Source of the DNA: Fodinibius salsisoli | GTDB taxonomy: Bacteria; Bacteroidota; Rhodothermia; Balneolales; Balneolaceae | DNA: 64,000 nucleotides | Assembly: GCF_026229185.1 (NCBI RefSeq) | Contig: NZ_JAGGJA010000001.1 | Coordinates: 310,001-374,000 of the forward strand | Direction: 5' to 3' | In this document: in pieces, positions 1 through 64,000 of the stretch | Position numbering within the stretch: position 1 is the first letter of the stretch | Layout: each line of letters begins with the position of its first letter | Translations under genes and position numbers: made by a program | Notes under the pieces: model-generated | What the model saw: only the letters and a program-made list of their open reading frames with translations | The model's database searches: none | Told to the model about the DNA's origin: nothing

Positions 1-1
1 C

Positions 2-2404
2 CCAACGGATACCAGTCTCGTCTGGTTCAAAGTTAAGAAAAAGGGAATTCAGATTGTGCCCGATCCGGTTCCGAACCTGGCTCTCAAAAGAGTTCAGCCT
101 CTGGATAGCACAACGGCCTGGGGTTGGGATGGCAAAACTTTCTTTAAGTTAACAAAAGACAATACGGGTTGGCACGGAGAACCCCTCAATACCGGAATAT
201 ACCATCCATATAACCTGGATGGGATATTTCCAACCAAAGAGCATGGTTTATGGATCAGCGGTGATGGCAAGCTCGTTCATATTCGGACGAAAAAGCCTGC
301 AGGTAAAGTTGAACCACCCCAAACACCCGTCGTCCGAAGTATTACAGGCATAAACGGAAAGCCTGTCCCCTTTAATAAAAGTAAGGGAGCGGTCGTTGGG
401 AACCAATTTAAGGGATTTCGGATAAACTATTCATCCTTGCCTTATTTATCATCAGATAGAGTACAATATCAGACGCGGCTGACGGGATTTAGTGACCAAT
501 GGTCTCCCTGGACCCAAGAGCCCTTTGTGAATTACAGCAACCTTTCTCCCGGTGATCATACCCTACATGTACGTGCCAGAAATCAGGCTAACCTTATTAG
601 TCCTACAGCCACTTTACAACTGTATATTGAGCCCCACTGGTATCAAACCTGGTGGGCCAGGCTGATATTTTCAGTCATACTGCTAATGATCCTTGCAGGG
701 GTTATTTATTTGATCACCAATCGTTATCGCTTGCAAAACTACCGGCTCCGGCGTCGTGTGGCTGAGCGGACAAGGGAACTTTCCCTCAGCAGAGATAAGA
801 TTTCCCGGCAGGCCAACCGGCTGGAGGAACTTAACCAGCTCAGAACACAGTTTTATACAAATATTAGTCATGAACTGCGAACACCTCTGACCCTTATTGC
901 CGGGCCCATTAAACATATTTTAACCGATAATATCCGGGATCCCCAAAAAATACGGACAACGCTTAAATCTACACTGCAAAACAGCCAGCGCCTGCACCGC
1001 CTGGTGACCCAGCTGCTTGATTTAGAAAAAACAGATTCTGACAATCTAAACATCCATGTTTCCAAGAATGATCTGACTGATTTTATCAGGAAAGTGATGA
1101 GCTCTTTTGAATCGTTTGCTGATAGCAGGGAGATAACATTAACGGCAAACCTCCCGGATCATCCCTGTTATATCTATTACGACGCCGAACAGCTCGAAAA
1201 AGTGCTGACAAATTTACTATCCAATGCAATAAAATTCACCTCCGAAGGTGGAAAAGTATCAGTTACATTAATGAAGAACGACGATACGGTTGCCATTGAA
1301 GTAAAAGACAACGGGATTGGAATAAATGAAGAGGACCTGGATCACATATTTAGTCGTTTTTACCAGGTTGACTCCTCGATGACGCGAGAGGAAGGCATAG
1401 GGATTGGGCTTTCGCTCTCCTATCAATTAGTTGAGCTGCATCATGGTAAGCTGAGTGTTCAAAGTGAACACGGTGAAGGTAGCACCTTTACAATCCGTCT
1501 GTTAAAAGGCAGCGCCCACTTTAGCAGCGAACGGATTGAAGATCACCCCGAAGATGTTTCCTCAGAGAACGAGTCAGCGACGACTCCTGAATTGGCCGGC
1601 CTTAAACAACAAGACAACGGAAAGTCAAAACCAACCTCAGGCGACCGGGACAAGAAAACATTGCTTATCATTGATGATAATGAAGATATGTGCCGGTATA
1701 TACGGGATGTCATGGAAGCCGACTACTGTGTCGTCGAAGCCCATAATGGGAGGGCCGGGCTTAGGATTGCCCGAAAAAAACTGCCGGATATGATCCTTTG
1801 CGATGTGATGATGCCGAAAATGGACGGATTTACCTTTACAGATCGACTTAAAAAGGATCCGATGACTGCAGCTATTCCGATTATCTTCTTAACCGGCCGG
1901 GCTGATAAAGCGGGCCGGCTTGAAGGCCTGGAAACCGGCGCTGACGATTATCTCACGAAACCGTTTGATGCCGATATTCTTCAGGTCCGCATAAGGAACA
2001 TGATTGAACAACGCATGCGGCTGAGAAAGTTATTACAAGATGATCCACCTGAACCGGAATCAGAAAATGGCCGGATCCAAACCCCGTTCGAGAAACGTGT
2101 ACGGACTGTGATTATGGAGAATATGACTGATGAACAATTTGGTGTGCAAGAGCTGGCTGAGGCTTTACAACTAAGTAATTCATATCTTACACACAAGTTA
2201 AAAAAGGAAACTGATATGTCCGCCTCTGTCTATATCCGAAACTTACGCCTTGAACAAGCAGCCAAAATGCTTAAAAACAGTCAGGGGAATGTCTCCGAGA
2301 TTGCCTATAGTGTTGGTTTTAACAGTCTTTCATATTTCAGCCGGAGTTTTAAGGAGCAATTTGGCTCTTCTCCTTCTAAACTGATCCCTGCCAAGGATTC
2401 GTAA
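2..2404 (+). CDS. Hybrid two-component sensor kinase/AraC regulator (HTCS type), 5' partial
   Basis: The reading frame is open to the first base, so the gene begins left of the window; a GTG at 56 is internal. Visible order: last beta-propeller blades, a Y_Y_Y immunoglobulin-like domain (about residues 95-195 counted from that GTG), one membrane helix (about 200-220), HisKA with the SHELRTP box (His near 271), HATPase with DNGIGI and GIGIGLSL glycine boxes, a receiver with CDVMMPKMDGF (Asp near 583) and KPFD, and a C-terminal AraC helix-turn-helix. This is the one-piece sensor-regulator that in Bacteroidota usually senses glycan fragments and activates a nearby polysaccharide locus. Its targets would lie left of the window, since the next gene converges on it. 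Confidence 0.95.
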   Translation, partial: PTDTSLVWFKVKKKGIQIVPDPVPNLALKRVQPLDSTTAWGWDGKTFFKLTKDNTGWHGEPLNTGIYHPYNLDGIFPTKEHGLWISGDGKLVHIRTKKPAGKVEPPQTPVVRSITGINGKPVPFNKSKGAVVGNQFKGFRINYSSLPYLSSDRVQYQTRLTGFSDQWSPWTQEPFVNYSNLSPGDHTLHVRARNQANLISPTATLQLYIEPHWYQTWWARLIFSVILLMILAGVIYLITNRYRLQNYRLRRRVAERTRELSLSRDKISRQANRLEELNQLRTQFYTNISHELRTPLTLIAGPIKHILTDNIRDPQKIRTTLKSTLQNSQRLHRLVTQLLDLEKTDSDNLNIHVSKNDLTDFIRKVMSSFESFADSREITLTANLPDHPCYIYYDAEQLEKVLTNLLSNAIKFTSEGGKVSVTLMKNDDTVAIEVKDNGIGINEEDLDHIFSRFYQVDSSMTREEGIGIGLSLSYQLVELHHGKLSVQSEHGEGSTFTIRLLKGSAHFSSERIEDHPEDVSSENESATTPELAGLKQQDNGKSKPTSGDRDKKTLLIIDDNEDMCRYIRDVMEADYCVVEAHNGRAGLRIARKKLPDMILCDVMMPKMDGFTFTDRLKKDPMTAAIPIIFLTGRADKAGRLEGLETGADDYLTKPFDADILQVRIRNMIEQRMRLRKLLQDDPPEPESENGRIQTPFEKRVRTVIMENMTDEQFGVQELAEALQLSNSYLTHKLKKETDMSASVYIRNLRLEQAAKMLKNSQGNVSEIAYSVGFNSLSYFSRSFKEQFGSSPSKLIPAKDS

Positions 2405-2506
2405 AACACGAGCTTCACTTCTCACTTGAGGTCCATCTCTGCCCACTCGTTTGCATAATATTTTAAAAAAGTAAACTCATGTAGTCTTTTATTCTGCTTA
2501 GGACAA

Positions 2507-2614
2507 TAATCTGGTTTATTTGTTATCCTGTTGGTTGCTATCAATGCAGCCGCTCAGGAACCCGCCGAAAAGGTAAAGGTTTGTATGAGTGGGTTAAAAA
2601 TTTGTGAGCCCTAA
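2507..2614 (+). pseudogene. Possible remnant of the 5' end of an exported-protein gene
   Basis: In the 305-base gap after the kinase, one frame from about 2516 to the TAA near 2612 encodes a hydrophobic stretch ending AINAAAQEP and then KVKV. That is how signal peptides of this group end (A-A-A-Q). The frame has no ATG upstream before a TAA at 2507-2509 and stops after about 32 codons. I read it as a decayed fragment of an exported protein; it may be chance. Confidence 0.3.
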
Positions 2615-2655
2615 ACGACTTACTTCATAACAGCTTATTACGCTAAAAAAGAAAC

Positions 2656-2682
2656 CCTGAAAGGAATTGGAATCCTTCCAGG
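2656..2682 (-). terminator. Probable terminator of the Gfo/Idh/MocA gene
   Basis: Arms 2656-2665 and 2673-2682 pair over ten positions with one mismatch around a 7-base loop. Read on the minus strand the hairpin is followed by GGTTTCTTTTTT, a T-rich tract. It lies about 30 bases past the stop codon of the minus-strand gene ending at 2710. Confidence 0.6.
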
Positions 2683-2709
2683 TTATAAGCTTAAGAGATG
2701 ACTGTTGTG

Positions 2710-4104
2710 TTAGCCGATAATTTCGCGCCAGCCGGTACGGAAATTATTGCGTTCATCCAGCCAGGCGTTAGCCTCTTGCAAGTTCTTAACGCTCATATTT
2801 TCGGCATCCCACTGCAGCTTTTTATTGGAATCGCTGAAGCGGATGGCCAGGTTCCCAATCAGCATTGTTTCAGTGAGCGCAGCACCATATTGAAAGTTAG
2901 ACGAGGTTTCACTATTTCCTTTGGCTGCCTGTACCCATTCCTCGTGAATACCAGGGGATCGGTCCATCGTTTTGTCGGGCTGGCCAAATTTATCAATGTC
3001 TGACTCAGGAATAAAACGGGCATTTTGTCCATAGACATCGGCCATGAGCTTTCCTTCTGTTCCATGGAAAATCATTCCTCCGCCCCCGGCGCCCATCTGC
3101 TTGCCGTCAGCTAATTCAGCCGGACGGGGTGGCAACAATCCACCGTCGTACCAATTTAATTTTACTTCACCACGATCTCCCTTGGCCGGAAATGTATAAT
3201 GAACGGAAGATCCGAGCGGAAATGCTTCACCATTGAACGGTGTAGAGCTGGCATGCACCTGCTCCGGCATCCCCAAATCAAGGGCCCAGTACGGCTGATC
3301 CATGATGTGAGCGCCCATATCGCCCAGCGATCCGGAACCAAAGTCCCAGCGACCTCGCCAGGCAAAAGGCGCATAATCCGGATGATACGGACGATAAGGG
3401 GATGGTCCTACCCAGAGATCCCAGTGCATGGTGTATGGAACGACTGGCATTTCATCTGCCTCATTTACTTGTGCGCCCTGCGGCCAGTACCCTTTGGGAC
3501 GGTTCGTCCAGCAGTCTACTTCAGAGACTTCTCCAATAACTCCCTGGCGAATATATTCTACAATCTTGTATGTACTTTCATAGGCGTGCCCCTGGTTTCC
3601 CATCTGAGTGGCAACCCCGGTCTCTTCTGCAACCTCTGCCATACGGCGGGCTTCGTAAATCGTTCGTGTCAATGGTTTTTGTACAAAGGCGTGCTTGCCT
3701 CGTTCCATTGCATAAATGGCAATAGCAGCGTGGGTATTATCGGGGGTGGCCACCATTACGGCATCGATCTCGTCTTCCTTGTCGAGCATTTCCCGGAAAT
3801 CAACATAGCGTTTTGCTTTGGGATAGCTGTAGAGGGTTTCTGCGGCATATTCCTCATCTACATCACAAAGTGCATAAATGTTTTCGCCAAGCTCTGCCAG
3901 CGAACGAGTGTTACTGGCCCCCATACCTCCTACACCAATACAGGCAATATTTAGTTTATCACTGGGGGCAGTATAACCCGGCCCACCTAATACATGCCGG
4001 GGCACTACAAAAAATCCAGCTGCTGCTGTTGCCGAAGTGCTTAGAAAATCCTTGCGTGATAGGCCCTTTTTCTTTTCCACTTCATCTTCCTTTTTTTCAC
4101 TCAT
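2710..4104 (-). CDS. Exported Gfo/Idh/MocA family oxidoreductase
   Basis: A 464-residue NAD(P)-dependent dehydrogenase-like protein. A Tat-type leader carries SRKDFL at residues 16-21 (a lysine where the second arginine usually sits), followed by an Ala-rich hydrophobic stretch. The Rossmann fold begins with IGVGGMG (about 56-62), then VMVATPDNTHA and the family EKP box in the form QKPLT near 140. The C-terminal half matches the dimerisation domain of the Bacteroidota clade that acts on sugars or sugar derivatives after export; the substrate cannot be read from sequence. It stands alone, converging with the kinase gene, with a terminator-like hairpin just past its stop. Start: ATG at 4104, which keeps the leader intact. 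Confidence 0.9.
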   Translation of the reverse strand: MSEKKEDEVEKKKGLSRKDFLSTSATAAAGFFVVPRHVLGGPGYTAPSDKLNIACIGVGGMGASNTRSLAELGENIYALCDVDEEYAAETLYSYPKAKRYVDFREMLDKEDEIDAVMVATPDNTHAAIAIYAMERGKHAFVQKPLTRTIYEARRMAEVAEETGVATQMGNQGHAYESTYKIVEYIRQGVIGEVSEVDCWTNRPKGYWPQGAQVNEADEMPVVPYTMHWDLWVGPSPYRPYHPDYAPFAWRGRWDFGSGSLGDMGAHIMDQPYWALDLGMPEQVHASSTPFNGEAFPLGSSVHYTFPAKGDRGEVKLNWYDGGLLPPRPAELADGKQMGAGGGGMIFHGTEGKLMADVYGQNARFIPESDIDKFGQPDKTMDRSPGIHEEWVQAAKGNSETSSNFQYGAALTETMLIGNLAIRFSDSNKKLQWDAENMSVKNLQEANAWLDERNNFRTGWREIIG

Positions 4105-4233
4105 CAGTTCACCTCTTTTAATCCTTATTATTTGTGACTAACCAATTTAGAGAAATGCAAAGAAATTGCAAGCCTACCAAATTATTTTTACAAATCTATT
4201 ATGAGCTAAGGTGCAGCTAATTGGTCTAAGTTA

Positions 4234-4339
4234 TTTATCGGATGAGTAACAGGGTTTACAATTAGGTATTTGGCTCATCCGATGAATAGATCAAGGGGGG
4301 CCTTAACTCATCCGGCTTCAATCCCAGAATTCGGATGAG
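4234..4339. repeat. Four alternating copies of CTCATCCG in the gap between two minus-strand genes
   Basis: The 304-base gap 4105-4408 holds no gene. It contains arms 4237-4246 and 4274-4283 (perfect 10-bp inverted repeat, 13 bp with one mismatch when extended) and arms 4307-4314 and 4332-4339 (perfect 8 bp). All share CTCATCCG, so each arm could pair with two partners. A related hairpin lies at 17236-17268. It may shield the upstream oxidoreductase gene from the efflux operon, or be a dispersed palindromic repeat. Confidence 0.6.
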
Positions 4340-4408
4340 AAGACCGCTTTTAGGATAACAAAATTGCATAATCCTTGTTAAAAGCAACCGTATAATGCGT
4401 TTCTTTGA

Positions 4409-5896
4409 TTAAAGATCGTACGTAATGGGGCGGTTATACTGGAAATCGTATAGCGTTAGCTGTCGCAGCTCGTACCAGCCGGTCCAGAACGTTCGAAGAG
4501 CCCGGATATACGCCTGACGGGCCGAATCTTTTTCGTCCTGTGCTATATAAAGGTTGGTGATATCAATTTTGCCAATCAGGTAACGATTTTGGGCAACTTG
4601 GTATCGCCGCTGGGCAATGGTATCTGCTTTCGCAGCGAGTAACACTTGTCCCCGTAATTGCAAAAACTGACTTACGGTATATTCCACCTGTTGCATAAAC
4701 TGCCGGCGTTGAAATTGAATACTATTGGCAACTTCGCGCTGTTGGTTACGCGCCGCGTTGATTTGAGCCCGTTGTTTACCCCAGTTAAAAATGGGTACTT
4801 CAAATCCTAAGCTAAAGAATTGCCGATTCTGAGGATTGTTATACAGATCTGCAAAATCTGTGGAAGTCTGATTTAATCCATACTGTGCATTAAGCGACAA
4901 ACCAAAACTGGCCTCACTTTTAGCTTGGTCTAACTGGCGATCTGCCTGCATTTCATTTAGGCGATAATTCAATGATTCACTATTATTTTGCAAGGCCAAC
5001 TGTCTCGCCTTATCTATATTGACGCTTATTTCCGGGAGCTCTTCCGGAGCTTCCAAATCCAGTTGTACATCCGTTGGATATCCCAGCAGAATTTTAAACT
5101 CGTTGAGCAGACGGTCGTAATCTATCTGTGCATTGGTCAGGTCTGACTCCGCATTACGGAGTGCCAGCTCACTTTGCAGCAAATCATTTTCTGCAATACT
5201 TCCCACATTATAACGCCCCTGTGATATTTGATAAATAGAATCATTTCGGGCAACATTAAATTCTGCATTCTCAAGATTGATTTTCGCCAAATACACATCG
5301 AAAAAACTCTGTGTTACCGTCTGGGCGATATCCTCCATCTCCTCCACATATTCCTTTTGAGCAATTTTATACTGCAACGGCTCTACACGATTACGCCATT
5401 TGAGGTTATTATATTGAAAGAGTGGCTGATTAATTCCGACCACCAGTGGTGTGCTTTGCCAAAGGTAGGTATTCTCCCCATTAAATATTCCCAGCCTGGT
5501 TAACCCCGAAGACAGAGATAAGGTACCGCCGGTTGGTAAAATATTTTGATTGATACTAAGCTCAGCCTCCGCTTCGGACTGCGTCCGGGAAGAAAAAGTT
5601 ACCTGCCCATTGTCCAATACATTCGAAAAAATGGATTTATTATAGTTCGGAGCATCTCCTGATAGCGACAGGCTGGGCAACAGGTCGGCCTTAAATGACT
5701 TGTACTGCCATCGGCTGGCTATTAACGCATAACGGGCGGCATTAGCCACCGCGCTTTGATCCTGCGCAACGGTGATACAGTCATCTAATGAAAGGATGCC
5801 CAGGTTTTCATTGCTGGACTGCTGCCCCCTGGCAGGTAAAGTGGTTAGTAATATGATGATGAAGTAAGCAGATGCGGTTTTAAATACTTTATTCAT
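4409..5896 (-). CDS. TolC-family outer membrane efflux protein
   Basis: A 495-residue outer-membrane channel of the OEP family with two long helical coiled-coil repeats separated by strand segments. I place the start at ATG 5896 rather than 5953: it is followed at once by a signal peptide (MNKVFKTASAYFIIILL, cleaved near ARGQQ) and overlaps the end of the upstream permease gene by 8 bases, a typical translational-coupling arrangement. The protein would form the outer-membrane exit of the tripartite exporter made with the adaptor and permease immediately upstream on the same strand. Length and domain order are normal for the family. Confidence 0.93.
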   Translation of the reverse strand: MNKVFKTASAYFIIILLTTLPARGQQSSNENLGILSLDDCITVAQDQSAVANAARYALIASRWQYKSFKADLLPSLSLSGDAPNYNKSIFSNVLDNGQVTFSSRTQSEAEAELSINQNILPTGGTLSLSSGLTRLGIFNGENTYLWQSTPLVVGINQPLFQYNNLKWRNRVEPLQYKIAQKEYVEEMEDIAQTVTQSFFDVYLAKINLENAEFNVARNDSIYQISQGRYNVGSIAENDLLQSELALRNAESDLTNAQIDYDRLLNEFKILLGYPTDVQLDLEAPEELPEISVNIDKARQLALQNNSESLNYRLNEMQADRQLDQAKSEASFGLSLNAQYGLNQTSTDFADLYNNPQNRQFFSLGFEVPIFNWGKQRAQINAARNQQREVANSIQFQRRQFMQQVEYTVSQFLQLRGQVLLAAKADTIAQRRYQVAQNRYLIGKIDITNLYIAQDEKDSARQAYIRALRTFWTGWYELRQLTLYDFQYNRPITYDL

Positions 5897-7250
5897 GTCG
5901 CAAAGCATGTACAGGGTCTTGCTCGGCGGCTCTCTTGGCCGGAAAGAATCCAAAAATAACGCCTATCGCAATAGCGACCCCGAAAGAGATTAGAATTGAA
6001 GTGATGGTGACAATCGTCAATATGCCGGCTGATAGTTCAATGATGTAACTGAGTGAAATACCCAAAATAATTCCAATAATTCCGCCTGAAATACTGATTG
6101 CTAACGCCTCGGTCAAAAATTGCAGATGAATGTCTCTTTTATGAGCACCAACGGCCAATCGAACGCCAATTTCGCGATATCGTTCTACTACTGAAGCCAG
6201 CATAATATTCATGATCCCAATGCCACCTACAATGAGCGAAATGGAGGCAATACATGATAATACAATATTAAAAATCTCTTGGGTACGCCGCTCTTGCTGG
6301 AGCAACAGTTCCGGGACAATGACCTCAAAATCAATAACGGTATTATGGCGGCGCTGCAGCATCCGGCGGATAATATCAGCCACCGGAACACTATAATCCG
6401 TATTACTTACCTGCACGACCATACGGTCAATCTGATGGTAGTTGTTAACCTGAGACGAACGTTGATTATTCTGTTCATTTTGACCATTTCCGTTATCATT
6501 ATTCTGGGCGGCCGCTTGCTGTATCTCTTGTTCGGTAACCAACGCCCGGTTTTTGTACCGTAGAATAGCCGATGTGGCCGGCACATAGATATCCAGGTTG
6601 TAATTTCGGATGCCTAAATTTTGAATATTTTCGGTGCTCAATTCCCGTTTTTCCAGAACCCCCACCACCGTCAGCCAAATATTTCCGGCCTTAATCTCTT
6701 TTCCAATTGGATTGGATCCGGCAAAAAATTTGGCTTTTACATCAGACCCAATAATACAGACACGCTCGGCATCCCGCATTTGTTTTGAGGTAAAGTTAGC
6801 CCCCTGTTCCAGGCTAAAATTATTGATATTAAAATAGTGATGATTTACGCCGACCAGCTTTCCACTACGGAGGCGACCCCCTCGTATAAAGGAGGTTTCA
6901 TAAATGATTTCCGGGCTGGCATATTCTACCTGGGGTACCTTCTCTATGATACTCTGCATATCACTGAGCCTAAGTCCGGGCGAATACTTATTCTGGTCTT
7001 GGTTGGTTGACGCTTGAGAGGTGATTTCTTCATCAACCTGGTTAATGATGGGCTCAACAATAACATTATTTGTACCCAACAACTTCATTTGATTTAATAC
7101 CTCTTCCTGTGCTCCCCGTCCAATAGCAAGCATAGCAATGACAGAAGCTACCCCGAAAATAATACCTAAAGAGGTGAGAAAAGAACGCATTTTATTTTGC
7201 TGAATAGCATCAAGTGCAATATCCAGATTGTATAAAATTATTTGCAGCAA
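5889..7250 (-). CDS. MacB/FtsX-type ABC transporter permease
   Basis: A 453-residue inner-membrane permease with the MacB layout: an N-terminal helix after NKMRSFLTSLGIIFGVASV, a large periplasmic MacB_PCD domain, and three C-terminal FtsX helices beginning near SLIVGGIGIMNIMLASV, with the coupling segment EIGVRLAVGA and the terminal DPVHALRHE. The ATP-binding domain that full-length MacB carries is absent, so it needs a separate ATPase, and none is encoded next to it. The periplasmic domain holds an unusual Asn/Gln-rich stretch (about residues 246-275). It lies between the adaptor gene (63 bases upstream) and the TolC gene (8-base overlap). Confidence 0.92.
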   Translation of the reverse strand: MLQIILYNLDIALDAIQQNKMRSFLTSLGIIFGVASVIAMLAIGRGAQEEVLNQMKLLGTNNVIVEPIINQVDEEITSQASTNQDQNKYSPGLRLSDMQSIIEKVPQVEYASPEIIYETSFIRGGRLRSGKLVGVNHHYFNINNFSLEQGANFTSKQMRDAERVCIIGSDVKAKFFAGSNPIGKEIKAGNIWLTVVGVLEKRELSTENIQNLGIRNYNLDIYVPATSAILRYKNRALVTEQEIQQAAAQNNDNGNGQNEQNNQRSSQVNNYHQIDRMVVQVSNTDYSVPVADIIRRMLQRRHNTVIDFEVIVPELLLQQERRTQEIFNIVLSCIASISLIVGGIGIMNIMLASVVERYREIGVRLAVGAHKRDIHLQFLTEALAISISGGIIGIILGISLSYIIELSAGILTIVTITSILISFGVAIAIGVIFGFFPAKRAAEQDPVHALRHE

Positions 7251-7313
7251 AATATTAGTCCCCGATTCTTAAGTAAAAATGGTTTACCAACGATATCATA
7301 TTTTTAAAAGCGG

Positions 7314-8708
7314 CTAACGATTACTTCGATTTGCAGGAGGTCCGTTCTCGCCCCTTCTGGTACTCTCAAGCTCTCTTTCAGGCGTCATATTCTCTGAGGG
7401 ATCTGCTTCGATCTTTTTTTCATTCTCTTGGTTTTGATACTTCTGCAATACCTCCGGGGACAAAAGATTCTTTTCAATATTGGCCGTATCGGGCGGTGTT
7501 GACAAGTATAGCTGGTCATTCATCCCCAATCCCTCTTTAATGATCACATCATTATCATTCATTAAGCCCAGCACAACCTGTTGCATAACCGGCTCAAGGC
7601 CGTCTCGTTTAAAAACAAAATCTACCGAATCCTGAGAATGAATGGCCTCCAGTGGCACATACAAAGCACTATCGACCGAACTAATATGGATGGTATTACT
7701 GGTCGTCATGGCCGGCCGCAGAGTGGTATCGGCTTCATTCACTTCTATAACCACCTGAAACACTTTGGAATCAGAGTTTGGATGCTGTTCACCAATATTA
7801 GCCACATCCGTTATTACCCCCGTTAGTTGTTTGTCCGGCATAGCATCCAGTCCAATATCTGCCAGCTGCCCCTTCCGGATATTTTGTATATCTACTTCAT
7901 TGACATACGTTACCGAGTTCATCACGCTGAAATCGGGTAGTTGAGCGACCACAGGATCCCAGGCGCTTATAGAACTCGCCTCCGTCACCTTGGTTCCATC
8001 GCGGTTACGTTTGTAAATAACCATCCCATTTTCAGGAGCATAAATGGTAAACTGCTTAATAACCTCTTGAATACGCTGAACCTCTCGGCGCTGCTGGGTT
8101 AAATCGGTTTCAATTTCACGAAGCGTAACTTCAGCTTTACGGACTTCCGTCTTATAGTTTTTACGGGCCTGTTCCAGCTCCCGCTTTGCCCGCTCCATAT
8201 CAATTTTAACCTGACGTTGTGTAGCAGGAGATTCATACTGCGACTGTTCAACCGCAATTTCGGCTTCCTCCAAGGAATATTCCAGGTTTATCAAATTATC
8301 ACGAGCTTGTGACAACGTAAGGGTGCTATCAAGTTGAGCACTCTCATATTGTGATTTTTCTTCTTCCAGCTCCAACTGAGCATCCTGCAGCGAACTGGTT
8401 ATTTCCGATCGATCGAGCTCTGCTACAAAATCGCCCTTTTGCACTACGGTTCCTTCCGGTACAAGCCGCTGGATGGGAACATTAAAAATTCGAAACTCCC
8501 GGATTCCTTCGGGCCCCCGGATGCTCGTTGAATTTTTAGCTCTGAGCTCTCCTGTTGTCGTTACTTCAACTTTAAAAGTGCCCTGCTTCGGCGTCGTATA
8601 TATCGCTGGATTATCTTCTGATTCACTCCCGAAAGCCAACCAAAAAATAAGGATAAGAATTACAGTAACTCCCGATGCAACATACTTTTTATTCTTTAAA
8701 AAACTCAT
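7314..8708 (-). CDS. HlyD/MacA-type periplasmic adaptor subunit
   Basis: A 464-residue membrane-fusion protein: one N-terminal membrane anchor (about residues 9-27), a split lipoyl/barrel-sandwich region (beginning near GELRAKNSTSI and resuming near FTIYAPENGMV), a long Glu/Gln/Arg-rich coiled-coil hairpin (about 95-215), then beta-barrel and membrane-proximal domains. It would link the FtsX-type permease to the TolC channel encoded downstream. The charged tail, rich in Glu, Arg and Asn, looks disordered. It is the first gene of the three-gene operon; 320 AT-rich bases upstream (8709-9028) hold no gene I can see and should contain the promoter. Confidence 0.92.
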   Translation of the reverse strand: MSFLKNKKYVASGVTVILILIFWLAFGSESEDNPAIYTTPKQGTFKVEVTTTGELRAKNSTSIRGPEGIREFRIFNVPIQRLVPEGTVVQKGDFVAELDRSEITSSLQDAQLELEEEKSQYESAQLDSTLTLSQARDNLINLEYSLEEAEIAVEQSQYESPATQRQVKIDMERAKRELEQARKNYKTEVRKAEVTLREIETDLTQQRREVQRIQEVIKQFTIYAPENGMVIYKRNRDGTKVTEASSISAWDPVVAQLPDFSVMNSVTYVNEVDIQNIRKGQLADIGLDAMPDKQLTGVITDVANIGEQHPNSDSKVFQVVIEVNEADTTLRPAMTTSNTIHISSVDSALYVPLEAIHSQDSVDFVFKRDGLEPVMQQVVLGLMNDNDVIIKEGLGMNDQLYLSTPPDTANIEKNLLSPEVLQKYQNQENEKKIEADPSENMTPERELESTRRGENGPPANRSNR

Positions 8709-9028
8709 ATCTGTAATTAGTGATAAAAATTATTCTACCATTTATACTATCAGTAATATTCAAAAACAATATCGGTATAAAAACTGAATCAAATTTGAAG
8801 CTGCCAACATCCCTTGAATTCCGTTCAATCCCATATTACTGTTTAGATAGTAGGATGTCAATCTATTACTATACCATTTCAACGAAAAACAATAACAAAA
8901 GTTACGTTGAATACTTACTTAGAAATTATTTTGCAATTTTTAACACTAAATTTACATAAATAGCATAGATAGATATGCGACCTTCTTTATTGCTTTCCAG
9001 ACCTTTTCCCCTCTCCTTTGATCAAATT

Positions 9029-9349
9029 ATGAAAAGAGACCTCTGATACAACTATCACGCCGCATTTTACCTGTTTGTTGAAGACAATACAGATCATCCA
9101 ACGATCCTGAAGGGCATCCAAAATGATATCGAATCAATACGAGTGGTAAATTCAGGTACTGAGGGGCCATTTAATCGTAAAGGGGCCATCGACTGGGCTC
9201 ATTACCCCGGTATTATCTACATCGATATCCCCAAGGAAGAACGAGATAAATACCTGGCTGTATTAGAAGTAAAACTGGATTCCCTTGTCGAACTTTTCAA
9301 AAAGTATGGCAAGAATGCTGACAAAGAAGTTGTTACGCAAAGTGATTGA
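9029..9349 (+). pseudogene. Small unrecognised gene with an in-frame TGA near its start
   Basis: From GTG 9143 there is a 68-codon frame ending TAGTTAC-free at TGA 9349 with protein-like composition. The same frame stays protein-like upstream (for example FYLFVEDNTDHPTILKG) back to ATG 9029, interrupted only by TGA at 9044-9046, the sixth codon. So either the gene starts at the internal GTG, or it has acquired a nonsense codon. I do not recognise the family. The gene is alone on the plus strand, facing panD, and a hairpin lies just past its end. Confidence 0.4.
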
Positions 9350-9368
9350 TGAATGAAGAACTTAGGCG

Positions 9369-9402
9369 ATTTCAAGAATGCCTGAGAAAGGATTCTTGAA
9401 AT
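9369..9402. terminator. Hairpin between convergent genes
   Basis: A perfect 11-bp inverted repeat (9369-9379 with 9392-9402, loop of 12) lies between the small plus-strand gene ending at 9349 and the end of panD at 9444. It is AT-rich and lacks a clean T tract, so it is a possible bidirectional terminator rather than a certain one. Confidence 0.45.
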
Positions 9403-9443
9403 TATGCCAACGAGAAATTCTTTCAAAAGAAAGGAAAATAGAC

Positions 9444-9863
9444 TCAGACGATGGAGTTATCTAACAAACCGGACTTTTCATCATACTTCGTACCGTAGGT
9501 TGTCTCGTCTGTAGTGGTTTTGGGATTATTATTTTCATCCACAATAACCACCTTGGGCTTAAACGATTCGGCTTCTTCGGGCGTCATTTCGGCATAAGAG
9601 ATAACGATAATTCGATCTCCGACCTGTGTTTTGCGCGCCGCTGCACCGTTTAAACAACATATGCGCGAGCCGGCATCACCAGGAATAGTATAAGTTTCGA
9701 GACGTGCACCATTGGTGATATTTACTACCTGAACTTTTTCGTAAGGTAATATCCCAGCCTCATCCAGCAATTCCTTGTCAATCGTAATACTCCCCTCATA
9801 ATGAAGGTTCGCCTCAGTAACCTTCATCTGGTGTAGTTTCGATTTGAACATCGTTACAGTCAT
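9444..9863 (-). CDS. panD: Aspartate 1-decarboxylase
   Basis: Makes beta-alanine from L-aspartate for pantothenate synthesis; a pyruvoyl enzyme that cleaves itself. The protein opens [20 protein letters not shown], which aligns residue for residue with the start of E. coli PanD, so the self-cleavage pair is Gly24-Ser25 in [16 protein letters not shown] and [18 protein letters not shown] match the conserved core. At 139 residues it is slightly longer than usual, with an acidic tail. It lies 9 bases after panC on the same strand, so the two genes supply both partners of the pantothenate condensation. Confidence 0.97.
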
Positions 9864-9872
9864 AACTGCTAC

Positions 9873-10724
9873 CTACGGTCTTTCTACAATTAAATTATCA
9901 ATTAAGCGCGTGTCTCCTAAATAAACGGCCCCGGCCAATATATATTTGGAGCTGTTCTTCACTTCATTGACCGGCACCATCGTATCGAATGAAAACAGCT
10001 TAAGATAATCAATTTTAAACCCTTTTGCTTGTAATTCGCTTCGCTGATGGTCTAAAAGCAAGTGCACATCGGTTACCCCGTTGCCAATCTGTTTTTGCAC
10101 ATACTGCAGACAACGATACAGTCCCGGAGCCCTTTTACGCTGTTCCTCATCCAGATAGGCATTCCGGCTGCTTAAAGCCAGTCCATCATTGGCCCGCTTA
10201 ATCGACCCCATAACCAGTTCTATATTGTGATTAAACTCACTGACCATCTGCTGAAGAATACGAAACTGCTGGATATCCTTTTGCCCAAATACGGCAAAAT
10301 CAGGCTCAATAATGTTAAAAAGCTTATTGACGATCAGCAAAATGCCCTCGAAAAAACCGGGCCGTGATCCTCCATCCATATGCATATTAAGCTCATCCAC
10401 CTCAATATGCAGATACTGTTTCGATGGATACATGATCTTATCAGAAGGCGCAAAAACGGCGGCGATGCCTTCTTCTGCACAGACTTTCAGATCCGCTTCC
10501 AATTGTCGTGGATATTCATCAAAATCCTCATCCGGACCAAACTGCTCAGGATTTACATAAATGGAGGCTACCACTTCATCCGCATGCTGTTTTGCAAGAC
10601 GAAAGAGGGAAAAGTGCCCTTCATGAAGGGCACCCATCGTCGGCACAAAAGCTACAGTCTTTCCCCCCTTCTTGAGGGATGCAACTTTATCCCGGATGTC
10701 TTCAATGGTTGTAATTGCTTCCAT
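9873..10724 (-). CDS. panC: Pantothenate synthetase
   Basis: ATP-dependent condensation of pantoate with beta-alanine. The 283-residue protein has the family signatures: FVPTMGALHEGH with the HxxH-type motif at His34 and His37, SIYVNPEQFGPDEDF, GSRPGFFEGI, FGQKDIQQ and the KMSKS-like LALSSRN. Length is normal. It is the upstream gene of a panC-panD pair whose products act in the same step, with panD only 9 bases downstream. panB is not in the window. About 110 bases separate the start from the preceding E2 gene on the same strand. Confidence 0.97.
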   Translation of the reverse strand: MEAITTIEDIRDKVASLKKGGKTVAFVPTMGALHEGHFSLFRLAKQHADEVVASIYVNPEQFGPDEDFDEYPRQLEADLKVCAEEGIAAVFAPSDKIMYPSKQYLHIEVDELNMHMDGGSRPGFFEGILLIVNKLFNIIEPDFAVFGQKDIQQFRILQQMVSEFNHNIELVMGSIKRANDGLALSSRNAYLDEEQRKRAPGLYRCLQYVQKQIGNGVTDVHLLLDHQRSELQAKGFKIDYLKLFSFDTMVPVNEVKNSSKYILAGAVYLGDTRLIDNLIVERP

Positions 10725-10835
10725 ATAATCTTGAATAGAACACAGACTTAATGAATTGAGCGGACTGCCGCAGAAAAGGACTTATATAAATCCCAATCTG
10801 CGATTATTTACAATATCCGCTTAATCCGCGCTCAA

Positions 10836-12596
10836 TTAAACTGCACGGTCGGTGTCAAATCCTTCAAGCAACTGTTTCACCCGATTCAGGAAGGCTCCAC
10901 CGTGTGCACCGTCAATGATGCGATGGTCGTAGCTCATCGACAGGTACATCATATGGCGAATGGCAATCACATCTCCTTCTTCGGTTTCTTTTACAACAGG
11001 GCGTTTTTCAATAGCTCCGGTTCCCAGGATAGCTACCTGAGGCTGGTTAATGATAGGAGTACCCATCAGGTTGCCAACACTGCCGTAATTGGTCAGCGTA
11101 ATGGTGCCACCTACAAGGTCGTCCGGACTTAAGTTTTTATTTCGTGCCTTTATCGCAAGGTCATGCACAGCGCTTGCCAGGCCTACCAGGTTTTTCTGCT
11201 GGGCATTCTTGATGACCGGAACAATAAGTCCGCCTTTTCCTCCTTCACCCAGCGCAACGGCCAGGCCGAGGTTAATGGCCTTCTTCAATAAGATCTGATC
11301 GTTTTCGGTATCTACTGAACTGTTAATCAGCGGGAATTCCCGAATCGCCTGGATGATTTTTTCAATAAACAGCGGCGTATAGGTCAGTTTAACACCGGCT
11401 CGTTCGGTAAACTCTTCTTTATTTTGCTCTCGCCAGCGTACCAAGTTGGTTACATCTACTTCTGCAAAAGTTGTGACATGAGCCGAGGTCTGCTTCGATT
11501 CGACCATATGCTTGGCAATCATCTTACGCATGCGATCCATCTTAATGGTTTCCACATTTTCAGATGGTCGCTGAATATCAAGCTCCCCGGCCGAAATCGA
11601 TCGCTCCTTAGCCTGAACCGGAGTATCTTGCTGGGCCGCAGGCTTACTTAATCCTGCAGCAGCCTGCTTCTGGGTATCGGCAGCCGCCACCGCCTCACCG
11701 GATGCACGATCTTCCAGGTAACTCATAATGTCCTCTTTGGAAACCCGGCCGCCCTGTCCGGACCCTTCAATATTTTCAAGCTCTTGCTGCGAAATACCTT
11801 CTTCTTTAGCAATGGAGCGGACCAACGGTGAATAAAAACGGCCGTCACTGCCAATACGCTGAGGCTCAGCACCATTATCTGATGTACTGCTTGAAACGGC
11901 TGAAGCCGGAGCCTCTTCTTCCTCAGAGCTATCTGCAGTCGGTGTCGATTCTTGTTCCGCCGATGCAGAAGCGCCGGCAGCGGCCTTTCCGGTTGCAATA
12001 ATAGCAATGGTTTGGCCTACTTCTATCGTTTCGCCCTCTTCAGCCAGCGTCTCAACCAGGATCCCGGCTTGTGGAGAGGGAACTTCTGAGTCTACTTTAT
12101 CCGTAGAAATTTCGAGTAGCGTTTCATCTTCTTCTACCCTATCACCTACCGACTTAACCCATTCGATGACCGTACCTTCCATTACGGATTCGCCCATCTT
12201 CGGCATCTGTACTTCAACACGCTCGCCCTCTTCTTCAGAAGCATCACCTTGATCCGAGTCGGCATCCTCATCAGTGGCCTCATTTTCTACCGGCTCACTT
12301 ACCGTTTCTTCCACCTGGCCATCAGAAGCTTCTTTACTCTCCCCGGCGGCATCAGGATCTGTTTCGATAACAGCAATCACCTGGCCCACTTCGATTGTTT
12401 CATCTTCTTCTGCTAAAATTTCGACAAGAATTCCGGCTTGGGGCGAGGGGACTTCAGTGTCAACCTTATCGGTTGCAATTTCTAAAAGTGTTTCATCTTC
12501 TTCTACACTGTCACCGATATTTTTGGTCCACTCAATGACGGTTCCTTCCATCACGGACTCACCCATCTGGGGCATTTCTACTTCAACTCGGGCCAT
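10836..12596 (-). CDS. 2-oxo acid dehydrogenase complex E2 (dihydrolipoamide acyltransferase), two lipoyl domains
   Basis: A 586-residue cytosolic acyltransferase core. Two near-identical lipoyl domains open with VEVEMPQMGESVMEGT and VEVQMPKMGESVMEGT; the lipoylated lysines lie in ATDKVDTEVPS (Lys44) and STDKVDSEVPS (near 168). Acidic and Ala/Ser-rich linkers separate these from a peripheral-subunit-binding domain (SPLVRSIAKEEGI to GRVSKEDI) and the catalytic domain ending in SYDHRIIDG (about 555-562). The sequence fits the succinyl- or branched-chain-type E2 better than the classic acetyl type, but the substrate is not certain. No E1 or E3 gene is adjacent. The tandem lipoyl domains probably arose by internal duplication. 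Confidence 0.92.
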   Translation of the reverse strand: MARVEVEMPQMGESVMEGTVIEWTKNIGDSVEEDETLLEIATDKVDTEVPSPQAGILVEILAEEDETIEVGQVIAVIETDPDAAGESKEASDGQVEETVSEPVENEATDEDADSDQGDASEEEGERVEVQMPKMGESVMEGTVIEWVKSVGDRVEEDETLLEISTDKVDSEVPSPQAGILVETLAEEGETIEVGQTIAIIATGKAAAGASASAEQESTPTADSSEEEEAPASAVSSSTSDNGAEPQRIGSDGRFYSPLVRSIAKEEGISQQELENIEGSGQGGRVSKEDIMSYLEDRASGEAVAAADTQKQAAAGLSKPAAQQDTPVQAKERSISAGELDIQRPSENVETIKMDRMRKMIAKHMVESKQTSAHVTTFAEVDVTNLVRWREQNKEEFTERAGVKLTYTPLFIEKIIQAIREFPLINSSVDTENDQILLKKAINLGLAVALGEGGKGGLIVPVIKNAQQKNLVGLASAVHDLAIKARNKNLSPDDLVGGTITLTNYGSVGNLMGTPIINQPQVAILGTGAIEKRPVVKETEEGDVIAIRHMMYLSMSYDHRIIDGAHGGAFLNRVKQLLEGFDTDRAV

Positions 12597-12741
12597 CGTT
12601 ACTCCAATTAGATCGTTAAAAATTTAAATAGAAAATCATATACAAAAAGACTGCCTCCAACCTTCGGCGAGCAGCCCTCAAAGATCTTAATAAATGCGAT
12701 TAGATCAAAATATATACCTTTTTGGTGTTGGGATGACTACA

Positions 12742-13335
12742 TCAACTTTTGGAACCCACATCTTCATCCAAAAGAGCTTTGATGCGGGGTTCAAGCTCCT
12801 TGGATGTAACTGCTCCAACTGCGAAATAGCGCAAATTCCCCCTTTTATCAATAATATAGGTTGTCGGGACTCCCATAGTAGGGCCATATTTATCCATAAT
12901 TGTGCCGTCATCAATTACCATTGGATAATTTACTTCATACTCTTCAATAAAAGGCTTAACTACCGACATGCCCTGCTCATCGATTGAAACACCCAAAATT
13001 ACGAACCCCTTCTCCTTGTATTTCTCATAAAGATCTACCAGTTCGGGTGTTTCCTCACGACAGGGGGCACACCAAGTAGCCCAAATATTCAAAAGCACCA
13101 CTTGACCTTGCTTTTCGGCAAGCTGAAACTGTTCGCCGCCCACCAGTTTTACACTAAAATTTTTGGCTTCCGCTTCGTTTTGAGCAGCATATAATGGCGC
13201 AGAATAGGGATCCAACTGCTCTACCGTCGTTGGCTTAGCCTTTTGCTGCTCATTGCCTCCCTCTGATGTGCAGCCCCAGCCGACCAGCAACATCAGCATT
13301 AGGAATAGGAAAAAATCGAATTTTTGGATGTTCAT
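12742..13335 (-). CDS. TlpA/ResA-like thioredoxin-fold lipoprotein
   Basis: A 197-residue envelope thiol-disulfide protein. After a hydrophobic leader comes Cys22 in GWGC, a loose lipobox, then a low-complexity linker and an AhpC-TSA/Redoxin thioredoxin fold with the active-site pair in WATWCAPCREE (Cys89, Cys92) and the cis-proline loop GVPTTYIID. Such proteins reduce disulfides in cytochrome c or metal-centre assembly. It lies 14 bases after the DUF411 gene on the same strand, so the two are likely cotranscribed. The neighbour suggests a role in handling metal-site cysteines, which is inference. Confidence 0.9.
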   Translation of the reverse strand: MNIQKFDFFLFLMLMLLVGWGCTSEGGNEQQKAKPTTVEQLDPYSAPLYAAQNEAEAKNFSVKLVGGEQFQLAEKQGQVVLLNIWATWCAPCREETPELVDLYEKYKEKGFVILGVSIDEQGMSVVKPFIEEYEVNYPMVIDDGTIMDKYGPTMGVPTTYIIDKRGNLRYFAVGAVTSKELEPRIKALLDEDVGSKS

Positions 13336-13349
13336 AACAGTATTTCGGG

Positions 13350-13838
13350 TTAATAGCTGGCAAAGGTACTTTTCTCATTTTCTTCACCAAAAAGTAAAAC
13401 ATCATAGGGCTCGGTTCTGTTCCCCTGCTCCATGCCGGGCGATCCAACAGGCATTCCGGGAACGGCCAGCCCAATGGCATCAGGTCGCTCTTTAAGCAAT
13501 CGCTTAACTTCTTTGGCCGGCACATGCCCTTCTATAACATATCCATCAACAATTGCGGTATGGCAGGATCCCATATTATAGGGAACCTTGTAGTTGGCTT
13601 TTACCGCACTCATCTGCTGCGTTGGCTGTTCGGATACGGTAAATCCCGCCTCTTCCAGATGTGCTGCCCACTTCGTACAACACTGGCAATTGGGATTTTT
13701 ATACATCACCACCTGATTTTCTACGGATTGCTGTACAGGCTCCTGGCGAGCATAATAATCACTAATGATATACCAAATAACTCCACCAGCGGCTAAAACA
13801 ATTATAGCAGCGTAACTAAAAAATCGAGAAGGTTTCAT
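13350..13838 (-). CDS. DUF411 domain protein, membrane anchored
   Basis: A 162-residue protein with an N-terminal membrane anchor (about residues 8-26) and a DUF411 domain: YKNPNCQCCTKW (Cys51, Cys53, Cys54), then NMGSCHTAIVDGYVIEGHVP with a further Cys-His pair, and the closing AVPGMPVGSPGME with Met residues. The family is often found near copper or heavy-metal resistance genes, and the Cys/His/Met pattern suggests copper(I) binding, though no copper gene is adjacent here. It precedes the TlpA-like gene by 14 bases; a dithiol reductase beside a thiol metal-binding protein makes functional sense. Confidence 0.88.
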   Translation of the reverse strand: MKPSRFFSYAAIIVLAAGGVIWYIISDYYARQEPVQQSVENQVVMYKNPNCQCCTKWAAHLEEAGFTVSEQPTQQMSAVKANYKVPYNMGSCHTAIVDGYVIEGHVPAKEVKRLLKERPDAIGLAVPGMPVGSPGMEQGNRTEPYDVLLFGEENEKSTFASY

Positions 13839-13920
13839 AAAAAAAGTTATTGATCAAAAGTAAATGTAACAGAGGCAAAAGATAAGAATTTTGACGAACG
13901 ATTAGAACTTAAATGCAGCT

Positions 13921-14406
13921 TTACTTTTCAATTTTCTGTTCAGTCATTGGGTGCCTCAAGGTCGGCTCCTCAGAAGCTGTCTTCTCAAAGATACCGTTGG
14001 CGACCACCCCATATCCGAATCCACAGCCTGCGGTATAATTATCTGCTTCTTCTTTGACCGTTACGTTCTCGCCTGTGAATTCAAATGTAATAATGCAGCT
14101 TGGGTCAATTGCGGGATCAGCCCTGTAAACTGCCCGATTATTCTGATAAGCTAAAGTATCCACAAAGCTCCCGGAATTATAGTTTGGCGCTCCCTCATTG
14201 ATCCCAAAGGTCATCAAGATTTTGTTTACTGTAACTCTCTTAACCTGAATGCGGCCAGTATACCCATACACTTCGTCCCCTTCCTCCCGGGTATCGCTCT
14301 CAAGCTCATAGGTTCCGGTCGGATCAACATAGTTAGGCTGATTTATCACTGCGCTGGAGCAACCAACCACGATTATTAAAACGGATAGATAAAACAGCTT
14401 CTTCAT
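13921..14406 (-). CDS. Hypothetical lipoprotein
   Basis: A 161-residue protein starting at ATG 14406 (MKKLFYLSVL); an ATG nine bases upstream would add three residues. The leader ends in the lipobox VVGC followed by SSA, so it is probably a lipoprotein. The mature part is short, beta-rich, and contains two cysteines (PSC and AGC) that may form a disulfide. I do not recognise a family. It follows the PLP-enzyme gene by 25 bases on the same strand, so cotranscription is possible, but no functional link is evident. Confidence 0.7.
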   Translation of the reverse strand: MKKLFYLSVLIIVVGCSSAVINQPNYVDPTGTYELESDTREEGDEVYGYTGRIQVKRVTVNKILMTFGINEGAPNYNSGSFVDTLAYQNNRAVYRADPAIDPSCIITFEFTGENVTVKEEADNYTAGCGFGYGVVANGIFEKTASEEPTLRHPMTEQKIEK

Positions 14407-14431
14407 TTGGTACAAAACCTACACTGTGAGC

Positions 14432-15556
14432 CTATATTTGCTTTAAAGCCTGCTCTAAATCTTCCAGCAAATCATCCGGATGCTCCAGCCCCACGCTGAT
14501 GCGGATAAGGTTCTCCGGTGTATCAGAATCCGGACCTTCACTACTTCGACGCTGTTCCCAGGTGCTCTCCACACCGCCCAAGCTGGTTGCTTGCGTAATA
14601 ATCCTAGATCCACCGGTTACTTTCAATGTCTCTTCCCTGCCTCCATTGACCAGGAAAGAGATCATGCCGCCAAATCCACTCATCTGCTTTTGGGCAATTT
14701 CATGACCCGGATGGGTTTCCAATCCCGGGTAAAAGACCTTCTTTACATTAGAATGATTATCTAAAAAGCTCGCCAGTTTAGCCGCATTTTCATTATGTCC
14801 CCGCATGCGGTAGGGTAGCGTCCGAATGCTTCGCGACAACAGCCAGCAGTCTTCCGGCGAGGGGACGGCTCCCATCGTTATCTGGATATTCCGGATACGT
14901 TCCATAATGCCATCAGCCGCAGGAGCAATCACCGCGCCGCCCAGGATGTCACTGTGTCCGCCAAAGTATTTGGTAGTGGAGTGCAACACTAAATCGGCTC
15001 CCAACTTTAACGGGAGTTGGTTCACCGGCGATGGCCAGGTGTTATCCACACAGGTAATGGCACTGTACTCATGGGCCAGCTCGCTGACCGCCGCAATATC
15101 GGTAATATTCAGCATTGGATTGGAGGGCGTCTCGATCCAGATAAGCTTGGTGCTGTCCTGGATGGTATCTTCAATCACTTCCAGATCATCCATCGGAATG
15201 TAGTCGACATCCAATCCCCATGGAATAAGAATCTCATTGAGCAACTTGCTATTCCCGGCATAGACATCGGCCGGCATAATCACGTGGTCGCCCGGTTCCA
15301 GTGCCTGAAAAACGGCTGTAGCAGCGGCAACACCAGAAGCAAAGGTGGCGCAAGCTTCGCCCTCTTCCAACTGAGCCAAAAGGTGCTCAAGTCTCAGCCG
15401 ATTAGGGTTGACGGCCCGGGTGTAATTCATATCGCCTTCCTGGTAGCCGCCTTCACGATGTTCAAAAACGGTACTCCTGTGGATGGGGGGCACCACATCA
15501 GCATTGGGATTTTCAACGTCAATACCTGCGTGGATAGCCTTGGTCTCAAAATGCAT
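14432..15556 (-). CDS. Trans-sulfuration PLP enzyme (cystathionine gamma-synthase/beta-lyase type)
   Basis: A 374-residue member of the Cys/Met metabolism PLP family, fold type I. Landmarks: PPIHRSTVFEH, YTRAVNPNR, ASGVAAATAV (PLP phosphate site), IWIETPSNP, CVDNTW, and STTKYFGGHSD with the Schiff-base lysine at 196, then the C-terminal RISVGLE. The reaction is either joining cysteine to an activated homoserine or cleaving cystathionine; members of the family cannot be separated safely by eye, so no gene symbol is given. Slightly shorter than the usual 380-400 residues but all core motifs are present. No riboswitch was recognised upstream. Confidence 0.9.
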   Translation of the reverse strand: MHFETKAIHAGIDVENPNADVVPPIHRSTVFEHREGGYQEGDMNYTRAVNPNRLRLEHLLAQLEEGEACATFASGVAAATAVFQALEPGDHVIMPADVYAGNSKLLNEILIPWGLDVDYIPMDDLEVIEDTIQDSTKLIWIETPSNPMLNITDIAAVSELAHEYSAITCVDNTWPSPVNQLPLKLGADLVLHSTTKYFGGHSDILGGAVIAPAADGIMERIRNIQITMGAVPSPEDCWLLSRSIRTLPYRMRGHNENAAKLASFLDNHSNVKKVFYPGLETHPGHEIAQKQMSGFGGMISFLVNGGREETLKVTGGSRIITQATSLGGVESTWEQRRSSEGPDSDTPENLIRISVGLEHPDDLLEDLEQALKQI

Positions 15557-15860
15557 TGCTAAACTCTTGTCTTCGTTAATCTGACTTTAAAAATTCATGC
15601 TTAAAATAGCCACAGATTTGCACGGATGGAAACAGATTTTCCGAAAACATTTCAATCCTCCCCACTTCGCCTTAACAGGCTTCGTAGAACGTGCCTGCCG
15701 TCCTTTTCTTCTGAACCAACTCGGACTTACTACATTGATTTTTACTCAATCTTTCTGACTTCCTTCTCCAAGAAAGAACTCCTTGATGACGTTATTAACC
15801 TAAAATCCGTGGTGAATGACTAAGTTCCCGTATTGCCCTAATGCGCTGTATTTACGAGTG
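15557..15860. other. Intergenic stretch with degenerate repeat-like sequence
   Basis: These 304 bases separate the PLP enzyme from the outer-membrane gene pair. A 65-codon open frame (15626-15823) has low-complexity, unprotein-like composition. The segment near 15608-15645 (CCACAGATTTGCACGGATG) looks like the dispersed CACAGATT-type intergenic sequence seen again in degenerate form near 25236-25314. I see no gene here. Confidence 0.45.
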
Positions 15861-16370
15861 TCAGTTGATTACAAAGCCAAAACTAAGGCCTATTGCGGGA
15901 TGAATCCCTTCCCGATCATATCCGGCACCAAGGTTAACCCGAAATAAAAATCCATTACCCAAAGGTTGATGACGATATCCAACAAAAAGGGAAGGCACCA
16001 CCGTGAATTCGCTTTCTCTCTTCGCACCCGATCCTGCTCCCCAAAGATAGGTTGGCGTGATGCCACCGGTTATCTCAAAAAAGTTGTTATCACCACCCAT
16101 TAAATAGCTTGCCTGCATAGGCAGGGAAACGAGATAATTGTGGTCGAGAATTTCTATATCACCCACAGCATACGAATATCCCAAACCCACACGTCCCTGC
16201 AATGGCCCTGCAAGGGTTCGATCGTAATTAAGGCTTACTATCGTGATACCGTCGCCACCAATTTGAAAATAGGCCGCCTCCCTCCCAGGGGTTTTATTTT
16301 GTGCCGTAGCAAAATCTTGGGTCAAACCCATGATCATTACAGTAATAAAAAGGATAGTCGATTCTTTCAT
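15861..16370 (-). CDS. Small outer-membrane beta-barrel protein
   Basis: A 169-residue protein with a signal peptide (MKESTILFITVMIMGL, cleaved near ATAQN) followed by alternating hydrophobic strands with Gly and aromatic residues at turns (GLGYSYAVGD, YLWGAGSG, VNLGAGYDR) and a closing strand IGLSFGFVIN. That is the pattern of an 8-strand outer-membrane barrel. No specific family is recognised. It follows another barrel gene by 59 bases on the same strand, so the pair is probably cotranscribed. Confidence 0.8.
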   Translation of the reverse strand: MKESTILFITVMIMGLTQDFATAQNKTPGREAAYFQIGGDGITIVSLNYDRTLAGPLQGRVGLGYSYAVGDIEILDHNYLVSLPMQASYLMGGDNNFFEITGGITPTYLWGAGSGAKRESEFTVVPSLFVGYRHQPLGNGFLFRVNLGAGYDREGIHPAIGLSFGFVIN

Positions 16371-16429
16371 TCTATCGAATTAGCTTAAAAAAGACGGCTC
16401 AGAACAGTTTACAATAAATAGTCACCAAA

Positions 16430-17008
16430 TTAGAACTGATATCCCGCGACAATAGAAATAGCCGTATTTCTTGCCCCTTCTATTTTAAAGACTTCCTCAA
16501 GACCATAACTATAACGTAAACCAATATTGATACTGTTCATGTCAATCCCGCCGCCAACGGTCAGGCCATAAACAAAATCATTAGCCCTCTCTTCTGCGAG
16601 AGGTATGTCGCCTTGTGCAGGTGGGTTTTCTTCAGCATTAACGTTAATTCCCGCATAGGGTCCTAAATATAGGTGTGGGGTAAGATTACGTTCAGTAGCA
16701 AAATCAATTCGTGCCAAGACCGGAATTTCTATATAACTGAACTTAATTTCCACATCATTTATCTCAGCTCCTTTTTGTGTGTAGAGTACTTCTGGCTGAA
16801 TAGAAAAAGACGTCCCGGATATGGGAACAACCGCATAGGCCCCAGCCAAAAGTCCGACGCGACGCGAATCTACTTCCTGCTTAGAATTGCTGAAAGAAGC
16901 AAAGTTGATGCCGCCCCTAATGCCAAATTCAGGCGAAGTTTGCGCTTTTACCTGATTAGCAATAACTCCAGTAATAAATAGCGTAAGTGTTAGTAATAAT
17001 TTTTTCAT
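16430..17008 (-). CDS. Outer-membrane beta-barrel protein, PorT/OmpW-like
   Basis: A 192-residue protein with signal peptide (MKKLLLTLTLFITGVIA, cleaved near VKAQT), then FGIRGGINFASFS, IQPEVLYTQKGAEI, EIPVLARIDF, YLGPYAGINV and the closing ISIVAGYQF. These are the hallmarks of the porin-family beta-barrel domain (often called PorT-like) widespread in Bacteroidota, where most members have no known role. It is the upstream gene of a pair of barrels. A 100-bp repeat element lies about 110 bases upstream of its start. Confidence 0.88.
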   Translation of the reverse strand: MKKLLLTLTLFITGVIANQVKAQTSPEFGIRGGINFASFSNSKQEVDSRRVGLLAGAYAVVPISGTSFSIQPEVLYTQKGAEINDVEIKFSYIEIPVLARIDFATERNLTPHLYLGPYAGINVNAEENPPAQGDIPLAEERANDFVYGLTVGGGIDMNSINIGLRYSYGLEEVFKIEGARNTAISIVAGYQF

Positions 17009-17115
17009 ACTTCTCTTTTTGATGGCAAATTTTTCGCAAAAATATAAATTGAATACTAAAAATATAAATAACCCTGAAAGAAGATTCGGTTTCTGCCTGA
17101 GATGAACAAAAGTAC

Positions 17116-17215
17116 AATCAATCCTCCTGGCCTCCTTTTCTAAGGAGGAACTCTTTGTTTAAAATTATGGGCGTTTAAGTCCCTCTTGGAGAAGAGGGAT
17201 TTAGGAAGATTGATT
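17116..17215. repeat. 100-bp palindromic element with 13-bp terminal inverted repeats
   Basis: Ends 17116-17128 and 17203-17215 are inverted repeats with one mismatch in 13. Inside are two further hairpins: CCTCCTTTT pairing with AAGGAGG, and TCCCTCTT pairing with AAGAGGGA. It lies in the noncoding gap 17009-17301. The layout suggests a small dispersed nonautonomous or palindromic repeat; only this copy is clear in the window. Confidence 0.55.
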
Positions 17216-17235
17216 AGCCATTAAGTGCTCAATTA

Positions 17236-17268
17236 TTCATCGGACGACAAACCCAGTCGTCAGATGAA
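17236..17268 (-). terminator. Hairpin downstream of the M48 protease gene
   Basis: Arms 17236-17248 and 17256-17268 form a 13-bp stem with one mismatch and a 7-base loop, 34 bases past the stop codon of the minus-strand protease gene. There is no strong T tract. The arm sequence TTCATCGGACGAC resembles the CATCCG elements at 4234-4339, so it may be a repeat acting as a terminator. Confidence 0.45.
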
Positions 17269-17301
17269 AATCTTATTTATCCTCTCTGTATGTGATCGCA
17301 A

Positions 17302-18531
17302 TTATCCTTTTTTGATCGCCTTAATACGTCGCAGTACAGGGGGATGCGAATAGTTTAGAAATACATAAAACGGATGCGGCGTGAGGTTGGATAGGTTATC
17401 TTTAGATAGCTTTTTTAGTCCGGCTACCATGGGCTCTGGTCGGTAGGTTGTGGAAGCAAAAGCATCGGCCTCAAATTCATACTTCCGCGATAGCACCTGC
17501 ATAATGATAGAAGTAATCATATCGATAGGCGCATAGAGCATGCCGAAGAAAATGAGTCCCGTATACACCGAAACCTGTTCCATATAAAAGGCATCGTACA
17601 GCCCCTGCGAATTCAGGAAAACAGATAACAGCAGGAACATAACACCGGTTTGGGCGATGCTCGCTACCATATTTTTAATGATGTGCTTTTTCTTATAATG
17701 ACCGATTTCATGCGCCAGTACGGCCACCAGCTCCTCGTCCGTATGGTTTTCAATGAGCGTATCGTAGAGCGCAATCCGTTTATTCTTGCCAAAGCCGGTA
17801 AAGAAAGCATTGGATTTACTACTGCGCTTAGAGCCATCAATCACATAAATACCTTCCAAGGCAAAGCTAACGCTATCGGCATAGTCGCGGATCTTCTGAC
17901 GCAGATCTCCTTCTTCAAGCGGCTCAAATTTGTTAAAGATAGGCATAATCCATGTAGGTGCTATAAACTGTATAACCAACGTAAAGGCCGTGACAGCTCC
18001 CCAGGCATAGAGCCACGCATATTGATCGATAAAGGTGAAGAAGGCCAGGATACCTGCCAAAAGCGGACCACCAAGCACAATGCCCAGCGCCAATCCCTTC
18101 AGCATATCCAACACAAAGGTTTTGGGTGTCGTTTTATTGAACCCAAATCGCTCTTCAATCACAAACGTAGAATAAATGCTGAAGGGTAACGACAGGATAC
18201 TCTTACCCAAAATTAGAACTCCGATATACGTCAACCCAGTCCAAATCGCACCTAATTCCCAGCTGCGGATAATTTCATCCAGCCAATTAAAACCGCCGGC
18301 AAACCAAAAGACCAATAAAACAATCAGATTAAAGGCTGAAGTCAGAATCCCAAACTTTGTCCGGACCTGGGTATAGCGCTGTGACTTATCGTAGGTTTCT
18401 TCATCATAAACATCATCGAATTCAGCCGGTAACCCCTTGTCAAGCGACTGCAGGTTGTAAAAGTCAGCCACCAGATTAAGAATAAAATCAATGGCCAGGG
18501 TAAGCAGAATGATGATTCCAAAAATATTCAT
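17302..18531 (-). CDS. M48 family metallopeptidase (Ste24/CAAX prenyl protease type)
   Basis: A 409-residue multi-pass membrane zinc protease. The zinc site is HEIGHYKKKH (about residues 273-282) with the third ligand in EFEADAFA (near 353). SNAFFTGFGKNKRIALYDTL upstream of the zinc helix and several membrane helices on both sides match the Ste24 subfamily rather than the shorter HtpX. Bacterial members probably act in envelope protein quality control; prenyl substrates are not expected. It is divergent from the APC permease gene across a 315-base gap. Confidence 0.92.
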   Translation of the reverse strand: MNIFGIIILLTLAIDFILNLVADFYNLQSLDKGLPAEFDDVYDEETYDKSQRYTQVRTKFGILTSAFNLIVLLVFWFAGGFNWLDEIIRSWELGAIWTGLTYIGVLILGKSILSLPFSIYSTFVIEERFGFNKTTPKTFVLDMLKGLALGIVLGGPLLAGILAFFTFIDQYAWLYAWGAVTAFTLVIQFIAPTWIMPIFNKFEPLEEGDLRQKIRDYADSVSFALEGIYVIDGSKRSSKSNAFFTGFGKNKRIALYDTLIENHTDEELVAVLAHEIGHYKKKHIIKNMVASIAQTGVMFLLLSVFLNSQGLYDAFYMEQVSVYTGLIFFGMLYAPIDMITSIIMQVLSRKYEFEADAFASTTYRPEPMVAGLKKLSKDNLSNLTPHPFYVFLNYSHPPVLRRIKAIKKG

Positions 18532-18846
18532 GCAACAGGTATTTGGTGATGTTATTTTTTTGCCTTCCCAAAGTACAGGTATTGCTTATTTTTTTAAAAC
18601 AAGTTATTTCTGTATACGCGATCCTCAGCGATATGCTTTAATAATTCATGATGATCTGCGTAATTTTTCTTTTTCTAAAGGAAAAATTACTATAATAAGC
18701 ATATAACTACTTTGGGTAGTTGAGTTAAGGTTCATAGGTTACGTATAATTTTTAGATTTATTGTGATCTTCAACGGCTAATCGGCGACCATAAAATTGAT
18801 CAAAAACAAAAACATTCAAATCTTTAACTGACCAACGTAATATTCA
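18532..18846. promoter_or_regulatory. Divergent intergenic region with a 10-bp hairpin
   Basis: The gap between the M48 protease (minus) and APC permease (plus) must hold both promoters. It contains a perfect 10-bp inverted repeat, 18660-18669 with 18681-18690, loop of 11, about 157 bases before the permease start. The arms GTAATTTTTC and GAAAAATTAC could be an operator, a leader hairpin or part of a repeat. No small gene is visible. Confidence 0.45.
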
Positions 18847-21192
18847 ATGGCTGATCTTAGAAGGGAGTTAGGGTTTTGGGATGCACTGACAATCGGGGCC
18901 GGTACCATGATTGGAGCCGGCATTTTTTTATTGGCAGGCGTTGCACTCGAGCTGACAGGACCAGCAGCCATTTTCGCGTATCTTTTTTCGGGCGTCATCT
19001 GTATTATTACGGCCTCCAGTGCCGCAGAACTGGCTACAGGCATGCCCACTTCCGGAGGTGATTATTTCTTTGTTTCGCGTTCTTTGGGACCCGCATTCGG
19101 GGCGATTTCAGGAGTGGGAATCTGGCTAAGCCTGACCTTTGCCATCTCTTTTTACCTGTTTGGGCTGGGAGAATACCTAAGCCAATTTCTTCCGCTTACC
19201 CCCTTTTGGGGTGCCTTTTTGGGTGGGGTGTTACTTATTGCACTTAATATCATAGGTGCCAAGGAGTCTGGCCGCACCCAGGTGGTAGTAGTTTTAACGC
19301 TCCTGTTCATTTTGGGGGGATTCAGCCTGACAGGCTTCTTTCATATTGATACAGCAAACCTAAATCCTTTCTTTCCACTGGGGACAGATCCGATTTACTC
19401 TACAACCGCCCTGGTCTTTGTATCCTTTTTGGGATTCGTCAAGATTGCTGCCGTTGCCGAAGAGATTAAAAACCCTTCCAAAAACCTGCCCCGGGCTCTC
19501 ATCGGTTCTGTGGCACTTGTCACTCTTCTATACGTTATTATTCTACTTGTCATTGCTGGTATCTTCCCGCAGTCAACCATACGCGATGTAAAGGATCCAC
19601 TTACCACGGCCGCCCGACAGATGTTGGGAGGCTTTGGGGGTATTGCCATTATCTTTGCTGGACTACTGGCTACGCTTTCATCGGCTAACGCCAGCATCAT
19701 GGCCTCCTCACGTATCAATCTCGCTATGGCCCGCGATCGCATGGTGCCCAACTGGCTGAGTAAGATCCATAAAAAACTATTAACACCCTACCGGGCCATA
19801 TTGCTAACCGGCTTCCTGGCCCTTTGCTTTTTACTAATTGAAAGTCTCGAAAGTTTGGCCAAGATAGCCAGCGTGTTGCAACTGTACAGTTATGCGGCGC
19901 TTAACATTGGCTGTATCGTACTGCGTGCGGCCGACCCTGACTGGTATAAGCCGAGTTACCGCACCCCGGGAAATCCTTTTGGACAAGTTTTGGCAGCTTT
20001 AGGATGCCTGGCCGTAATTCTTTATTCCGGCCCTTTTGCCCAGGTTGCCGTGGTGGTTCTTATCGTGGTAAGTTTGGCCTGGTATATGATATGGGGACGG
20101 GACAAAGTATCGATTGATCACGCCATGCCGGAATTCAGGAAACGATGGCAAGAATATGGCTGGAGCTTGTTCACTCAACCCGCTGAAAAAGCTGCAGAAG
20201 AAGAAGTTGAGAAGGTGGCCCCGGCCTCACGTCCCTTGGATGCCACCCCTCCCCTGCACCTTATTGCTGCCTTGGCCAATCCCGAACATGAAACTGACCT
20301 GTTAAGACTTGCTCAATTTATCTCGACTGGCAAAAGCGAAGCAGGTACCGTTGAGGGTATGCACATCCTGCATGTCCCCTACCAAACTCCTATCACCTCT
20401 ATCAGAGAAACCCTTGAGCAGAAACCTTCCATTCAGCAAAAAATTGATAATATCCTTCAGCAGTCTAAGGCTGAAGCACAACAAATCGACAACGGTTATA
20501 GAAACATATTGGCGCAAACTGACTTCCGTACGGTTACGGAAGCAGCACATAATGTATTTGGGGCCATCATCAGTGAAACCCAGAACCGTCGCGCAGACAT
20601 GTTATTGATGGGCTGGCAAGGGGGATTCAGTGTTGGGCGCATTTATAACTCCCCGGTACAGCGTATCATCAAAGAGCTTAAAACCGATGTGGGCATTCTC
20701 AAAGATCGTGGCTTTGACAAGTTAGAATCAATCTTATTGCCTTGGGGGGGAGGCCACCATGCTCAGCTGGGCCTTGAGCTGGCCGTACGTATCGCTCGCG
20801 TGCAAAATGCAGATCTAAAAATTTTGCGCCTCGTAAAACCGGGTATTAATGTTAAAAATGAGCGAGAATCGCTGCATAATAGAATCGCCCCCGTACTGGG
20901 AGATTTCGACCGGGCTCAAATCCTCATCCGGGAAGCCCCTGAGGTAACGACCGGTATTACAGAAGAATTTGAGAGCAGTGACCATGACCTGGTCATTATC
21001 GGGGCCTCCCATGAGTGGAGTATACGCAACGTCTTATTTGGTACCATTCCTGATATTGTAGCGGACCGAGCACCCTGTTCAGTACTGATGGTTCGCCGGT
21101 ACCTTCCCAAAAATTGGTCTGTCAAAGCCAGTGAGAGTCTCAAAAGAGCTAAAGAGAACCTCGGATTGACCTCCTCCCCGGATACCGGCTGA
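18847..21192 (+). CDS. APC-family amino acid permease fused to two universal stress protein domains
   Basis: A 781-residue inner-membrane protein. Residues 1 to about 430 form a 12-helix APC transporter beginning LGFWDALTIGAGTMIGAGIF, the substrate-binding GxG segment of helix 1. The cytosolic C-terminal third carries two USP folds: one from about 465, with a degenerate site, and one from about 625 whose signature is IGASHEWSIRNVLFG followed by APCSVLMVR. USP domains bind nucleotides or act as stress sensors, so transport may be gated by energy or stress state. The substrate is unknown. Start ATG 18847 gives the expected N terminus. Confidence 0.92.
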   Translation: MADLRRELGFWDALTIGAGTMIGAGIFLLAGVALELTGPAAIFAYLFSGVICIITASSAAELATGMPTSGGDYFFVSRSLGPAFGAISGVGIWLSLTFAISFYLFGLGEYLSQFLPLTPFWGAFLGGVLLIALNIIGAKESGRTQVVVVLTLLFILGGFSLTGFFHIDTANLNPFFPLGTDPIYSTTALVFVSFLGFVKIAAVAEEIKNPSKNLPRALIGSVALVTLLYVIILLVIAGIFPQSTIRDVKDPLTTAARQMLGGFGGIAIIFAGLLATLSSANASIMASSRINLAMARDRMVPNWLSKIHKKLLTPYRAILLTGFLALCFLLIESLESLAKIASVLQLYSYAALNIGCIVLRAADPDWYKPSYRTPGNPFGQVLAALGCLAVILYSGPFAQVAVVVLIVVSLAWYMIWGRDKVSIDHAMPEFRKRWQEYGWSLFTQPAEKAAEEEVEKVAPASRPLDATPPLHLIAALANPEHETDLLRLAQFISTGKSEAGTVEGMHILHVPYQTPITSIRETLEQKPSIQQKIDNILQQSKAEAQQIDNGYRNILAQTDFRTVTEAAHNVFGAIISETQNRRADMLLMGWQGGFSVGRIYNSPVQRIIKELKTDVGILKDRGFDKLESILLPWGGGHHAQLGLELAVRIARVQNADLKILRLVKPGINVKNERESLHNRIAPVLGDFDRAQILIREAPEVTTGITEEFESSDHDLVIIGASHEWSIRNVLFGTIPDIVADRAPCSVLMVRRYLPKNWSVKASESLKRAKENLGLTSSPDTG

Positions 21193-21460
21193 ATTTCCCA
21201 CCCCCTGGAGGTCTCGGATAGTCATGATAAATTGCTGTTAGAATTACAGATGCCCCTGTGCATGAGCATCCTTCTTTCCCTCCGAAAATAAGATAATAGA
21301 TCAAATAAAAGGTAATGTAAAAAACTATTTATTCCCGGAATAGCTATTGCTATTTATACATGATCTAAATAAGTTCTGCCCTTCTACTATATAGACTTAG
21401 TTTAAATAACTATTGCATCTGCATTAACGTCCATCAAAGAAAACTCACTGTCTTAGTTCT

Positions 21461-23857
21461 ATGACGCTCCCTGCCCGCTATTCGTACCCACTATCTGGCC
21501 TACTCCTGCTGACCTTGTTATTAGCATTTCCCTTTTTATCCTCTGCCCAACAACAGGCCACTATCGAAGGACGTGTGGTTAATGAATCCGCTGAACCGCT
21601 GACGGGTATTAATGTAGCATTAGAGGGTACGCGGTGGGGCGCAACTACCAATGCCAATGGACGGTACAGCATCCGTAATATAGCAGCTGGTAACTATACG
21701 ATTGTTGCTTCTTCGATCGGCTTCCAAACCCGGAAAGAAGAACTATCGCTCAACGCAGGACAAACGCACACCTGGAACATCACCCTACAGCAAGCAGCCT
21801 ACAACCTGGATGCCGTGACCGTCTCCGGCAAGAGCGAACTGCGCGAAGTGGAAGAAAAAGCATTTAATGTGGATGTGGTTAATGCCAAAAAGCTACATGC
21901 AACCACCCTGGATTTAGGCCATGCTCTGGACCGTGTTTCCGGAGTGCGTGTTCGCGAAAGTGGAGGCGTGGGCTCGCGCATGAATTTTTCGATGAACGGC
22001 TTTACCGGTAACCAAGTCAAGTTTTTTGTGGATGGTATTCCCATCGACAACTTTGGTTCCTCCTTCCAGCTCAACAATATTCCGGTCAATTACGCAGAAC
22101 GGATCGAGGTATACAAAGGGGTTGTGCCGGTCGGACTGGGCGCCGATGCCCTGGGCGGAGCCGTCAACGTTATTACCAATCGCTATCAGCAAACCCATGC
22201 GGATGTCTCTTACTCATATGGTTCGTTCAATACCCACCGCACTAATGCAAATTTGGTATATGTAGCTGAGTCAGGTTTTACAGCCCAAATTAATGCTTTT
22301 CAAAACTACTCTGACAACAACTACGACATTACAGTGGATGTCGCTGATATTGAGACTGGTGCCTATGATAAGAACCGTGAAGTCGAACGATTTAACGATA
22401 CCTACCACAACGAGACCGTCATTGCCAATCTGGGGGTCGTCAATAAGTCCTTTGCCGACCGGCTGTTGGTAGGAATCACATTAGGACAGAATTATGATGA
22501 AATCCAGACCGGGGCCCGACAGGTAAGTGTCTTTGGTGACTGGCACCGCAAGGGCAACCTCATCATGCCCACCCTGAAATATCAGAAAAGCGATCTGTTT
22601 ACCGAAAATCTGGATGTAAGCCTTAATGCCAACTACAACTTTGGCGAAGAGCAAAATATTGACACCTCTCATCGTCGCTATAACTGGCTTGGCGATTATG
22701 TAGAATACGAAGGCCCCGGCGGCGAGCGCTCCTATTCAAAATACAAATATCAAAACAATAATGGTTTGGTGACCACCAACTGGAATTACCAGATAAACGG
22801 ACGCCATGCACTCTCGCTGGGTAATACCTTCAACACCTTTAGCCGTGAGGGACACGATCCGCTGAATCCGGATGACATAACCAACGACCAGCCCAAGAAA
22901 ACCCGCAAGAATGTTGCAGGGCTGTCATACCAATACAGCCGCGAAGATTGGAACGTATCGCTCTTTACCAAACACTATTTCCAAAAAAATATTTACGTAC
23001 AGTCCTATAATCCATCGGGCGATTATGGCGATGTGGCCTATCGCGATCGAACCAGCAACTTTAGCAAAATGGGCTACGGCGCGGCTGCCACCTATTTTGC
23101 CACGGACAACCTCCAGCTGAAGGCTTCTTATGAAAAAAGCTACCGGCTACCCAACAGTAATGAATTGTTTGGAAACCTGGTGAACCTGGAGGGGAATATC
23201 GAACTCGATCCGGAGAAGAGTCACAATTACAACCTGGGAGGTAGCTATTGGATGGATTTAGGCTCCGGACATCGCCTGAACGTTAACCAAACCGTTTTTT
23301 ATCGTGATGCCAGCGACTTTATCCGTACCAAATTAAATACCAATCAAACACAGCAGGTAAAGGATAACCTGGGAAGTGTAACCAACTTGGGGCTCGAATC
23401 ACAGGTGTATTACCAGTACCAGGACAAATTGGCCGCCGGCTTCAATCTGACCTACCAGGATTTACGCAACAATACCAAGTATGTAGACGGGCGAACAACC
23501 GAGAGCGTGGTCTATCGCGATCGTATTCCCAACATGCCCTACTTCTATGGAAATGCCAATGCGGAGTACACCTTCAATAATTTGTGGCAAAATAACCACT
23601 CTCTCAGCATTGGATACAACCTGCTCTATGTGCATGACTTTTACCTCTACTGGCCCAGTCTGGGTACAAACAGCGAAAAGCTGGCCATCCCTCAACAAAT
23701 TTCCCACGATATCACGATTACCTATAACCTTGGGCCAACCAACCGATTTCAATTTACGCTGGAAGCGCGGAATATCACCGACGAAAGACGATACGACAAC
23801 TTTAGCCTTCAAAAGCCCGGGCGTAACTTCTCCGGCAAAGTTCGCTACAGTTTTTAA
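21461..23857 (+). CDS. TonB-dependent outer membrane receptor
   Basis: A 798-residue receptor: signal peptide ending FLSSAQQQ, CarboxypepD_reg-like domain (about residues 33-115, ATIEGRVVNESAEPLTG to LQQAAYNLDAVTV), plug domain with FFVDGIPIDNFG and YKGVVPVGLGADALGGAVNV, and a 22-strand barrel ending in the terminal aromatic strand SGKVRYSF. Ligand import is TonB powered. The next genes, a DUF4374 lipoprotein and a PepSY membrane protein, form a set usually tied to siderophore or iron uptake, so the ligand is probably a ferric chelate; this is inference. The 268 bases upstream hold no gene and no Fur box I can identify. Confidence 0.95.
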   Translation: MTLPARYSYPLSGLLLLTLLLAFPFLSSAQQQATIEGRVVNESAEPLTGINVALEGTRWGATTNANGRYSIRNIAAGNYTIVASSIGFQTRKEELSLNAGQTHTWNITLQQAAYNLDAVTVSGKSELREVEEKAFNVDVVNAKKLHATTLDLGHALDRVSGVRVRESGGVGSRMNFSMNGFTGNQVKFFVDGIPIDNFGSSFQLNNIPVNYAERIEVYKGVVPVGLGADALGGAVNVITNRYQQTHADVSYSYGSFNTHRTNANLVYVAESGFTAQINAFQNYSDNNYDITVDVADIETGAYDKNREVERFNDTYHNETVIANLGVVNKSFADRLLVGITLGQNYDEIQTGARQVSVFGDWHRKGNLIMPTLKYQKSDLFTENLDVSLNANYNFGEEQNIDTSHRRYNWLGDYVEYEGPGGERSYSKYKYQNNNGLVTTNWNYQINGRHALSLGNTFNTFSREGHDPLNPDDITNDQPKKTRKNVAGLSYQYSREDWNVSLFTKHYFQKNIYVQSYNPSGDYGDVAYRDRTSNFSKMGYGAAATYFATDNLQLKASYEKSYRLPNSNELFGNLVNLEGNIELDPEKSHNYNLGGSYWMDLGSGHRLNVNQTVFYRDASDFIRTKLNTNQTQQVKDNLGSVTNLGLESQVYYQYQDKLAAGFNLTYQDLRNNTKYVDGRTTESVVYRDRIPNMPYFYGNANAEYTFNNLWQNNHSLSIGYNLLYVHDFYLYWPSLGTNSEKLAIPQQISHDITITYNLGPTNRFQFTLEARNITDERRYDNFSLQKPGRNFSGKVRYSF

Positions 23858-23898
23858 TAAACCAATACCAACAATCAATAAATCCAACATTAATAATT

Positions 23899-25176
23899 AT
23901 GAAGTTTCTACACCGATACATATATATCTTCATGACTGCCTTGCTTGTAACAAGCTGTAGCGACCCCAGTTCAGTAGACTCGTGTGAGGAGTCTGGTAAC
24001 TTTATCATTGCTGCCACGCCTCAAGCGCTTGACGGCGTAGCTGATTACCTTTTGACCACTGAAAGTCTTGAATCCGGCTCGATTAGCACGGTCGGATGCG
24101 GCCAAGAGCAAGACGGAACCTACCGCTACTATGTTACCAACAATAATAAATACTTTAGCCTGCTTTATGGCCAAGGTAACCCGGGCGCCGTTACAACCTA
24201 TCAACTTAACAGCAATGGCAAACTCGATGAGCTTTCGGACTTTCAATCTGAGACGGTACAGGCATTTGCCCCCATTGAGGATGATGTTTTAATGGTGAAA
24301 GCTCCCCGGAGCATTAATGATCCCACCGCTTACTGGTATCGCTTAAACACAGAAAATTCCCAGTTCACAGATGAAGGCCAGATTGATATCATCGAACTCG
24401 CCGGCAACGGAGAAGGTGCTTTCCCTTCCTGGCTTACCCAAGTCGATGATCAAGTATTTATGCCCTTCTCTACCATTACGGGGCAAGGCAATAATTCATT
24501 TAGCACCTCTTATCCCGACAGCGCATGGGTTGCAGTGTATTCGTATCCGGAGATGGCACTGCAAACAGTCATCAAAGACGACCGCACCAGTTTTATCGGA
24601 CGTTACTTTACCAAGGGGCTTTCCGTGGATGAAAATGGAGATGTCTATGCCTTTTCATCAGCTATTGCTACTGATGATAATGGCCAGATGATTTCTACAA
24701 AGCCTTCCGCCATCACCCGTATCAACGGTGGCGCAATGGAATTCGATCAAAGCTACTTCTTTAACATCCAAGAAGCTTCCGATGGATTTTACCTTACCGA
24801 CCATGTATACGCCGGCGATGGCAATGTTTTGTTGATGATGAGAGACGCCGACGAAAAAGCACCTTACACGACCGGTCATAATTTCGCTATCGTCAACGTA
24901 CATAATCAAACCTTTACCTGGGTAAATGGATTACCGGACGCTTCATCCATTCTCAATGTTACCAGCATGAATAATTATGTATCGGAAGATGGCAGCACTG
25001 TTTACACCGGTATTACCATCGGCAACACCATCGAGAACGAGGAAGGGGAAAAGGAAACCGTCTTTGAAGGCAGTTATGTGTATGCCATTGATATAGCCTC
25101 GGCTACCGCTACCCGGGGACTTGAAGTGAAAGGCGGTGCCATTACCTCCATTAACAAGCTGGAACCTGCAGAATAA
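23899..25176 (+). CDS. DUF4374 domain lipoprotein
   Basis: A 425-residue lipoprotein: leader MKFLHRYIYIFMTALLV then the lipobox VTSC. The mature part resembles a beta-propeller-like DUF4374 domain (FIIAATPQALDGVADYLLT, VTNNNKYFSLLYGQGNPG, GEGAFPSWLTQV). The family sits next to TonB receptors and PepSY proteins in Bacteroidota and is presumed to be a surface or periplasmic partner in iron-chelate uptake; its activity is unknown. It begins 41 bases after the receptor gene on the same strand, so cotranscription is likely. Confidence 0.88.
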   Translation: MKFLHRYIYIFMTALLVTSCSDPSSVDSCEESGNFIIAATPQALDGVADYLLTTESLESGSISTVGCGQEQDGTYRYYVTNNNKYFSLLYGQGNPGAVTTYQLNSNGKLDELSDFQSETVQAFAPIEDDVLMVKAPRSINDPTAYWYRLNTENSQFTDEGQIDIIELAGNGEGAFPSWLTQVDDQVFMPFSTITGQGNNSFSTSYPDSAWVAVYSYPEMALQTVIKDDRTSFIGRYFTKGLSVDENGDVYAFSSAIATDDNGQMISTKPSAITRINGGAMEFDQSYFFNIQEASDGFYLTDHVYAGDGNVLLMMRDADEKAPYTTGHNFAIVNVHNQTFTWVNGLPDASSILNVTSMNNYVSEDGSTVYTGITIGNTIENEEGEKETVFEGSYVYAIDIASATATRGLEVKGGAITSINKLEPAE

Positions 25177-25235
25177 TTTAACCTTTTGCATAGTCTCGTT
25201 TGACCGCGGGGCTGTGGCTTATCTGCGGGCTAATT

Positions 25236-25314
25236 TCCCGCGAATTACGCTGATTGCGCAGATAGCATCTTCTCCTGCACCACAAAATCTGCGTCATCTG
25301 CGCGATCCGCGGGA
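25236..25314. repeat. Imperfect 28-bp inverted repeat (ATCTGCG-type)
   Basis: Arms 25236-25263 and 25287-25314 match at about 22 of 28 positions when one is inverted, with a 23-base centre. The sequence is built from GCAGAT and CCCGCG words and lies in the 266-base gap between the DUF4374 gene and the PepSY gene. It resembles a dispersed intergenic palindrome and may separate transcription of the two genes. Confidence 0.5.
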
Positions 25315-25442
25315 GCCCTAACGATAACCCATTAACTTTACGAAATATGGACTTAGAAATATCATCTGAATTGAAATTGACCAGAAGTCCAAGTTTAAGA
25401 TTCGTGAGCTTCAAATAGGTCAACACAATTAAACAACCAGTC

Positions 25443-26672
25443 ATGTTTAGCTTTAAACCACAGAAAAAGAGAAATCGCTCGCTTTTATATAAAGTATCAG
25501 CCTGGTTACACCTCTGGCTGGGACTCCTTTCGGGCATTGTCGTTTTTATCGTTAGCATAACCGGGGCTATTTATACCTTCAAAGATGAAATCAGAACGCT
25601 TATTGAGCCTTTTCAAACGGTAGAAGTGCCTCAGGATGCTACCATGCTGCCTCCTTCTCAGCTATCGAATGCCGTACAGGATGCCTATGACTACCCTTCC
25701 GTCTGGGGCGTACACTACCGTGGAGAAGGCAAGAGCGCGGTCGTGCCCTATTATTCCGACCCTTCTGAATACCAGGTAGGCTATGTGAATCCCTACACGG
25801 CCGAGCCCCTGCACAATCGATACCTCGATGGGGATTTTTTCCGGTTTATTCTTGGAGGCCATTATAACTTGTGGCTGCCGCGTTGGATTGGAAAACCGGT
25901 GGTAGCCTATGGTACGCTTATTTTTGTGATTCTGCTTATCAGTGGACTGGTCCTCTGGTGGCCTAAACGATGGTCTATGCGTTATCTCAAAAAAGGACTG
26001 AAGATTAGCTGGAAGTCCAGCTGGCGCCGCATCAACCTCGACCTGCATAATGTGGTAGGCTTTTATGCACTGCTCATTGCACTTATACTGGGATTAACCG
26101 GCATGGTGTACGGTATGAGCTGGTTTAAGACGGCGGTTTACTGGACAGGCTCCGGCGGTGAATTCCCCAGCCAAGAGCGGGTCACATCCGATACTACGCT
26201 GGTAGCATCATCAGATGCAAGACCGGATCAAGATCGGCTATATGATAATCTCTTGCAGTCTGGATTTAATACTGAAGACAGCCAGGTCTGGTTCTTTTAT
26301 CCCCGTGGCAAAGAAGGCGTCTGGGACGTGCAGGTAAATCCCAATCTGCATAACAGGTATCTCCAACGGAGTACCTATTACGAACAGCATTCGCTCAAGC
26401 AGCTTAGAAAAGATCCTACGTTTTCTGAAGCCAATGGAGGGGAACAGCTGAGCCGCCTTAACTACGACCTGCATATTGGCGCCATCGGCGGCATATGGAC
26501 AAAGATTATTGCCTTCCTGGCCTGTATTGTATCTGCAAGTTTGCCCATCAGCGGCTTTATCTTCTGGTATGACCGCGAGCGCAGAAAATCCAAGCGGGAT
26601 AAACAAAAAAGAGCCAAACCTTGGAAAAGATCAGGCGGAAAGAAAAGAAGGGAGCCCAAGCCGGTGTCTTAG
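25443..26672 (+). CDS. PepSY-associated inner membrane protein (ferrisiderophore reductase-like)
   Basis: A 409-residue four-helix membrane protein: helix 1 in LHLWLGLLSGIVVFIVSITGAIYTF, periplasmic PepSY-like segments, helices 2-3 around residues 140-225, and helix 4 near AFLACIVSASLPISGFIFWY, with a Lys/Arg-rich tail. Histidines in helix-proximal positions (WLHLWLG, DLHNVVGFY, DLHIGA) could hold haem. PepSY_TM proteins such as FoxB of Pseudomonas reduce or release iron from siderophores. Placed after the TonB receptor and DUF4374 genes, it probably completes that uptake path. A strong terminator follows. Confidence 0.88.
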   Translation: MFSFKPQKKRNRSLLYKVSAWLHLWLGLLSGIVVFIVSITGAIYTFKDEIRTLIEPFQTVEVPQDATMLPPSQLSNAVQDAYDYPSVWGVHYRGEGKSAVVPYYSDPSEYQVGYVNPYTAEPLHNRYLDGDFFRFILGGHYNLWLPRWIGKPVVAYGTLIFVILLISGLVLWWPKRWSMRYLKKGLKISWKSSWRRINLDLHNVVGFYALLIALILGLTGMVYGMSWFKTAVYWTGSGGEFPSQERVTSDTTLVASSDARPDQDRLYDNLLQSGFNTEDSQVWFFYPRGKEGVWDVQVNPNLHNRYLQRSTYYEQHSLKQLRKDPTFSEANGGEQLSRLNYDLHIGAIGGIWTKIIAFLACIVSASLPISGFIFWYDRERRKSKRDKQKRAKPWKRSGGKKRREPKPVS

Positions 26673-26717
26673 TCCCACAAAACAGCATTGTCGCAACTTT
26701 ATAAAGGGTACAGAAAA

Positions 26718-26751
26718 AACGGGAAGCTCTCAGCTTCCCGTTCTTTTATTT
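26718..26751 (+). terminator. Rho-independent terminator
   Basis: A perfect 11-bp stem (26718-26728 with 26732-26742), three-base loop ctc, followed by CTTTTATTTT. It lies 46 bases after the plus-strand PepSY gene and before the convergent minus-strand PepSY operon. The stem AACGGGAAGCT/AGCTTCCCGTT is also preceded by an A run, so it may work in both directions. Confidence 0.85.
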
Positions 26752-26826
26752 TAACTGCACAATTAATTATTCCTTTACTCCACAATCTATTCAACAGTTT
26801 ATACCTGAGACTACCTTTGGAGAGCC

Positions 26827-28443
26827 TCAGACCACTGACCTTTGTAACTTAGCTTTGGATTCAGCCTCTTGCTCATCTACAGTATCCTCATGAACCGTGA
26901 TCTTTGTCGCAGTCCAGATAGCCAAACAGCCGGTAAGCAGCCACAAGATATCAATACCGGCTACAGCAGGCAGCGTTCGCCAACTTTGCCATATCCAGTC
27001 GCCGGTAACTACTCCGTTTAAAAGAGGTATTAAAAAGGAAAGTGCGCCACCAAGTAGAAAATAATTCCGGTTCATACGTCCATAGTTATCCCACTTCCAA
27101 CCGATTGCAGCCAGTACCAACCAGGCAATGAAAAAGATTTGTTCCACCAATATGCCCCGGCCTTCATAATCCATAGGGACTAACTTATTGGTAATAAACA
27201 GGATTGCAACGGCCGGAAAGAGTCCCATGCAAACCGTCAGGTTCAGCTTGGTAATCCGATGGTGGAACCTTTTCTGCTTTTCCGAATAGCGGCTGCGGTC
27301 GCGCGCCGTTTGCCAAATCAGTATTCCACTGATGATCATAAAGCAGGTCAGCATAGCCAACAAAAAATAAATAACTTTCAATACCCAGTTTCCGTAGGTT
27401 GCATAATGAAGCTTTACCAATACGGCATATACCGATTGTCCGTATGATTTATCATATGGTATATGACTATGTTCTTTGATCAACGTACCGTCCGTCATCC
27501 CATAAGCAACGCTTCCGCTTCCCATTAATCCAGTCTCATCATCAAGATAAAAGGAGGCAATGGCACCTTTGTGACCATAGTTACTTAATGTAATACGACT
27601 TATGCTATGATCGGGGAAGTCTTGCTTTACATTTGAAGTTAGCTCATTGACAGACAGCGCTGGATCCGTGGGAGCTTCTTCGTTCGATTCGATTCCATAG
27701 GGCGGCTGGATCGTTGAAAGCACGGGCGCCTGATCTCCTCCGAACATCACCATAACGCTGGGCAATAACAGGAAAATTGATAAACAAAAAAGGGCTCCCG
27801 TTATAGCATACATCACCTGGAAAGGTAAGCTAATGACCCCTATCACGGTATGGGCATCCGTCCAAATTTGTTTCCAGCGTTTACCGACAAAAAAGGCGTA
27901 AAATTTCTGAAAAATATTACGCCAGTGAATTAGCACTCCGGTTACAGTGGCTAACAGAAAGAACAGGGCCGCAAAACCAGAAATATATGCCCCTAAGACC
28001 GGTATTTGATACAAAAAATGGAGGTAATAAAGCGTTTGGCCCACCGTAGTTTTCGGACCGGCCTCCTCATCTTCGAGCTCAATCTGATAGCTTGCCTGGT
28101 CTACATGACCATGTATGTGATCGTGGGTGCCACCCTCATTCTTGACGGAAGCGTACAGCTCTACATCTGGATGACCGGTACGGGGCGGATAAATGCGGAC
28201 CGGATCATGCATATCGAGTTCATAGGATGCCGTCAGATTTTCAATCGCCCGATCATAGTCAAAATTCTGCGGCATTTCCGTTCGGGCTGCCGGATTGGCC
28301 CATTGATCAATTTCCGCACGAAATAAGGTATAGGCCCCTGCAAAGAAAATTACAAACAGTACCAAGCTGATCATCATCCCTGTTACCGTATGGGCATGAT
28401 GCATTACATTATAGGCTCGACTTCCCAATCCCTTTAATCTCAT
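26827..28443 (-). CDS. PepSY domain inner membrane protein (larger type)
   Basis: A 538-residue membrane protein: helix 1 in TGMMISLVLFVIFFAGAYTLF after HHAHTV, a periplasmic PepSY region (DPVRIYPPRTGHPDVE; NELTSNVKQDFPD), paired helices around residues 140-170 and 190-230, a further periplasmic segment, and four C-terminal helices absent from the shorter paralogue at 25443. Conserved histidines (DAHTVIG, KLHYATYG) are candidate haem ligands. It lies one base after the DUF3649-like gene, as in proteobacterial siderophore loci, so a role in iron release from imported chelates is likely though not shown. Confidence 0.87.
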   Translation of the reverse strand: MRLKGLGSRAYNVMHHAHTVTGMMISLVLFVIFFAGAYTLFRAEIDQWANPAARTEMPQNFDYDRAIENLTASYELDMHDPVRIYPPRTGHPDVELYASVKNEGGTHDHIHGHVDQASYQIELEDEEAGPKTTVGQTLYYLHFLYQIPVLGAYISGFAALFFLLATVTGVLIHWRNIFQKFYAFFVGKRWKQIWTDAHTVIGVISLPFQVMYAITGALFCLSIFLLLPSVMVMFGGDQAPVLSTIQPPYGIESNEEAPTDPALSVNELTSNVKQDFPDHSISRITLSNYGHKGAIASFYLDDETGLMGSGSVAYGMTDGTLIKEHSHIPYDKSYGQSVYAVLVKLHYATYGNWVLKVIYFLLAMLTCFMIISGILIWQTARDRSRYSEKQKRFHHRITKLNLTVCMGLFPAVAILFITNKLVPMDYEGRGILVEQIFFIAWLVLAAIGWKWDNYGRMNRNYFLLGGALSFLIPLLNGVVTGDWIWQSWRTLPAVAGIDILWLLTGCLAIWTATKITVHEDTVDEQEAESKAKLQRSVV

Positions 28444-28444
28444 A

Positions 28445-28726
28445 TCAACGAAATAGATAAATTAAAACCGAACAACTAACGATAATGGATCCATATATAG
28501 CCCAAACCTGCCAGGCCTTTTTGAAGAGTAATGCTACTATTATTGCGGCAATCCATACCGCGAAAGAACTGTAGGTTGTTGTCTGGATCCAGCCGGGGCT
28601 ACTTCCCCAGAAAATTCCAATTGCCAAATGAAAGGCCATTGCAATGAGATATCCACCGACAATGCCAGCCAGCGTTTTTGAGATACGCTGCATTCTGCTC
28701 CCCAGGTGACGTTTGTTAGCTGGCAT
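28445..28726 (-). CDS. Small membrane protein, DUF3649-like
   Basis: A 93-residue protein with three predicted membrane helices (about residues 18-35, 45-65 and 70-90). ATG 28726 overlaps the end of the upstream gene by 11 bases; Met12 at 28693 is an alternative start. The pattern LAGIVGGYLIAMAFHLAIG resembles DUF3649, small proteins found between DUF3325 and PepSY genes in siderophore loci. The assignment rests on weak similarity plus that exact neighbourhood. Its function is not known. Confidence 0.65.
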   Translation of the reverse strand: MPANKRHLGSRMQRISKTLAGIVGGYLIAMAFHLAIGIFWGSSPGWIQTTTYSSFAVWIAAIIVALLFKKAWQVWAIYGSIIVSCSVLIYLFR

Positions 28727-29036
28727 AATAAAACAGATCTATAATGGTAATTACAGTTATAACAACTAACCAGCCGATCCAGCTTTTGGGATAGGCAGAA
28801 AGTGACAACACAAGCAGTGGAATCAGGGTCATCATCATAACCAGTGCTGCTACGATGGCTGTGGCTGTATCCATATCCTGGGTCATCAAAATGATTCCGA
28901 ATACTACCAATATCATTGCCGCTCCATTGCGCATCCTCTTACCTACGGCCAAGCCCTTCGGTATGGTAAAAGGAAAGTATTTTGATGTACTGTAAAACAG
29001 CAAAGCAGAAATTGTGAATAGTAATAACACCATCAT
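28716..29036 (-). CDS. Small membrane protein, DUF3325-like
   Basis: A 106-residue protein with about four membrane helices; the segment LLLFTISALLFYSTSKYFPF at the N terminus and the short loop GLAVGKRMRNG fit DUF3325. It is the first gene of a tight three-gene operon (DUF3325-like, DUF3649-like, PepSY) with overlapping or one-base junctions. The order reproduces the arrangement known beside TonB siderophore receptors in Proteobacteria. Role unknown; probably a subunit or assembly factor for the PepSY reductase. Confidence 0.65.
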   Translation of the reverse strand: MMVLLLFTISALLFYSTSKYFPFTIPKGLAVGKRMRNGAAMILVVFGIILMTQDMDTATAIVAALVMMMTLIPLLVLSLSAYPKSWIGWLVVITVITIIDLFYYAS

Positions 29037-29279
29037 TCTTTTTTTAAACCAAGTTGAACATCAACCCTGTTGCCCCAAAACCATATGACATACTTGAATC
29101 ACGTTTTATGCGAACTGAAAATAAAATAGTAATAAGAGATCTTCAATTTTTATTTAGAACAAATACAAATAAAGGCGTGGGTAACTTTAAATGTCAAGCG
29201 AGAGCATAAACATTTCTAACTTTTTTCTCCGATAGAGTTTGACAACCATATTTTATAATCAAAGAAATATTCACTACCT

Positions 29280-29306
29280 TAACTGTAAGTTAATTTATTA
29301 CAGTTA
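29280..29306 (+). promoter_or_regulatory. Putative Rrf2 operator over the rrf2 start codon
   Basis: TAACTGTAA (29280-29288) and TTACAGTTA (29298-29306) are perfect 9-bp inverted repeats with a 9-base AT spacer. The right arm ends on the A of the regulator's ATG. The same half-sites and spacing recur at 29729-29755. Binding here would block expression of the regulator itself, consistent with autoregulation. Confidence 0.7.
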
Positions 29307-29716
29307 TGAATAATACACGTTTTGCAATAGCCATCCATATTCTTACGCTTCTGGACCATTCGGGCAAAGAACGACTGTCTTCCAAGTATCTTGCCGGCAG
29401 TATTAACGCCAATGCGGCCATGGTGCGCAAAGAATTGAGTAATCTTAATGCACACGGATTGGTGGAAAGCAAAGCCGGAAAATATGGAGGGAGCAGCCTG
29501 GCCAAACCTGCTGATGCCATAAAATTATCGGATGTTTATCGAGCGGTCCGCCAGACGCCGGCACTGGGTTCAAAACGGGATCATCCCAATCCTCACTGTC
29601 CGGTGGGGAAAGAAATAAATGACCATCTCTCGGACTTATACCAAGAGACTGAGGATATTCTAATGTCGAGACTTGGCGAACGAACCCTGGCCGAATTTAG
29701 CCGGCAGTTCGCCTAA
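29306..29716 (+). CDS. Rrf2-family transcriptional regulator (YwnA-like)
   Basis: A 136-residue winged-helix repressor: MNNTRFAIAIHILTLL, recognition helix in NAAMVRKELSNLNAHGLVES, and wing SKAGKYGGSSLAKP. A single cysteine (Cys98) sits in the NPHCPVGKEIN box typical of the YwnA-type branch; the three-cysteine FeS ligand set of IscR or NsrR is absent, so sensing is probably by thiol modification rather than a cluster. An inverted repeat overlaps its start and a copy precedes the next gene, which encodes a YwnB-like NAD(P)-binding protein, the same pairing seen in Bacillus. Confidence 0.92.
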   Translation: MNNTRFAIAIHILTLLDHSGKERLSSKYLAGSINANAAMVRKELSNLNAHGLVESKAGKYGGSSLAKPADAIKLSDVYRAVRQTPALGSKRDHPNPHCPVGKEINDHLSDLYQETEDILMSRLGERTLAEFSRQFA

Positions 29717-29728
29717 TTTTTTTACCCA

Positions 29729-29755
29729 TAACTGTAACATTAACTATTACAATTA
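29729..29755 (+). promoter_or_regulatory. Second putative Rrf2 operator
   Basis: TAACTGTAA (29729-29737), a 9-base spacer, then TTACAATTA (29747-29755): the same half-sites and spacing as the site at 29280-29306, one mismatch in the right arm. It lies 12 bases after the regulator's stop and 24 bases before the ATG of the NAD(P)-binding gene, so that gene is the likely target. Confidence 0.7.
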
Positions 29756-29779
29756 ATTCTTAATTTAACTTAGATTGTT

Positions 29780-30433
29780 ATGAAAATTGCTATCATTGGA
29801 GCTTCAGGATTTGTAGGCTCTGCTCTTGTTCAAGAAGCCATCCGACGAAATCACAAAATCACCGCTATAGCACGTAATGCGGATAAAATTGATGACAAAA
29901 ATGAACTTGTTACGGCTGTATCGGTGGATGCTACCAATGTTGATGACCTCGCCGACGTGTTGGAAGGTCATGACGCGGTCCTAAGCTCTTTTAATGCCGG
30001 GTGGGAAAATCCGAATTTATATGAGGATTATCTCAGCGGCTCCAAAGCCATCCAGGAAGCAACAAAAAAAGCGAACGTAAAACGATACCTTGTCATTGGC
30101 GGGGCCGGTAGCCTGTATAATGAGTCCGGTGAACAGCTGGTCGATCAGCCCGACTTCCCGGAAGAATGGAAAGAAGGAGCAAAATCTGCGCGTGATTACC
30201 TCACCTATCTTCGTAAAGAAGAGCAACTTAAATGGACGTTTCTGAGTCCTGCTATCCTGATGCACCCGGGTATCGACACGGGCCGAACCGGAAACTATCG
30301 TATAGGGACGGAACATCCGGTATTTGATGACAACGGAGAAAGCAAAATTTCGGCCGAAGATCTTGCTGTTGCTTTTCTCGACGAATTAAAAAATGAGGAC
30401 TACATTAATGACCGATTTACGGTAGCATACTAA
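29780..30433 (+). CDS. NAD(P)-binding atypical SDR (YwnB-like)
   Basis: A 217-residue Rossmann protein opening MKIAIIGASGFVGSALVQEA (GxxGxxG), with VDATNVDDL and the AVLSSFNAG and YLVIGGAG segments of the NmrA-like/atypical SDR group. The classical YxxxK catalytic pair is not in the usual place, as is common in this group, which includes NAD(P)H sensors and flavin or quinone reductases. It follows the Rrf2 regulator gene and has its own copy of the putative operator, so it is probably induced when the regulator senses its signal. Confidence 0.88.
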   Translation: MKIAIIGASGFVGSALVQEAIRRNHKITAIARNADKIDDKNELVTAVSVDATNVDDLADVLEGHDAVLSSFNAGWENPNLYEDYLSGSKAIQEATKKANVKRYLVIGGAGSLYNESGEQLVDQPDFPEEWKEGAKSARDYLTYLRKEEQLKWTFLSPAILMHPGIDTGRTGNYRIGTEHPVFDDNGESKISAEDLAVAFLDELKNEDYINDRFTVAY

Positions 30434-30544
30434 TACGGAGCTATCTTTGGGCCGGGATTATCCATCCTCTTTTAGGATGATTGCAACAAACGATTTCGTT
30501 AGGTTTGTCCTTATACCATTACATCTCCAAATAAATGCTTTGTT

Positions 30545-31267
30545 ATGCAACCTGATTTAAAGGATAAACATGTCGTTGTTACCGGGGGCGCCGGTGCACT
30601 TGGAACAGCCGTCGTAAAACTGTTACAGGATTCCGGAGCTAGCTGTAGTGTGCCCTGCTATAATGACGATGAGTTGAAATCATTCACATTCAAAAATAAT
30701 GAGGACGCCTTCTGTCAAGCAGGGATCGATCTTACTGATGAAGAGCAGACCCAAACATTTTATGCCGAAGCTGTTGAGCAGCAGGGATCGCTGTGGGCCT
30801 CCATCCATATTGCCGGTGGCTTTGGGATGGGCAACATAGCCGATACCCCGCTGAACGATTTCAACAAACAGTTGCAGATGAATACCGTTACTTGCTACAA
30901 TGCCTGCCGGGCGGCTGTGCACTGGATACGCGAGTCTGACCAGGGAGGTGGACGTATTGTCAATATTGCTTCTCGCCCGGGTATAGAACCCCGACAGGGC
31001 AAAGGCATGACGGCCTACACCGTTGCCAAAGCCGGGGTGGCGGCACTTACGGAATCCCTGGCCGCGGAGGTGGTGGATGAGAACATCCTGGTCAATGCTA
31101 TTGCTCCTTCTATTATTGATACTCCTCAAAACCGGGACTCTATGCCCGATGCCGACTACACCCAGTGGCCCAAAACTGGTGATCTGGCCCAACAAATAGC
31201 CTATCTTATTTCTCCTGTCAATCAGGTTACACGCGGCGGAATTATCCCCGTATACGGCAAATCCTAA
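30545..31267 (+). CDS. Classical short-chain dehydrogenase/reductase
   Basis: A 240-residue SDR with cofactor loop VVTGGAGALGTAVV, the NAG motif replaced by HIAGGFG, catalytic Ser in VNIASRPG and the YxxxK pair in AYTVAKAG (Tyr near 158), followed by the NAIAPSIIDTP segment. The substrate cannot be inferred. The next gene, a flavin oxidase of the alditol-oxidase type, begins 18 bases downstream on the same strand, which suggests sequential oxidation or reduction of a sugar-alcohol-like compound; this is speculation from proximity. Confidence 0.9.
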   Translation: MQPDLKDKHVVVTGGAGALGTAVVKLLQDSGASCSVPCYNDDELKSFTFKNNEDAFCQAGIDLTDEEQTQTFYAEAVEQQGSLWASIHIAGGFGMGNIADTPLNDFNKQLQMNTVTCYNACRAAVHWIRESDQGGGRIVNIASRPGIEPRQGKGMTAYTVAKAGVAALTESLAAEVVDENILVNAIAPSIIDTPQNRDSMPDADYTQWPKTGDLAQQIAYLISPVNQVTRGGIIPVYGKS

Positions 31268-31285
31268 TCCGCTAAAAAGACATAC

Positions 31286-32581
31286 GTGAATTCCGACATT
31301 CCCAAGCATTCTATAGGCAAAAACTGGGCGAAGAACTATCAGTATCAGGCCCGTCGTCTTTATCAACCGGATACAACCGATCAGGTCCGGGAGCTCATCC
31401 AACAGAGTAATCACATGCGGGTGCTCGGCTCACGGCACTCCTTTAACGGCATAGCGGATTGTGAACACGATTTGCTTTCGCTCGCTAATATCAACGATGT
31501 TATACAATTGGATGAAGAGAAGCGCCAGGCGACCGTAGGCGGCGGCATGAACTATGGTGAGCTGGCTGTTTATCTCCAGGATAAAGGATATGCCCTGCAT
31601 AACCTGGCCTCGCTTCCTCATATTTCAATTCCGGGCGCCTGTGCCACGGCCACCCATGGATCGGGCATCCACAATGGTAATTTGGCAACGGCTGTTTCAG
31701 CTATGGAGATTGTTACGGCAAATGGTAATCTGGTTACCTTTAGTGCGAAAAAAAATGAAGAGGCATTTAAAGGAGCAGTTGTTGGACTTGGTGGACTGGG
31801 AGCCGTGGTGGCAATCACACTGGATATCAAGCCCACCTACAAGGTTAAACAAAATGTCTACCTGGATCTTTCTGCAAAACACCTGGAGCAGCATTTTGAT
31901 GACATCATGTCCAGTGGATACAGCGTCAGTTTCTTTACCGATTGGCGAAATGAAACAATTAATCAAGTTTGGATAAAGGAACAGGTTGAAGAGGGGAACA
32001 CTACTCAAGCTGAACCTACCCTTTTTGATGCTGCACTGGCTGACAAAAATATGCATCCCATTGATGGGGTATCCGCGGAACATTGCACGCCACAGTTAGG
32101 CATTCCCGGTCCCTGGCATCAGCGACTGCCTCATTTCCGCATGGATTTTACGCCCAGTGCCGGCGAGGAGCTGCAATCCGAATTTTTCGTTCCCCGAGAG
32201 CATGCTTACGAGGCCATGAAGAAACTTTTTGCCCTTGGGGACCAAATAACGCCACATCTGCTTACGTCAGAAATCAGAACCATTGCCGGCGATAACCTTT
32301 GGATGAGTCCCTGCTACAAACGTCCCTCTGTTGCTTTCCATTTTACCTGGAAACAAAAACCAAAAGCCGTAAAGAAGATACTGCCGGTCATTGAAGAAAC
32401 GCTTGCTCCCTATGAAGTACGTCCTCACTGGGGAAAAGTTTTTACGATGAATGCTTTAACTATCGCCAGCCGATATCCAAAAATAGCCCACTTCAAAGAA
32501 CTTTTAATGCAGTATGATCCCAATGGCAAATTTCGCAATTCGTACCTCCAAAAGTATATCTTTGCTAGTTATGAGCAGTAG
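31286..32581 (+). CDS. FAD-linked oxidase, alditol oxidase/xylitol oxidase type
   Basis: A 431-residue flavoenzyme starting at GTG 31286. The FAD-binding PCMH half contains RVLGSRHSFNGIAD, in which His51 matches the histidine that covalently holds FAD in AldO of Streptomyces, then ATVGGGMNYGEL and ACATATHGSG. The C-terminal half has the D-arabinono-lactone-oxidase fold with SEIRTIAGDNLWMSP, matching the Glu-Arg active-site pair of AldO. Expected chemistry: oxidation of a polyol terminal alcohol with oxygen, giving peroxide. It follows the SDR gene by 18 bases. Just past its stop lies an array of 23-bp dyad repeats. Confidence 0.88.
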   Translation: MNSDIPKHSIGKNWAKNYQYQARRLYQPDTTDQVRELIQQSNHMRVLGSRHSFNGIADCEHDLLSLANINDVIQLDEEKRQATVGGGMNYGELAVYLQDKGYALHNLASLPHISIPGACATATHGSGIHNGNLATAVSAMEIVTANGNLVTFSAKKNEEAFKGAVVGLGGLGAVVAITLDIKPTYKVKQNVYLDLSAKHLEQHFDDIMSSGYSVSFFTDWRNETINQVWIKEQVEEGNTTQAEPTLFDAALADKNMHPIDGVSAEHCTPQLGIPGPWHQRLPHFRMDFTPSAGEELQSEFFVPREHAYEAMKKLFALGDQITPHLLTSEIRTIAGDNLWMSPCYKRPSVAFHFTWKQKPKAVKKILPVIEETLAPYEVRPHWGKVFTMNALTIASRYPKIAHFKELLMQYDPNGKFRNSYLQKYIFASYEQ

Positions 32582-32586
32582 TTGTT

Positions 32587-32678
32587 CCTTATAACTATAA
32601 TATGTTTATCCTTATAACTATAAGGAGCTTATCCTTACTACTATAAGGTGTTTATACTTATAACTATGAACAGTATAT
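32587..32678 (+). promoter_or_regulatory. Four tandem 23-bp dyad repeats upstream of the dioxygenase gene
   Basis: Units begin at 32587, 32610, 32633 and 32656, exactly 23 bases apart. Each carries a dyad of the form CCTTATA-AC-TATAAGG; units 2 and 3 are complete, units 1 and 4 degenerate at the edges. The array starts 6 bases after the flavin oxidase stop and ends 108 bases before the next ATG. About two helical turns per unit would place bound proteins on nearly one face. It looks like a cooperative operator array. Confidence 0.75.
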
Positions 32679-32786
32679 ACTTACAGGAGGCTCTAAACGG
32701 CACTTTATGGCATAAAATTGGATTTGTCACCGAATATATTAGTAACCATTAACTAAATAAAAGCATTTTTAATCAACCTATTTAAT

Positions 32787-33713
32787 ATGGCACCTTCAGG
32801 CATACACCATATCACAGCTGTTGCAGGCGATGCTCAGCGAAACTATCGTTTCTATGCCCAATTATTGGGACTACGACTCGTAAAGAAGACCGTTAATTTC
32901 GATGATCCTACAGTCTATCATTTATATTATGGAGACGAGTCTGGTCAACCGGGTACGATCCTTACCTTTTTTCCCTGGGAAGAGCTACAGAGTGGCCAAC
33001 CAGATCGGGGACAAGCGGTAGCTGTATCCTTTTTGGTGCCAACAGAATCCAAAGCGTTTTGGACAGACTACCTAAGGAAGCACAATATCAATTTTGGCTC
33101 TACCTTTGAACGATTTGGCAAAGAGATCATTGGCTTGCAAGATCCCGATGGACTGCATCTTGAGCTCGTTTTTGATCCAAAAGCTGATACACTGGATGGC
33201 TGGAGCGGCGGCCCTGTTCCGGCCGAACATGCTATTCGGGGCATCCACGGCGTAACCCTTGCTGAAAAGAGTTATCAGCAAACCGGACGTTTACTGGAAG
33301 AAGACCTCGGCTTTACACTAACCAATCAGTTAGATAGTAGGTATCTGTATGAAGCAGAAGGTGATTTCGGTGCCGTTGTTGAAATCATTGACCAGTTTGA
33401 ACCCAATGGGCGATCGGGCAGGGGCACCGTCCATCATGTGGCTTTCCGGGCAGAAGATGAAAACCACCAGCAATCCATCCGCAGGCGCTTGGCTGAGAAG
33501 GGATATTATTTGACCGAGGTGAAAGACCGTGGGTACTTTAAGTCCGTTTATTTTCACGAACCCGGAGGAGTCCTTTTTGAAATAGCAACGGATCCACCGG
33601 GCTTTACAAAAGATGAAGCGCTTGATGCTCTCGGCACGGAACTAAAACTGCCTGGCTGGCTGGAAGAGCAACGCCATCGTATTGAAGCAGAACTTAAAGA
33701 ACTAACAAGTTAG
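32787..33713 (+). CDS. Ring-cleaving dioxygenase/glyoxalase superfamily protein (MhqO/MhqE-like)
   Basis: A 308-residue vicinal-oxygen-chelate protein with two glyoxalase modules. Likely metal ligands are in GIHHITAVAGD, DGLHLELVFD, VHHVAFRAED and GVLFEIATDPPGF. The full pattern matches the extradiol-dioxygenase-like MhqO/MhqE/LinE group, which opens hydroquinone-type rings; in Bacillus MhqO belongs to the quinone/electrophile stress response. It is monocistronic as seen here, preceded by the 23-bp repeat array and followed by a good terminator. Confidence 0.88.
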   Translation: MAPSGIHHITAVAGDAQRNYRFYAQLLGLRLVKKTVNFDDPTVYHLYYGDESGQPGTILTFFPWEELQSGQPDRGQAVAVSFLVPTESKAFWTDYLRKHNINFGSTFERFGKEIIGLQDPDGLHLELVFDPKADTLDGWSGGPVPAEHAIRGIHGVTLAEKSYQQTGRLLEEDLGFTLTNQLDSRYLYEAEGDFGAVVEIIDQFEPNGRSGRGTVHHVAFRAEDENHQQSIRRRLAEKGYYLTEVKDRGYFKSVYFHEPGGVLFEIATDPPGFTKDEALDALGTELKLPGWLEEQRHRIEAELKELTS

Positions 33714-33810
33714 TTAAACTATTTTTTATTTTGGCAGATAAGGCGCCCCAAGGATTTAAATAGCATATCCTGATAAGTTTCATTCGGTATTTGACTTAGC
33801 AATTGCAAAG

Positions 33811-33846
33811 AAAAGTCAAGGTTCTCAATCACGAGCCTTGACTTTT
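33811..33846 (+). terminator. Terminator after the dioxygenase gene
   Basis: AAAAGTCAAGG (33811-33821) pairs perfectly with CCTTGACTTTT (33836-33846) over 11 bp; the loop is 14 bases and its ends can add two more pairs. The A-run/T-run flanks make it usable in either direction. It lies about 100 bases past the stop at 33713. Confidence 0.75.
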
Positions 33847-33975
33847 AAATGTTACTATTGGATTAGTAAACGAAAGTTCACTACTATCAATAAAACCGGG
33901 TTCAATCATAGGATAATGCGACTCTACACCCTGTGGTTGCCTACAATGTAATTGCCTGAATGGGATATTGATAGT

Positions 33976-35547
33976 ATGGACATTCTCTGGATTGGTATGG
34001 CCTTTATATTTGGGATGCTGTTCTCTCAAATCAAACTACCGCCTTTGGTTGGATACCTGGCGGCAGGTGGAATGCTGTCAGCTTATGGGTATGAAGCCGG
34101 GACCGCCCTTCATGAAATTGCTCATCTCGGCGTGCTCTTTCTTCTTTTTACCGTAGGATTACACCTCAGGCTTAAGAATATCATCCAAATCGAAGTTCTT
34201 GGTACCGGTGGCATCCATTTGCTTATAAGCACCGCTATCTTTGTGCCCATTGCGCTAAGCTTTGGATATCCTTTTTCGGCTTCACTCATCATCGCCATTG
34301 TGTTAGGCTTTTCAAGCACCGTGCTTACGGCTAAGAACCTGGAGCGACGCGATGAACTGGGAGCTTACCACGGACGGGTTGCCATAGGCATCCTTATCCT
34401 GCAGGATATCGTAGCTATTATTTTATTGGGATTAACCAGTGGTGCCGCGCCATCACCCTGGAGCATAGCCTTGCTTCTACTTCCACTACTGCGTCCTGTA
34501 GCTATAAAACTGGTTGAATTAAGCAGTGAAGAAGAACTTAAGCTACTCTTTGCCCTGATGCTGGCCGTCGGTGGGGGAGCGCTTTTTGAGTCCTTGGGGT
34601 TATCATCAGAGCTGGGCGCCCTGGTGGCTGGCATGCTTTTATCCGGACATACCGCTGCAGATGAATTAGCCAAAAAATTATGGGGCTTAAAAGAAGCGTT
34701 CCTCGTGGGATTTTTCCTCGAAGTAGGACTGGCAGGCCTCCCCGGCTTACAGGATTTATATCTGGCATTAGCTGCGATGGCCCTCTTACCGCTAAAATCG
34801 GTCCTATTCTTTGCCCTGATGCTGACGTTTAAACTCCGTGCGCGCACCTCTTTTATTGCAACAACCTCGCTGACTTCCTATAGCGAATTTACCCTAATCG
34901 CTGGGTCTGTTGCAGCCTCTGCTGGTTTTATCCCGGAGGGCGTCGTTGTGGCCTTTGCCCTCCTTACAGCCGTTTCCTTTGCACTGAATGCGCCCTTGTC
35001 GATCTGGGAAGAAGATCTTTGGCAAAAGCTTGAGACATCCCTTGTTAAATACGAACGTGATGTCCGTCACCCGGAACATCAAACGTTGTCTTTGGGTACA
35101 GCTGAGTACCTGGTTATTGGGATGGGCAGTGCAGGCCAAGCCGCCTACGATCGCCTAAGAAAGGCTGATAAACACGTTGTGGGCATGGATATTGATCCTG
35201 CTCGAATCCAACAAAATATTGCTAATGGCAGACGTGTCATTTATGGAGATATGCAAGATGTAGAACTTTGGCAAAATATGGATTTGGGGAATATACAATC
35301 CGTTATTTTAGCCATTGGGACACCGGAGGCTAAAATAAATGCCACCCAATTCATGCGTGCTAATAGCTATCAGGGAGCTATCTTAGCTCTGACCATGCAA
35401 GAAGCTGAACATCAGGCATTGAGCAAGGCAGGGGCAAGTGCCGTATGTTTACCAATTACCCAGGCTGGCCGTAAGTTAGCCGAATTAAGCCTGGGTGATG
35501 ATGGTTCGCCAAGTGACATCATTTTAAATCCAGAACTAACATCTTGA
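33976..35547 (+). CDS. Kef-type cation:proton antiporter with TrkA-N domain
   Basis: A CPA2 antiporter of about 523 residues. I start it at ATG 33976, directly before the first helix (MDILWIGMAFIFGMLF); a TTG at 33952 would add eight residues. Twelve or so helices include LPPLVGYLAAGGMLSAYG, HLGVLFLLFTVGLHLRL and GFSSTVLTAKNLE. The cytosolic tail is a Rossmann TrkA-N domain (YLVIGMGSAGQAAYDRL, GMDIDPAR) that would bind NAD(H) or a thiol adduct. In Kef systems electrophile adducts open potassium efflux. The next gene, a UBP zinc-finger protein, begins 6 bases later. Confidence 0.92.
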   Translation: MDILWIGMAFIFGMLFSQIKLPPLVGYLAAGGMLSAYGYEAGTALHEIAHLGVLFLLFTVGLHLRLKNIIQIEVLGTGGIHLLISTAIFVPIALSFGYPFSASLIIAIVLGFSSTVLTAKNLERRDELGAYHGRVAIGILILQDIVAIILLGLTSGAAPSPWSIALLLLPLLRPVAIKLVELSSEEELKLLFALMLAVGGGALFESLGLSSELGALVAGMLLSGHTAADELAKKLWGLKEAFLVGFFLEVGLAGLPGLQDLYLALAAMALLPLKSVLFFALMLTFKLRARTSFIATTSLTSYSEFTLIAGSVAASAGFIPEGVVVAFALLTAVSFALNAPLSIWEEDLWQKLETSLVKYERDVRHPEHQTLSLGTAEYLVIGMGSAGQAAYDRLRKADKHVVGMDIDPARIQQNIANGRRVIYGDMQDVELWQNMDLGNIQSVILAIGTPEAKINATQFMRANSYQGAILALTMQEAEHQALSKAGASAVCLPITQAGRKLAELSLGDDGSPSDIILNPELTS

Positions 35548-35553
35548 CAAGCT

Positions 35554-35835
35554 ATGAACTGTACACATCTTAACCTGATCGAAACTACTAAAACGGATAC
35601 AAATGTTTGTGAGGATTGCCTTGAGGAAGGGGATAGGTGGGTCCACCTGCGAATGTGTCTCATTTGTGGGTATGTGGGTTGTTGCGATTCATCCAAAAAC
35701 AAACATGCCCGGCAGCATTACCAGCAAACCGGTCATCCGCTCATACGTTCAATCGAACCGAAAGAAACCTGGCGATACTGCTATGAAGACCACCTTTACC
35801 TTAACTCTCAAAACAAAGTAGTTCGCAAGGGATAA
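35554..35835 (+). CDS. UBP-type zinc finger protein
   Basis: A 93-residue protein consisting almost only of a ubiquitin-protease-type (ZnF-UBP) zinc finger: NCTHL, NVCEDCLEEGDRWVHLRMCL, CGYVGCCDSSKNKHARQHYQQ, HPL and WRYCYEDHLYL supply the Cys/His ligands. In eukaryotes the fold binds the ubiquitin C terminus; in bacteria lacking ubiquitin its ligand is unknown. It follows the antiporter by 6 bases and is probably cotranslated with it, so it may act as its regulatory partner. Confidence 0.9.
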   Translation: MNCTHLNLIETTKTDTNVCEDCLEEGDRWVHLRMCLICGYVGCCDSSKNKHARQHYQQTGHPLIRSIEPKETWRYCYEDHLYLNSQNKVVRKG

Positions 35836-35924
35836 GGCCCCTGTGGCGAAAAATTAATTTGGGAAACTGACCATATTTTCCAACTATACCTTAGTCTGTT
35901 AAAATAAATAAGAGGGATAAAGTT

Positions 35925-37298
35925 ATGGTATACCGATTAGCATTTCTGATAGTAACGGGATTATTCATAGGCTGTTCATCACAAGAAATTCTGGATGTGG
36001 ATAAAGTGATAGAGAACGTCCATGTAATCTCTATGGGGGATGAAGAAATACAACAAGACCGTTCAGTACTGATTAAAGATGATCGCATCCAACAAGTTAT
36101 TAAGAGAGGAGAGGTAGCGGTGGCAGACACCGTTGAACGCATTGATGGTAATGGCGGATACCTGATCCCCGGACTCGCTGAGATGCATGCTCACATTCCA
36201 TCCAGAGATGCTAGCCGTGAATATATTGACGATGTATTGTTTCTTTATCTTGCCAATGGCATCACGACTATACGCGGTATGCTCGGGGACCCGCTTCATC
36301 TTAAATTACGAGAGCAAGCCGCACAAAATGAACTTCTGAGTCCACATATTTACACTTCGGGCCCCGGCTTTGGCGGTAACATAGAAAGTACTGAACAAGC
36401 ACGTCAAAGAGTACGTGACCAACATGAAGCAGGCTATAATTTTCTAAAAATATTTCCGGGTCCCTCTTTGGAAGAATATAATGCCATTGCTGATGAGGCG
36501 AATGCGGCAGGCATTGAGTTTTCGGGTCACATCCCAGCCTCTGTAGGACTCCAGCGAGCACTGGAAGCGGGCCAAACCACCATCGACCACCTGGATAAAT
36601 ATGTCGAGGCTTTGGTTACCGATAGTTCCAGCATACAAGAGGTAGAAGATCCCGGTGTTATTTATTTCGGGATGCATCTAACGCCCTATATAAATCGTGA
36701 CAGGATACAAGAAGTAGCCCAAATGACGGCAGAGGCTAGTACATGGAATGTGCCTACCCAGGCTTTGTCAGAGCACGTGCTGGGCCCCGATTCTCCCGAA
36801 GAACTGTCCCAACGACCTGAATTTCAGTATATGCCTGATGAAATGGTCAACAACTGGATTGGCAGCAAACAGTCGATCACCGGCCATGAAGGCTTTACCA
36901 CCGAACTGGCTGAGCAGTACCTGCAGCTTCGGCGGGATATTCTAAAAACCCTGCATGAGGCCGATGCCGGACTTCTGCTCGGTTCTGATGCCCCACAAAT
37001 CTTTAATGTACCGGGTTTCTCAGTGCATCACGAGTTGCGCTATATTGTCGAAGCCGGACTCACCCCGTATGAAGCAATTCAAACCGGTACCGTAAATCCT
37101 GCAGAATATCTTGGTAAAACGCAAGATCGAGGTACTATCGCCGAAGGCAAAGTGGCAGACATGGTGCTGCTTGAAGAAAATCCATTGGACGACATATCCA
37201 ATTCAAGTTCAATTGCAGGAGTCATGTACCGCGGAAACTGGCTCTCCAAAGAAGAAATTGACAAACGATTATCAGAGATAGCAGCTAAGTATGAATAG
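35925..37298 (+). CDS. Amidohydrolase family lipoprotein
   Basis: A 457-residue exported metal-dependent hydrolase. The leader MVYRLAFLIVTGLFIG ends in Cys (GCSS), so it is probably a lipoprotein. The composite domain IENVHVIS...DRIQQVIKRG precedes the barrel, whose metal-binding HxH lies in GLAEMHAHIP; further ligands are expected in FSGHIPASVG, TIDHLDKY and LLLGSDAPQ, and the C terminus has GTIAEGKVADMVLLE. Members hydrolyse dipeptides or cyclic amides; the substrate cannot be told. It stands alone, 89 bases after the zinc-finger gene. Confidence 0.9.
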   Translation: MVYRLAFLIVTGLFIGCSSQEILDVDKVIENVHVISMGDEEIQQDRSVLIKDDRIQQVIKRGEVAVADTVERIDGNGGYLIPGLAEMHAHIPSRDASREYIDDVLFLYLANGITTIRGMLGDPLHLKLREQAAQNELLSPHIYTSGPGFGGNIESTEQARQRVRDQHEAGYNFLKIFPGPSLEEYNAIADEANAAGIEFSGHIPASVGLQRALEAGQTTIDHLDKYVEALVTDSSSIQEVEDPGVIYFGMHLTPYINRDRIQEVAQMTAEASTWNVPTQALSEHVLGPDSPEELSQRPEFQYMPDEMVNNWIGSKQSITGHEGFTTELAEQYLQLRRDILKTLHEADAGLLLGSDAPQIFNVPGFSVHHELRYIVEAGLTPYEAIQTGTVNPAEYLGKTQDRGTIAEGKVADMVLLEENPLDDISNSSSIAGVMYRGNWLSKEEIDKRLSEIAAKYE

Positions 37299-37322
37299 AC
37301 GACAGCTCTTTGCGATAAATGC

Positions 37323-37464
37323 TAATAGAGACCTTTGCAAAACCAATATATACTAATGGCTGTGCTAAGCGTCCATGCTTAGCACCTTGCAAACATTTAT
37401 TTCAAGCGTGAACGCTTGAAAAGCCCAATAAAAAGGAAGTTTTACAAAGCCCTCTAATACTTAG
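37323..37464. repeat. MITE-like repeat, copy 1
   Basis: Ends 37323-37344 and 37435-37464 are imperfect inverted repeats (17 of 22 aligned positions) of the type TATTAGAGGnCTTTGnAAAACT. Inside lie two perfect hairpins: 37362-37370 with 37377-37385 (9 bp, 6-base loop) and 37401-37409 with 37412-37420 (9 bp, 2-base loop). The right end matches the left end of the element at 53231 at 20 of 23 positions when inverted. It fills most of the 266-base gap between the amidohydrolase and the GNAT gene. Confidence 0.6.
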
Positions 37465-37564
37465 TTAGTGATTTATATTATTCTTAAGTGGCAATACAAC
37501 ATTGAAAAAACAAATAGAAATTAATCCTCCTGTCCTTATCGACAGCGGTCGTTATATCCAATTT

Positions 37565-38083
37565 TCAGTTAAGCTCTTTTCGCATTATGTAATCTATCTG
37601 TTGCTCTTCACCCATTAAGAACGTATGGCTCCCGGTTTTCGCAAAACCCTTGTGTTCATAAAAAGAAATAGCCTTTTCATTATGCTCCCATACTCCCAAC
37701 CAGACATATTTTTTATTTCGGTCAGTAGCGATAGAAATAGCTTTTTCCAATAGTGAGCTACCGAGGCCTTGGCCTTGAAACTCTTTTCTGAGGTATATCC
37801 GCTCTATTTCTAACCCGTCCTTTTCCTGGAATTCTGTCTGTGCATCCTTTTCATTGACCTTAAGATACCCAGCCAGTTCTCCATTGCTATATAGAAATAA
37901 AAAAAGGGAATTGTGATTTCTTATTTCTTTTTTAAGTTGCTCTTTATTAAATGAAGATTCCAGATATGCATTCATTGTTTCGGAGCTATTCGTATCCGCA
38001 AATGTTTCATGGAATGTTTCTTTAGCTACTTCAGAAAGAAGTTCAACATCAGATAATGTACAAGTCTTAAAATCCAGATCCAT
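37565..38083 (-). CDS. GNAT family N-acetyltransferase
   Basis: A 172-residue acetyltransferase with the acetyl-CoA-binding motif A in IYLRKEFQGQGLGSSLLEKA, preceded by GYLKVNEKDAQTEF and followed by VWLGVWEHNEKAISFYEHKGF, the usual C-terminal strand and helix. The layout resembles PaiA or RimI-like small-molecule or N-terminal acetylases; the substrate is unknown. It is on the minus strand, downstream of the MarR gene (99-base gap), and the gene is noticeably AT-richer than the housekeeping genes nearby. Confidence 0.88.
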   Translation of the reverse strand: MDLDFKTCTLSDVELLSEVAKETFHETFADTNSSETMNAYLESSFNKEQLKKEIRNHNSLFLFLYSNGELAGYLKVNEKDAQTEFQEKDGLEIERIYLRKEFQGQGLGSSLLEKAISIATDRNKKYVWLGVWEHNEKAISFYEHKGFAKTGSHTFLMGEEQQIDYIMRKELN

Positions 38084-38182
38084 TGATAGGGTTAGTATTT
38101 TAATTAGCAGTTTTTATTTAAAGGATTATCTATGTAACGAAACCATTTCGCTTCATCAGTTGGCTGGAGCATGCTTTAATAA

Positions 38183-38635
38183 TCAGTAGGTGCGCTTGTT
38201 TCCTTTTTTCACAAATTCCCAGTCCTTTTCTATATTTTTTCTTACTCTTTGAAGGAGGTAAAAAAGAGTTTTAGCCTCATCTTTGGTAAGTCCCTCCAAT
38301 GCAACGTCTTCAGAATAATCATTTTCCTTTTTTATGAAGGAATAAACATCTTCTCCTTTCTCGGTAGGGAAGAGCCTGTTTATTTTTCTATTATGTTTAT
38401 CCCCTCTTTTCTCGATAAAGCCATTCATTTCAAGCTTTTTGATTGCCCGGGCAGCGGTTGTTCGATCTACTTTTATCATCTTAGCTACCTCTCCCTGGAT
38501 GATGCCGGGATGTTCACATATCCGAACAAGATATAAATATTGCCCTTTTGCCAGATCAAGTTCCTTAAACTCAATATTGCTTATCGAATCTAACGCTCGT
38601 GCAATCATTCCAATTTCTCGGAGAATTGTACTCAT
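38183..38635 (-). CDS. MarR-family transcriptional regulator
   Basis: A 150-residue winged-helix regulator: dimerisation helix MSTILREIGMIARALD, helix-turn-helix GEVAKMIKVDRTTAARAIKKLEMNGFIEK, and the wing KRGDKHNRKINRLFPTEKG. It is divergent from a YitT-like membrane protein gene; two near-identical 16-bp dyads lie between the starts (38654-38669 and 38700-38715), one close to each gene. It therefore probably represses both itself and the membrane protein, with an unknown small-molecule signal. Confidence 0.92.
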   Translation of the reverse strand: MSTILREIGMIARALDSISNIEFKELDLAKGQYLYLVRICEHPGIIQGEVAKMIKVDRTTAARAIKKLEMNGFIEKRGDKHNRKINRLFPTEKGEDVYSFIKKENDYSEDVALEGLTKDEAKTLFYLLQRVRKNIEKDWEFVKKGNKRTY

Positions 38636-38653
38636 AATACCGTTGCGCCTTAA

Positions 38654-38669
38654 TGTTGTAATTGCAACA
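38654..38669. promoter_or_regulatory. Putative MarR operator 1
   Basis: TGTTGTAATTGCAACA, a 16-bp near-palindrome ending 19 bases upstream of the marR-like start codon. It differs from operator 2 at two positions. Confidence 0.7.
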
Positions 38670-38699
38670 AAATGCCATTACTCTAATATAAATTTTAAA

Positions 38700-38715
38700 T
38701 GTTGCATTTGCAACA
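38700..38715. promoter_or_regulatory. Putative MarR operator 2
   Basis: TGTTGCATTTGCAACA, a 16-bp dyad with perfect 7-bp arms, lying 23 bases upstream of the YitT-like start at 38739 and just before its GGAGG ribosome-binding site. Both operators are followed by an A-rich run (AAAA), strengthening the match. Confidence 0.72.
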
Positions 38716-38738
38716 AAAATAAATGGAGGACGATTAAT

Positions 38739-39335
38739 ATGAAGTATTTCTTTTATGTATTAGGAATTTTAATCCTAACACTTGGCATTTCTTTAACTAT
38801 ACAATCCAACCTTGGAACTTCCCCATTTGATGCTCTTTTGGTCGGACTGGCAAAGAACATCGGCCTTACGGTGGGAAGTTGGGAAATAATAATATCATCC
38901 TTATTAATAGGTTGTGATTCATTGCTAAAAAGAGACAAGCCAGAAATACTGGGGTTAGTAACAGCTTTTGTAACGGGGGTTGGGATTGATATGTGGCTTT
39001 TTCTATTTCACAATACGATCACACCTAACCTGTGGTTTAGCCAAGCAATTTGTTTTGGTATTGGATTAGTTGTTATAGGATTAGGAACGGCAATGTACTT
39101 GCAAACAAATTTTGTCCCCATACCTATCGATCGATTAACATTGACCATACAGGAATTAGCCAGAACAAGCCTATTTTTTTCAAGAACATTCATTTATCTG
39201 GTATTCCTGATATTGGCATTGGCTTTAAATGGACCAATTGGCATCGGAACGTTATTAACCGTTTGTTTAGGTGGGCTAATCCTCGATTGGTTTATGCCAT
39301 TTACTAAAAAAATGGTGGGCTGCGTATTGTACTAA
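38739..39335 (+). CDS. YczE/YitT-family membrane protein
   Basis: A 198-residue membrane protein with about five helices starting MKYFFYVLGILILTLGISL. GTSPFDALLVGLA, GLVTAFVTGVGIDMWLF and PIPIDRLTLTIQE fit the YczE/YyaS/YitT family (COG2364). The start is ATG 38739, preceded by GGAGG at 38725-38729; the longer open frame to 38439 reads back through the operators and the marR gene and is not real. The family is of unknown function but often lies beside MarR or TetR regulators, suggesting export or resistance. Confidence 0.9.
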   Translation: MKYFFYVLGILILTLGISLTIQSNLGTSPFDALLVGLAKNIGLTVGSWEIIISSLLIGCDSLLKRDKPEILGLVTAFVTGVGIDMWLFLFHNTITPNLWFSQAICFGIGLVVIGLGTAMYLQTNFVPIPIDRLTLTIQELARTSLFFSRTFIYLVFLILALALNGPIGIGTLLTVCLGGLILDWFMPFTKKMVGCVLY

Positions 39336-39373
39336 TCTATTATAACATCAGCTTGTGATAAAAGCACAACCAG

Positions 39374-39724
39374 TTATAGACCATCATCAGATTTAACTGT
39401 TATTACTTTTGAAATGATAACTTCATAGCCGCTATACCACTTTTTGTACTTTTGTTTCGCTTTCTGATGGTCGGGATAATTTGAAAACCTTTTTAAGGCA
39501 TCTAAGCTATACCAGTAGTAAACGACCGATCTTTTGTTTTCTTCGTTGTTCGACCATCCCTCTTTACCCAAAAATCCCGGATTAGCGTTGGCAACCTGGT
39601 CTATGATATCATTCAAGCGCTCAAACTCTGAATCCTGATTCTTCAATCGGAAAATAAATGTAGCTGAATAAACAGAGGATTTATTATTCAATAGCTCACT
39701 TATCTGTTGAGTACTTCTTTTCAT
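39374..39724 (-). CDS. Antibiotic biosynthesis monooxygenase (ABM) family protein
   Basis: A 116-residue ferredoxin-like alpha-beta protein. SATFIFRLKNQDSEFERLNDII, ANPGFLGKEGW and VVYYWYSLDALKRFSNYPDHQKAK follow the strand-helix-strand order and conserved aromatic residues of ABM-domain proteins, which act as small oxygenases or haem-degrading enzymes and often only sense quinones. No partner gene is adjacent. It is convergent with the YitT-like gene (39-base gap). Confidence 0.8.
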   Translation of the reverse strand: MKRSTQQISELLNNKSSVYSATFIFRLKNQDSEFERLNDIIDQVANANPGFLGKEGWSNNEENKRSVVYYWYSLDALKRFSNYPDHQKAKQKYKKWYSGYEVIISKVITVKSDDGL

Positions 39725-39770
39725 ATGTTCTATCTATTTTGAAATGTAAATGAGTGTAACATAATCTTAT

Positions 39771-39792
39771 AGCAGGCTTTGCAAAGCCTGCT
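39771..39792 (-). terminator. Perfect 22-bp palindrome at the end of the second marR gene
   Basis: AGCAGGCTTTG followed directly by its complement CAAAGCCTGCT, covering the last base of the MarR stop codon. As RNA it would fold into a stem of up to 9-10 bp with a minimal loop. No T tract follows on the minus strand. The TTTGCAAA centre also resembles the ends of the MITE-like repeats. Confidence 0.5.
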
Positions 39793-40217
39793 TATACTTC
39801 CTCTATAGCTTTACTTATCATTTCCGACAGAACAGCCACATAGCGTTCGCCGAGTTCAGCCTCTTTTTGCTTCAACAACTGCTGCCAGGTTTTCTCCACC
39901 TCGACAGCCAGCTCTTCTCCTTTACTTGTACACACAATTGACTTTTCTCGCCCTTCAGCTTCTTTCGTTACCAGTTCGCGCCGTTCCAGCTTCTGTACCA
40001 AGCGGGTGATGGTTGAAGGCTTTAGGTAAAGCTTTTGTGCCAACTGGCTTGGGCGCACTCCAGGCTCATTGTCAACCAGCACCAGAATGAGAGCATGAGA
40101 GGAGGACAAGCCGAGAGTCGCAAAGGCTTCATCCGCCTGTCCTGAAAGCTTCCGTGACAGCGCTGAAGTTAAAAAATAGATATTCTCTGATAAAACAGTT
40201 GTATTTTTACCTTCCAT
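39792..40217 (-). CDS. MarR-family transcriptional regulator
   Basis: A 141-residue regulator distinct from the one at 38183: SENIYFLTSALSRKLSGQAD dimer helix, RPSQLAQKLYLKPSTITRLVQKLERREL helix-turn-helix, and wing EAEGREKSIVCTSKG. A perfect 10-bp dyad (TTAAATTTTG with CAAAATTTAA, 40224-40233 and 40256-40265) lies immediately upstream and may be its own operator. Its target is not apparent; the ABM gene 68 bases downstream on the same strand is a candidate. Confidence 0.9.
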   Translation of the reverse strand: MEGKNTTVLSENIYFLTSALSRKLSGQADEAFATLGLSSSHALILVLVDNEPGVRPSQLAQKLYLKPSTITRLVQKLERRELVTKEAEGREKSIVCTSKGEELAVEVEKTWQQLLKQKEAELGERYVAVLSEMISKAIEEV

Positions 40218-40223
40218 AACAAC

Positions 40224-40265
40224 TTAAATTTTGCTTGAGCATACAATTAAATATACAAAATTTAA
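40224..40265 (-). promoter_or_regulatory. Dyad upstream of the second marR gene
   Basis: TTAAATTTTG (40224-40233) and CAAAATTTAA (40256-40265) are perfect inverted repeats with a 22-base AT-rich spacer, 7 bases before the marR start codon. Possible autoregulatory operator; AT-rich, so chance is not excluded. Confidence 0.4.
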
Positions 40266-40309
40266 GGAATAGGGGTATAAAGCAGCTTATTCCCTTTATA
40301 CCCTATTCC
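40266..40309 (-). terminator. Terminator-like hairpin after glgP
   Basis: GGAATAGGGGTATAAAG (40266-40282) pairs with CTTTATACCCTATTCC (40294-40309): 16 bp with a single bulged G and an 11-base loop. It begins 11 bases after the glgP stop codon on the minus strand and is followed there by TTAAATTTTG. It should end or stabilise the glgP transcript. Confidence 0.65.
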
Positions 40310-40319
40310 CTAAAACGCC

Positions 40320-42785
40320 TTAAACTTCAACATCCCATATCCGCTCGCAGTAATCCTGAATGGAACGGTCTGAAGAAAAGTGTCCCATGTTCGCAGTATT
40401 AACAATCGCTCTGCGGAACCACTCGTCTTTATCTTTAAAGACCTGCTCTACCTCGCCTTGCTTGTCTACATAGGCACGATAGTCGCCCAAGACCATAAAA
40501 TAATCTTTCTCCTTCAACAAAGCGTTGGTTATCGGGTGGAAAAGGTCGGGCTGCTCGGGGCTAAAGTATCCTTTATGAATTTGATCAATGACCTTCTTTA
40601 ACTCTTTGTCAGCCTCACAAATCTTTTCGGGATCATACCCATTCTGCCGTATCTCTTCTATTTCATCTACTGTTAGACCAAAGATAAAGATATTTTCCGG
40701 ACCCACTTGCTCCCGGATTTCAATATTGGCTCCATCCAGGGTGCCAATAGTTAAGGCACCGTTAAGGGCAAACTTCATATTGCCCGTTCCGGATGCCTCC
40801 ATTCCGGCCGTGGATATCTGTTCCGACAAGTCCGCCGCGGGAATCATTTTCTCAGCCAAAGTTACGCTGTAGTTTGGCAAGAAGAGCAAACGAAGAGTAT
40901 CCGCTACCTCCGGGTCGTTGTTGATCATCTCTGCCACATTACTAATTAACTTTATATGCAGCTTGGCCATCGTATATCCCGGCGCAGCTTTACCTGCAAA
41001 AAGCAGGGTTCGTGGCTCTATATCCGCATTGGGATTCTCCTTCAACCTATTATAAAGCGTAATCATATGGAAGACCGCCATCAGTTGACGCTTGTACTCA
41101 TGGATACGCTTAATCTGGATATCAAAAATGGAGTGAGGATCGACAGTCACGCCCTCCGTTTTCTTAATATAGTCTGCCAGCTTCTGCTTGTTCTCAAGCT
41201 TAATCTGCTCAAACGATTCCTTGAATTCAGGATCATCAGCAAACTGCTCTACTTGCTTCAGCTGACTCAAATGCGTTACCCAATCATCTCCAATACGATC
41301 CGAAATCAGGTCCGCCAGTTTACGATTGCACTGTCGGAGCCAGCGGCGGGGCGTAATTCCATTCGTTACGTTCGTAAATTTATCGGGATACTCCTGGGCA
41401 AAATCTTTAAAGATGGTCTTTTTCATCAAATTACTGTGCAGCTCAGAAACGCCATTCACCTTTTTAGCACCTACAATACCCAGACGCCCCATTCGAACAC
41501 GGGCATTCATCTCGTTGCTTATGATGCGCATACGATCTTTTTTATCCGATTGACTGCTTTTATCACTCTCTACTTCAATGGACTGCAGGAAACGACGATC
41601 AATCTCGCGAATAATTTGGGTATGTCGCGGCAACAGGTTCGACATCAGTGACAGGGGCCACTTTTCCAGTGCCTCGGGCATCAGCGTATGATTAGTATAA
41701 CTGATGGTCTCCGTTACGATATCCCATGCCGGCTCCCATTCCAGCCCTTCCTGATCCATCAGCATGCGCATAAATTCAGGGATCGCTAAGTTCGGATGGG
41801 TATCATTACACTGGATGGCCATCTGGTCCGGAATTTTTCGGAAATCATCAAACTGCTTTTTGAACCGACTCATGGCGTCCTGCAACGAAGCTGACACCAA
41901 GAAGTACTCTTGCTTGAGTCGCAACTCCTGACCTTTAAAAACCTTGTCATTAGGATATAACACGCGCGAAATATTTTCTTCAAGCATATTATTCCGCACC
42001 GCATTGATATAATCGCCCTGGTTAAAACTTTTCAGGTCAAAACCTTCATCCGAGGTAGCCTTCCAGAGCCGCAGATTATTAACGATGCCATTCTGGAAAC
42101 CCGGAACGGGTGTATCATAAGCAAGGGCATTGACGTTATGCGTATTGGTCCAGTCGAAGTGAAGACGCCCGCTACTATCTTTAGTAGCCGTCGTATCTCC
42201 ATAAAACTGTACGGTATACTTTTTCTTTAATGGGCGTGCAACGCCCCAGGGATATCCATACTGCAGCCACTGGTCGGGCTTTTCGATCTGCCAGCCATCT
42301 TTAATATCCTGGTCGAAAATCCCGTAATCATACCGGATCCCGTAGCCAATAGCCGGAACGCCCAGTGTAGCCATTGAGTCGAGGAAGCAGGCTGCCAGAC
42401 GTCCTAATCCGCCATTGCCCAGACCGGCATCCACTTCGGCTGCGCGAATTTTGTCATAGTCGAAGCCAAGTTCTTCAATAGCTTCGGCCGCCACATCCTG
42501 CACGCCCAGGTTGATGAGCATATTATCCAGAAGCCGTCCAATCAGGTACTCCATGGACAAGTAGTAAACCCGCTTGGACTTTTCGTTATAATAACGCTGC
42601 TGTGTATCGATCCATCGGTCATGCAAACGATCCATCACCGCCAACACCACGCTTTGGTAGCTATCCCATTCGGTTAACGAATATTGATCTTTTGCCAGGG
42701 TGTAATGCAGGTGCTGCTTAATATCTTCCCGGAAGGCATCTACATCCATACCTGTTCGGGGATTCGTAACTGTGCCCGTGCTCAT
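40320..42785 (-). CDS. glgP: Glycogen/maltodextrin phosphorylase
   Basis: An 821-residue PLP-dependent phosphorylase releasing glucose 1-phosphate from alpha-1,4-glucans. YYLSMEYLIGRLLDNML near the N terminus, GNGGLGRLAACFLDSMATL, IQCNDTHPNLAIPE, KRIHEYKRQ and EASGTGNMKFALNGALTIGT (PLP lysine near 670) are family signatures. Length is that of the bacterial GlgP/MalP type. No other glycogen gene is adjacent. A hairpin follows the stop. A 260-base upstream stretch precedes the repeat region near 43 kb. Confidence 0.96.
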   Translation of the reverse strand: MSTGTVTNPRTGMDVDAFREDIKQHLHYTLAKDQYSLTEWDSYQSVVLAVMDRLHDRWIDTQQRYYNEKSKRVYYLSMEYLIGRLLDNMLINLGVQDVAAEAIEELGFDYDKIRAAEVDAGLGNGGLGRLAACFLDSMATLGVPAIGYGIRYDYGIFDQDIKDGWQIEKPDQWLQYGYPWGVARPLKKKYTVQFYGDTTATKDSSGRLHFDWTNTHNVNALAYDTPVPGFQNGIVNNLRLWKATSDEGFDLKSFNQGDYINAVRNNMLEENISRVLYPNDKVFKGQELRLKQEYFLVSASLQDAMSRFKKQFDDFRKIPDQMAIQCNDTHPNLAIPEFMRMLMDQEGLEWEPAWDIVTETISYTNHTLMPEALEKWPLSLMSNLLPRHTQIIREIDRRFLQSIEVESDKSSQSDKKDRMRIISNEMNARVRMGRLGIVGAKKVNGVSELHSNLMKKTIFKDFAQEYPDKFTNVTNGITPRRWLRQCNRKLADLISDRIGDDWVTHLSQLKQVEQFADDPEFKESFEQIKLENKQKLADYIKKTEGVTVDPHSIFDIQIKRIHEYKRQLMAVFHMITLYNRLKENPNADIEPRTLLFAGKAAPGYTMAKLHIKLISNVAEMINNDPEVADTLRLLFLPNYSVTLAEKMIPAADLSEQISTAGMEASGTGNMKFALNGALTIGTLDGANIEIREQVGPENIFIFGLTVDEIEEIRQNGYDPEKICEADKELKKVIDQIHKGYFSPEQPDLFHPITNALLKEKDYFMVLGDYRAYVDKQGEVEQVFKDKDEWFRRAIVNTANMGHFSSDRSIQDYCERIWDVEV

Positions 42786-43208
42786 ATTATTTACCTATTT
42801 CTTATAAAAAGATTAAAAACCAAAGGTCAAGGATGAGTAATTATTAACAAAATTGCTAATTATTAATTTGTTAATTTTTTTGATGTTTTTTCGATTTTGC
42901 CTCTGGAGCAGGCCTGAATATTGTTTAAAGTATGAATAGAATCAATGGTAAAGATAGTGAACATAAACAGATAAAATAGTGGTAGACAATACGTTTTTGG
43001 GGCCTCAAGTAGGGACTTTGCCAAACTACACTTGTCATCCTGAATTCAGTTCAGGATCTCCTTGAAAAGATTGACATGGATCGTTGAGAGTCTGAAACCC
43101 CGAATGGTCGGAGGAGAAGGAAGACAGGCCCTGTGGAATGCCACTCTGTAAGCTTTACTAAACTTCGAAAGTTTAGTAAAGCTTAAGTTTAAAACACTCT
43201 CAACTCCT
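42786..43208. other. Gene-free gap containing a dispersed repeat
   Basis: These 423 bases separate glgP and ispE, both on the minus strand. The left part (42786-43000) is AT-rich and should contain the glgP promoter. The right part carries the repeat copy and long hairpin listed separately. An open frame at 43046-43231 lies inside the repeat and overlaps ispE, and is not a credible gene. Confidence 0.6.
43011..43184. repeat. MITE-like repeat, copy 2, ending in a perfect 16-bp hairpin
   Basis: The left end AGGGACTTTGCCAAACT and the core TGTCATCCTGAATTC ... CAGGATCTCCTTGAAAAGA match the element at 53231 (TGTCACCCTG ... CAGGATCTCCTTAGAAAGA). The right end is AAGCTTTACTAAACTT (43150-43165), a 3-base loop, and its perfect complement (43169-43184). 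The element ends 25 bases past the ispE stop codon, so the hairpin may also terminate that transcript. Confidence 0.6.
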
Positions 43209-44081
43209 TCACCCTTTACGATAGATTCCATAGTCGGGCGTAAAACCCGCAGGGGTAAGACTGCAAGGTAGCTCCAGCTCCAACAATCCCTTGTAGGCCT
43301 CTGTTGCTACAAACTCCTGTTCAAAAACACCATAAACGGCGGAACCGCTGCCCGTCATGGATGCGTAAAGCGCTCCAAATTCATACATCTGGTCTTTCAG
43401 ATTCCCCGCCACATGGATCCGGGGGAAGACGGTCTGCTCCAAATCATTGACCAGCTCATACCGCCATTCATCGAGCTCCGTTTGGGTCAGTGTCTTCTTG
43501 AGGTCGAAATCAGGTTCAGGGTTCGGCTGGCAGTACCGATACGCCTCGGGCGTACTACTCGACTCGTCTGGAAAACAAGTTACAATGGGATAGTCTGGCT
43601 GGATATCCAGCTCCTCAATTTCATGGCCTATGCCGTGCCCAATCCCGGTTTTCCCTTTGATAAAGAAGGGAACATCAGCGCCCAAATCGCGACTCAGATC
43701 AATAAGCTCATCATCACTAAGACCTAAGTCTTCGATTTTATTGAACATACGAAGGGTCAGGGCGGCGTTACTACTGCCCCCGCCAAGACCTGCGCCCGCC
43801 GGAATGCGTTTCTCCACGCGGATCAGGTAATTGTGCTGCAGTCCCACATAGCGATCCAGGGCAGCAATAGCTTTGTTGATCAGGTTGCTCTCATCGGTGG
43901 GAATATCCTGATCGCCGGAACTATCAATTTCGAGCTTCATCTCGGGTGCCTGCTCAACCTCAAAGTGGTCGCGCCAATCCAAAAAACAGAAGCCTGTTTC
44001 TATGCGATGGTAGCCAGTTGGCAGCCGCTCTAACACATGAAGTCCCAGGTTTATTTTGGCGTACGAATCAGCTATCCACAT
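43209..44081 (-). CDS. ispE: 4-diphosphocytidyl-2-C-methyl-D-erythritol kinase
   Basis: A 290-residue GHMP kinase of the non-mevalonate isoprenoid pathway, phosphorylating CDP-methylerythritol at the 2-hydroxyl. The N terminus SYAKINLGLHVLERLPTGYH, the ATP-binding RIPAGAGLGGGSSNAAL and the C-terminal MTGSGSAVYGVF are diagnostic. DESSSTPEAYRY fits the region before the C-terminal domain. Normal length. It lies 89 bases downstream of the CCA-adding enzyme gene on the same strand; the gap holds an imperfect inverted repeat built from TTGGTTAAT words. Confidence 0.96.
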   Translation of the reverse strand: MWIADSYAKINLGLHVLERLPTGYHRIETGFCFLDWRDHFEVEQAPEMKLEIDSSGDQDIPTDESNLINKAIAALDRYVGLQHNYLIRVEKRIPAGAGLGGGSSNAALTLRMFNKIEDLGLSDDELIDLSRDLGADVPFFIKGKTGIGHGIGHEIEELDIQPDYPIVTCFPDESSSTPEAYRYCQPNPEPDFDLKKTLTQTELDEWRYELVNDLEQTVFPRIHVAGNLKDQMYEFGALYASMTGSGSAVYGVFEQEFVATEAYKGLLELELPCSLTPAGFTPDYGIYRKG

Positions 44082-44170
44082 GGTTTGGTGATTAGTTATT
44101 TGAAAATTTGTTATTGGTTAATAGTTATCAGGCAACTCATTGAAGGAGTGAAACAAATAACCATTAACGA

Positions 44171-45604
44171 TTAACCAATATACTCGTCTTTAATACTCAT
44201 CATATACTCGAAGGCCGCATCGTGCTCATTGGGAATTTTGCCGTCCAGAATGGCTTCTTTGATGGCATCTTTAATATCACCGATAACCGGTCCGGGCGAT
44301 ATATCCAGCGCCTCCATAATTTCGTCTCCCTTTATTGGATTTTTCCACTTCCGCAGCCGATCCTTCGCTTCCACTTCTTCGATCTTCTGTTCTACGTAAT
44401 CGAAGTTTCGGTTGTACTGCTTCACCTTGTAATCATTTTTGCTGGTGATATCGGCCCGGCAGAGCAGCATCAGGTCGTCGATGTCATCTCCAGCCTCATA
44501 AATAAGCCGGCGTACGGCACTGTCGGTCACTTCATCAGAGACCAACGCAATGGGACGCAGGTGCAGGCGGACCAGCTTTCGAACGTAGCGCATCCGTTCA
44601 TCCAGTGGAAGCCCCAGACGACGGAAAATCCGCTTTACCCAGTGAGCTCCCAAAGCATCATGCCCATGAAAGGTCCAGCCGGTTCCCTGCACAAACTTTT
44701 GGGTGGCCGGCTTGGCGATATCGTGCATCACTGCCGCCCAACGTAACCACAGGTCGCCACCCATATCGGCTACATTATCCAGCACCTTGAGGGTATGCCA
44801 AAAGTTGTCCTTATGACGAACACCGCGCACTTCATCAACTCCGTGCAGCTTAACCATTTCCGGGAAAAAGTGGTGCAGCAAGCCGGTCTTAAACAGATGG
44901 GCAAAGCCGATGGAAGGCTTGGGAGCAAGCACAATCTTATTCAGTTCTTCGATAATGCGCTCTTTGGATATAATTTCAATACGATCAGCCATCTCTTCGA
45001 TGCCCTGATAGGTTTGCTCCTCAATATCGAACTGGAGCTGAGTCGCAAACCGGATCGCCCGCATCATCCGCAGCGGATCGTCATCAAAGGTTTGTAGGGG
45101 ATCTACGGGCGTTCGAACAAGCTGCTTTTTGAGATCCTGAATTCCGTGAAAGGGATCCATCAGTTCGCCATATCCCTCCTCATTAAGCGACCAGGAAAGA
45201 GCATTAATGGTAAAGTCGCGGCGTAGCTGATCGTCTTCGAGTGTACCGTCTTCAACAATAGGCTTCCGCGAATTGCGGCGGTAGCTCTCTTTGCGTGCAC
45301 CGACGAATTCCAGATCCATATCCCGGTATTTGATATGGGCCGTCCCAAACTGTTTAAATACTGAAAGGCGATCGGTGCCAAGCAGCTCAGCTACCTTTTC
45401 CGCCAAGCCAATACCGGAGCCGATGGTTACAAAATCGATATCCAGATCCTCTTCTTTCTTGGTACGGTTCAGATAAAAATCACGCACATAGCCGCCGACC
45501 ACAAACACATCCTGGTCGATGGCTGCACCTGCTTCTGAGATTGTTTCAAATACTTTTTTATGTTTTGGAGGGATATCTTGCACAATGCTTATTCCTTTTG
45601 CCAC
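44171..45604 (-). CDS. CCA tRNA nucleotidyltransferase with HD domain
   Basis: A 477-residue class II tRNA nucleotidyltransferase/poly(A) polymerase-family enzyme. VFVVGGYVRDFYLNR and DLDIDFVTIG (catalytic Asp53/Asp55) form the head; RRDFTINAL and DPFHGIQDLKKQLVRTP, DDPLRMMRAIRFA belong to the neck; the C-terminal half carries an HD phosphohydrolase domain with HKDNFWHTLKVLDN and MHDIAKP. The HD domain suits 2',3'-cyclic phosphate or phosphatase activity at tRNA ends. It could be an A-adding enzyme if the host splits CCA addition; that cannot be settled here. Confidence 0.92.
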   Translation of the reverse strand: MAKGISIVQDIPPKHKKVFETISEAGAAIDQDVFVVGGYVRDFYLNRTKKEEDLDIDFVTIGSGIGLAEKVAELLGTDRLSVFKQFGTAHIKYRDMDLEFVGARKESYRRNSRKPIVEDGTLEDDQLRRDFTINALSWSLNEEGYGELMDPFHGIQDLKKQLVRTPVDPLQTFDDDPLRMMRAIRFATQLQFDIEEQTYQGIEEMADRIEIISKERIIEELNKIVLAPKPSIGFAHLFKTGLLHHFFPEMVKLHGVDEVRGVRHKDNFWHTLKVLDNVADMGGDLWLRWAAVMHDIAKPATQKFVQGTGWTFHGHDALGAHWVKRIFRRLGLPLDERMRYVRKLVRLHLRPIALVSDEVTDSAVRRLIYEAGDDIDDLMLLCRADITSKNDYKVKQYNRNFDYVEQKIEEVEAKDRLRKWKNPIKGDEIMEALDISPGPVIGDIKDAIKEAILDGKIPNEHDAAFEYMMSIKDEYIG

Positions 45605-45745
45605 AAATCACGTAACACGGACCTTTACCTTATTTGGTATCACCGCGTCTATGTTCGTCTTTTAAAATGAGCGTAAAAATAAGAACAAATATACTTGCTT
45701 TCAGAAATTCTTTGCCTAATCTTTTAGCCTGTTTACTTTAATTTT

Positions 45746-46684
45746 ATGACTGTGAAATCATCCTCTGCAAAAACGGCTCTACGTATTAGCCTCTTGGTCT
45801 CCGTAGTATCCCTGTGTCTGAAGCTAAGTGGATTCTGGGTAACCAGTTCTACCACAGCCCTGTCTGATGCCGCTGAGTCCATTATTCATCTGCTCGCCGT
45901 TTCTTTTGTGTATTATGGGTTGTTGCTGAGCACGAAGCCTGCTGACGAAAAGCACCTGTATGGCCATGAACGGGTAGAATTCCTTTCTGTAGGTATTGAG
46001 GGAGCAGTAATTATCCTTGCCGGACTTACTATTATTTATCAGTCTGTCGACAACTACCTGTTCGGCTACAACTTAACACAATTAATGAGCGGCGTATACC
46101 TTATTGGTGGTGCAGGACTGATTAACCTCGCATTAGGCAGCTACCTGATTAAAGTCGGGAAGCGCGAAGACAACATGATTGTCATTAGCAACGGTAAACA
46201 TACCTTAACCGATGTCTGGACCAGCGCAGGTGCTGTCATAACCCTGCTGATCATCAGGTTTACTGACTTTACCCTGCTCGACTCTATCGTCGCGGCCTTG
46301 CTGGCCCTGTACATCATGTACGAGGGGTTCAAGCTGCTCAAATATTCGGTTGATGGCCTGATGGATTCCCGCAACCCGGAAGTAGATGAAGCCATTCGCC
46401 ACGTTCTTTCCACTGATCTACCAGGTGCCATGCTCAATGTTCATAACCTGAGGCACCGCACAACGGGCAATACCACATGGATTGAGCTCCACGCTATTTT
46501 TAAAAAGGGAGTAAGTCTCAAATCCGCTCACAATGACGCGACCCTGTTAGAAAAAAAGCTTATCAATGCCGTTAAGGACGATGTCATTGTTACCATTCAC
46601 CTGGAACCGGAGGGAGAACACGAAGATGTTCATCATCCGCTTCATGATGCCGACCAGAATCGCCCGCTGCAGGATTTTATTTGA
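45746..46684 (+). CDS. Cation diffusion facilitator family transporter
   Basis: A 312-residue CDF protein exporting divalent metal ions by proton exchange. Six membrane helices; helix 2 carries DAAESIIHLLAVSF and helix 5 TDVWTSAGAV, the two metal-site helices, with KHLYGHERVEFLSVGIEGA between. The cytosolic domain VRHVLSTDLPGAMLNVHNLRHR ends in a His-rich tail (GEHEDVHHPLHDADQN) that may bind metal. It is single and divergent from the CCA gene. A large inverted repeat follows its stop. Confidence 0.92.
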   Translation: MTVKSSSAKTALRISLLVSVVSLCLKLSGFWVTSSTTALSDAAESIIHLLAVSFVYYGLLLSTKPADEKHLYGHERVEFLSVGIEGAVIILAGLTIIYQSVDNYLFGYNLTQLMSGVYLIGGAGLINLALGSYLIKVGKREDNMIVISNGKHTLTDVWTSAGAVITLLIIRFTDFTLLDSIVAALLALYIMYEGFKLLKYSVDGLMDSRNPEVDEAIRHVLSTDLPGAMLNVHNLRHRTTGNTTWIELHAIFKKGVSLKSAHNDATLLEKKLINAVKDDVIVTIHLEPEGEHEDVHHPLHDADQNRPLQDFI

Positions 46685-46685
46685 G

Positions 46686-46841
46686 TGAGTTGTGAGCCTT
46701 GAGTGGTGAATAGAAATTAGAAATTTACCTCCCAGGAAGTAGCAGTAGAGTATCTCGTGTTGCTTATTTCGTGCAAGGCAACGTTAATACGCACTACGAA
46801 ATACGGATTCTAACTACTCACCACTCATAGCTCACAACTCA
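46686..46841. repeat. 156-bp element with 28-bp terminal inverted repeats
   Basis: Arms 46686-46713 and 46814-46841 match at 25 of 28 positions (TGAGTTGTGAGC..TGAGTGGTGA.TAG). A second nested inverted repeat (ATTTCGTGC with GCACTACGAAAT) lies inside. The element exactly fills the gap between two convergent genes, starting one base after the CDF stop and ending 7 bases before the nucleotidyltransferase stop, so it probably serves as a shared terminator. Confidence 0.65.
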
Positions 46842-46847
46842 AGACTA

Positions 46848-47855
46848 TTACACCTCAACCCCAATTTTGGAATGATCACCCAGGTGCACTTCCTGGTCAA
46901 CGCCCTTCAGCTCAGCATGGCGGCCAATGGTACAGCCTCTGATTTCACAATCTTCCAGTGTAGTATTTTCCTGTATCAAGCTATTTTCTACGGTACTTCC
47001 TGTTAGTTTAGATCCGGCTGCGATACTGGCAAAGGGACCAATGGTACAATTTTCCAGCTCCACATCATCGCCGATATAGACCGGGGGATTAATAGTCGTT
47101 CCTTCAAACTGTGCCTCATCAACCTCTTCGTATTCTTTCTCCACAATCTTACCGGAAGTATCCAGCCATGCCGGAAGCGTACCGCAATCCATCCATTCGT
47201 CCACGGTAGCTTTTTTAAAGACGTTATCATTTTTCAGGAGGCGATCCAGTGCATCTGTTAGCTGAAACTCCCGGCCATGACCACGAATATCATGCTCTAA
47301 GAGGTATTCAATCTCTGTTTTCAGTTTTTCAGCTTGTTTAAAGTAGTAGACTCCAATGATTGCCAGATTTGAAATAGGCTCACTGGGTTTTTCCACGAAG
47401 TCCGTAATTTGTCCATCCTTCTCCACAGCTACGCCAAAACGGGATGGATCTTCTACCTCCTTCAGCCAAATTACGCTGTCAGCATCGCCAATCGTTACCG
47501 AACCTTCCATATCAAAAATAGTATCGGCAAATACGATGATACACTCCCCGCTTAAATCCTGCTCTGCACAATATACGGCATGCGCTGTACCTTGTGCTTC
47601 TTCCTGAACACGAAAGGTTGCTTTCGCATCCTGCCGATCGCTCATTGCTTTCAGTGCATCCTTAATTTCCTGGCCAAAATCAGGGCCTAAAATAAATACG
47701 ATTTCATCAATTTTTCGATCTAAAGTACGTGCAAACGTCTCTACAATGCGTTCCACAATCATTTTGCCCGCTACCGGAAGCAGTGGTTTCGGGATGGTAT
47801 GAGAGTGAGGCCGGACCCTTGTTCCGCGGCCTGCCATTGGGATGATTAATTTCAT
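46848..47855 (-). CDS. Sugar-1-phosphate nucleotidyltransferase with left-handed beta-helix tail
   Basis: A 335-residue NTP-transferase. The nucleotide loop is IPMAGRGTRVRPHSHTIPKPLLPVAGKMI; EAQGTAHAVYCAE and VIWLKEVEDPSRFGVAVE match the glucose-1-phosphate thymidylyl-/mannose-1-phosphate guanylyltransferase fold. The tail from about residue 255 carries hexapeptide turns (INPPVYIGDDVELENCTIG, TTLEDCEIRGCTIGRHAEL). The exact nucleotide and sugar are not determined. It is divergent from the MurF-like gene (125-base gap), which fits a role in envelope polysaccharide precursors. Confidence 0.9.
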   Translation of the reverse strand: MKLIIPMAGRGTRVRPHSHTIPKPLLPVAGKMIVERIVETFARTLDRKIDEIVFILGPDFGQEIKDALKAMSDRQDAKATFRVQEEAQGTAHAVYCAEQDLSGECIIVFADTIFDMEGSVTIGDADSVIWLKEVEDPSRFGVAVEKDGQITDFVEKPSEPISNLAIIGVYYFKQAEKLKTEIEYLLEHDIRGHGREFQLTDALDRLLKNDNVFKKATVDEWMDCGTLPAWLDTSGKIVEKEYEEVDEAQFEGTTINPPVYIGDDVELENCTIGPFASIAAGSKLTGSTVENSLIQENTTLEDCEIRGCTIGRHAELKGVDQEVHLGDHSKIGVEV

Positions 47856-47980
47856 ATATTTGAGCCAATTTAGATGAAAGATTTTCGTAACTAATTGTAA
47901 AGCGGCGTTAATATAACAGAACTTCTATACTTTAGCGACCATAACGCCTTATTTAATCTTTAAAAACTGGTACGACACTA

Positions 47981-49645
47981 TTGAGCTGGTATTTAAACAT
48001 TCTTAACGGCCTTATCATTTTATTTGTGATCGTCATGCTCCGCCATACGGTCCTGCGCGCACGTTACTTTCTGCACATTTTTCAACAAAATGGATATAAG
48101 CTGAATGAGTTCTGGCACTGGATGATTTCCCATTGGGCGCAACGGGTGATTACTACCGAGCACGTGCTGTATAACATTGTTATAGCCGTACTCTTATTCT
48201 TTGTTTCAAATACGATCACCGGCAGCTCTGCAATTATCGTTTTAGGACTTTTTGGGCTTTTCTGGTTTGTGCCCTTCAACTACTACCGGGGAGAGTCTCC
48301 CAAAAAACCACTGGCCTTTACTCCGCGGATGATCCGCCTGACCATTCCCTTTGCCATTCTTGTTTTCGTAATTCCTTTTTTAAGCACCTATATCGCTTTT
48401 ACCGGCCGATGGGTAGCCCTGATAAATAAAGATGTATTATATATAGCCGAGATGTACATTTTATCTTTTGGATGGGTGCTCGGTAATATAGCGGTTCCCT
48501 TTTTCATTTTTATTGCTGCCCTGCTTACCAAGCCATATGAAAGCTATGTGCACCGGTATTTTATTAAACTGGCCAAGAAAAAACTGGAGCGTATGCCCGA
48601 CCTCACGGTTATCGCTATTACGGGCAGCTACGGGAAAACCAGTACTAAATTTATGATCCGGGACCTGCTCAGCGAGCGCTTTTCCGTTTGTTCGACTCCC
48701 GGCAGCTACAACACGCCGATGGGCATTTGCAAGGTCATCAATAACGATCTGGAAGCACACCACCAAGTTTTGGTGCTTGAGATGGGCGCCCGCTACGAAG
48801 GCAATATCGACGAGCTGTGTGACATTGCAGAGCCCGACATCTCGGTGATCACCAATGTAGGCCTTGCACATTTGGAGACTTTTGGCTCCCAAGATGCCAT
48901 TGCCCGTACGAAATCCACCCTTGTTAAACGAACGAAACCTCATGGCAAAGCAGTCTTAAATGCTGACGACAAGCGCGTTGATGCAATGGGGGACCTCCGG
49001 GATGACATCGATATTATTCGTATTGGTCTTGAAAATGGAGAAATCCGGGCTTCGGATATCCAATACAACCAGGAAGGAATGCAATTTACGGCTTCAACCA
49101 ACAACGAGTCGGTAACCTTCAATATGAGATTACTCGGCGCCCACAACGTGCAAAATATGCTACTGGCTATTGGGGTTGCCCAAACGTTTGATGTACGCTT
49201 AACGACTATGGCAATGGCGGCCAAACATATGGAGCCGGTTGAACATCGCCTTGAGTTAAAACAACAGGGTAGCCTGACGGTTATCGATGATGCCTTCAAC
49301 TCCAACCCTACAGGCGCTAAAAATGCGGTCGACATTCTTGCTCAATTTAACAGCGGGCGGCGCATTATTATTACGCCGGGAATGATTGAGCTCGGCGACA
49401 TCCAGGAAGAGAAAAATCGTGAATTTGGTCGACAAATTGGACAGGCAGCATTGGATTTGGTCATCCTGGTCGGACAAAATCAAACTGAGCCCATCAAACA
49501 GGGCATTCTTTCAACTGACTTTGACCCATCTAAGCTGAATACCGTTGCCAGTCTTTCCGAAGCAAATAGTCTGGCGCAGGAGTTTGCTCAGCCGGGAGAT
49601 ATTGTGCTCTATGAAAACGATTTGCCCGATAGCTTTGATGAGTAA
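47981..49645 (+). CDS. Membrane-anchored MurF-like Mur ligase
   Basis: A 554-residue protein starting at TTG 47981; the next Met would cut into the first helix. Residues 1 to about 190 contain several membrane helices (LNILNGLIILFVIVML; IVIAVLLFFV; IPFAILVFVIPFLST; FFIFIAALLTK). The rest is a Mur ligase ATPase and C-terminal domain: ITGSYGKTSTKFMI (P-loop near 213-222), LEMGARYEGNIDELCDIA, VITNVGLAHLETFG, and VEHRLELKQQGSLTVIDDAFNSNPTG, which is MurF-like. The usual UDP-substrate-binding N-terminal domain is replaced by membrane helices, so its substrate may be lipid-linked or another amino-acid ligation. Confidence 0.88.
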   Translation: MSWYLNILNGLIILFVIVMLRHTVLRARYFLHIFQQNGYKLNEFWHWMISHWAQRVITTEHVLYNIVIAVLLFFVSNTITGSSAIIVLGLFGLFWFVPFNYYRGESPKKPLAFTPRMIRLTIPFAILVFVIPFLSTYIAFTGRWVALINKDVLYIAEMYILSFGWVLGNIAVPFFIFIAALLTKPYESYVHRYFIKLAKKKLERMPDLTVIAITGSYGKTSTKFMIRDLLSERFSVCSTPGSYNTPMGICKVINNDLEAHHQVLVLEMGARYEGNIDELCDIAEPDISVITNVGLAHLETFGSQDAIARTKSTLVKRTKPHGKAVLNADDKRVDAMGDLRDDIDIIRIGLENGEIRASDIQYNQEGMQFTASTNNESVTFNMRLLGAHNVQNMLLAIGVAQTFDVRLTTMAMAAKHMEPVEHRLELKQQGSLTVIDDAFNSNPTGAKNAVDILAQFNSGRRIIITPGMIELGDIQEEKNREFGRQIGQAALDLVILVGQNQTEPIKQGILSTDFDPSKLNTVASLSEANSLAQEFAQPGDIVLYENDLPDSFDE

Positions 49646-49766
49646 TATAGCAAAAGCAATATTATAAACAGTTAAGCTTGCATAAGCTCTTTAATTTTCC
49701 AACTATAGTTACATAATGTATAGGAGGCTTTTACAAAGTCTCCGTATAAATGTAACCTATTGGATT

Positions 49767-50705
49767 ATGAATTTCATGAAACCCAGCTCTCCTTATCTTA
49801 ACATCGTCCTATCGCTGGTTTGCATTATGTACCTTCTTCCGCTCCAAACTGTTGGGCAGGCGGACAGCATTCTGGTAAGTAAGCTTGAAACCTATAATAT
49901 TGAAACCGGAGAGCGAAAGGTTATCTATCGTACCGAAGGACATGTTGAAGCGCCCAACTGGTCGCCCGATGGAAGCTACTTCCTCTTCAACAGTGGAGGC
50001 AATCTCTACACCATTCCAACAGCAGGAGGAACGCCTAAAAAACTTGACACCGGCTTTGCCACCAACTGTAATAATGATCACGGCTTCTCTTTCGACGGCG
50101 AACAGCTGGCTATCAGTCACGCTCCGGAAGGCGAAGGCTCCAAAATTTATGTAATGCCGGCAGAAGGCGGTACCCCCAAATTAGTTACGGACAACGCTCC
50201 ATCCTACTGGCACGGCTGGTCTCCAGACGGCGATACCTTGGTCTATCCCGCCCAGCGAGATGGTGAGTTCGACATTTATGCTATCCCCGTGGATGGCGGC
50301 CATGAAATCAAGCTCACCGATACCCCTGGGCTTGATGACGGGGCAGAATATACGCCGGATGGTCGTTGGATTTATTTTAACTCGGTGCGTACGGGAGTGA
50401 TGAAAATTTTCCGTATGCATCCAGATGGCTCCAATGTGGAACAGATTACGTCGAACAAACAATATGCCGACTGGTTTCCACATATTTCTCCGGACGGCAA
50501 ACAGATTGTCTTCCTTTCTTATGATGCCGGTGTAGAAGGGCATCCGCCGTTTAAAGACGTAACACTCCGACTAATGTCTGCTGAAGGCGCACCCGAAGTC
50601 GTTGTCGATCTTTATGGCGGACAGGGGACCATCAACGTTCCCTCATGGGCGCCCGACAGCAAACGATTTGCCTTCGTCAGCTATGAGTTTATAACTCAAG
50701 AGTGA
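49767..50705 (+). CDS. Exported TolB/PD40 beta-propeller protein
   Basis: A propeller of repeated PD40 motifs ([78 protein letters not shown]), the TolB-like six-bladed pattern. The frame is open to ATG 49716, but that first part covers GGAGGCTTTTACAAAGTCTCC, a repeat-like dyad, and precedes the signal peptide; I place the start at ATG 49767, with 49776 ([13 protein letters not shown]) equally possible. The leader is cleaved near VGQAD. Probably a periplasmic binding or scaffold protein; its partner is unknown. Confidence 0.8.
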
Positions 50706-50784
50706 ACAAGATACAGGCAAAATTAGCTCACTAAAACGAGCCCTTACTTCTGCCGATTCACTCACAGATGTACAGGGAGAAGCA

Positions 50785-52116
50785 TTAGCTCATTACCTTC
50801 TCAATCTCATCGCGTTCTTTGGGCACATCGGTGATATTTTCATAGCCGTCTTCGGTAATGATGAGATTATCTTCAATACGTACACCACCAAAACTCATCA
50901 TATCCTGAAGTTTCGAAGCATTTAAAAACTCCGAAACCTTATCATCTTCCAGCGCCGGTTTTAGAAGAGCCGGTACAAAGTACAGCCCGGGCTCGATGGT
51001 CAGTACCATTCCCGGTTGCAGCGTACGACGCATCCGCAAATACTTAACCCCGGGACGTTCAATACGTTCAACTCCTTTGGGATAACCTCCTACATCATGC
51101 GTATCCATACCTAAGAAATGACCCAATCCATGGGGGAAAAAGAGGGCAAAGACATCCTTTTCCATTAAATCATCAATACTGCCGGAAACAATGTCGGCAT
51201 CTTTCAGGCCCTGCATCATGACGCGGGCAGCCAGAATATGCACATCCTCCATCTTGGCATCCGGCACACACGCCTCAATAGCCTGCTTTTGGGCTTCGAG
51301 CACAGCTTCATAGACCGTGGCCTGCAGCGAAGTAAATTCTCCATTAGCCGGATAGGTCCGCGTAAAATCGGAGGCATAACCATTGCATTCATAGCCGGCA
51401 TCAATCAAAAAGAGATCTCCATCTTTAACCTGCCGGTTGTTCTCCACATAGTGCAAGATGGCACTATTTTCTCCAGCTGCGTAAATGCCGTTATAGGCAT
51501 CCTGCATAAGTCCGTTTTCAATCTGGTGATAATCGAATACCGCTTTTAATTCGTATTCATACTTTCCGGGTTCCAGAGCTTCTAAGACGCCACGGTGGGC
51601 AATATTATTTACTCGTGCCGCTTCTCTCATTTGGTCAAGTTCCCAGTCGGTTTTAAAAACCCGGCAGTGGGTTACAGCTTCGGGCAGAGCATCCAGATCG
51701 ATAGACGTTTTACGGTCAAACTCTTCGATAAACTCGGCCTGCTTCTCGTCGATGCAGTATATTTTTTGGGGATCGAGTTCTTTGAGTATTTGCGGAAGCT
51801 TACCCTCATAATGCAGATGGTCGGGGTTATACTCCTGCTGATACTGCTCCTTCGTCTTTACCCGTCCATGCCAAACTGCATATTGCGCATCCCGTTTGGG
51901 TGCAAACAGATGGTACTCCTGACGCTCAAGATCCAGGATAAGGTGAAAGTCGGGCTCATTTACACCGGTCAAATACCAAAAATTGGATTCCTGCCGAAAG
52001 GGGAACTCGTAATCCGTATCATAGCGATACATGAGATCAGCCCCCTTCATATAAACGATGGCATTTTCTTCTTCATCAAATAGTGAAAATAATTTGTCGC
52101 GATGTAAATGGTGCAT
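50785..52116 (-). CDS. pepP: Xaa-Pro aminopeptidase (aminopeptidase P, M24B)
   Basis: A 443-residue dimetal peptidase removing an N-terminal residue preceding proline. The N-terminal AMP_N domain begins RDKLFSLFDEEENAIVYM. Metal ligands of the pita-bread fold are visible in LIDAGYECNGYASDFTRTYP (two Asp), FFPHGLGHFLGMDTHD (His), LTIEPGLYFVP (Glu) and GGVRIEDNLI (Glu). Length and order match E. coli PepP. It is on the minus strand, alone between the propeller gene and the HsdR_N-type gene. Confidence 0.95.
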   Translation of the reverse strand: MHHLHRDKLFSLFDEEENAIVYMKGADLMYRYDTDYEFPFRQESNFWYLTGVNEPDFHLILDLERQEYHLFAPKRDAQYAVWHGRVKTKEQYQQEYNPDHLHYEGKLPQILKELDPQKIYCIDEKQAEFIEEFDRKTSIDLDALPEAVTHCRVFKTDWELDQMREAARVNNIAHRGVLEALEPGKYEYELKAVFDYHQIENGLMQDAYNGIYAAGENSAILHYVENNRQVKDGDLFLIDAGYECNGYASDFTRTYPANGEFTSLQATVYEAVLEAQKQAIEACVPDAKMEDVHILAARVMMQGLKDADIVSGSIDDLMEKDVFALFFPHGLGHFLGMDTHDVGGYPKGVERIERPGVKYLRMRRTLQPGMVLTIEPGLYFVPALLKPALEDDKVSEFLNASKLQDMMSFGGVRIEDNLIITEDGYENITDVPKERDEIEKVMS

Positions 52117-52191
52117 AAGAGATTTTGTTGATGAAAATGAGTCTGGAACTTACGATAAAATTGTGGTTCAAAAAACTATGGGAAACTAAAT

Positions 52192-53106
52192 CTAACCGAT
52201 GGTTTCAGCGATCAGCTCATATAGCTGTTCGGCTGTTTTAGCCGTATCCGATGTTAGGCTTTCAACGACCTCACTACCATCAACAGCATGCATCCCGGCC
52301 CCTGAGTAGATGGTTGCATTCTGTGCCTGGCTGTCAAATAACAAGTCCAGGTTAACTACCAGCACTGCTTTATTGTGACTATTTTCATTGAGGATAGCCA
52401 CCAGTCGGCTTCCCCCAAAGGCCGTTGTTAATATTGAGAACGCAAGTCGTTCGTGATCAGAGATGCCCTGTAGTATATAGTAATGACTGAGGTCCAGATC
52501 TGACAGCCTTTGGCTAAACGACAAGAACTGAATCGCTGAAGAGTTTTGGGAGTGCCAGAGGGCAGGGAGGAGCTCTCCCAGCCATTTTCTTAACGCCGGT
52601 GCCGCTTCGGATCCCGCAAAGCCCCGCTTTTGCCAATCTACATACTCATAATCGGGAGATGGGGATTTATTATCCAATAATTCCGGCTGTTGCTCCAAGC
52701 TCTTAACCCCTTCATTTTTCACCTCGTACCAGAAATCAGCTACGCCGTTGGTCAGCAATAAAAATGGAGCACCAACATTCTGATTGTACCGCGCAACCTG
52801 CTCAGCCGTATTGTTTGATAACGATATATATTCCGCTTTACATTCGACCAGGATCTGTGGATTAAACTGCTGGTTGTAGCAAATAATATCGGTCCTCATC
52901 TTGCTGTCGGCTAATTTGCCAATCGCTTCTTCGGTGGATATCCGATGCCGTGACCATCCCGCTAAGAGAAGTGCTTCAATGATGCGCAAACGTACTCGCT
53001 CTTCAGGTCGGTTTTTCAAAGGCTTTCGATGGATTGGATTCCACAACCTTTTCTCGCCTTCCCTCCAAACGATCTGAGGATATGTGTACTTCGCAATGCT
53101 ATCCAT
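52192..53106 (-). CDS. Type I restriction enzyme R N-terminal-domain protein (HSDR_N_2)
   Basis: I start this at ATG 53106 (304 residues); the frame runs on to 53190, but that part encodes the terminator at 53142-53171. After PQIVWREGEKRLWNPI comes ERVRLRIIEALLLAGW, KMRTDIICYN and ILVECKAEYISL, a PD-(D/E)xK nuclease-like core with Asp, Glu and Lys at the right spacing (ExK near 89-91). The family is conserved beside housekeeping genes in Bacteroidota. No HsdM, HsdS or helicase domain is present here, so it is unlikely to be a restriction system. Confidence 0.85.
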   Translation of the reverse strand: MDSIAKYTYPQIVWREGEKRLWNPIHRKPLKNRPEERVRLRIIEALLLAGWSRHRISTEEAIGKLADSKMRTDIICYNQQFNPQILVECKAEYISLSNNTAEQVARYNQNVGAPFLLLTNGVADFWYEVKNEGVKSLEQQPELLDNKSPSPDYEYVDWQKRGFAGSEAAPALRKWLGELLPALWHSQNSSAIQFLSFSQRLSDLDLSHYYILQGISDHERLAFSILTTAFGGSRLVAILNENSHNKAVLVVNLDLLFDSQAQNATIYSGAGMHAVDGSEVVESLTSDTAKTAEQLYELIAETIG

Positions 53107-53141
53107 AAGCGGTAAATATAGCTTTAAATGGTTACCAAATA

Positions 53142-53171
53142 AAAAAGGCCCCGAATTTACGGAGCCTTTTT
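53142..53171 (-). terminator. Terminator downstream of the yidC cluster
   Basis: AAAAAGGCCCCG (53142-53153) pairs with CGGAGCCTTTTT (53160-53171), 12 bp with one mismatch, loop of six; on the minus strand it ends in a T run. It terminates transcripts reading leftward from yidC and could also act on the plus strand. It lies in what would be the leader of the HsdR_N-type gene. Confidence 0.78.
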
Positions 53172-53230
53172 CTTCAAAACTACTTTTCACTCTGGCTGCT
53201 TCAAGGTCAAGCGCCCATGTTTGAAACTAA

Positions 53231-53378
53231 GTATTAGAGGCCTATGCAAAACTGGGCATGTCACCCTGTCCCGAATTCATGGGATCAGGATCTCCTTAGA
53301 AAGACTGCCAAAGGCATATAAGATTCTGAAACAAATCAGAATGACAAGATGGTGTAGCTTTGCAAAGCTCCCATTGAT
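53231..53378. repeat. MITE-like repeat, copy 3
   Basis: The left end GTATTAGAGGCCTATGCAAAACT (53231-53253) matches the right end of copy 1 near 37.44 kb in inverted orientation at 20 of 23 positions. The right end AGCTTTGCAAAGCTCCCATTGAT is an imperfect inverted copy. The core TGTCACCCTG and CAGGATCTCCTTAGAAAGA match copy 2 near 43.04 kb. It occupies the gap between the terminator and yidC. Confidence 0.6.
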
Positions 53379-53413
53379 AATAAGCGCAGAGCTTATCACA
53401 GCAAAAGCTTTTA

Positions 53414-55219
53414 CTAAGCAGCCACCGCTTCTTTGGCCTCTTTTTCGTTATCAATTTGGCGATAAATTAACAGCTGCTGACCGATTGATACTAAGTTATA
53501 AATGAGATAATAGAGGCTAAGCCCTGCTGCAAAATTGTTGAAGATGAACAACAGCATGAAGGGGAATACGTACTTCATCGCACTCATATCCGGTCCGGCG
53601 CCTCCGCCTCCACCACCGGGACCCATGCCGCCGGTCAGTTTACTTTGCAGGAACATGGCTCCCGTCATCAGTAAAACAAAACCTGCTATTTGATCGCCCA
53701 TAAATGGAATACTGAATGGGAGGTTCAAAATATAGTCAGGAGCCGAAAGGTCACTGGCCCAAAGAAATTCCTGCTGGCGTATAAGAATAGAATTCTGGAA
53801 AAACCTCCAAAGTGTAATCAGAATAGGTAGCTGAAGCAGGTTCGGCAGACATCCCCCCAACGGATTGACCCCTGATTCTTTATACAGTTTCATGGTGGCT
53901 TTCTGCTGCTTTTCAGGATCATCCGCGTACTTTTCTTTAATCTCTTTCATTTCTGGCTGCAACTCTTTCATCGCCGCCATACTACTATAACTCTTCTTGG
54001 TCAGTGGGTAGAGGACCATCTTAATCAAAATGGCGAATAAGATAATCGCCAGCCCTACATTCATATAATCCTCAACAAAGCCGAAGTAGGGAATGATAAT
54101 ATATTTTACCAGTGGATCGGATATCCAGCTCAACCACGAGTAACCCGTATCCACCATATCATAGGCTTGTTCGTTGTATACCTTGAGAGCATGGTATGAC
54201 ATCGGCCCAATATACATCTGAAAAGAAGCATTTTGCTGGGCAATTTCCGCGGTTATAGAAGACTTATAGTGGTGGGTAGTAGATGGCAGATCCGAGGCCC
54301 CGCTTTGCTCACCAACAAGTCTTGCAGATTGTGTGGGATTATCCGTTTTGATAATCTGAGAGAAAAACTTCGTTCGGGTTGCCACCCAGTCAATGGTTCC
54401 ATTATAGGTCTGTTCATTCTCTCCTGCTTCGCTCAGTTTTAACCGCTCTAACTCTCCTCCGGTATGAACATAAGCAGACGCATGCGTCGCTTCTCCATCG
54501 ATATTCTTTTCCGTAAAGTTTAGCCGTGACTCCCATCCAAAATCAACGGTTCCCCCGATTATAGTCTGATCAAGCCCCTCGAAACTGATATCCAGATCAA
54601 TTTCATAGGAGTCACCATTGAGGGTATAAGTGTACACCATGCGCTGTGAATCACTGAGATTGAATGCATATTGCAGCGTCTTGGTTTCTCCTTCTTCGAG
54701 CCTGAGATTTTGGCCCGATGTAAGCGGCTCAAAAACAAGCTCGTCGGTCTCAACGTTGTAATTCTGATTGGTCAGGAAACCCAAAGAGTACGCAGACTGT
54801 GTGGTATCTCTGATCATGCGTATGGGCTTATGGTCCCAGGTTTCATGCTCTTTGAGCACAAACTGGGAAGGGCCGGCCCCAACATTGGTGAAGGTAGCTT
54901 TGTAGAGCGGAGTTTCTACGATAGTTTCTGTAGTATCTCCAGCGCTGGCGGCAGAAAAGGCCCCCATCTCAACCTGCTCATCCTGAGGTTCTGACCTTGA
55001 GGCGGTATCAGGCTGGTTGTTGTTACTGCTGCTATCAACGGTGGGATCCGCTTGCTGCTGTGTGGGCAAGCTGTCTGTTTGAGCAGCCGCAATGCTATCC
55101 TGGCGGGCTTGCTCTGCTTTGCGTTGTTGCAGTTCTTGCTCCGAGGGCATGGTAAAATAACTCCATGCCACCATTACAATTAATATTAGTACTAATCCGG
55201 TTACGGTATTACGATCCAA
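53414..55219 (-). CDS. yidC: Membrane protein insertase YidC
   Basis: A 601-residue inner-membrane insertase that folds proteins with or without SecYEG. Helix 1 is in TGLVLILIVMVAWSYF; a Gln/Ser/Asp-rich linker and large periplasmic beta-domain follow; the conserved core begins near YIIIPYFGFVEDYMNVGLAI and includes MVLYPLTKKSYSSMAAMKEL, PLGGCLPNLLQLPILI and LYYLIYNLVSIGQQLL. A Gly-rich loop (GPGGGGGGAGPDMSAM) precedes the last helices and is unusual in composition. It lies 14 bases after yidD and ends the rpmH-rnpA-yidD-yidC cluster. Confidence 0.97.
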   Translation of the reverse strand: MDRNTVTGLVLILIVMVAWSYFTMPSEQELQQRKAEQARQDSIAAAQTDSLPTQQQADPTVDSSSNNNQPDTASRSEPQDEQVEMGAFSAASAGDTTETIVETPLYKATFTNVGAGPSQFVLKEHETWDHKPIRMIRDTTQSAYSLGFLTNQNYNVETDELVFEPLTSGQNLRLEEGETKTLQYAFNLSDSQRMVYTYTLNGDSYEIDLDISFEGLDQTIIGGTVDFGWESRLNFTEKNIDGEATHASAYVHTGGELERLKLSEAGENEQTYNGTIDWVATRTKFFSQIIKTDNPTQSARLVGEQSGASDLPSTTHHYKSSITAEIAQQNASFQMYIGPMSYHALKVYNEQAYDMVDTGYSWLSWISDPLVKYIIIPYFGFVEDYMNVGLAIILFAILIKMVLYPLTKKSYSSMAAMKELQPEMKEIKEKYADDPEKQQKATMKLYKESGVNPLGGCLPNLLQLPILITLWRFFQNSILIRQQEFLWASDLSAPDYILNLPFSIPFMGDQIAGFVLLMTGAMFLQSKLTGGMGPGGGGGGAGPDMSAMKYVFPFMLLFIFNNFAAGLSLYYLIYNLVSIGQQLLIYRQIDNEKEAKEAVAA

Positions 55220-55233
55220 GAGAAATCCTCAGT

Positions 55234-55461
55234 CTAAAATTTTGTTTTGGGTTCTGGTACAGGGTCGTGACCTTCATCACCCCAGGGATGACAGCGACTT
55301 ATACGCTTGACGGTAAGCCATAGTCCTTTCATTGCACCATGCTTTTGAAACGCTTCAATGCTATAGGCGCTACAGGTAGGATGGTATCGACAGCTTTTGG
55401 GCATCCATGGGGAGATGACCAGCTGATACAATCGAACAAAACCTATTAATAGATACTTCAT
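55234..55461 (-). CDS. yidD: Membrane protein insertion efficiency factor YidD
   Basis: A 75-residue protein with the family's short amphipathic N terminus ([20 protein letters not shown]) and the Cys-containing signature [22 protein letters not shown] ending [13 protein letters not shown]. It overlaps rnpA by four bases (ATGA) and precedes yidC by 14 bases, the standard position. It assists YidC-dependent insertion; the mechanism is unresolved in the literature I know. Confidence 0.96.
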
Positions 55462-55892
55462 GAATGACCAGGCGAAATGGTAGGAAGTTGGCCTTGAACT
55501 TGTTCGAGCAATGCAACTACCTCTTGCTCAATCTCTGTATATGGTACATCAACGTCGTATGCTATTAATGCTCCATGAAATGTTCGTTGAAGCTGACGCA
55601 GAGGGTCATACAGCATATGTTGATGAAGCCGATAGGCTTCTCGCAGAAGCCGTTTCATATGATTGCGTTTATGGGCCTTACCCAAGCTTTTTTTTACGAT
55701 AAATCCCATAAGGCAGCCGAAAGAAGAAAAATCTGGAATATAATATCGCAGACCAACGTGCTTTTTACGATGTATAAAAACGTCTTGTTCGAAAAGACGC
55801 TGGAAATTCTTTCGGCCCCTCAGGATCTTTGCTCTGGGTAAGCTAAAATCACCGTTTGAGCGCGAAGATTGGTTACTTCGGTCCTTTGTCAT
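55458..55892 (-). CDS. rnpA: Ribonuclease P protein component
   Basis: A basic 144-residue RNase P subunit that helps the RNA subunit mature tRNA 5' ends. The conserved box is [22 protein letters not shown]; the N-terminal [11 protein letters not shown] matches the family. ATG 55892 is chosen; a GTG one codon upstream is possible. The gene overlaps rpmH by 20 bases and yidD by 4, a tight cluster with translational coupling. The N-terminal extension of about 25 residues is longer than in E. coli. Confidence 0.94.
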
Positions 55893-56028
55893 CACTAATA
55901 GTCAAACGATGGCGTCCTTTCTTACGACGCTTTTTCAATACTTTCTTTCCGTTTTTACTGCTATTGCGCTTACGGAAGCCATGCTTATTCTTACGTTTAC
56001 GTTTACTTGGTTGATAAGTACGTTTCAT
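55873..56028 (-). CDS. rpmH: 50S ribosomal protein L34
   Basis: A 51-residue, very basic ribosomal protein read from the minus strand: [20 protein letters not shown] at the N terminus, then [20 protein letters not shown]. The KRT(Y/F)QPS start and HGFRKR box identify L34 without doubt. Its stop codon lies inside rnpA, overlapping by 20 bases. It heads the rpmH-rnpA-yidD-yidC cluster, divergent from secA across a 220-base gap. Confidence 0.97.
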
Positions 56029-56248
56029 CGGTAAATCGGTTAATGAAAAACTTCAATTCTTTGATAGTCCCGAAAGATAAAAATAAATTTAGACAATAAG
56101 AACCGGAATTTATGGGTTATCTTAAATGCAAAAACCTGCAAGAAAACTCAAAAACTGGCTTAACTTCCCTAATTAATTTGAACAGGCTCTGTGTAAGCTG
56201 TAACTTTAGTAAATCCTATAAATTATAGACAGGTAAGTAATACGTTCT

Positions 56249-59200
56249 ATGTTCGATAAAATAAGCGACATTTTAGCAAGCATTTTCGGGACAAAAAGTG
56301 AACGTGATCTCAAGAAAATTTGGCCTATCGTTGATGAGATCAACGAGCACTATGAAAAAATGGAAGAACTCTCGGATGAAGAGCTCAAACAGAAAACCGA
56401 ATCTTTCCGTCAACAAATATCTGATGCCACCCAGCAAGTCGGCGAAGAAATTGAATCTATCAGAAAAACCCTGAACAGTGACGAACAGCTATCCGTTGAT
56501 CGTCGACGTCAGTTGGCAGAAGAACTGGATGAACTCGAACAGGAAGAAACTGATATTATTGAAGACGTTCTGGATGAGATTCTCCCCGAGGCCTTTGCCG
56601 TTATGAAAGATACCTGCCGGCGTTTTCTGGGCCAAAAGTGGAAAGTGGGCGGCAGCATGAACGAATGGGGCATGGTACCTTATGATGTGCAGTTGGCCGG
56701 AGCTATTGCCATGCACCAAGGTAAAATTTCCGAGATGAAAACCGGTGAAGGTAAAACACTGGCGGCTATTATGCCGGCCTACCTGAATGCCCTGAGCGGG
56801 CGCGGCGTACATATAGTAACGGTTAACAATTACCTGGCCAAGCGTGATGCCGAATGGAACGAGCCGTTATTTAACTTCCACGGGCTGGAAGTAGACTGCG
56901 TTGATCTGTACGACCCTAACTCAGAAGGCCGCCGCAAAGCTTACCGTGCAGATATTACCTATGGTACCAACAACGAGTTTGGCTTTGACTACCTGCGGGA
57001 CAACATGGTGAGCAGTGCCGACCAGCTGGTGCAACGCGATCATAACTTTGCCATTATTGATGAAATTGACTCCATCCTGATTGACGAAGCGCGTACACCA
57101 CTTATTATTTCTGGTCCGGTGCCCGAAGATACTAAGTCCCAAAAGTTTGAAGAACTTAAACCACGCGTTGAATCGCTGGTTAATGCCCAGAAAAAGCTGG
57201 TAGCCTCTTTTGTGAAAGAAGCCCAGGAAGAGCTGGAAAAAGGGAATGAAGACAAGGCCGGCCTGGCACTTTATCGGGCCCAGCGAGGATTCCCAAAAAA
57301 TAAGCAGTTCCGTAAGATGATGCAGGTCCCCGGCAATCAAAAACTGCTGCAGCGTACAGAATCTTTTTACCTGCAGGATAATGCCCGTCGCCTCCCCGAG
57401 GTTGACAAAGAGCTGTACTACTCGGTGGATATGAAAATGAATAACATTGAGATGACGGAAAAGGGGCAGGAGTTCATCACCCGCGCCAATGAAGAGCCCG
57501 AATTCTTTATTATCCCGGATCTTGGAACCGAAACTTCTCAAATTGAGGAAGAAATTGAGGAATTAAGGGAAGAAAAAATCCAGGAGGTTAAGGAGAATGA
57601 GGAGTTTAGTGACGAGTATAAAGAGAAAAAAATTAAGGAGGCTAAACAGGAAGTAGAGCAGGAGCGAGAGCGTCGTTTCAGTGAACTCCACCGTCTGTTT
57701 GCCGAACGCAGTGATCGTATCCATACCGTTAACCAGCTGCTTAAAGCTTATTCCCTATTCGAACGCGAAGCAGAATACATCGTTCAGGAAGGCAAGGTTC
57801 AAATTGTAGACGAACATACCGGCCGTGTTATGTCCGGAAGGCGTTATTCTGATGGCCTTCACCAGGCAATTGAAGCCAAAGAGAATGTAAGCGTAGAAGC
57901 AGCCACACAGACTTACGCAACCATTACCCTCCAAAATTTCTTCCGGATGTACAGCAAGCTTTCCGGCATGACGGGTACCGCTGCAACAGAAGAGGGTGAA
58001 TTCAGCGAAATTTACGACCTCGATGTGGTGATCATACCTACCAACAAGCCGGTTATTCGCGATGATAAGGAGGACCTTGTTTTCCGCACCAAACGCGAAA
58101 AATATAACGCTACCGTTGATACAATCCGTGAGTACCATGAAAAAGGACAGCCTGTACTTGTAGGTACCACCAGTGTTGATGTTTCTGAGACGGTCAGCCG
58201 TATGCTCAAGCGAGCGAAAATTCCACATAACGTATTGAACGCCAAACACCACGCCGAAGAAAGTGACATTGTAGCTGCTGCCGGTCAGCCGGGCGCCGTT
58301 ACGGTAGCCACTAACATGGCTGGTCGCGGTACTGATATTAAGCTGGCTCCGGGCGTCAAAGAGAAAGGCGGACTCGCTATTTTAGGAACGGAACGACACG
58401 ATTCCCGCCGTATTGACCTTCAGCTTCGCGGTCGATCCGGACGACAGGGGGATCCCGGGGAATCTCAATTCTATGTTTCGCTCGAAGATGACTTGATGCA
58501 GCTATTTGGATCCGATCGGGTTGCCAAAGTCATGGACCGCCTCAACTTTGAAGAAGGCGAAGTGATTACGCACTCATGGATCACGAAATCGTTGGAACGA
58601 GCCCAGTCGAAGGTTGAACAGAATAACTTCAGCATCCGTAAGAAACAGCTGGAGTATGATGATGTGCTAAACAACCAACGTGAGGTTATCTACAAGCGCC
58701 GCAAGCATGCCCTTGCCGGGGATGAACTGCGCAGCGATCTCTACGACATGCTCGAAGATCTGGTAGAGAACATCGTAGAACAGCATTACCCGAATGGCGA
58801 GCTGGATGAACTTCGCAATACCATCCTGCGGTTTTTAGCCGTCGATATTGACCTTGAAAATGACGAGATGGGCCGCATGGGTCCAGACGTGCTGATAGAC
58901 CATATCATAGAACGTGCTTATGAAGTCTATCGCAAAAAAGAGAAAATGATTTCAGAACCACTCTTTGAAGTCATTAAAAACATTGAAGCCTCGGATGCCG
59001 AAGAAGACGAAAAACCGACCAAAGTACAGGTTATCTTCACCGATGGTATCCGGCGTATGCGCGTTGTTGTTGACGTAGAAAATGCCCTTGAAAATGAGGG
59101 ACACGAAGTAGCGCGGGCCCTTGAACGGACGGCTGTGCTTTCTATTATCGACGACAAATGGATGGATCATCTGCGAGAGCTTGACTCAGTGAAAGAAGGA

Positions 59201-59644
59201 ATTGGGCTCCGTGCTTTTGGCCAGAAAGATCCTCTGCTTGAATACAAGCGCGAAGCTTTTGAGATGTTCAAACAGCTGCTGAATGAGATCAACCAGGAGG
59301 CTATTTCGCTGATCTGGAAAGCCATTCCCGAGATGCAGGCCGATCAACAGCGATTACAGCAAGCTCCAGAGCAACGGGCCAAAGTCAATATGAACAAGGC
59401 TAAGACCCAACATTCCGATGCTACCAACATGGGCTTTAAATCGGGTGCTGCACAAAGCCAAAATGGAGGCCAGCAGCAAAAACGAAGTGATCAGAAGCCG
59501 CAACCCATTACTGTTGAAGAAGAACCCGGACGTAATGACTACGTAAAAATCCAGAATATGAGTAGTGGTGAAGTCATCGACATCAAATGGAAAAAAGCCA
59601 AACGTATGATCGATGAAGATAGCTGGGTACTTATTGAAAAATAG
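56249..59644 (+). CDS. secA: Preprotein translocase ATPase SecA
   Basis: The motor of Sec export, 1131 residues, longer than the 900 of E. coli. Walker A is MKTGEGKTLAA (about 163), Walker B/DEAD box is DEIDSILIDEARTPLIISGP; VATNMAGRGTDIKL and GRSGRQGDPGESQFYVSLEDDLM mark the second RecA domain. Two inserts (about 305-400; Glu/Lys-rich coiled coil near 430-475) are typical of Bacteroidota. The C terminus ends NDYVKIQNMSSGEVIDIKWK and lacks the usual Cys-rich zinc tail for SecB and lipid binding. Divergent from rpmH. Confidence 0.97.
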   Translation: MFDKISDILASIFGTKSERDLKKIWPIVDEINEHYEKMEELSDEELKQKTESFRQQISDATQQVGEEIESIRKTLNSDEQLSVDRRRQLAEELDELEQEETDIIEDVLDEILPEAFAVMKDTCRRFLGQKWKVGGSMNEWGMVPYDVQLAGAIAMHQGKISEMKTGEGKTLAAIMPAYLNALSGRGVHIVTVNNYLAKRDAEWNEPLFNFHGLEVDCVDLYDPNSEGRRKAYRADITYGTNNEFGFDYLRDNMVSSADQLVQRDHNFAIIDEIDSILIDEARTPLIISGPVPEDTKSQKFEELKPRVESLVNAQKKLVASFVKEAQEELEKGNEDKAGLALYRAQRGFPKNKQFRKMMQVPGNQKLLQRTESFYLQDNARRLPEVDKELYYSVDMKMNNIEMTEKGQEFITRANEEPEFFIIPDLGTETSQIEEEIEELREEKIQEVKENEEFSDEYKEKKIKEAKQEVEQERERRFSELHRLFAERSDRIHTVNQLLKAYSLFEREAEYIVQEGKVQIVDEHTGRVMSGRRYSDGLHQAIEAKENVSVEAATQTYATITLQNFFRMYSKLSGMTGTAATEEGEFSEIYDLDVVIIPTNKPVIRDDKEDLVFRTKREKYNATVDTIREYHEKGQPVLVGTTSVDVSETVSRMLKRAKIPHNVLNAKHHAEESDIVAAAGQPGAVTVATNMAGRGTDIKLAPGVKEKGGLAILGTERHDSRRIDLQLRGRSGRQGDPGESQFYVSLEDDLMQLFGSDRVAKVMDRLNFEEGEVITHSWITKSLERAQSKVEQNNFSIRKKQLEYDDVLNNQREVIYKRRKHALAGDELRSDLYDMLEDLVENIVEQHYPNGELDELRNTILRFLAVDIDLENDEMGRMGPDVLIDHIIERAYEVYRKKEKMISEPLFEVIKNIEASDAEEDEKPTKVQVIFTDGIRRMRVVVDVENALENEGHEVARALERTAVLSIIDDKWMDHLRELDSVKEGIGLRAFGQKDPLLEYKREAFEMFKQLLNEINQEAISLIWKAIPEMQADQQRLQQAPEQRAKVNMNKAKTQHSDATNMGFKSGAAQSQNGGQQQKRSDQKPQPITVEEEPGRNDYVKIQNMSSGEVIDIKWKKAKRMIDEDSWVLIEK

Positions 59645-59713
59645 TTAATAGTTATTTGTTATTGGCACCTTGGTGTCATCCTAAACAAGTGACTACTAAC
59701 TAAAAACTAAACC

Positions 59714-60478
59714 ATGGAAGTTTTAGGAATCGACATTGGGAGTTATGGTATCAAGGGGGCTACTGTGGATACCCAGCAGGGCAAAATCCTGTCTGACCGT
59801 ATCAGCACTCCGCCACTGGAAGACACGACTCCGCATAAGGTATTGGCTCAAATACACCAGGTGGTGAGGAAAGAGTTTCAGTGGAATGGCCCCGTAGGCT
59901 GTGCTTTCCCTGCTGCCGTAAGCAAAGGCATTGTACTTTCCGGCAAGCGTATTAACGATTCCTGGGTCGACGCTAATGCCGAACAGCTGTTTGCCGAAAT
60001 TACTGATAACCCCGTGTCGGTTATTAATGACACCGATGCAACCGGACTTGCTGAGATCTATTTCGGAGCTGGTAAGCACCAAACAGGATCAACTATTGTA
60101 CTTACCGTAGGTGCCGAAATTGGCTCCTCTCTTTTTATCGGCCAGCAATTGGTTCCAAATACTGAATTAGGACTTATAGAAATCCAGGGGCAGACGGTCG
60201 AGAAACACGCTTCCAACGAAACACGAGAAAAGGGAGGCTTTCCCAAAAAGACATGGGCCAGCCGCTTGCAGGTTGTGCTCGAACATTTTGAGAAGATCTT
60301 CCATCCGGATTTATTTATCATCGGGGGGGAGATCAGCCGCAAAACGAACAAAATATTTCCTTTTATAAAAATTAATACCCCTTTTAAGCCAACCAGCTTT
60401 CAAAATGATGCCAGCATTGTTGGCGCAGCCATGGTAGCAGCCCAAAAGAAGAAAGAAGGTGTACTTTTTGGACAGTAG
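59714..60478 (+). CDS. ROK-family sugar kinase, polyphosphate glucokinase-like
   Basis: A 254-residue ASKHA-fold protein of the size and layout of polyphosphate glucokinases: VLGIDIGSYGIKGATVD, SWVDANAEQLF, INDTDATGLAE (catalytic Asp in the ND.DA box), LTVGAEIGSSLFIGQQL and FIIGGEISRK. Two glycine-rich phosphate loops deviate from the family forms I know (GG(T/S)GIKG, GTGIGSAL): here GSYGIKG and GAEIGSSL. The fold is clear, but the phosphoryl donor and the activity are uncertain. It follows secA by 69 bases. Confidence 0.82.
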   Translation: MEVLGIDIGSYGIKGATVDTQQGKILSDRISTPPLEDTTPHKVLAQIHQVVRKEFQWNGPVGCAFPAAVSKGIVLSGKRINDSWVDANAEQLFAEITDNPVSVINDTDATGLAEIYFGAGKHQTGSTIVLTVGAEIGSSLFIGQQLVPNTELGLIEIQGQTVEKHASNETREKGGFPKKTWASRLQVVLEHFEKIFHPDLFIIGGEISRKTNKIFPFIKINTPFKPTSFQNDASIVGAAMVAAQKKKEGVLFGQ

Positions 60479-60483
60479 TCAAC

Positions 60484-61158
60484 CTATTCCATTTTCTGAA
60501 CTACCACATAGATATCCCCGCCTGAGCGTTCTTCTGCGCTCACCAATTGAAATCCAGCATTCTTGAGTTCTTCCACAACGGTCTCCTTCGTTACGCCATG
60601 GTGTTCAAAGGAACTGCAGTCTCTCTCCTCAGGATCACTGCGCTCCGTTCCGCTCGGTGCAAAATCAATAATAGCTACCCGGCCACCGGGTTTCAGCGAC
60701 TGCCAGATGCTTTTATTCATGGCAGCAGGATCATCAAAATGGTGATACACCCGGCGCATAAAGAGAACATTACAGCATTCTTTTGGGAGGTTAGTCTTTG
60801 TAGGGTGACCTTCAACAACCGTTACATTGGATACTTCAGCCTTATTTACCACATCCTGTAGGTATTGAACTGAATCAGCCCCCAGCTCTGAGCTGTAAAC
60901 GTGTCCAGAAGGACCAACATGGCGTGCCACCTCCATCGTAAGGCGTCCATTGCCCGAGCCCATCTCTGCCACCACATCCTCTTGCTGAATGTTGAGTTCC
61001 TCAATCAGCCATTTTGCATCTTCATCAACACTTTGGGCGCATGAAATAGTCGTTGTCGTCATAATAAGCAAGAAAACGCCCAGATAGGGTCTCACTATTC
61101 TCAATAAAAGCCACTTTCCCTTTCTTAAACTCTCCATGTGATTCTTTGTAAGCGACAT
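60484..61158 (-). CDS. Exported class I SAM-dependent methyltransferase
   Basis: A 224-residue methyltransferase domain with motif I VVAEMGSGNGRLTMEVA, acidic ribose ligand in YSSELGADSVQ, and FMRRVYHHFDDPAAMNKSIW, then LKPGGRVAIIDFAP. Before it is a positively charged N terminus and a hydrophobic stretch (YLGVFLLIMTTTTIS) ending in CAQS, which could be a signal peptide cleaved at SCA-Q or a relaxed lipobox at Cys40. Methyltransferases with an export signal occur in some Bacteroidota, but how SAM reaches them is unclear. Convergent with the kinase gene. Confidence 0.8.
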   Translation of the reverse strand: MSLTKNHMESLRKGKWLLLRIVRPYLGVFLLIMTTTTISCAQSVDEDAKWLIEELNIQQEDVVAEMGSGNGRLTMEVARHVGPSGHVYSSELGADSVQYLQDVVNKAEVSNVTVVEGHPTKTNLPKECCNVLFMRRVYHHFDDPAAMNKSIWQSLKPGGRVAIIDFAPSGTERSDPEERDCSSFEHHGVTKETVVEELKNAGFQLVSAEERSGGDIYVVVQKME

Positions 61159-61300
61159 ATCAATCCTTATTACATTAAATTTGCTGGCATCAAATATTTC
61201 CCTTTCAGTGGTTACGAATTATCAAATTTAATATATAAACTGGGATCAAACTTATCTATTTTATCAATTTGTTATAGAAATAATATCCAAAGGCTTTAAA

Positions 61301-62041
61301 ATGATGGTTGCCGATTCATCTCCTTTATGGTATAAACTTAAAAACCATACGTCACAGGTTCTGCAGTGGATAGGACGAGCAATCGGCGGAATCATACTCA
61401 TTAGCCTGCTTTTTATCTTGCTGCTCCGATGGATTAATCCACCCACAAGTGCTTTTATGATGCAGCGTTCGGTTGCAGCCTGGTGGAATGGGGAGGAAAA
61501 CTTTGAGTTATATCAGAGCTGGACGGACTGGGAAGACATCTCGCCCCATATAAAGATGGCAGCGATTACTTCCGAGGATCAAAATTTTGCCAATCACTGG
61601 GGAATCGACTTTGGATCAGTACAAAAAGCCCTCGAGGAATATGAACGCGGCCAAGGTCTGAGAGGAGCCAGTACCATCACGCAACAAACAGCCAAGAATC
61701 TTTTCTTATGGCCCGCTCAGTCGTATATTCGCAAAGGTATTGAAGCCTATACCGCTTTCTTGCTTGAACTCTTATGGTCCAAAGAACGTATCCTGGAAGT
61801 CTATCTGAATATTGTAGAGTTTGGCAACGGAGTTTATGGCGTACAAGCAGCATCAGAGCGCTACTTTAATACCCCTCCAGGTCTACTGTCAAAATCCCAA
61901 AGTGCGCTGATGGTCACGGCCCTCCCCGCCCCTAAACGCTATAACCTGGCGGCCCCTTCTTCTTACATGAGAGAACGCCAACGATGGGTCATGCAATACA
62001 TGGATCTGCTGGGGAATTCGTATTACCTCGACAAATTATAG
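61301..62041 (+). CDS. mtgA: Monofunctional peptidoglycan glycosyltransferase
   Basis: A 246-residue GT51 enzyme polymerising lipid II into glycan strands. One N-terminal membrane helix (IIGGIILISLLFILLL) anchors it outside the inner membrane. Motifs in order: AAITSEDQNFANHWGID (catalytic Glu in EDQNF, near residue 93), GASTITQQTAKNLFLW, RKGIEAYTAFLLELLWSKERILEVYLN and EFGNGVYGVQAAS. No transpeptidase domain follows, so it is MtgA rather than a class A PBP. It is divergent from the methyltransferase gene (142-base gap). Confidence 0.95.
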   Translation: MMVADSSPLWYKLKNHTSQVLQWIGRAIGGIILISLLFILLLRWINPPTSAFMMQRSVAAWWNGEENFELYQSWTDWEDISPHIKMAAITSEDQNFANHWGIDFGSVQKALEEYERGQGLRGASTITQQTAKNLFLWPAQSYIRKGIEAYTAFLLELLWSKERILEVYLNIVEFGNGVYGVQAASERYFNTPPGLLSKSQSALMVTALPAPKRYNLAAPSSYMRERQRWVMQYMDLLGNSYYLDKL

Positions 62042-62164
62042 TTTTATCAACCAGTAAACGATCTATTTCTAATTTTACCTATATCCTGTTACATTGGATG
62101 GGATTAAGGGATTTGAAACTTTGATAATGCCATTCATTATTTAATTTATCTTTATATCAATATT

Positions 62165-63460
62165 ATGAACACCATGCGCACTAAAAAACAATTTGTTGCA
62201 ATACGACTGCTGGCTTCCTTTCTGATTGCTATCTGCTTTATCTCCGGATTTTCTGCGATCACCTATGGACAGTTCTCCACGGTTGAGCCGGAAGAAGTGG
62301 GATTTTCTTCCGAACGCTTTGAAAGGCTTGACCAGCTGGTACAGCAGCAGATTGATGAACAGAAGATGGCTGGCATCAATACACTCGTACTTCGCCACGG
62401 AAAGGCGGCCTATTTCAAGTCAGCCGGCATGATGAACATTGAAGAACAGTTTCCCATGCAGAAGGATGCCATTTTCAGGATTGCCTCTATGAGTAAAGCC
62501 GTGACCAGTGTGGCCGTAATGATGCTCTATGAGGAGGGGAAATTTATACTCAACGACCCGGTTGCCGATTATATCCCGGCGTTTGAAGATCCTGTGGTAG
62601 CCGTCCCTGACTCTTCCGATAAGGGGTATCATACCGTATCTGCAGAACGACCAATAACCGTTCGTCACCTGCTGACCCACACCTCGGGCCTAACATATGG
62701 CTACGGCATCTCACAGGATGTGCATGAAGAGGCAGGGCTGACGGGCTGGTACTTTGCGGATCGCGAGCAACCCATCGGCGAACTGGTGAACCGTCTGGCC
62801 GAGCTGCCGCTGAATTCTCAGCCCGGAGAGGAATGGCACTATGGCTATTCAACGGATGTACTGGGCTATTTTGTGGAGGTGGTGTCCGGCATGCCGCTGG
62901 ACGAGTTTTTCAGAAAGCGCATCTTTGATCCGCTGGGCATGAAGGATACTCATTTTTACCTACCGCCTGAAAAGTCAGATCGACTGGCGCCGGTCTACGG
63001 CTTTAACGATCAGGGTTCGCTGGAGCTCATGGAGCCTACCAGCAGCACCGACTACATCCATGGACCCAGAACGACCTTCTCCGGGGGCGCAGGCCTGCTT
63101 TCGACGATCTCCGATTACGGGGTGTTCCTGCAGATGTTGCTCAACGGCGGCGAATTTAACGGCACACGGCTGCTAAGTCCCCAAACGGTAAAGCTGATGC
63201 ATGCGAATCACACCGGCGATAAATATGTGTGGGAGGATCTGGGCTTTGGTCTCGGTTTTAAGGTGGTAGAAGATCTTGGTGAATACGGGGAGTTGAGCTC
63301 GGTTGGGGCCTATGGCTGGGGTAGCGCCTACTACCCGATTTACTGGGTCGATCCCAAAACTGACATGGTCTGCCTGTTCCTGACCCAGCTGGTGCCAGCC
63401 GGTGACCTGCCCTTCCGGGATCTGTTTAAGAATATGGTCTACCAGGCGATAGTGGAATAA
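62165..63460 (+). CDS. Serine hydrolase of the beta-lactamase (class C/EstB) fold
   Basis: A 431-residue exported hydrolase. The leader (ASFLIAICFISGFSA) is cleaved near TYGQF. The nucleophile motif SxxK is SMSKAV (Ser108, Lys111); the Tyr motif is HYGYSTDV (near 226); HLLTHTSGLTYGYG is typical of class C-like esterases and peptidases. Its likely substrates are peptides, esters or cell-wall fragments rather than beta-lactams. GC content is visibly higher than in the AT-rich stretches on both sides. It is single. Confidence 0.9.
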   Translation: MNTMRTKKQFVAIRLLASFLIAICFISGFSAITYGQFSTVEPEEVGFSSERFERLDQLVQQQIDEQKMAGINTLVLRHGKAAYFKSAGMMNIEEQFPMQKDAIFRIASMSKAVTSVAVMMLYEEGKFILNDPVADYIPAFEDPVVAVPDSSDKGYHTVSAERPITVRHLLTHTSGLTYGYGISQDVHEEAGLTGWYFADREQPIGELVNRLAELPLNSQPGEEWHYGYSTDVLGYFVEVVSGMPLDEFFRKRIFDPLGMKDTHFYLPPEKSDRLAPVYGFNDQGSLELMEPTSSTDYIHGPRTTFSGGAGLLSTISDYGVFLQMLLNGGEFNGTRLLSPQTVKLMHANHTGDKYVWEDLGFGLGFKVVEDLGEYGELSSVGAYGWGSAYYPIYWVDPKTDMVCLFLTQLVPAGDLPFRDLFKNMVYQAIVE

Positions 63461-63619
63461 TTTTTTTCTTATAATTAGCTTTTTGATTGATCGCGTGAAT
63501 TTTCAAACATGACGTTAAACATAATGCATTTTATTTTTTAAAGTTTATAGTTACATACTGGAAAATTGGTAAGTAATATTTAATCGGGTTTAAACAAATT
63601 TCAATCTCAATATTGAATC
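63461..63619. other. AT-rich gap before the TIR gene
   Basis: The 159 bases are strongly AT-rich compared with the preceding gene, with no coding sequence or clear terminator hairpin. The sharp drop in GC carries on into the TIR-domain gene, which suggests a compositional boundary here. Confidence 0.45.
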
Positions 63620-64000
63620 ATGTCAAGAGCATTTCTTTCTCATAGTAGTCACGATAAAGGTTTTATTGATGAGGTGGCCGATGAATTAGGAAGGGACAAT
63701 ATAGTGTATGATAAATATAGTTTTGAGGCAGGGGAGAAAACATTAGACGAGATTATTGAAGGAATGTCTTCCTCAGATATATTTATTCTTTTTTTAAGTG
63801 ACAAATCACTTCAATCGACATGGGTGAGAAGAGAAATCTTAATTGCGAAAACTTATTTTGATAGTGAAAAAATCGATAAGATATATCCTTTAATAATTGA
63901 TCGTGATGTTGATCACAAAGATAAAAGAATTCCGAATTGGTTAAATAAAGAATACAACTTAAAATTAGTGGCAAGGCCAGGAAAGGTTAAGAGTTTAATC
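63620..64000 (+). CDS. TIR-domain protein, 3' partial
   Basis: From ATG 63620 an open frame of 127 codons runs off the window. It begins SRAFLSHSSHDKGFIDEVAD, which is the TIR beta-A/alpha-A signature, then IVYDKYSFEAGEKTLDEII, SSDIFILFLSDKSLQSTWVR and REI: the W-x-x-x-E segment places Glu72 at the position of the catalytic glutamate of NAD-cleaving TIR domains. After the TIR fold the sequence goes on (PLIIDRDVDHKDK). In bacteria such N-terminal TIR domains usually head STAND/NLR-like or other anti-phage proteins; the effector-sensor part is outside the window. Confidence 0.85.
   Translation, partial: MSRAFLSHSSHDKGFIDEVADELGRDNIVYDKYSFEAGEKTLDEIIEGMSSSDIFILFLSDKSLQSTWVRREILIAKTYFDSEKIDKIYPLIIDRDVDHKDKRIPNWLNKEYNLKLVARPGKVKSLI

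Follow-up and report, generated by a model that had tools for sequence, protein, structure and literature searches.

Tandem 23-bp dyad repeats in Fodinibius salsisoli are candidate DNA sites of an HU/IHF-superfamily protein with a DUF4469 domain

In Fodinibius salsisoli (assembly GCF_026229185.1), the gap between an FAD-linked oxidase gene and a dioxygenase gene is filled by a short array of tandem repeats. What kind of element is this array, and which protein, if any, binds it? The window analysed is a 64,000-nucleotide stretch of contig NZ_JAGGJA010000001.1 (positions 310,001 to 374,000, forward strand). From the letters alone, the array had been described as four exactly phased 23-bp units, each containing CCTTATA-AC-TATAAGG. 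The phasing stands, with starts at 32587, 32610, 32633 and 32656 exactly 23 bp apart; the unit count is five. The units of this array (A1) are contiguous and lie on the minus strand (32698-32584; Table 1). The array starts 2 bp after the oxidase stop codon, and 88 bp separate its end from the start of the dioxygenase gene (32787). TRF gave a period of 23 with 81% matches (32586-32667), and the local score at lag 23 was 48.8, against 8.8 or less at all other lags from 15 to 40. The dyads are imperfect, and the exact form, CCTTATAACTATAAGG, occurs in one unit only (32610-32625) and not in each unit as had been claimed. Two mismatches are present in the unit at 32587, two in that at 32633, and four in that at 32656. 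The dyad fraction of the array is 0.76 compared with 0.63 in column-shuffled units (P 0.03). A CRISPR array was considered and rejected, as the units are contiguous and no unlike spacers separate the repeats.

Table 1. Coordinates in the window of the array, its units and the neighbouring genes.
Feature	Position	Strand	Unit sequence or register	Basis or remark
Whole array, five 23-bp units	32584..32698	-	AACACCTTATAGTTATAAGGATA (register)	TRF, repeat search, unit table, homology to G000:C11:402808-402920
Unit 0 (leader unit)	32676..32698	-	GTTTAGAGCCTCCTGTAAGTATA	Start common to the genome's three arrays of the window type
Unit 1	32653..32675	-	TACTGTTCATAGTTATAAGTATA	Unit table
Unit 2	32630..32652	-	AACACCTTATAGTAGTAAGGATA	Unit table
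Unit 3	32607..32629	-	AGCTCCTTATAGTTATAAGGATA	Holds the sole exact dyad CCTTATAACTATAAGG (32610-32625)
Unit 4	32584..32606	-	AACATATTATAGTTATAAGGAAC	Unit table
Left neighbour: FAD-binding/D-arabinono-1,4-lactone-oxidase-like (ALO-type) gene	31286..32581	+		Context only
Right neighbour: glyoxalase/dioxygenase-superfamily gene	32787..33713	+		Context only; orthologues without array

The closest relative of the window array in the same genome (G000:C11:402808-402920; 81% over 113 bp, blastn E 6e-25) is located 29 kb past the window end, directly 3′ of a gene for a protein with HU-DNA_bdg and DUF4469 (Ig-like) domains. A third array of the same type is found at C7:4416, and all three have the leader GTTTAGAG-N4-CTGTAA in common. 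This outermost unit is the best shared among the three, and the proposal that degeneration of the outer units reflects selection on the middle ones is therefore not supported. A unit profile search detected further arrays in congeners; at an equal threshold, the family's other genera yielded none. Lags 22 and 23 marked 11 array places in a 1.66-Mb sample of three genomes, and other non-triplet lags almost none. The searches covered one genome per species, with about 0.86 Mb of the F. salsisoli genome scanned. A pure dyad scan without a tandem term was too weak alone to find arrays. A GTDB-wide scan for the leader GTTTAGAGN4CTGTAASTATA returned one chance-like match; it lies in a Spirochaetes MAG, where no array accompanies it. 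Viral contigs contained neither an array nor a relative of the HU-DUF4469 protein, and phage records contained no such relative.

In Pfam scans of array neighbours, arrays A2, B3 and C3, each from a different species, proved to abut the 3′ end of genes encoding HU-DNA_bdg (PF14848) and DUF4469 (PF14734), and the remaining scanned neighbours of arrays were unrelated to one another. A genus-wide PF14734 search recovered the HU-DUF4469 gene from 6 of the 12 genomes, with 2 to 8 matches each, fragments included. For 34 HU-DUF4469 genes from the genus, other Bacteroidota, Parabacteroides distasonis and Treponema saccharophilum, an array was called at a score of 15 or more and a period of 22-24 within 450 bp 3′ of the stop codon. 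Arrays follow 30 of these genes, against 0 of the 23 canonical PF00216 HU genes of the genus. Two of the four exceptions have weak arrays (L195 and L200) and two have none (L208 and L209). Under a 50-base window measure (lag 22 or 23, at least 28 of 50 matches, within 450 bp 3′), an array was detected at 19 of 22 full HU-DUF4469 genes of the genus and at 7 of 540 other genes, the 7 including true arrays. An array with a period of 22 accompanies each of three HU-DUF4469 genes in a distant Bacteroidota family. All six in P. distasonis have their own array (period 23 or 24) 0-25 bp after the stop codon, and the gene on T. saccharophilum plasmid pTS2 has its own array (period 23) within the same distance. 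Gene-linked arrays contain about 3-9 units each, are mostly palindromic and differ gene by gene.

Within the genus, confident profile matches to arrays fall in the six congeners that have an HU-DUF4469 gene, and two congeners without the gene showed no such arrays in 0.4 Mb, against 11 places in 1.66 Mb from genomes that have it. A single profile match below 0.001 occurs in a congener without the gene (L097, G004:C67:138869) and apparently lies in coding sequence. Because nearly every HU-DUF4469 gene checked has a private array, the arrangement reads as a protein paired with its own site. The presence of the family in two phyla, with a private array at nearly every gene, points to a previously undescribed pairing of chromosome-binding protein and site.

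Gene-linked array sequences diverge strongly between paralogues, for example GTTATACTAATAAC, GACATACTAATGTC, CATGATAGCTTTCATG and AACACGTCGTGTT. Array likeness follows protein likeness (Mantel P 0.009 over all, 0.018 within the genus). The mean array score is 37 for protein pairs above 65% identity and 16 for those below, and the six most similar array pairs belong to close proteins (64-89% identity). Period is only loosely tied to the protein tree, clustering at about P 0.05. Most solo arrays are best matched by a gene-linked array of their own genome. The window array and A3 match L185 with scores of 106 and 48 (shuffled 95% level, 25), B1 and B2 match L206, B5 matches L186, and C2 matches L197. 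By its sequence, the window array is of the type belonging to the paralogue at G000:C11:402983-403681. A6 matches an HU-DUF4469 gene type seen only in another species, the gene type matching D1 was not found in its genome, and no clear gene-linked partner was found for A5, B6 or C4.

Two solo arrays of the F. salsisoli genome merit mention. The longer, composite one (L239:7576-7749; G000:C11:540676-540849) mixes ACTCATTCCTATGAG-type and CCTTATAAGG-type units, and no gene-linked partner was found for it. The other, with 22-bp units (L254:3402-3517; G000:C22:182502-182617), resembles L186, a gene-linked array from another species, with a score of 75; its matching gene in its own genome may be a fragment at the end of contig C12.

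We propose that an HU/IHF-superfamily protein whose C terminus carries an Ig-like DUF4469 domain binds DNA at the window array, a solo array matching the gene-linked array of a paralogue. From sequence comparison, we give this reading a probability of roughly 70%. The array-linked proteins are members of the HU/IHF superfamily by Pfam and by sequence match to PDB 4FMR. HU and IHF proteins are dimers that bend DNA. An HU-DUF4469 protein, probably dimeric as well, would bind a single dyad in every unit, and stacking of the dimers at intervals of about two helical turns would bend or wrap each array into a cooperative complex. Each protein is proposed to nucleate on its own gene-adjacent array and on matching solo arrays because dyads recurring at 22-23 bp, or about two helical turns, would accommodate HU/IHF-like dimers in a row. 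The most likely arrangement is that each protein binds the array beside its gene together with the solo arrays that match it, in the manner of SopB on sopC. Gene-linked and solo arrays could in this way be joined or marked as a set, and the window array would be a secondary site of the protein encoded at C11:402983-403681. The arrays might influence chromosome structure or neighbouring genes; the complex may organise the chromosome, affect adjacent genes or serve the spread of the repeat itself. More broadly, HU-DUF4469 proteins and their arrays might form widespread private protein-site pairs with co-evolving recognition, in which several mutually exclusive codes per genome act as centromere-like or chromatin-nucleating marks. 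This wider proposal is tentative, and we place it slightly short of even odds.

Among known arrangements, the sopB gene of plasmid F with the sopC site behind it comes closest. The sopC site consists of twelve 43-bp repeats with inner dyads, bound by SopB. As in SopB-sopC and ParB-parS clusters, the gene for a DNA-binding protein is followed here by tandem repeats with inner dyads, which the protein would bind. Unlike SopB-sopC, the protein carries HU-DNA_bdg and DUF4469 domains and is not of the ParB/SopB type, and a genome has several paralogues that differ in repeat sequence, as well as solo arrays. No gene for a ParA/SopA-type ATPase was found among neighbours in seven annotated records or among the Pfam-scanned neighbours. 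Assignment to a ParABS/SopABC partition system was rejected on these features. REP/RAYT systems are similar in their cognate solo copies: type-specific short palindromes lie beside the gene of the cognate protein and as solo copies genome-wide (REP classes, PMC3733652). The arrays described here differ in being direct and tandem, in keeping a constant step of 22-23 bp and in lying to one side of the gene only. The array-linked protein is HU-DNA_bdg plus DUF4469 and has no Y1 HUH transposase, and membership in REP/RAYT was likewise rejected.

A mobile or selfish repeat that resembles REP/RAYT is an unlikely explanation, albeit the best surviving alternative. The HU-DUF4469 gene and its array would then be autonomous, solo arrays would be spread copies, and the protein would aid copying and not the host. 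By Pfam, however, the protein has no transposase or nuclease domain, the array is one-sided, no terminal inverted repeats were seen, and solo copies are few per type. Gene-linked pairs L188/L197 and L184/L193 and the solo pair C2/D1 are alike between species, and C2 and D1 occupy a collinear place in two species. Mobility would fit the patchy distribution of the genes over 6 of the 12 congeners, their several paralogues per genome, the likeness of solo arrays to gene-linked arrays of their own genome, and the finding that A1 and A2 have the array in common and not the flanks. At the orthologous arrays C2 and D1, the adjacent SusC/SusD genes (L145 and L124) are about 40% alike, against nearly 80% for the terminator and array DNA, a pattern suggestive of gene replacement or conversion.

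The original prediction had the window array controlling the dioxygenase gene by binding a MarR or Rrf2 regulator. Its location upstream of the dioxygenase start and an Rrf2 gene 3 kb away are compatible with such an operator. Absence from close relatives had been named beforehand as grounds for refutation: the dioxygenase gene has orthologues throughout the genus, and a 22-23-bp array is absent upstream of all 13 examined. Because these 13 orthologues lack the array, the window array is not a conserved dioxygenase operator. Related arrays also occur in varied settings, between convergent genes (A2, of the window type), between divergent genes (B1) and between tandem genes, with A3, again of the window type, beside unrelated genes, and the array family follows HU-DUF4469 genes. 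Control of the dioxygenase gene is thus highly improbable. The more general claim of a protein-binding array fared better and is likelier than a chance or slippage repeat, since the 22-23-bp step and the dyads recur in dozens of independent arrays.

Action of the arrays as DNA sites is favoured over RNA hairpins in transcripts, which would serve mRNA stability or act as sRNA or antitoxin RNA. In many arrays the dyads exceed those of column-shuffled units, with P between about 0.005 and 0.03, and the excess does not reach significance in every array. In favour of RNA, short hairpins with changes in both arms can be drawn for many units, and the Parabacteroides and Treponema arrays start within 25 bp of a stop codon. 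Mismatched dyad pairs, however, comprise 21 G-T and 18 A-C, so that wobble is not favoured, and inner pairs are unmatched in many units. At least 7 of 25 loci have an intrinsic terminator separating the gene from its array. No array matched an Rfam family at the gathering score, and the one sub-threshold match was attributed to chance. The lack of a G-U preference and the terminator that often parts gene from array argue for DNA, and an RNA role is very doubtful. A functionless minisatellite produced by replication slippage, a process that makes tandem repeats and would suit the varying unit numbers of the arrays, is the least credible explanation, contradicted because the arrays are linked to one gene family, in two phyla, and opposed by their dyads and by a period of 22-23 that is constant across unrelated sequences with other periods almost absent.

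HU proteins are textbook, nearly sequence-blind DNA packers. If the proposed pairing is true, the HU-DUF4469 proteins would be a sequence-specific HU sub-family whose recognition codes change rapidly, offering a natural experiment on the gain and switch of specificity in a DNA-binding fold and perhaps a counterpart, on chromosomes, of plasmid centromeres. For the many uncharacterised HU-DUF4469 proteins found in gut Bacteroidota and oral treponemes, the arrays supply a predicted DNA target open to direct testing. Burroughs and colleagues reportedly surveyed HU clades in 2017; that survey may treat the HU-DUF4469 clade and may already have noted linked repeats. DUF4469 is named in none of 5.39 million open-access papers, and both Pfam accessions were found only in a paper on T. 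denticola TDE_2259, which names PF14848 and PF14734 and mentions no linked array (PMC12724145).

Genes next to the gene-linked arrays vary. In two congeners (L188 and L197), the HU-DUF4469 gene and its array are followed by a gene for a patatin-like phospholipase. In the annotated loci L213 and L214, the next gene is a leucine-rich-repeat gene in Treponema, and fimbrillin genes follow in Parabacteroides. L211 and L212 contain, besides the 22-bp array, a second array with a period of 24 or 25 and a different unit.
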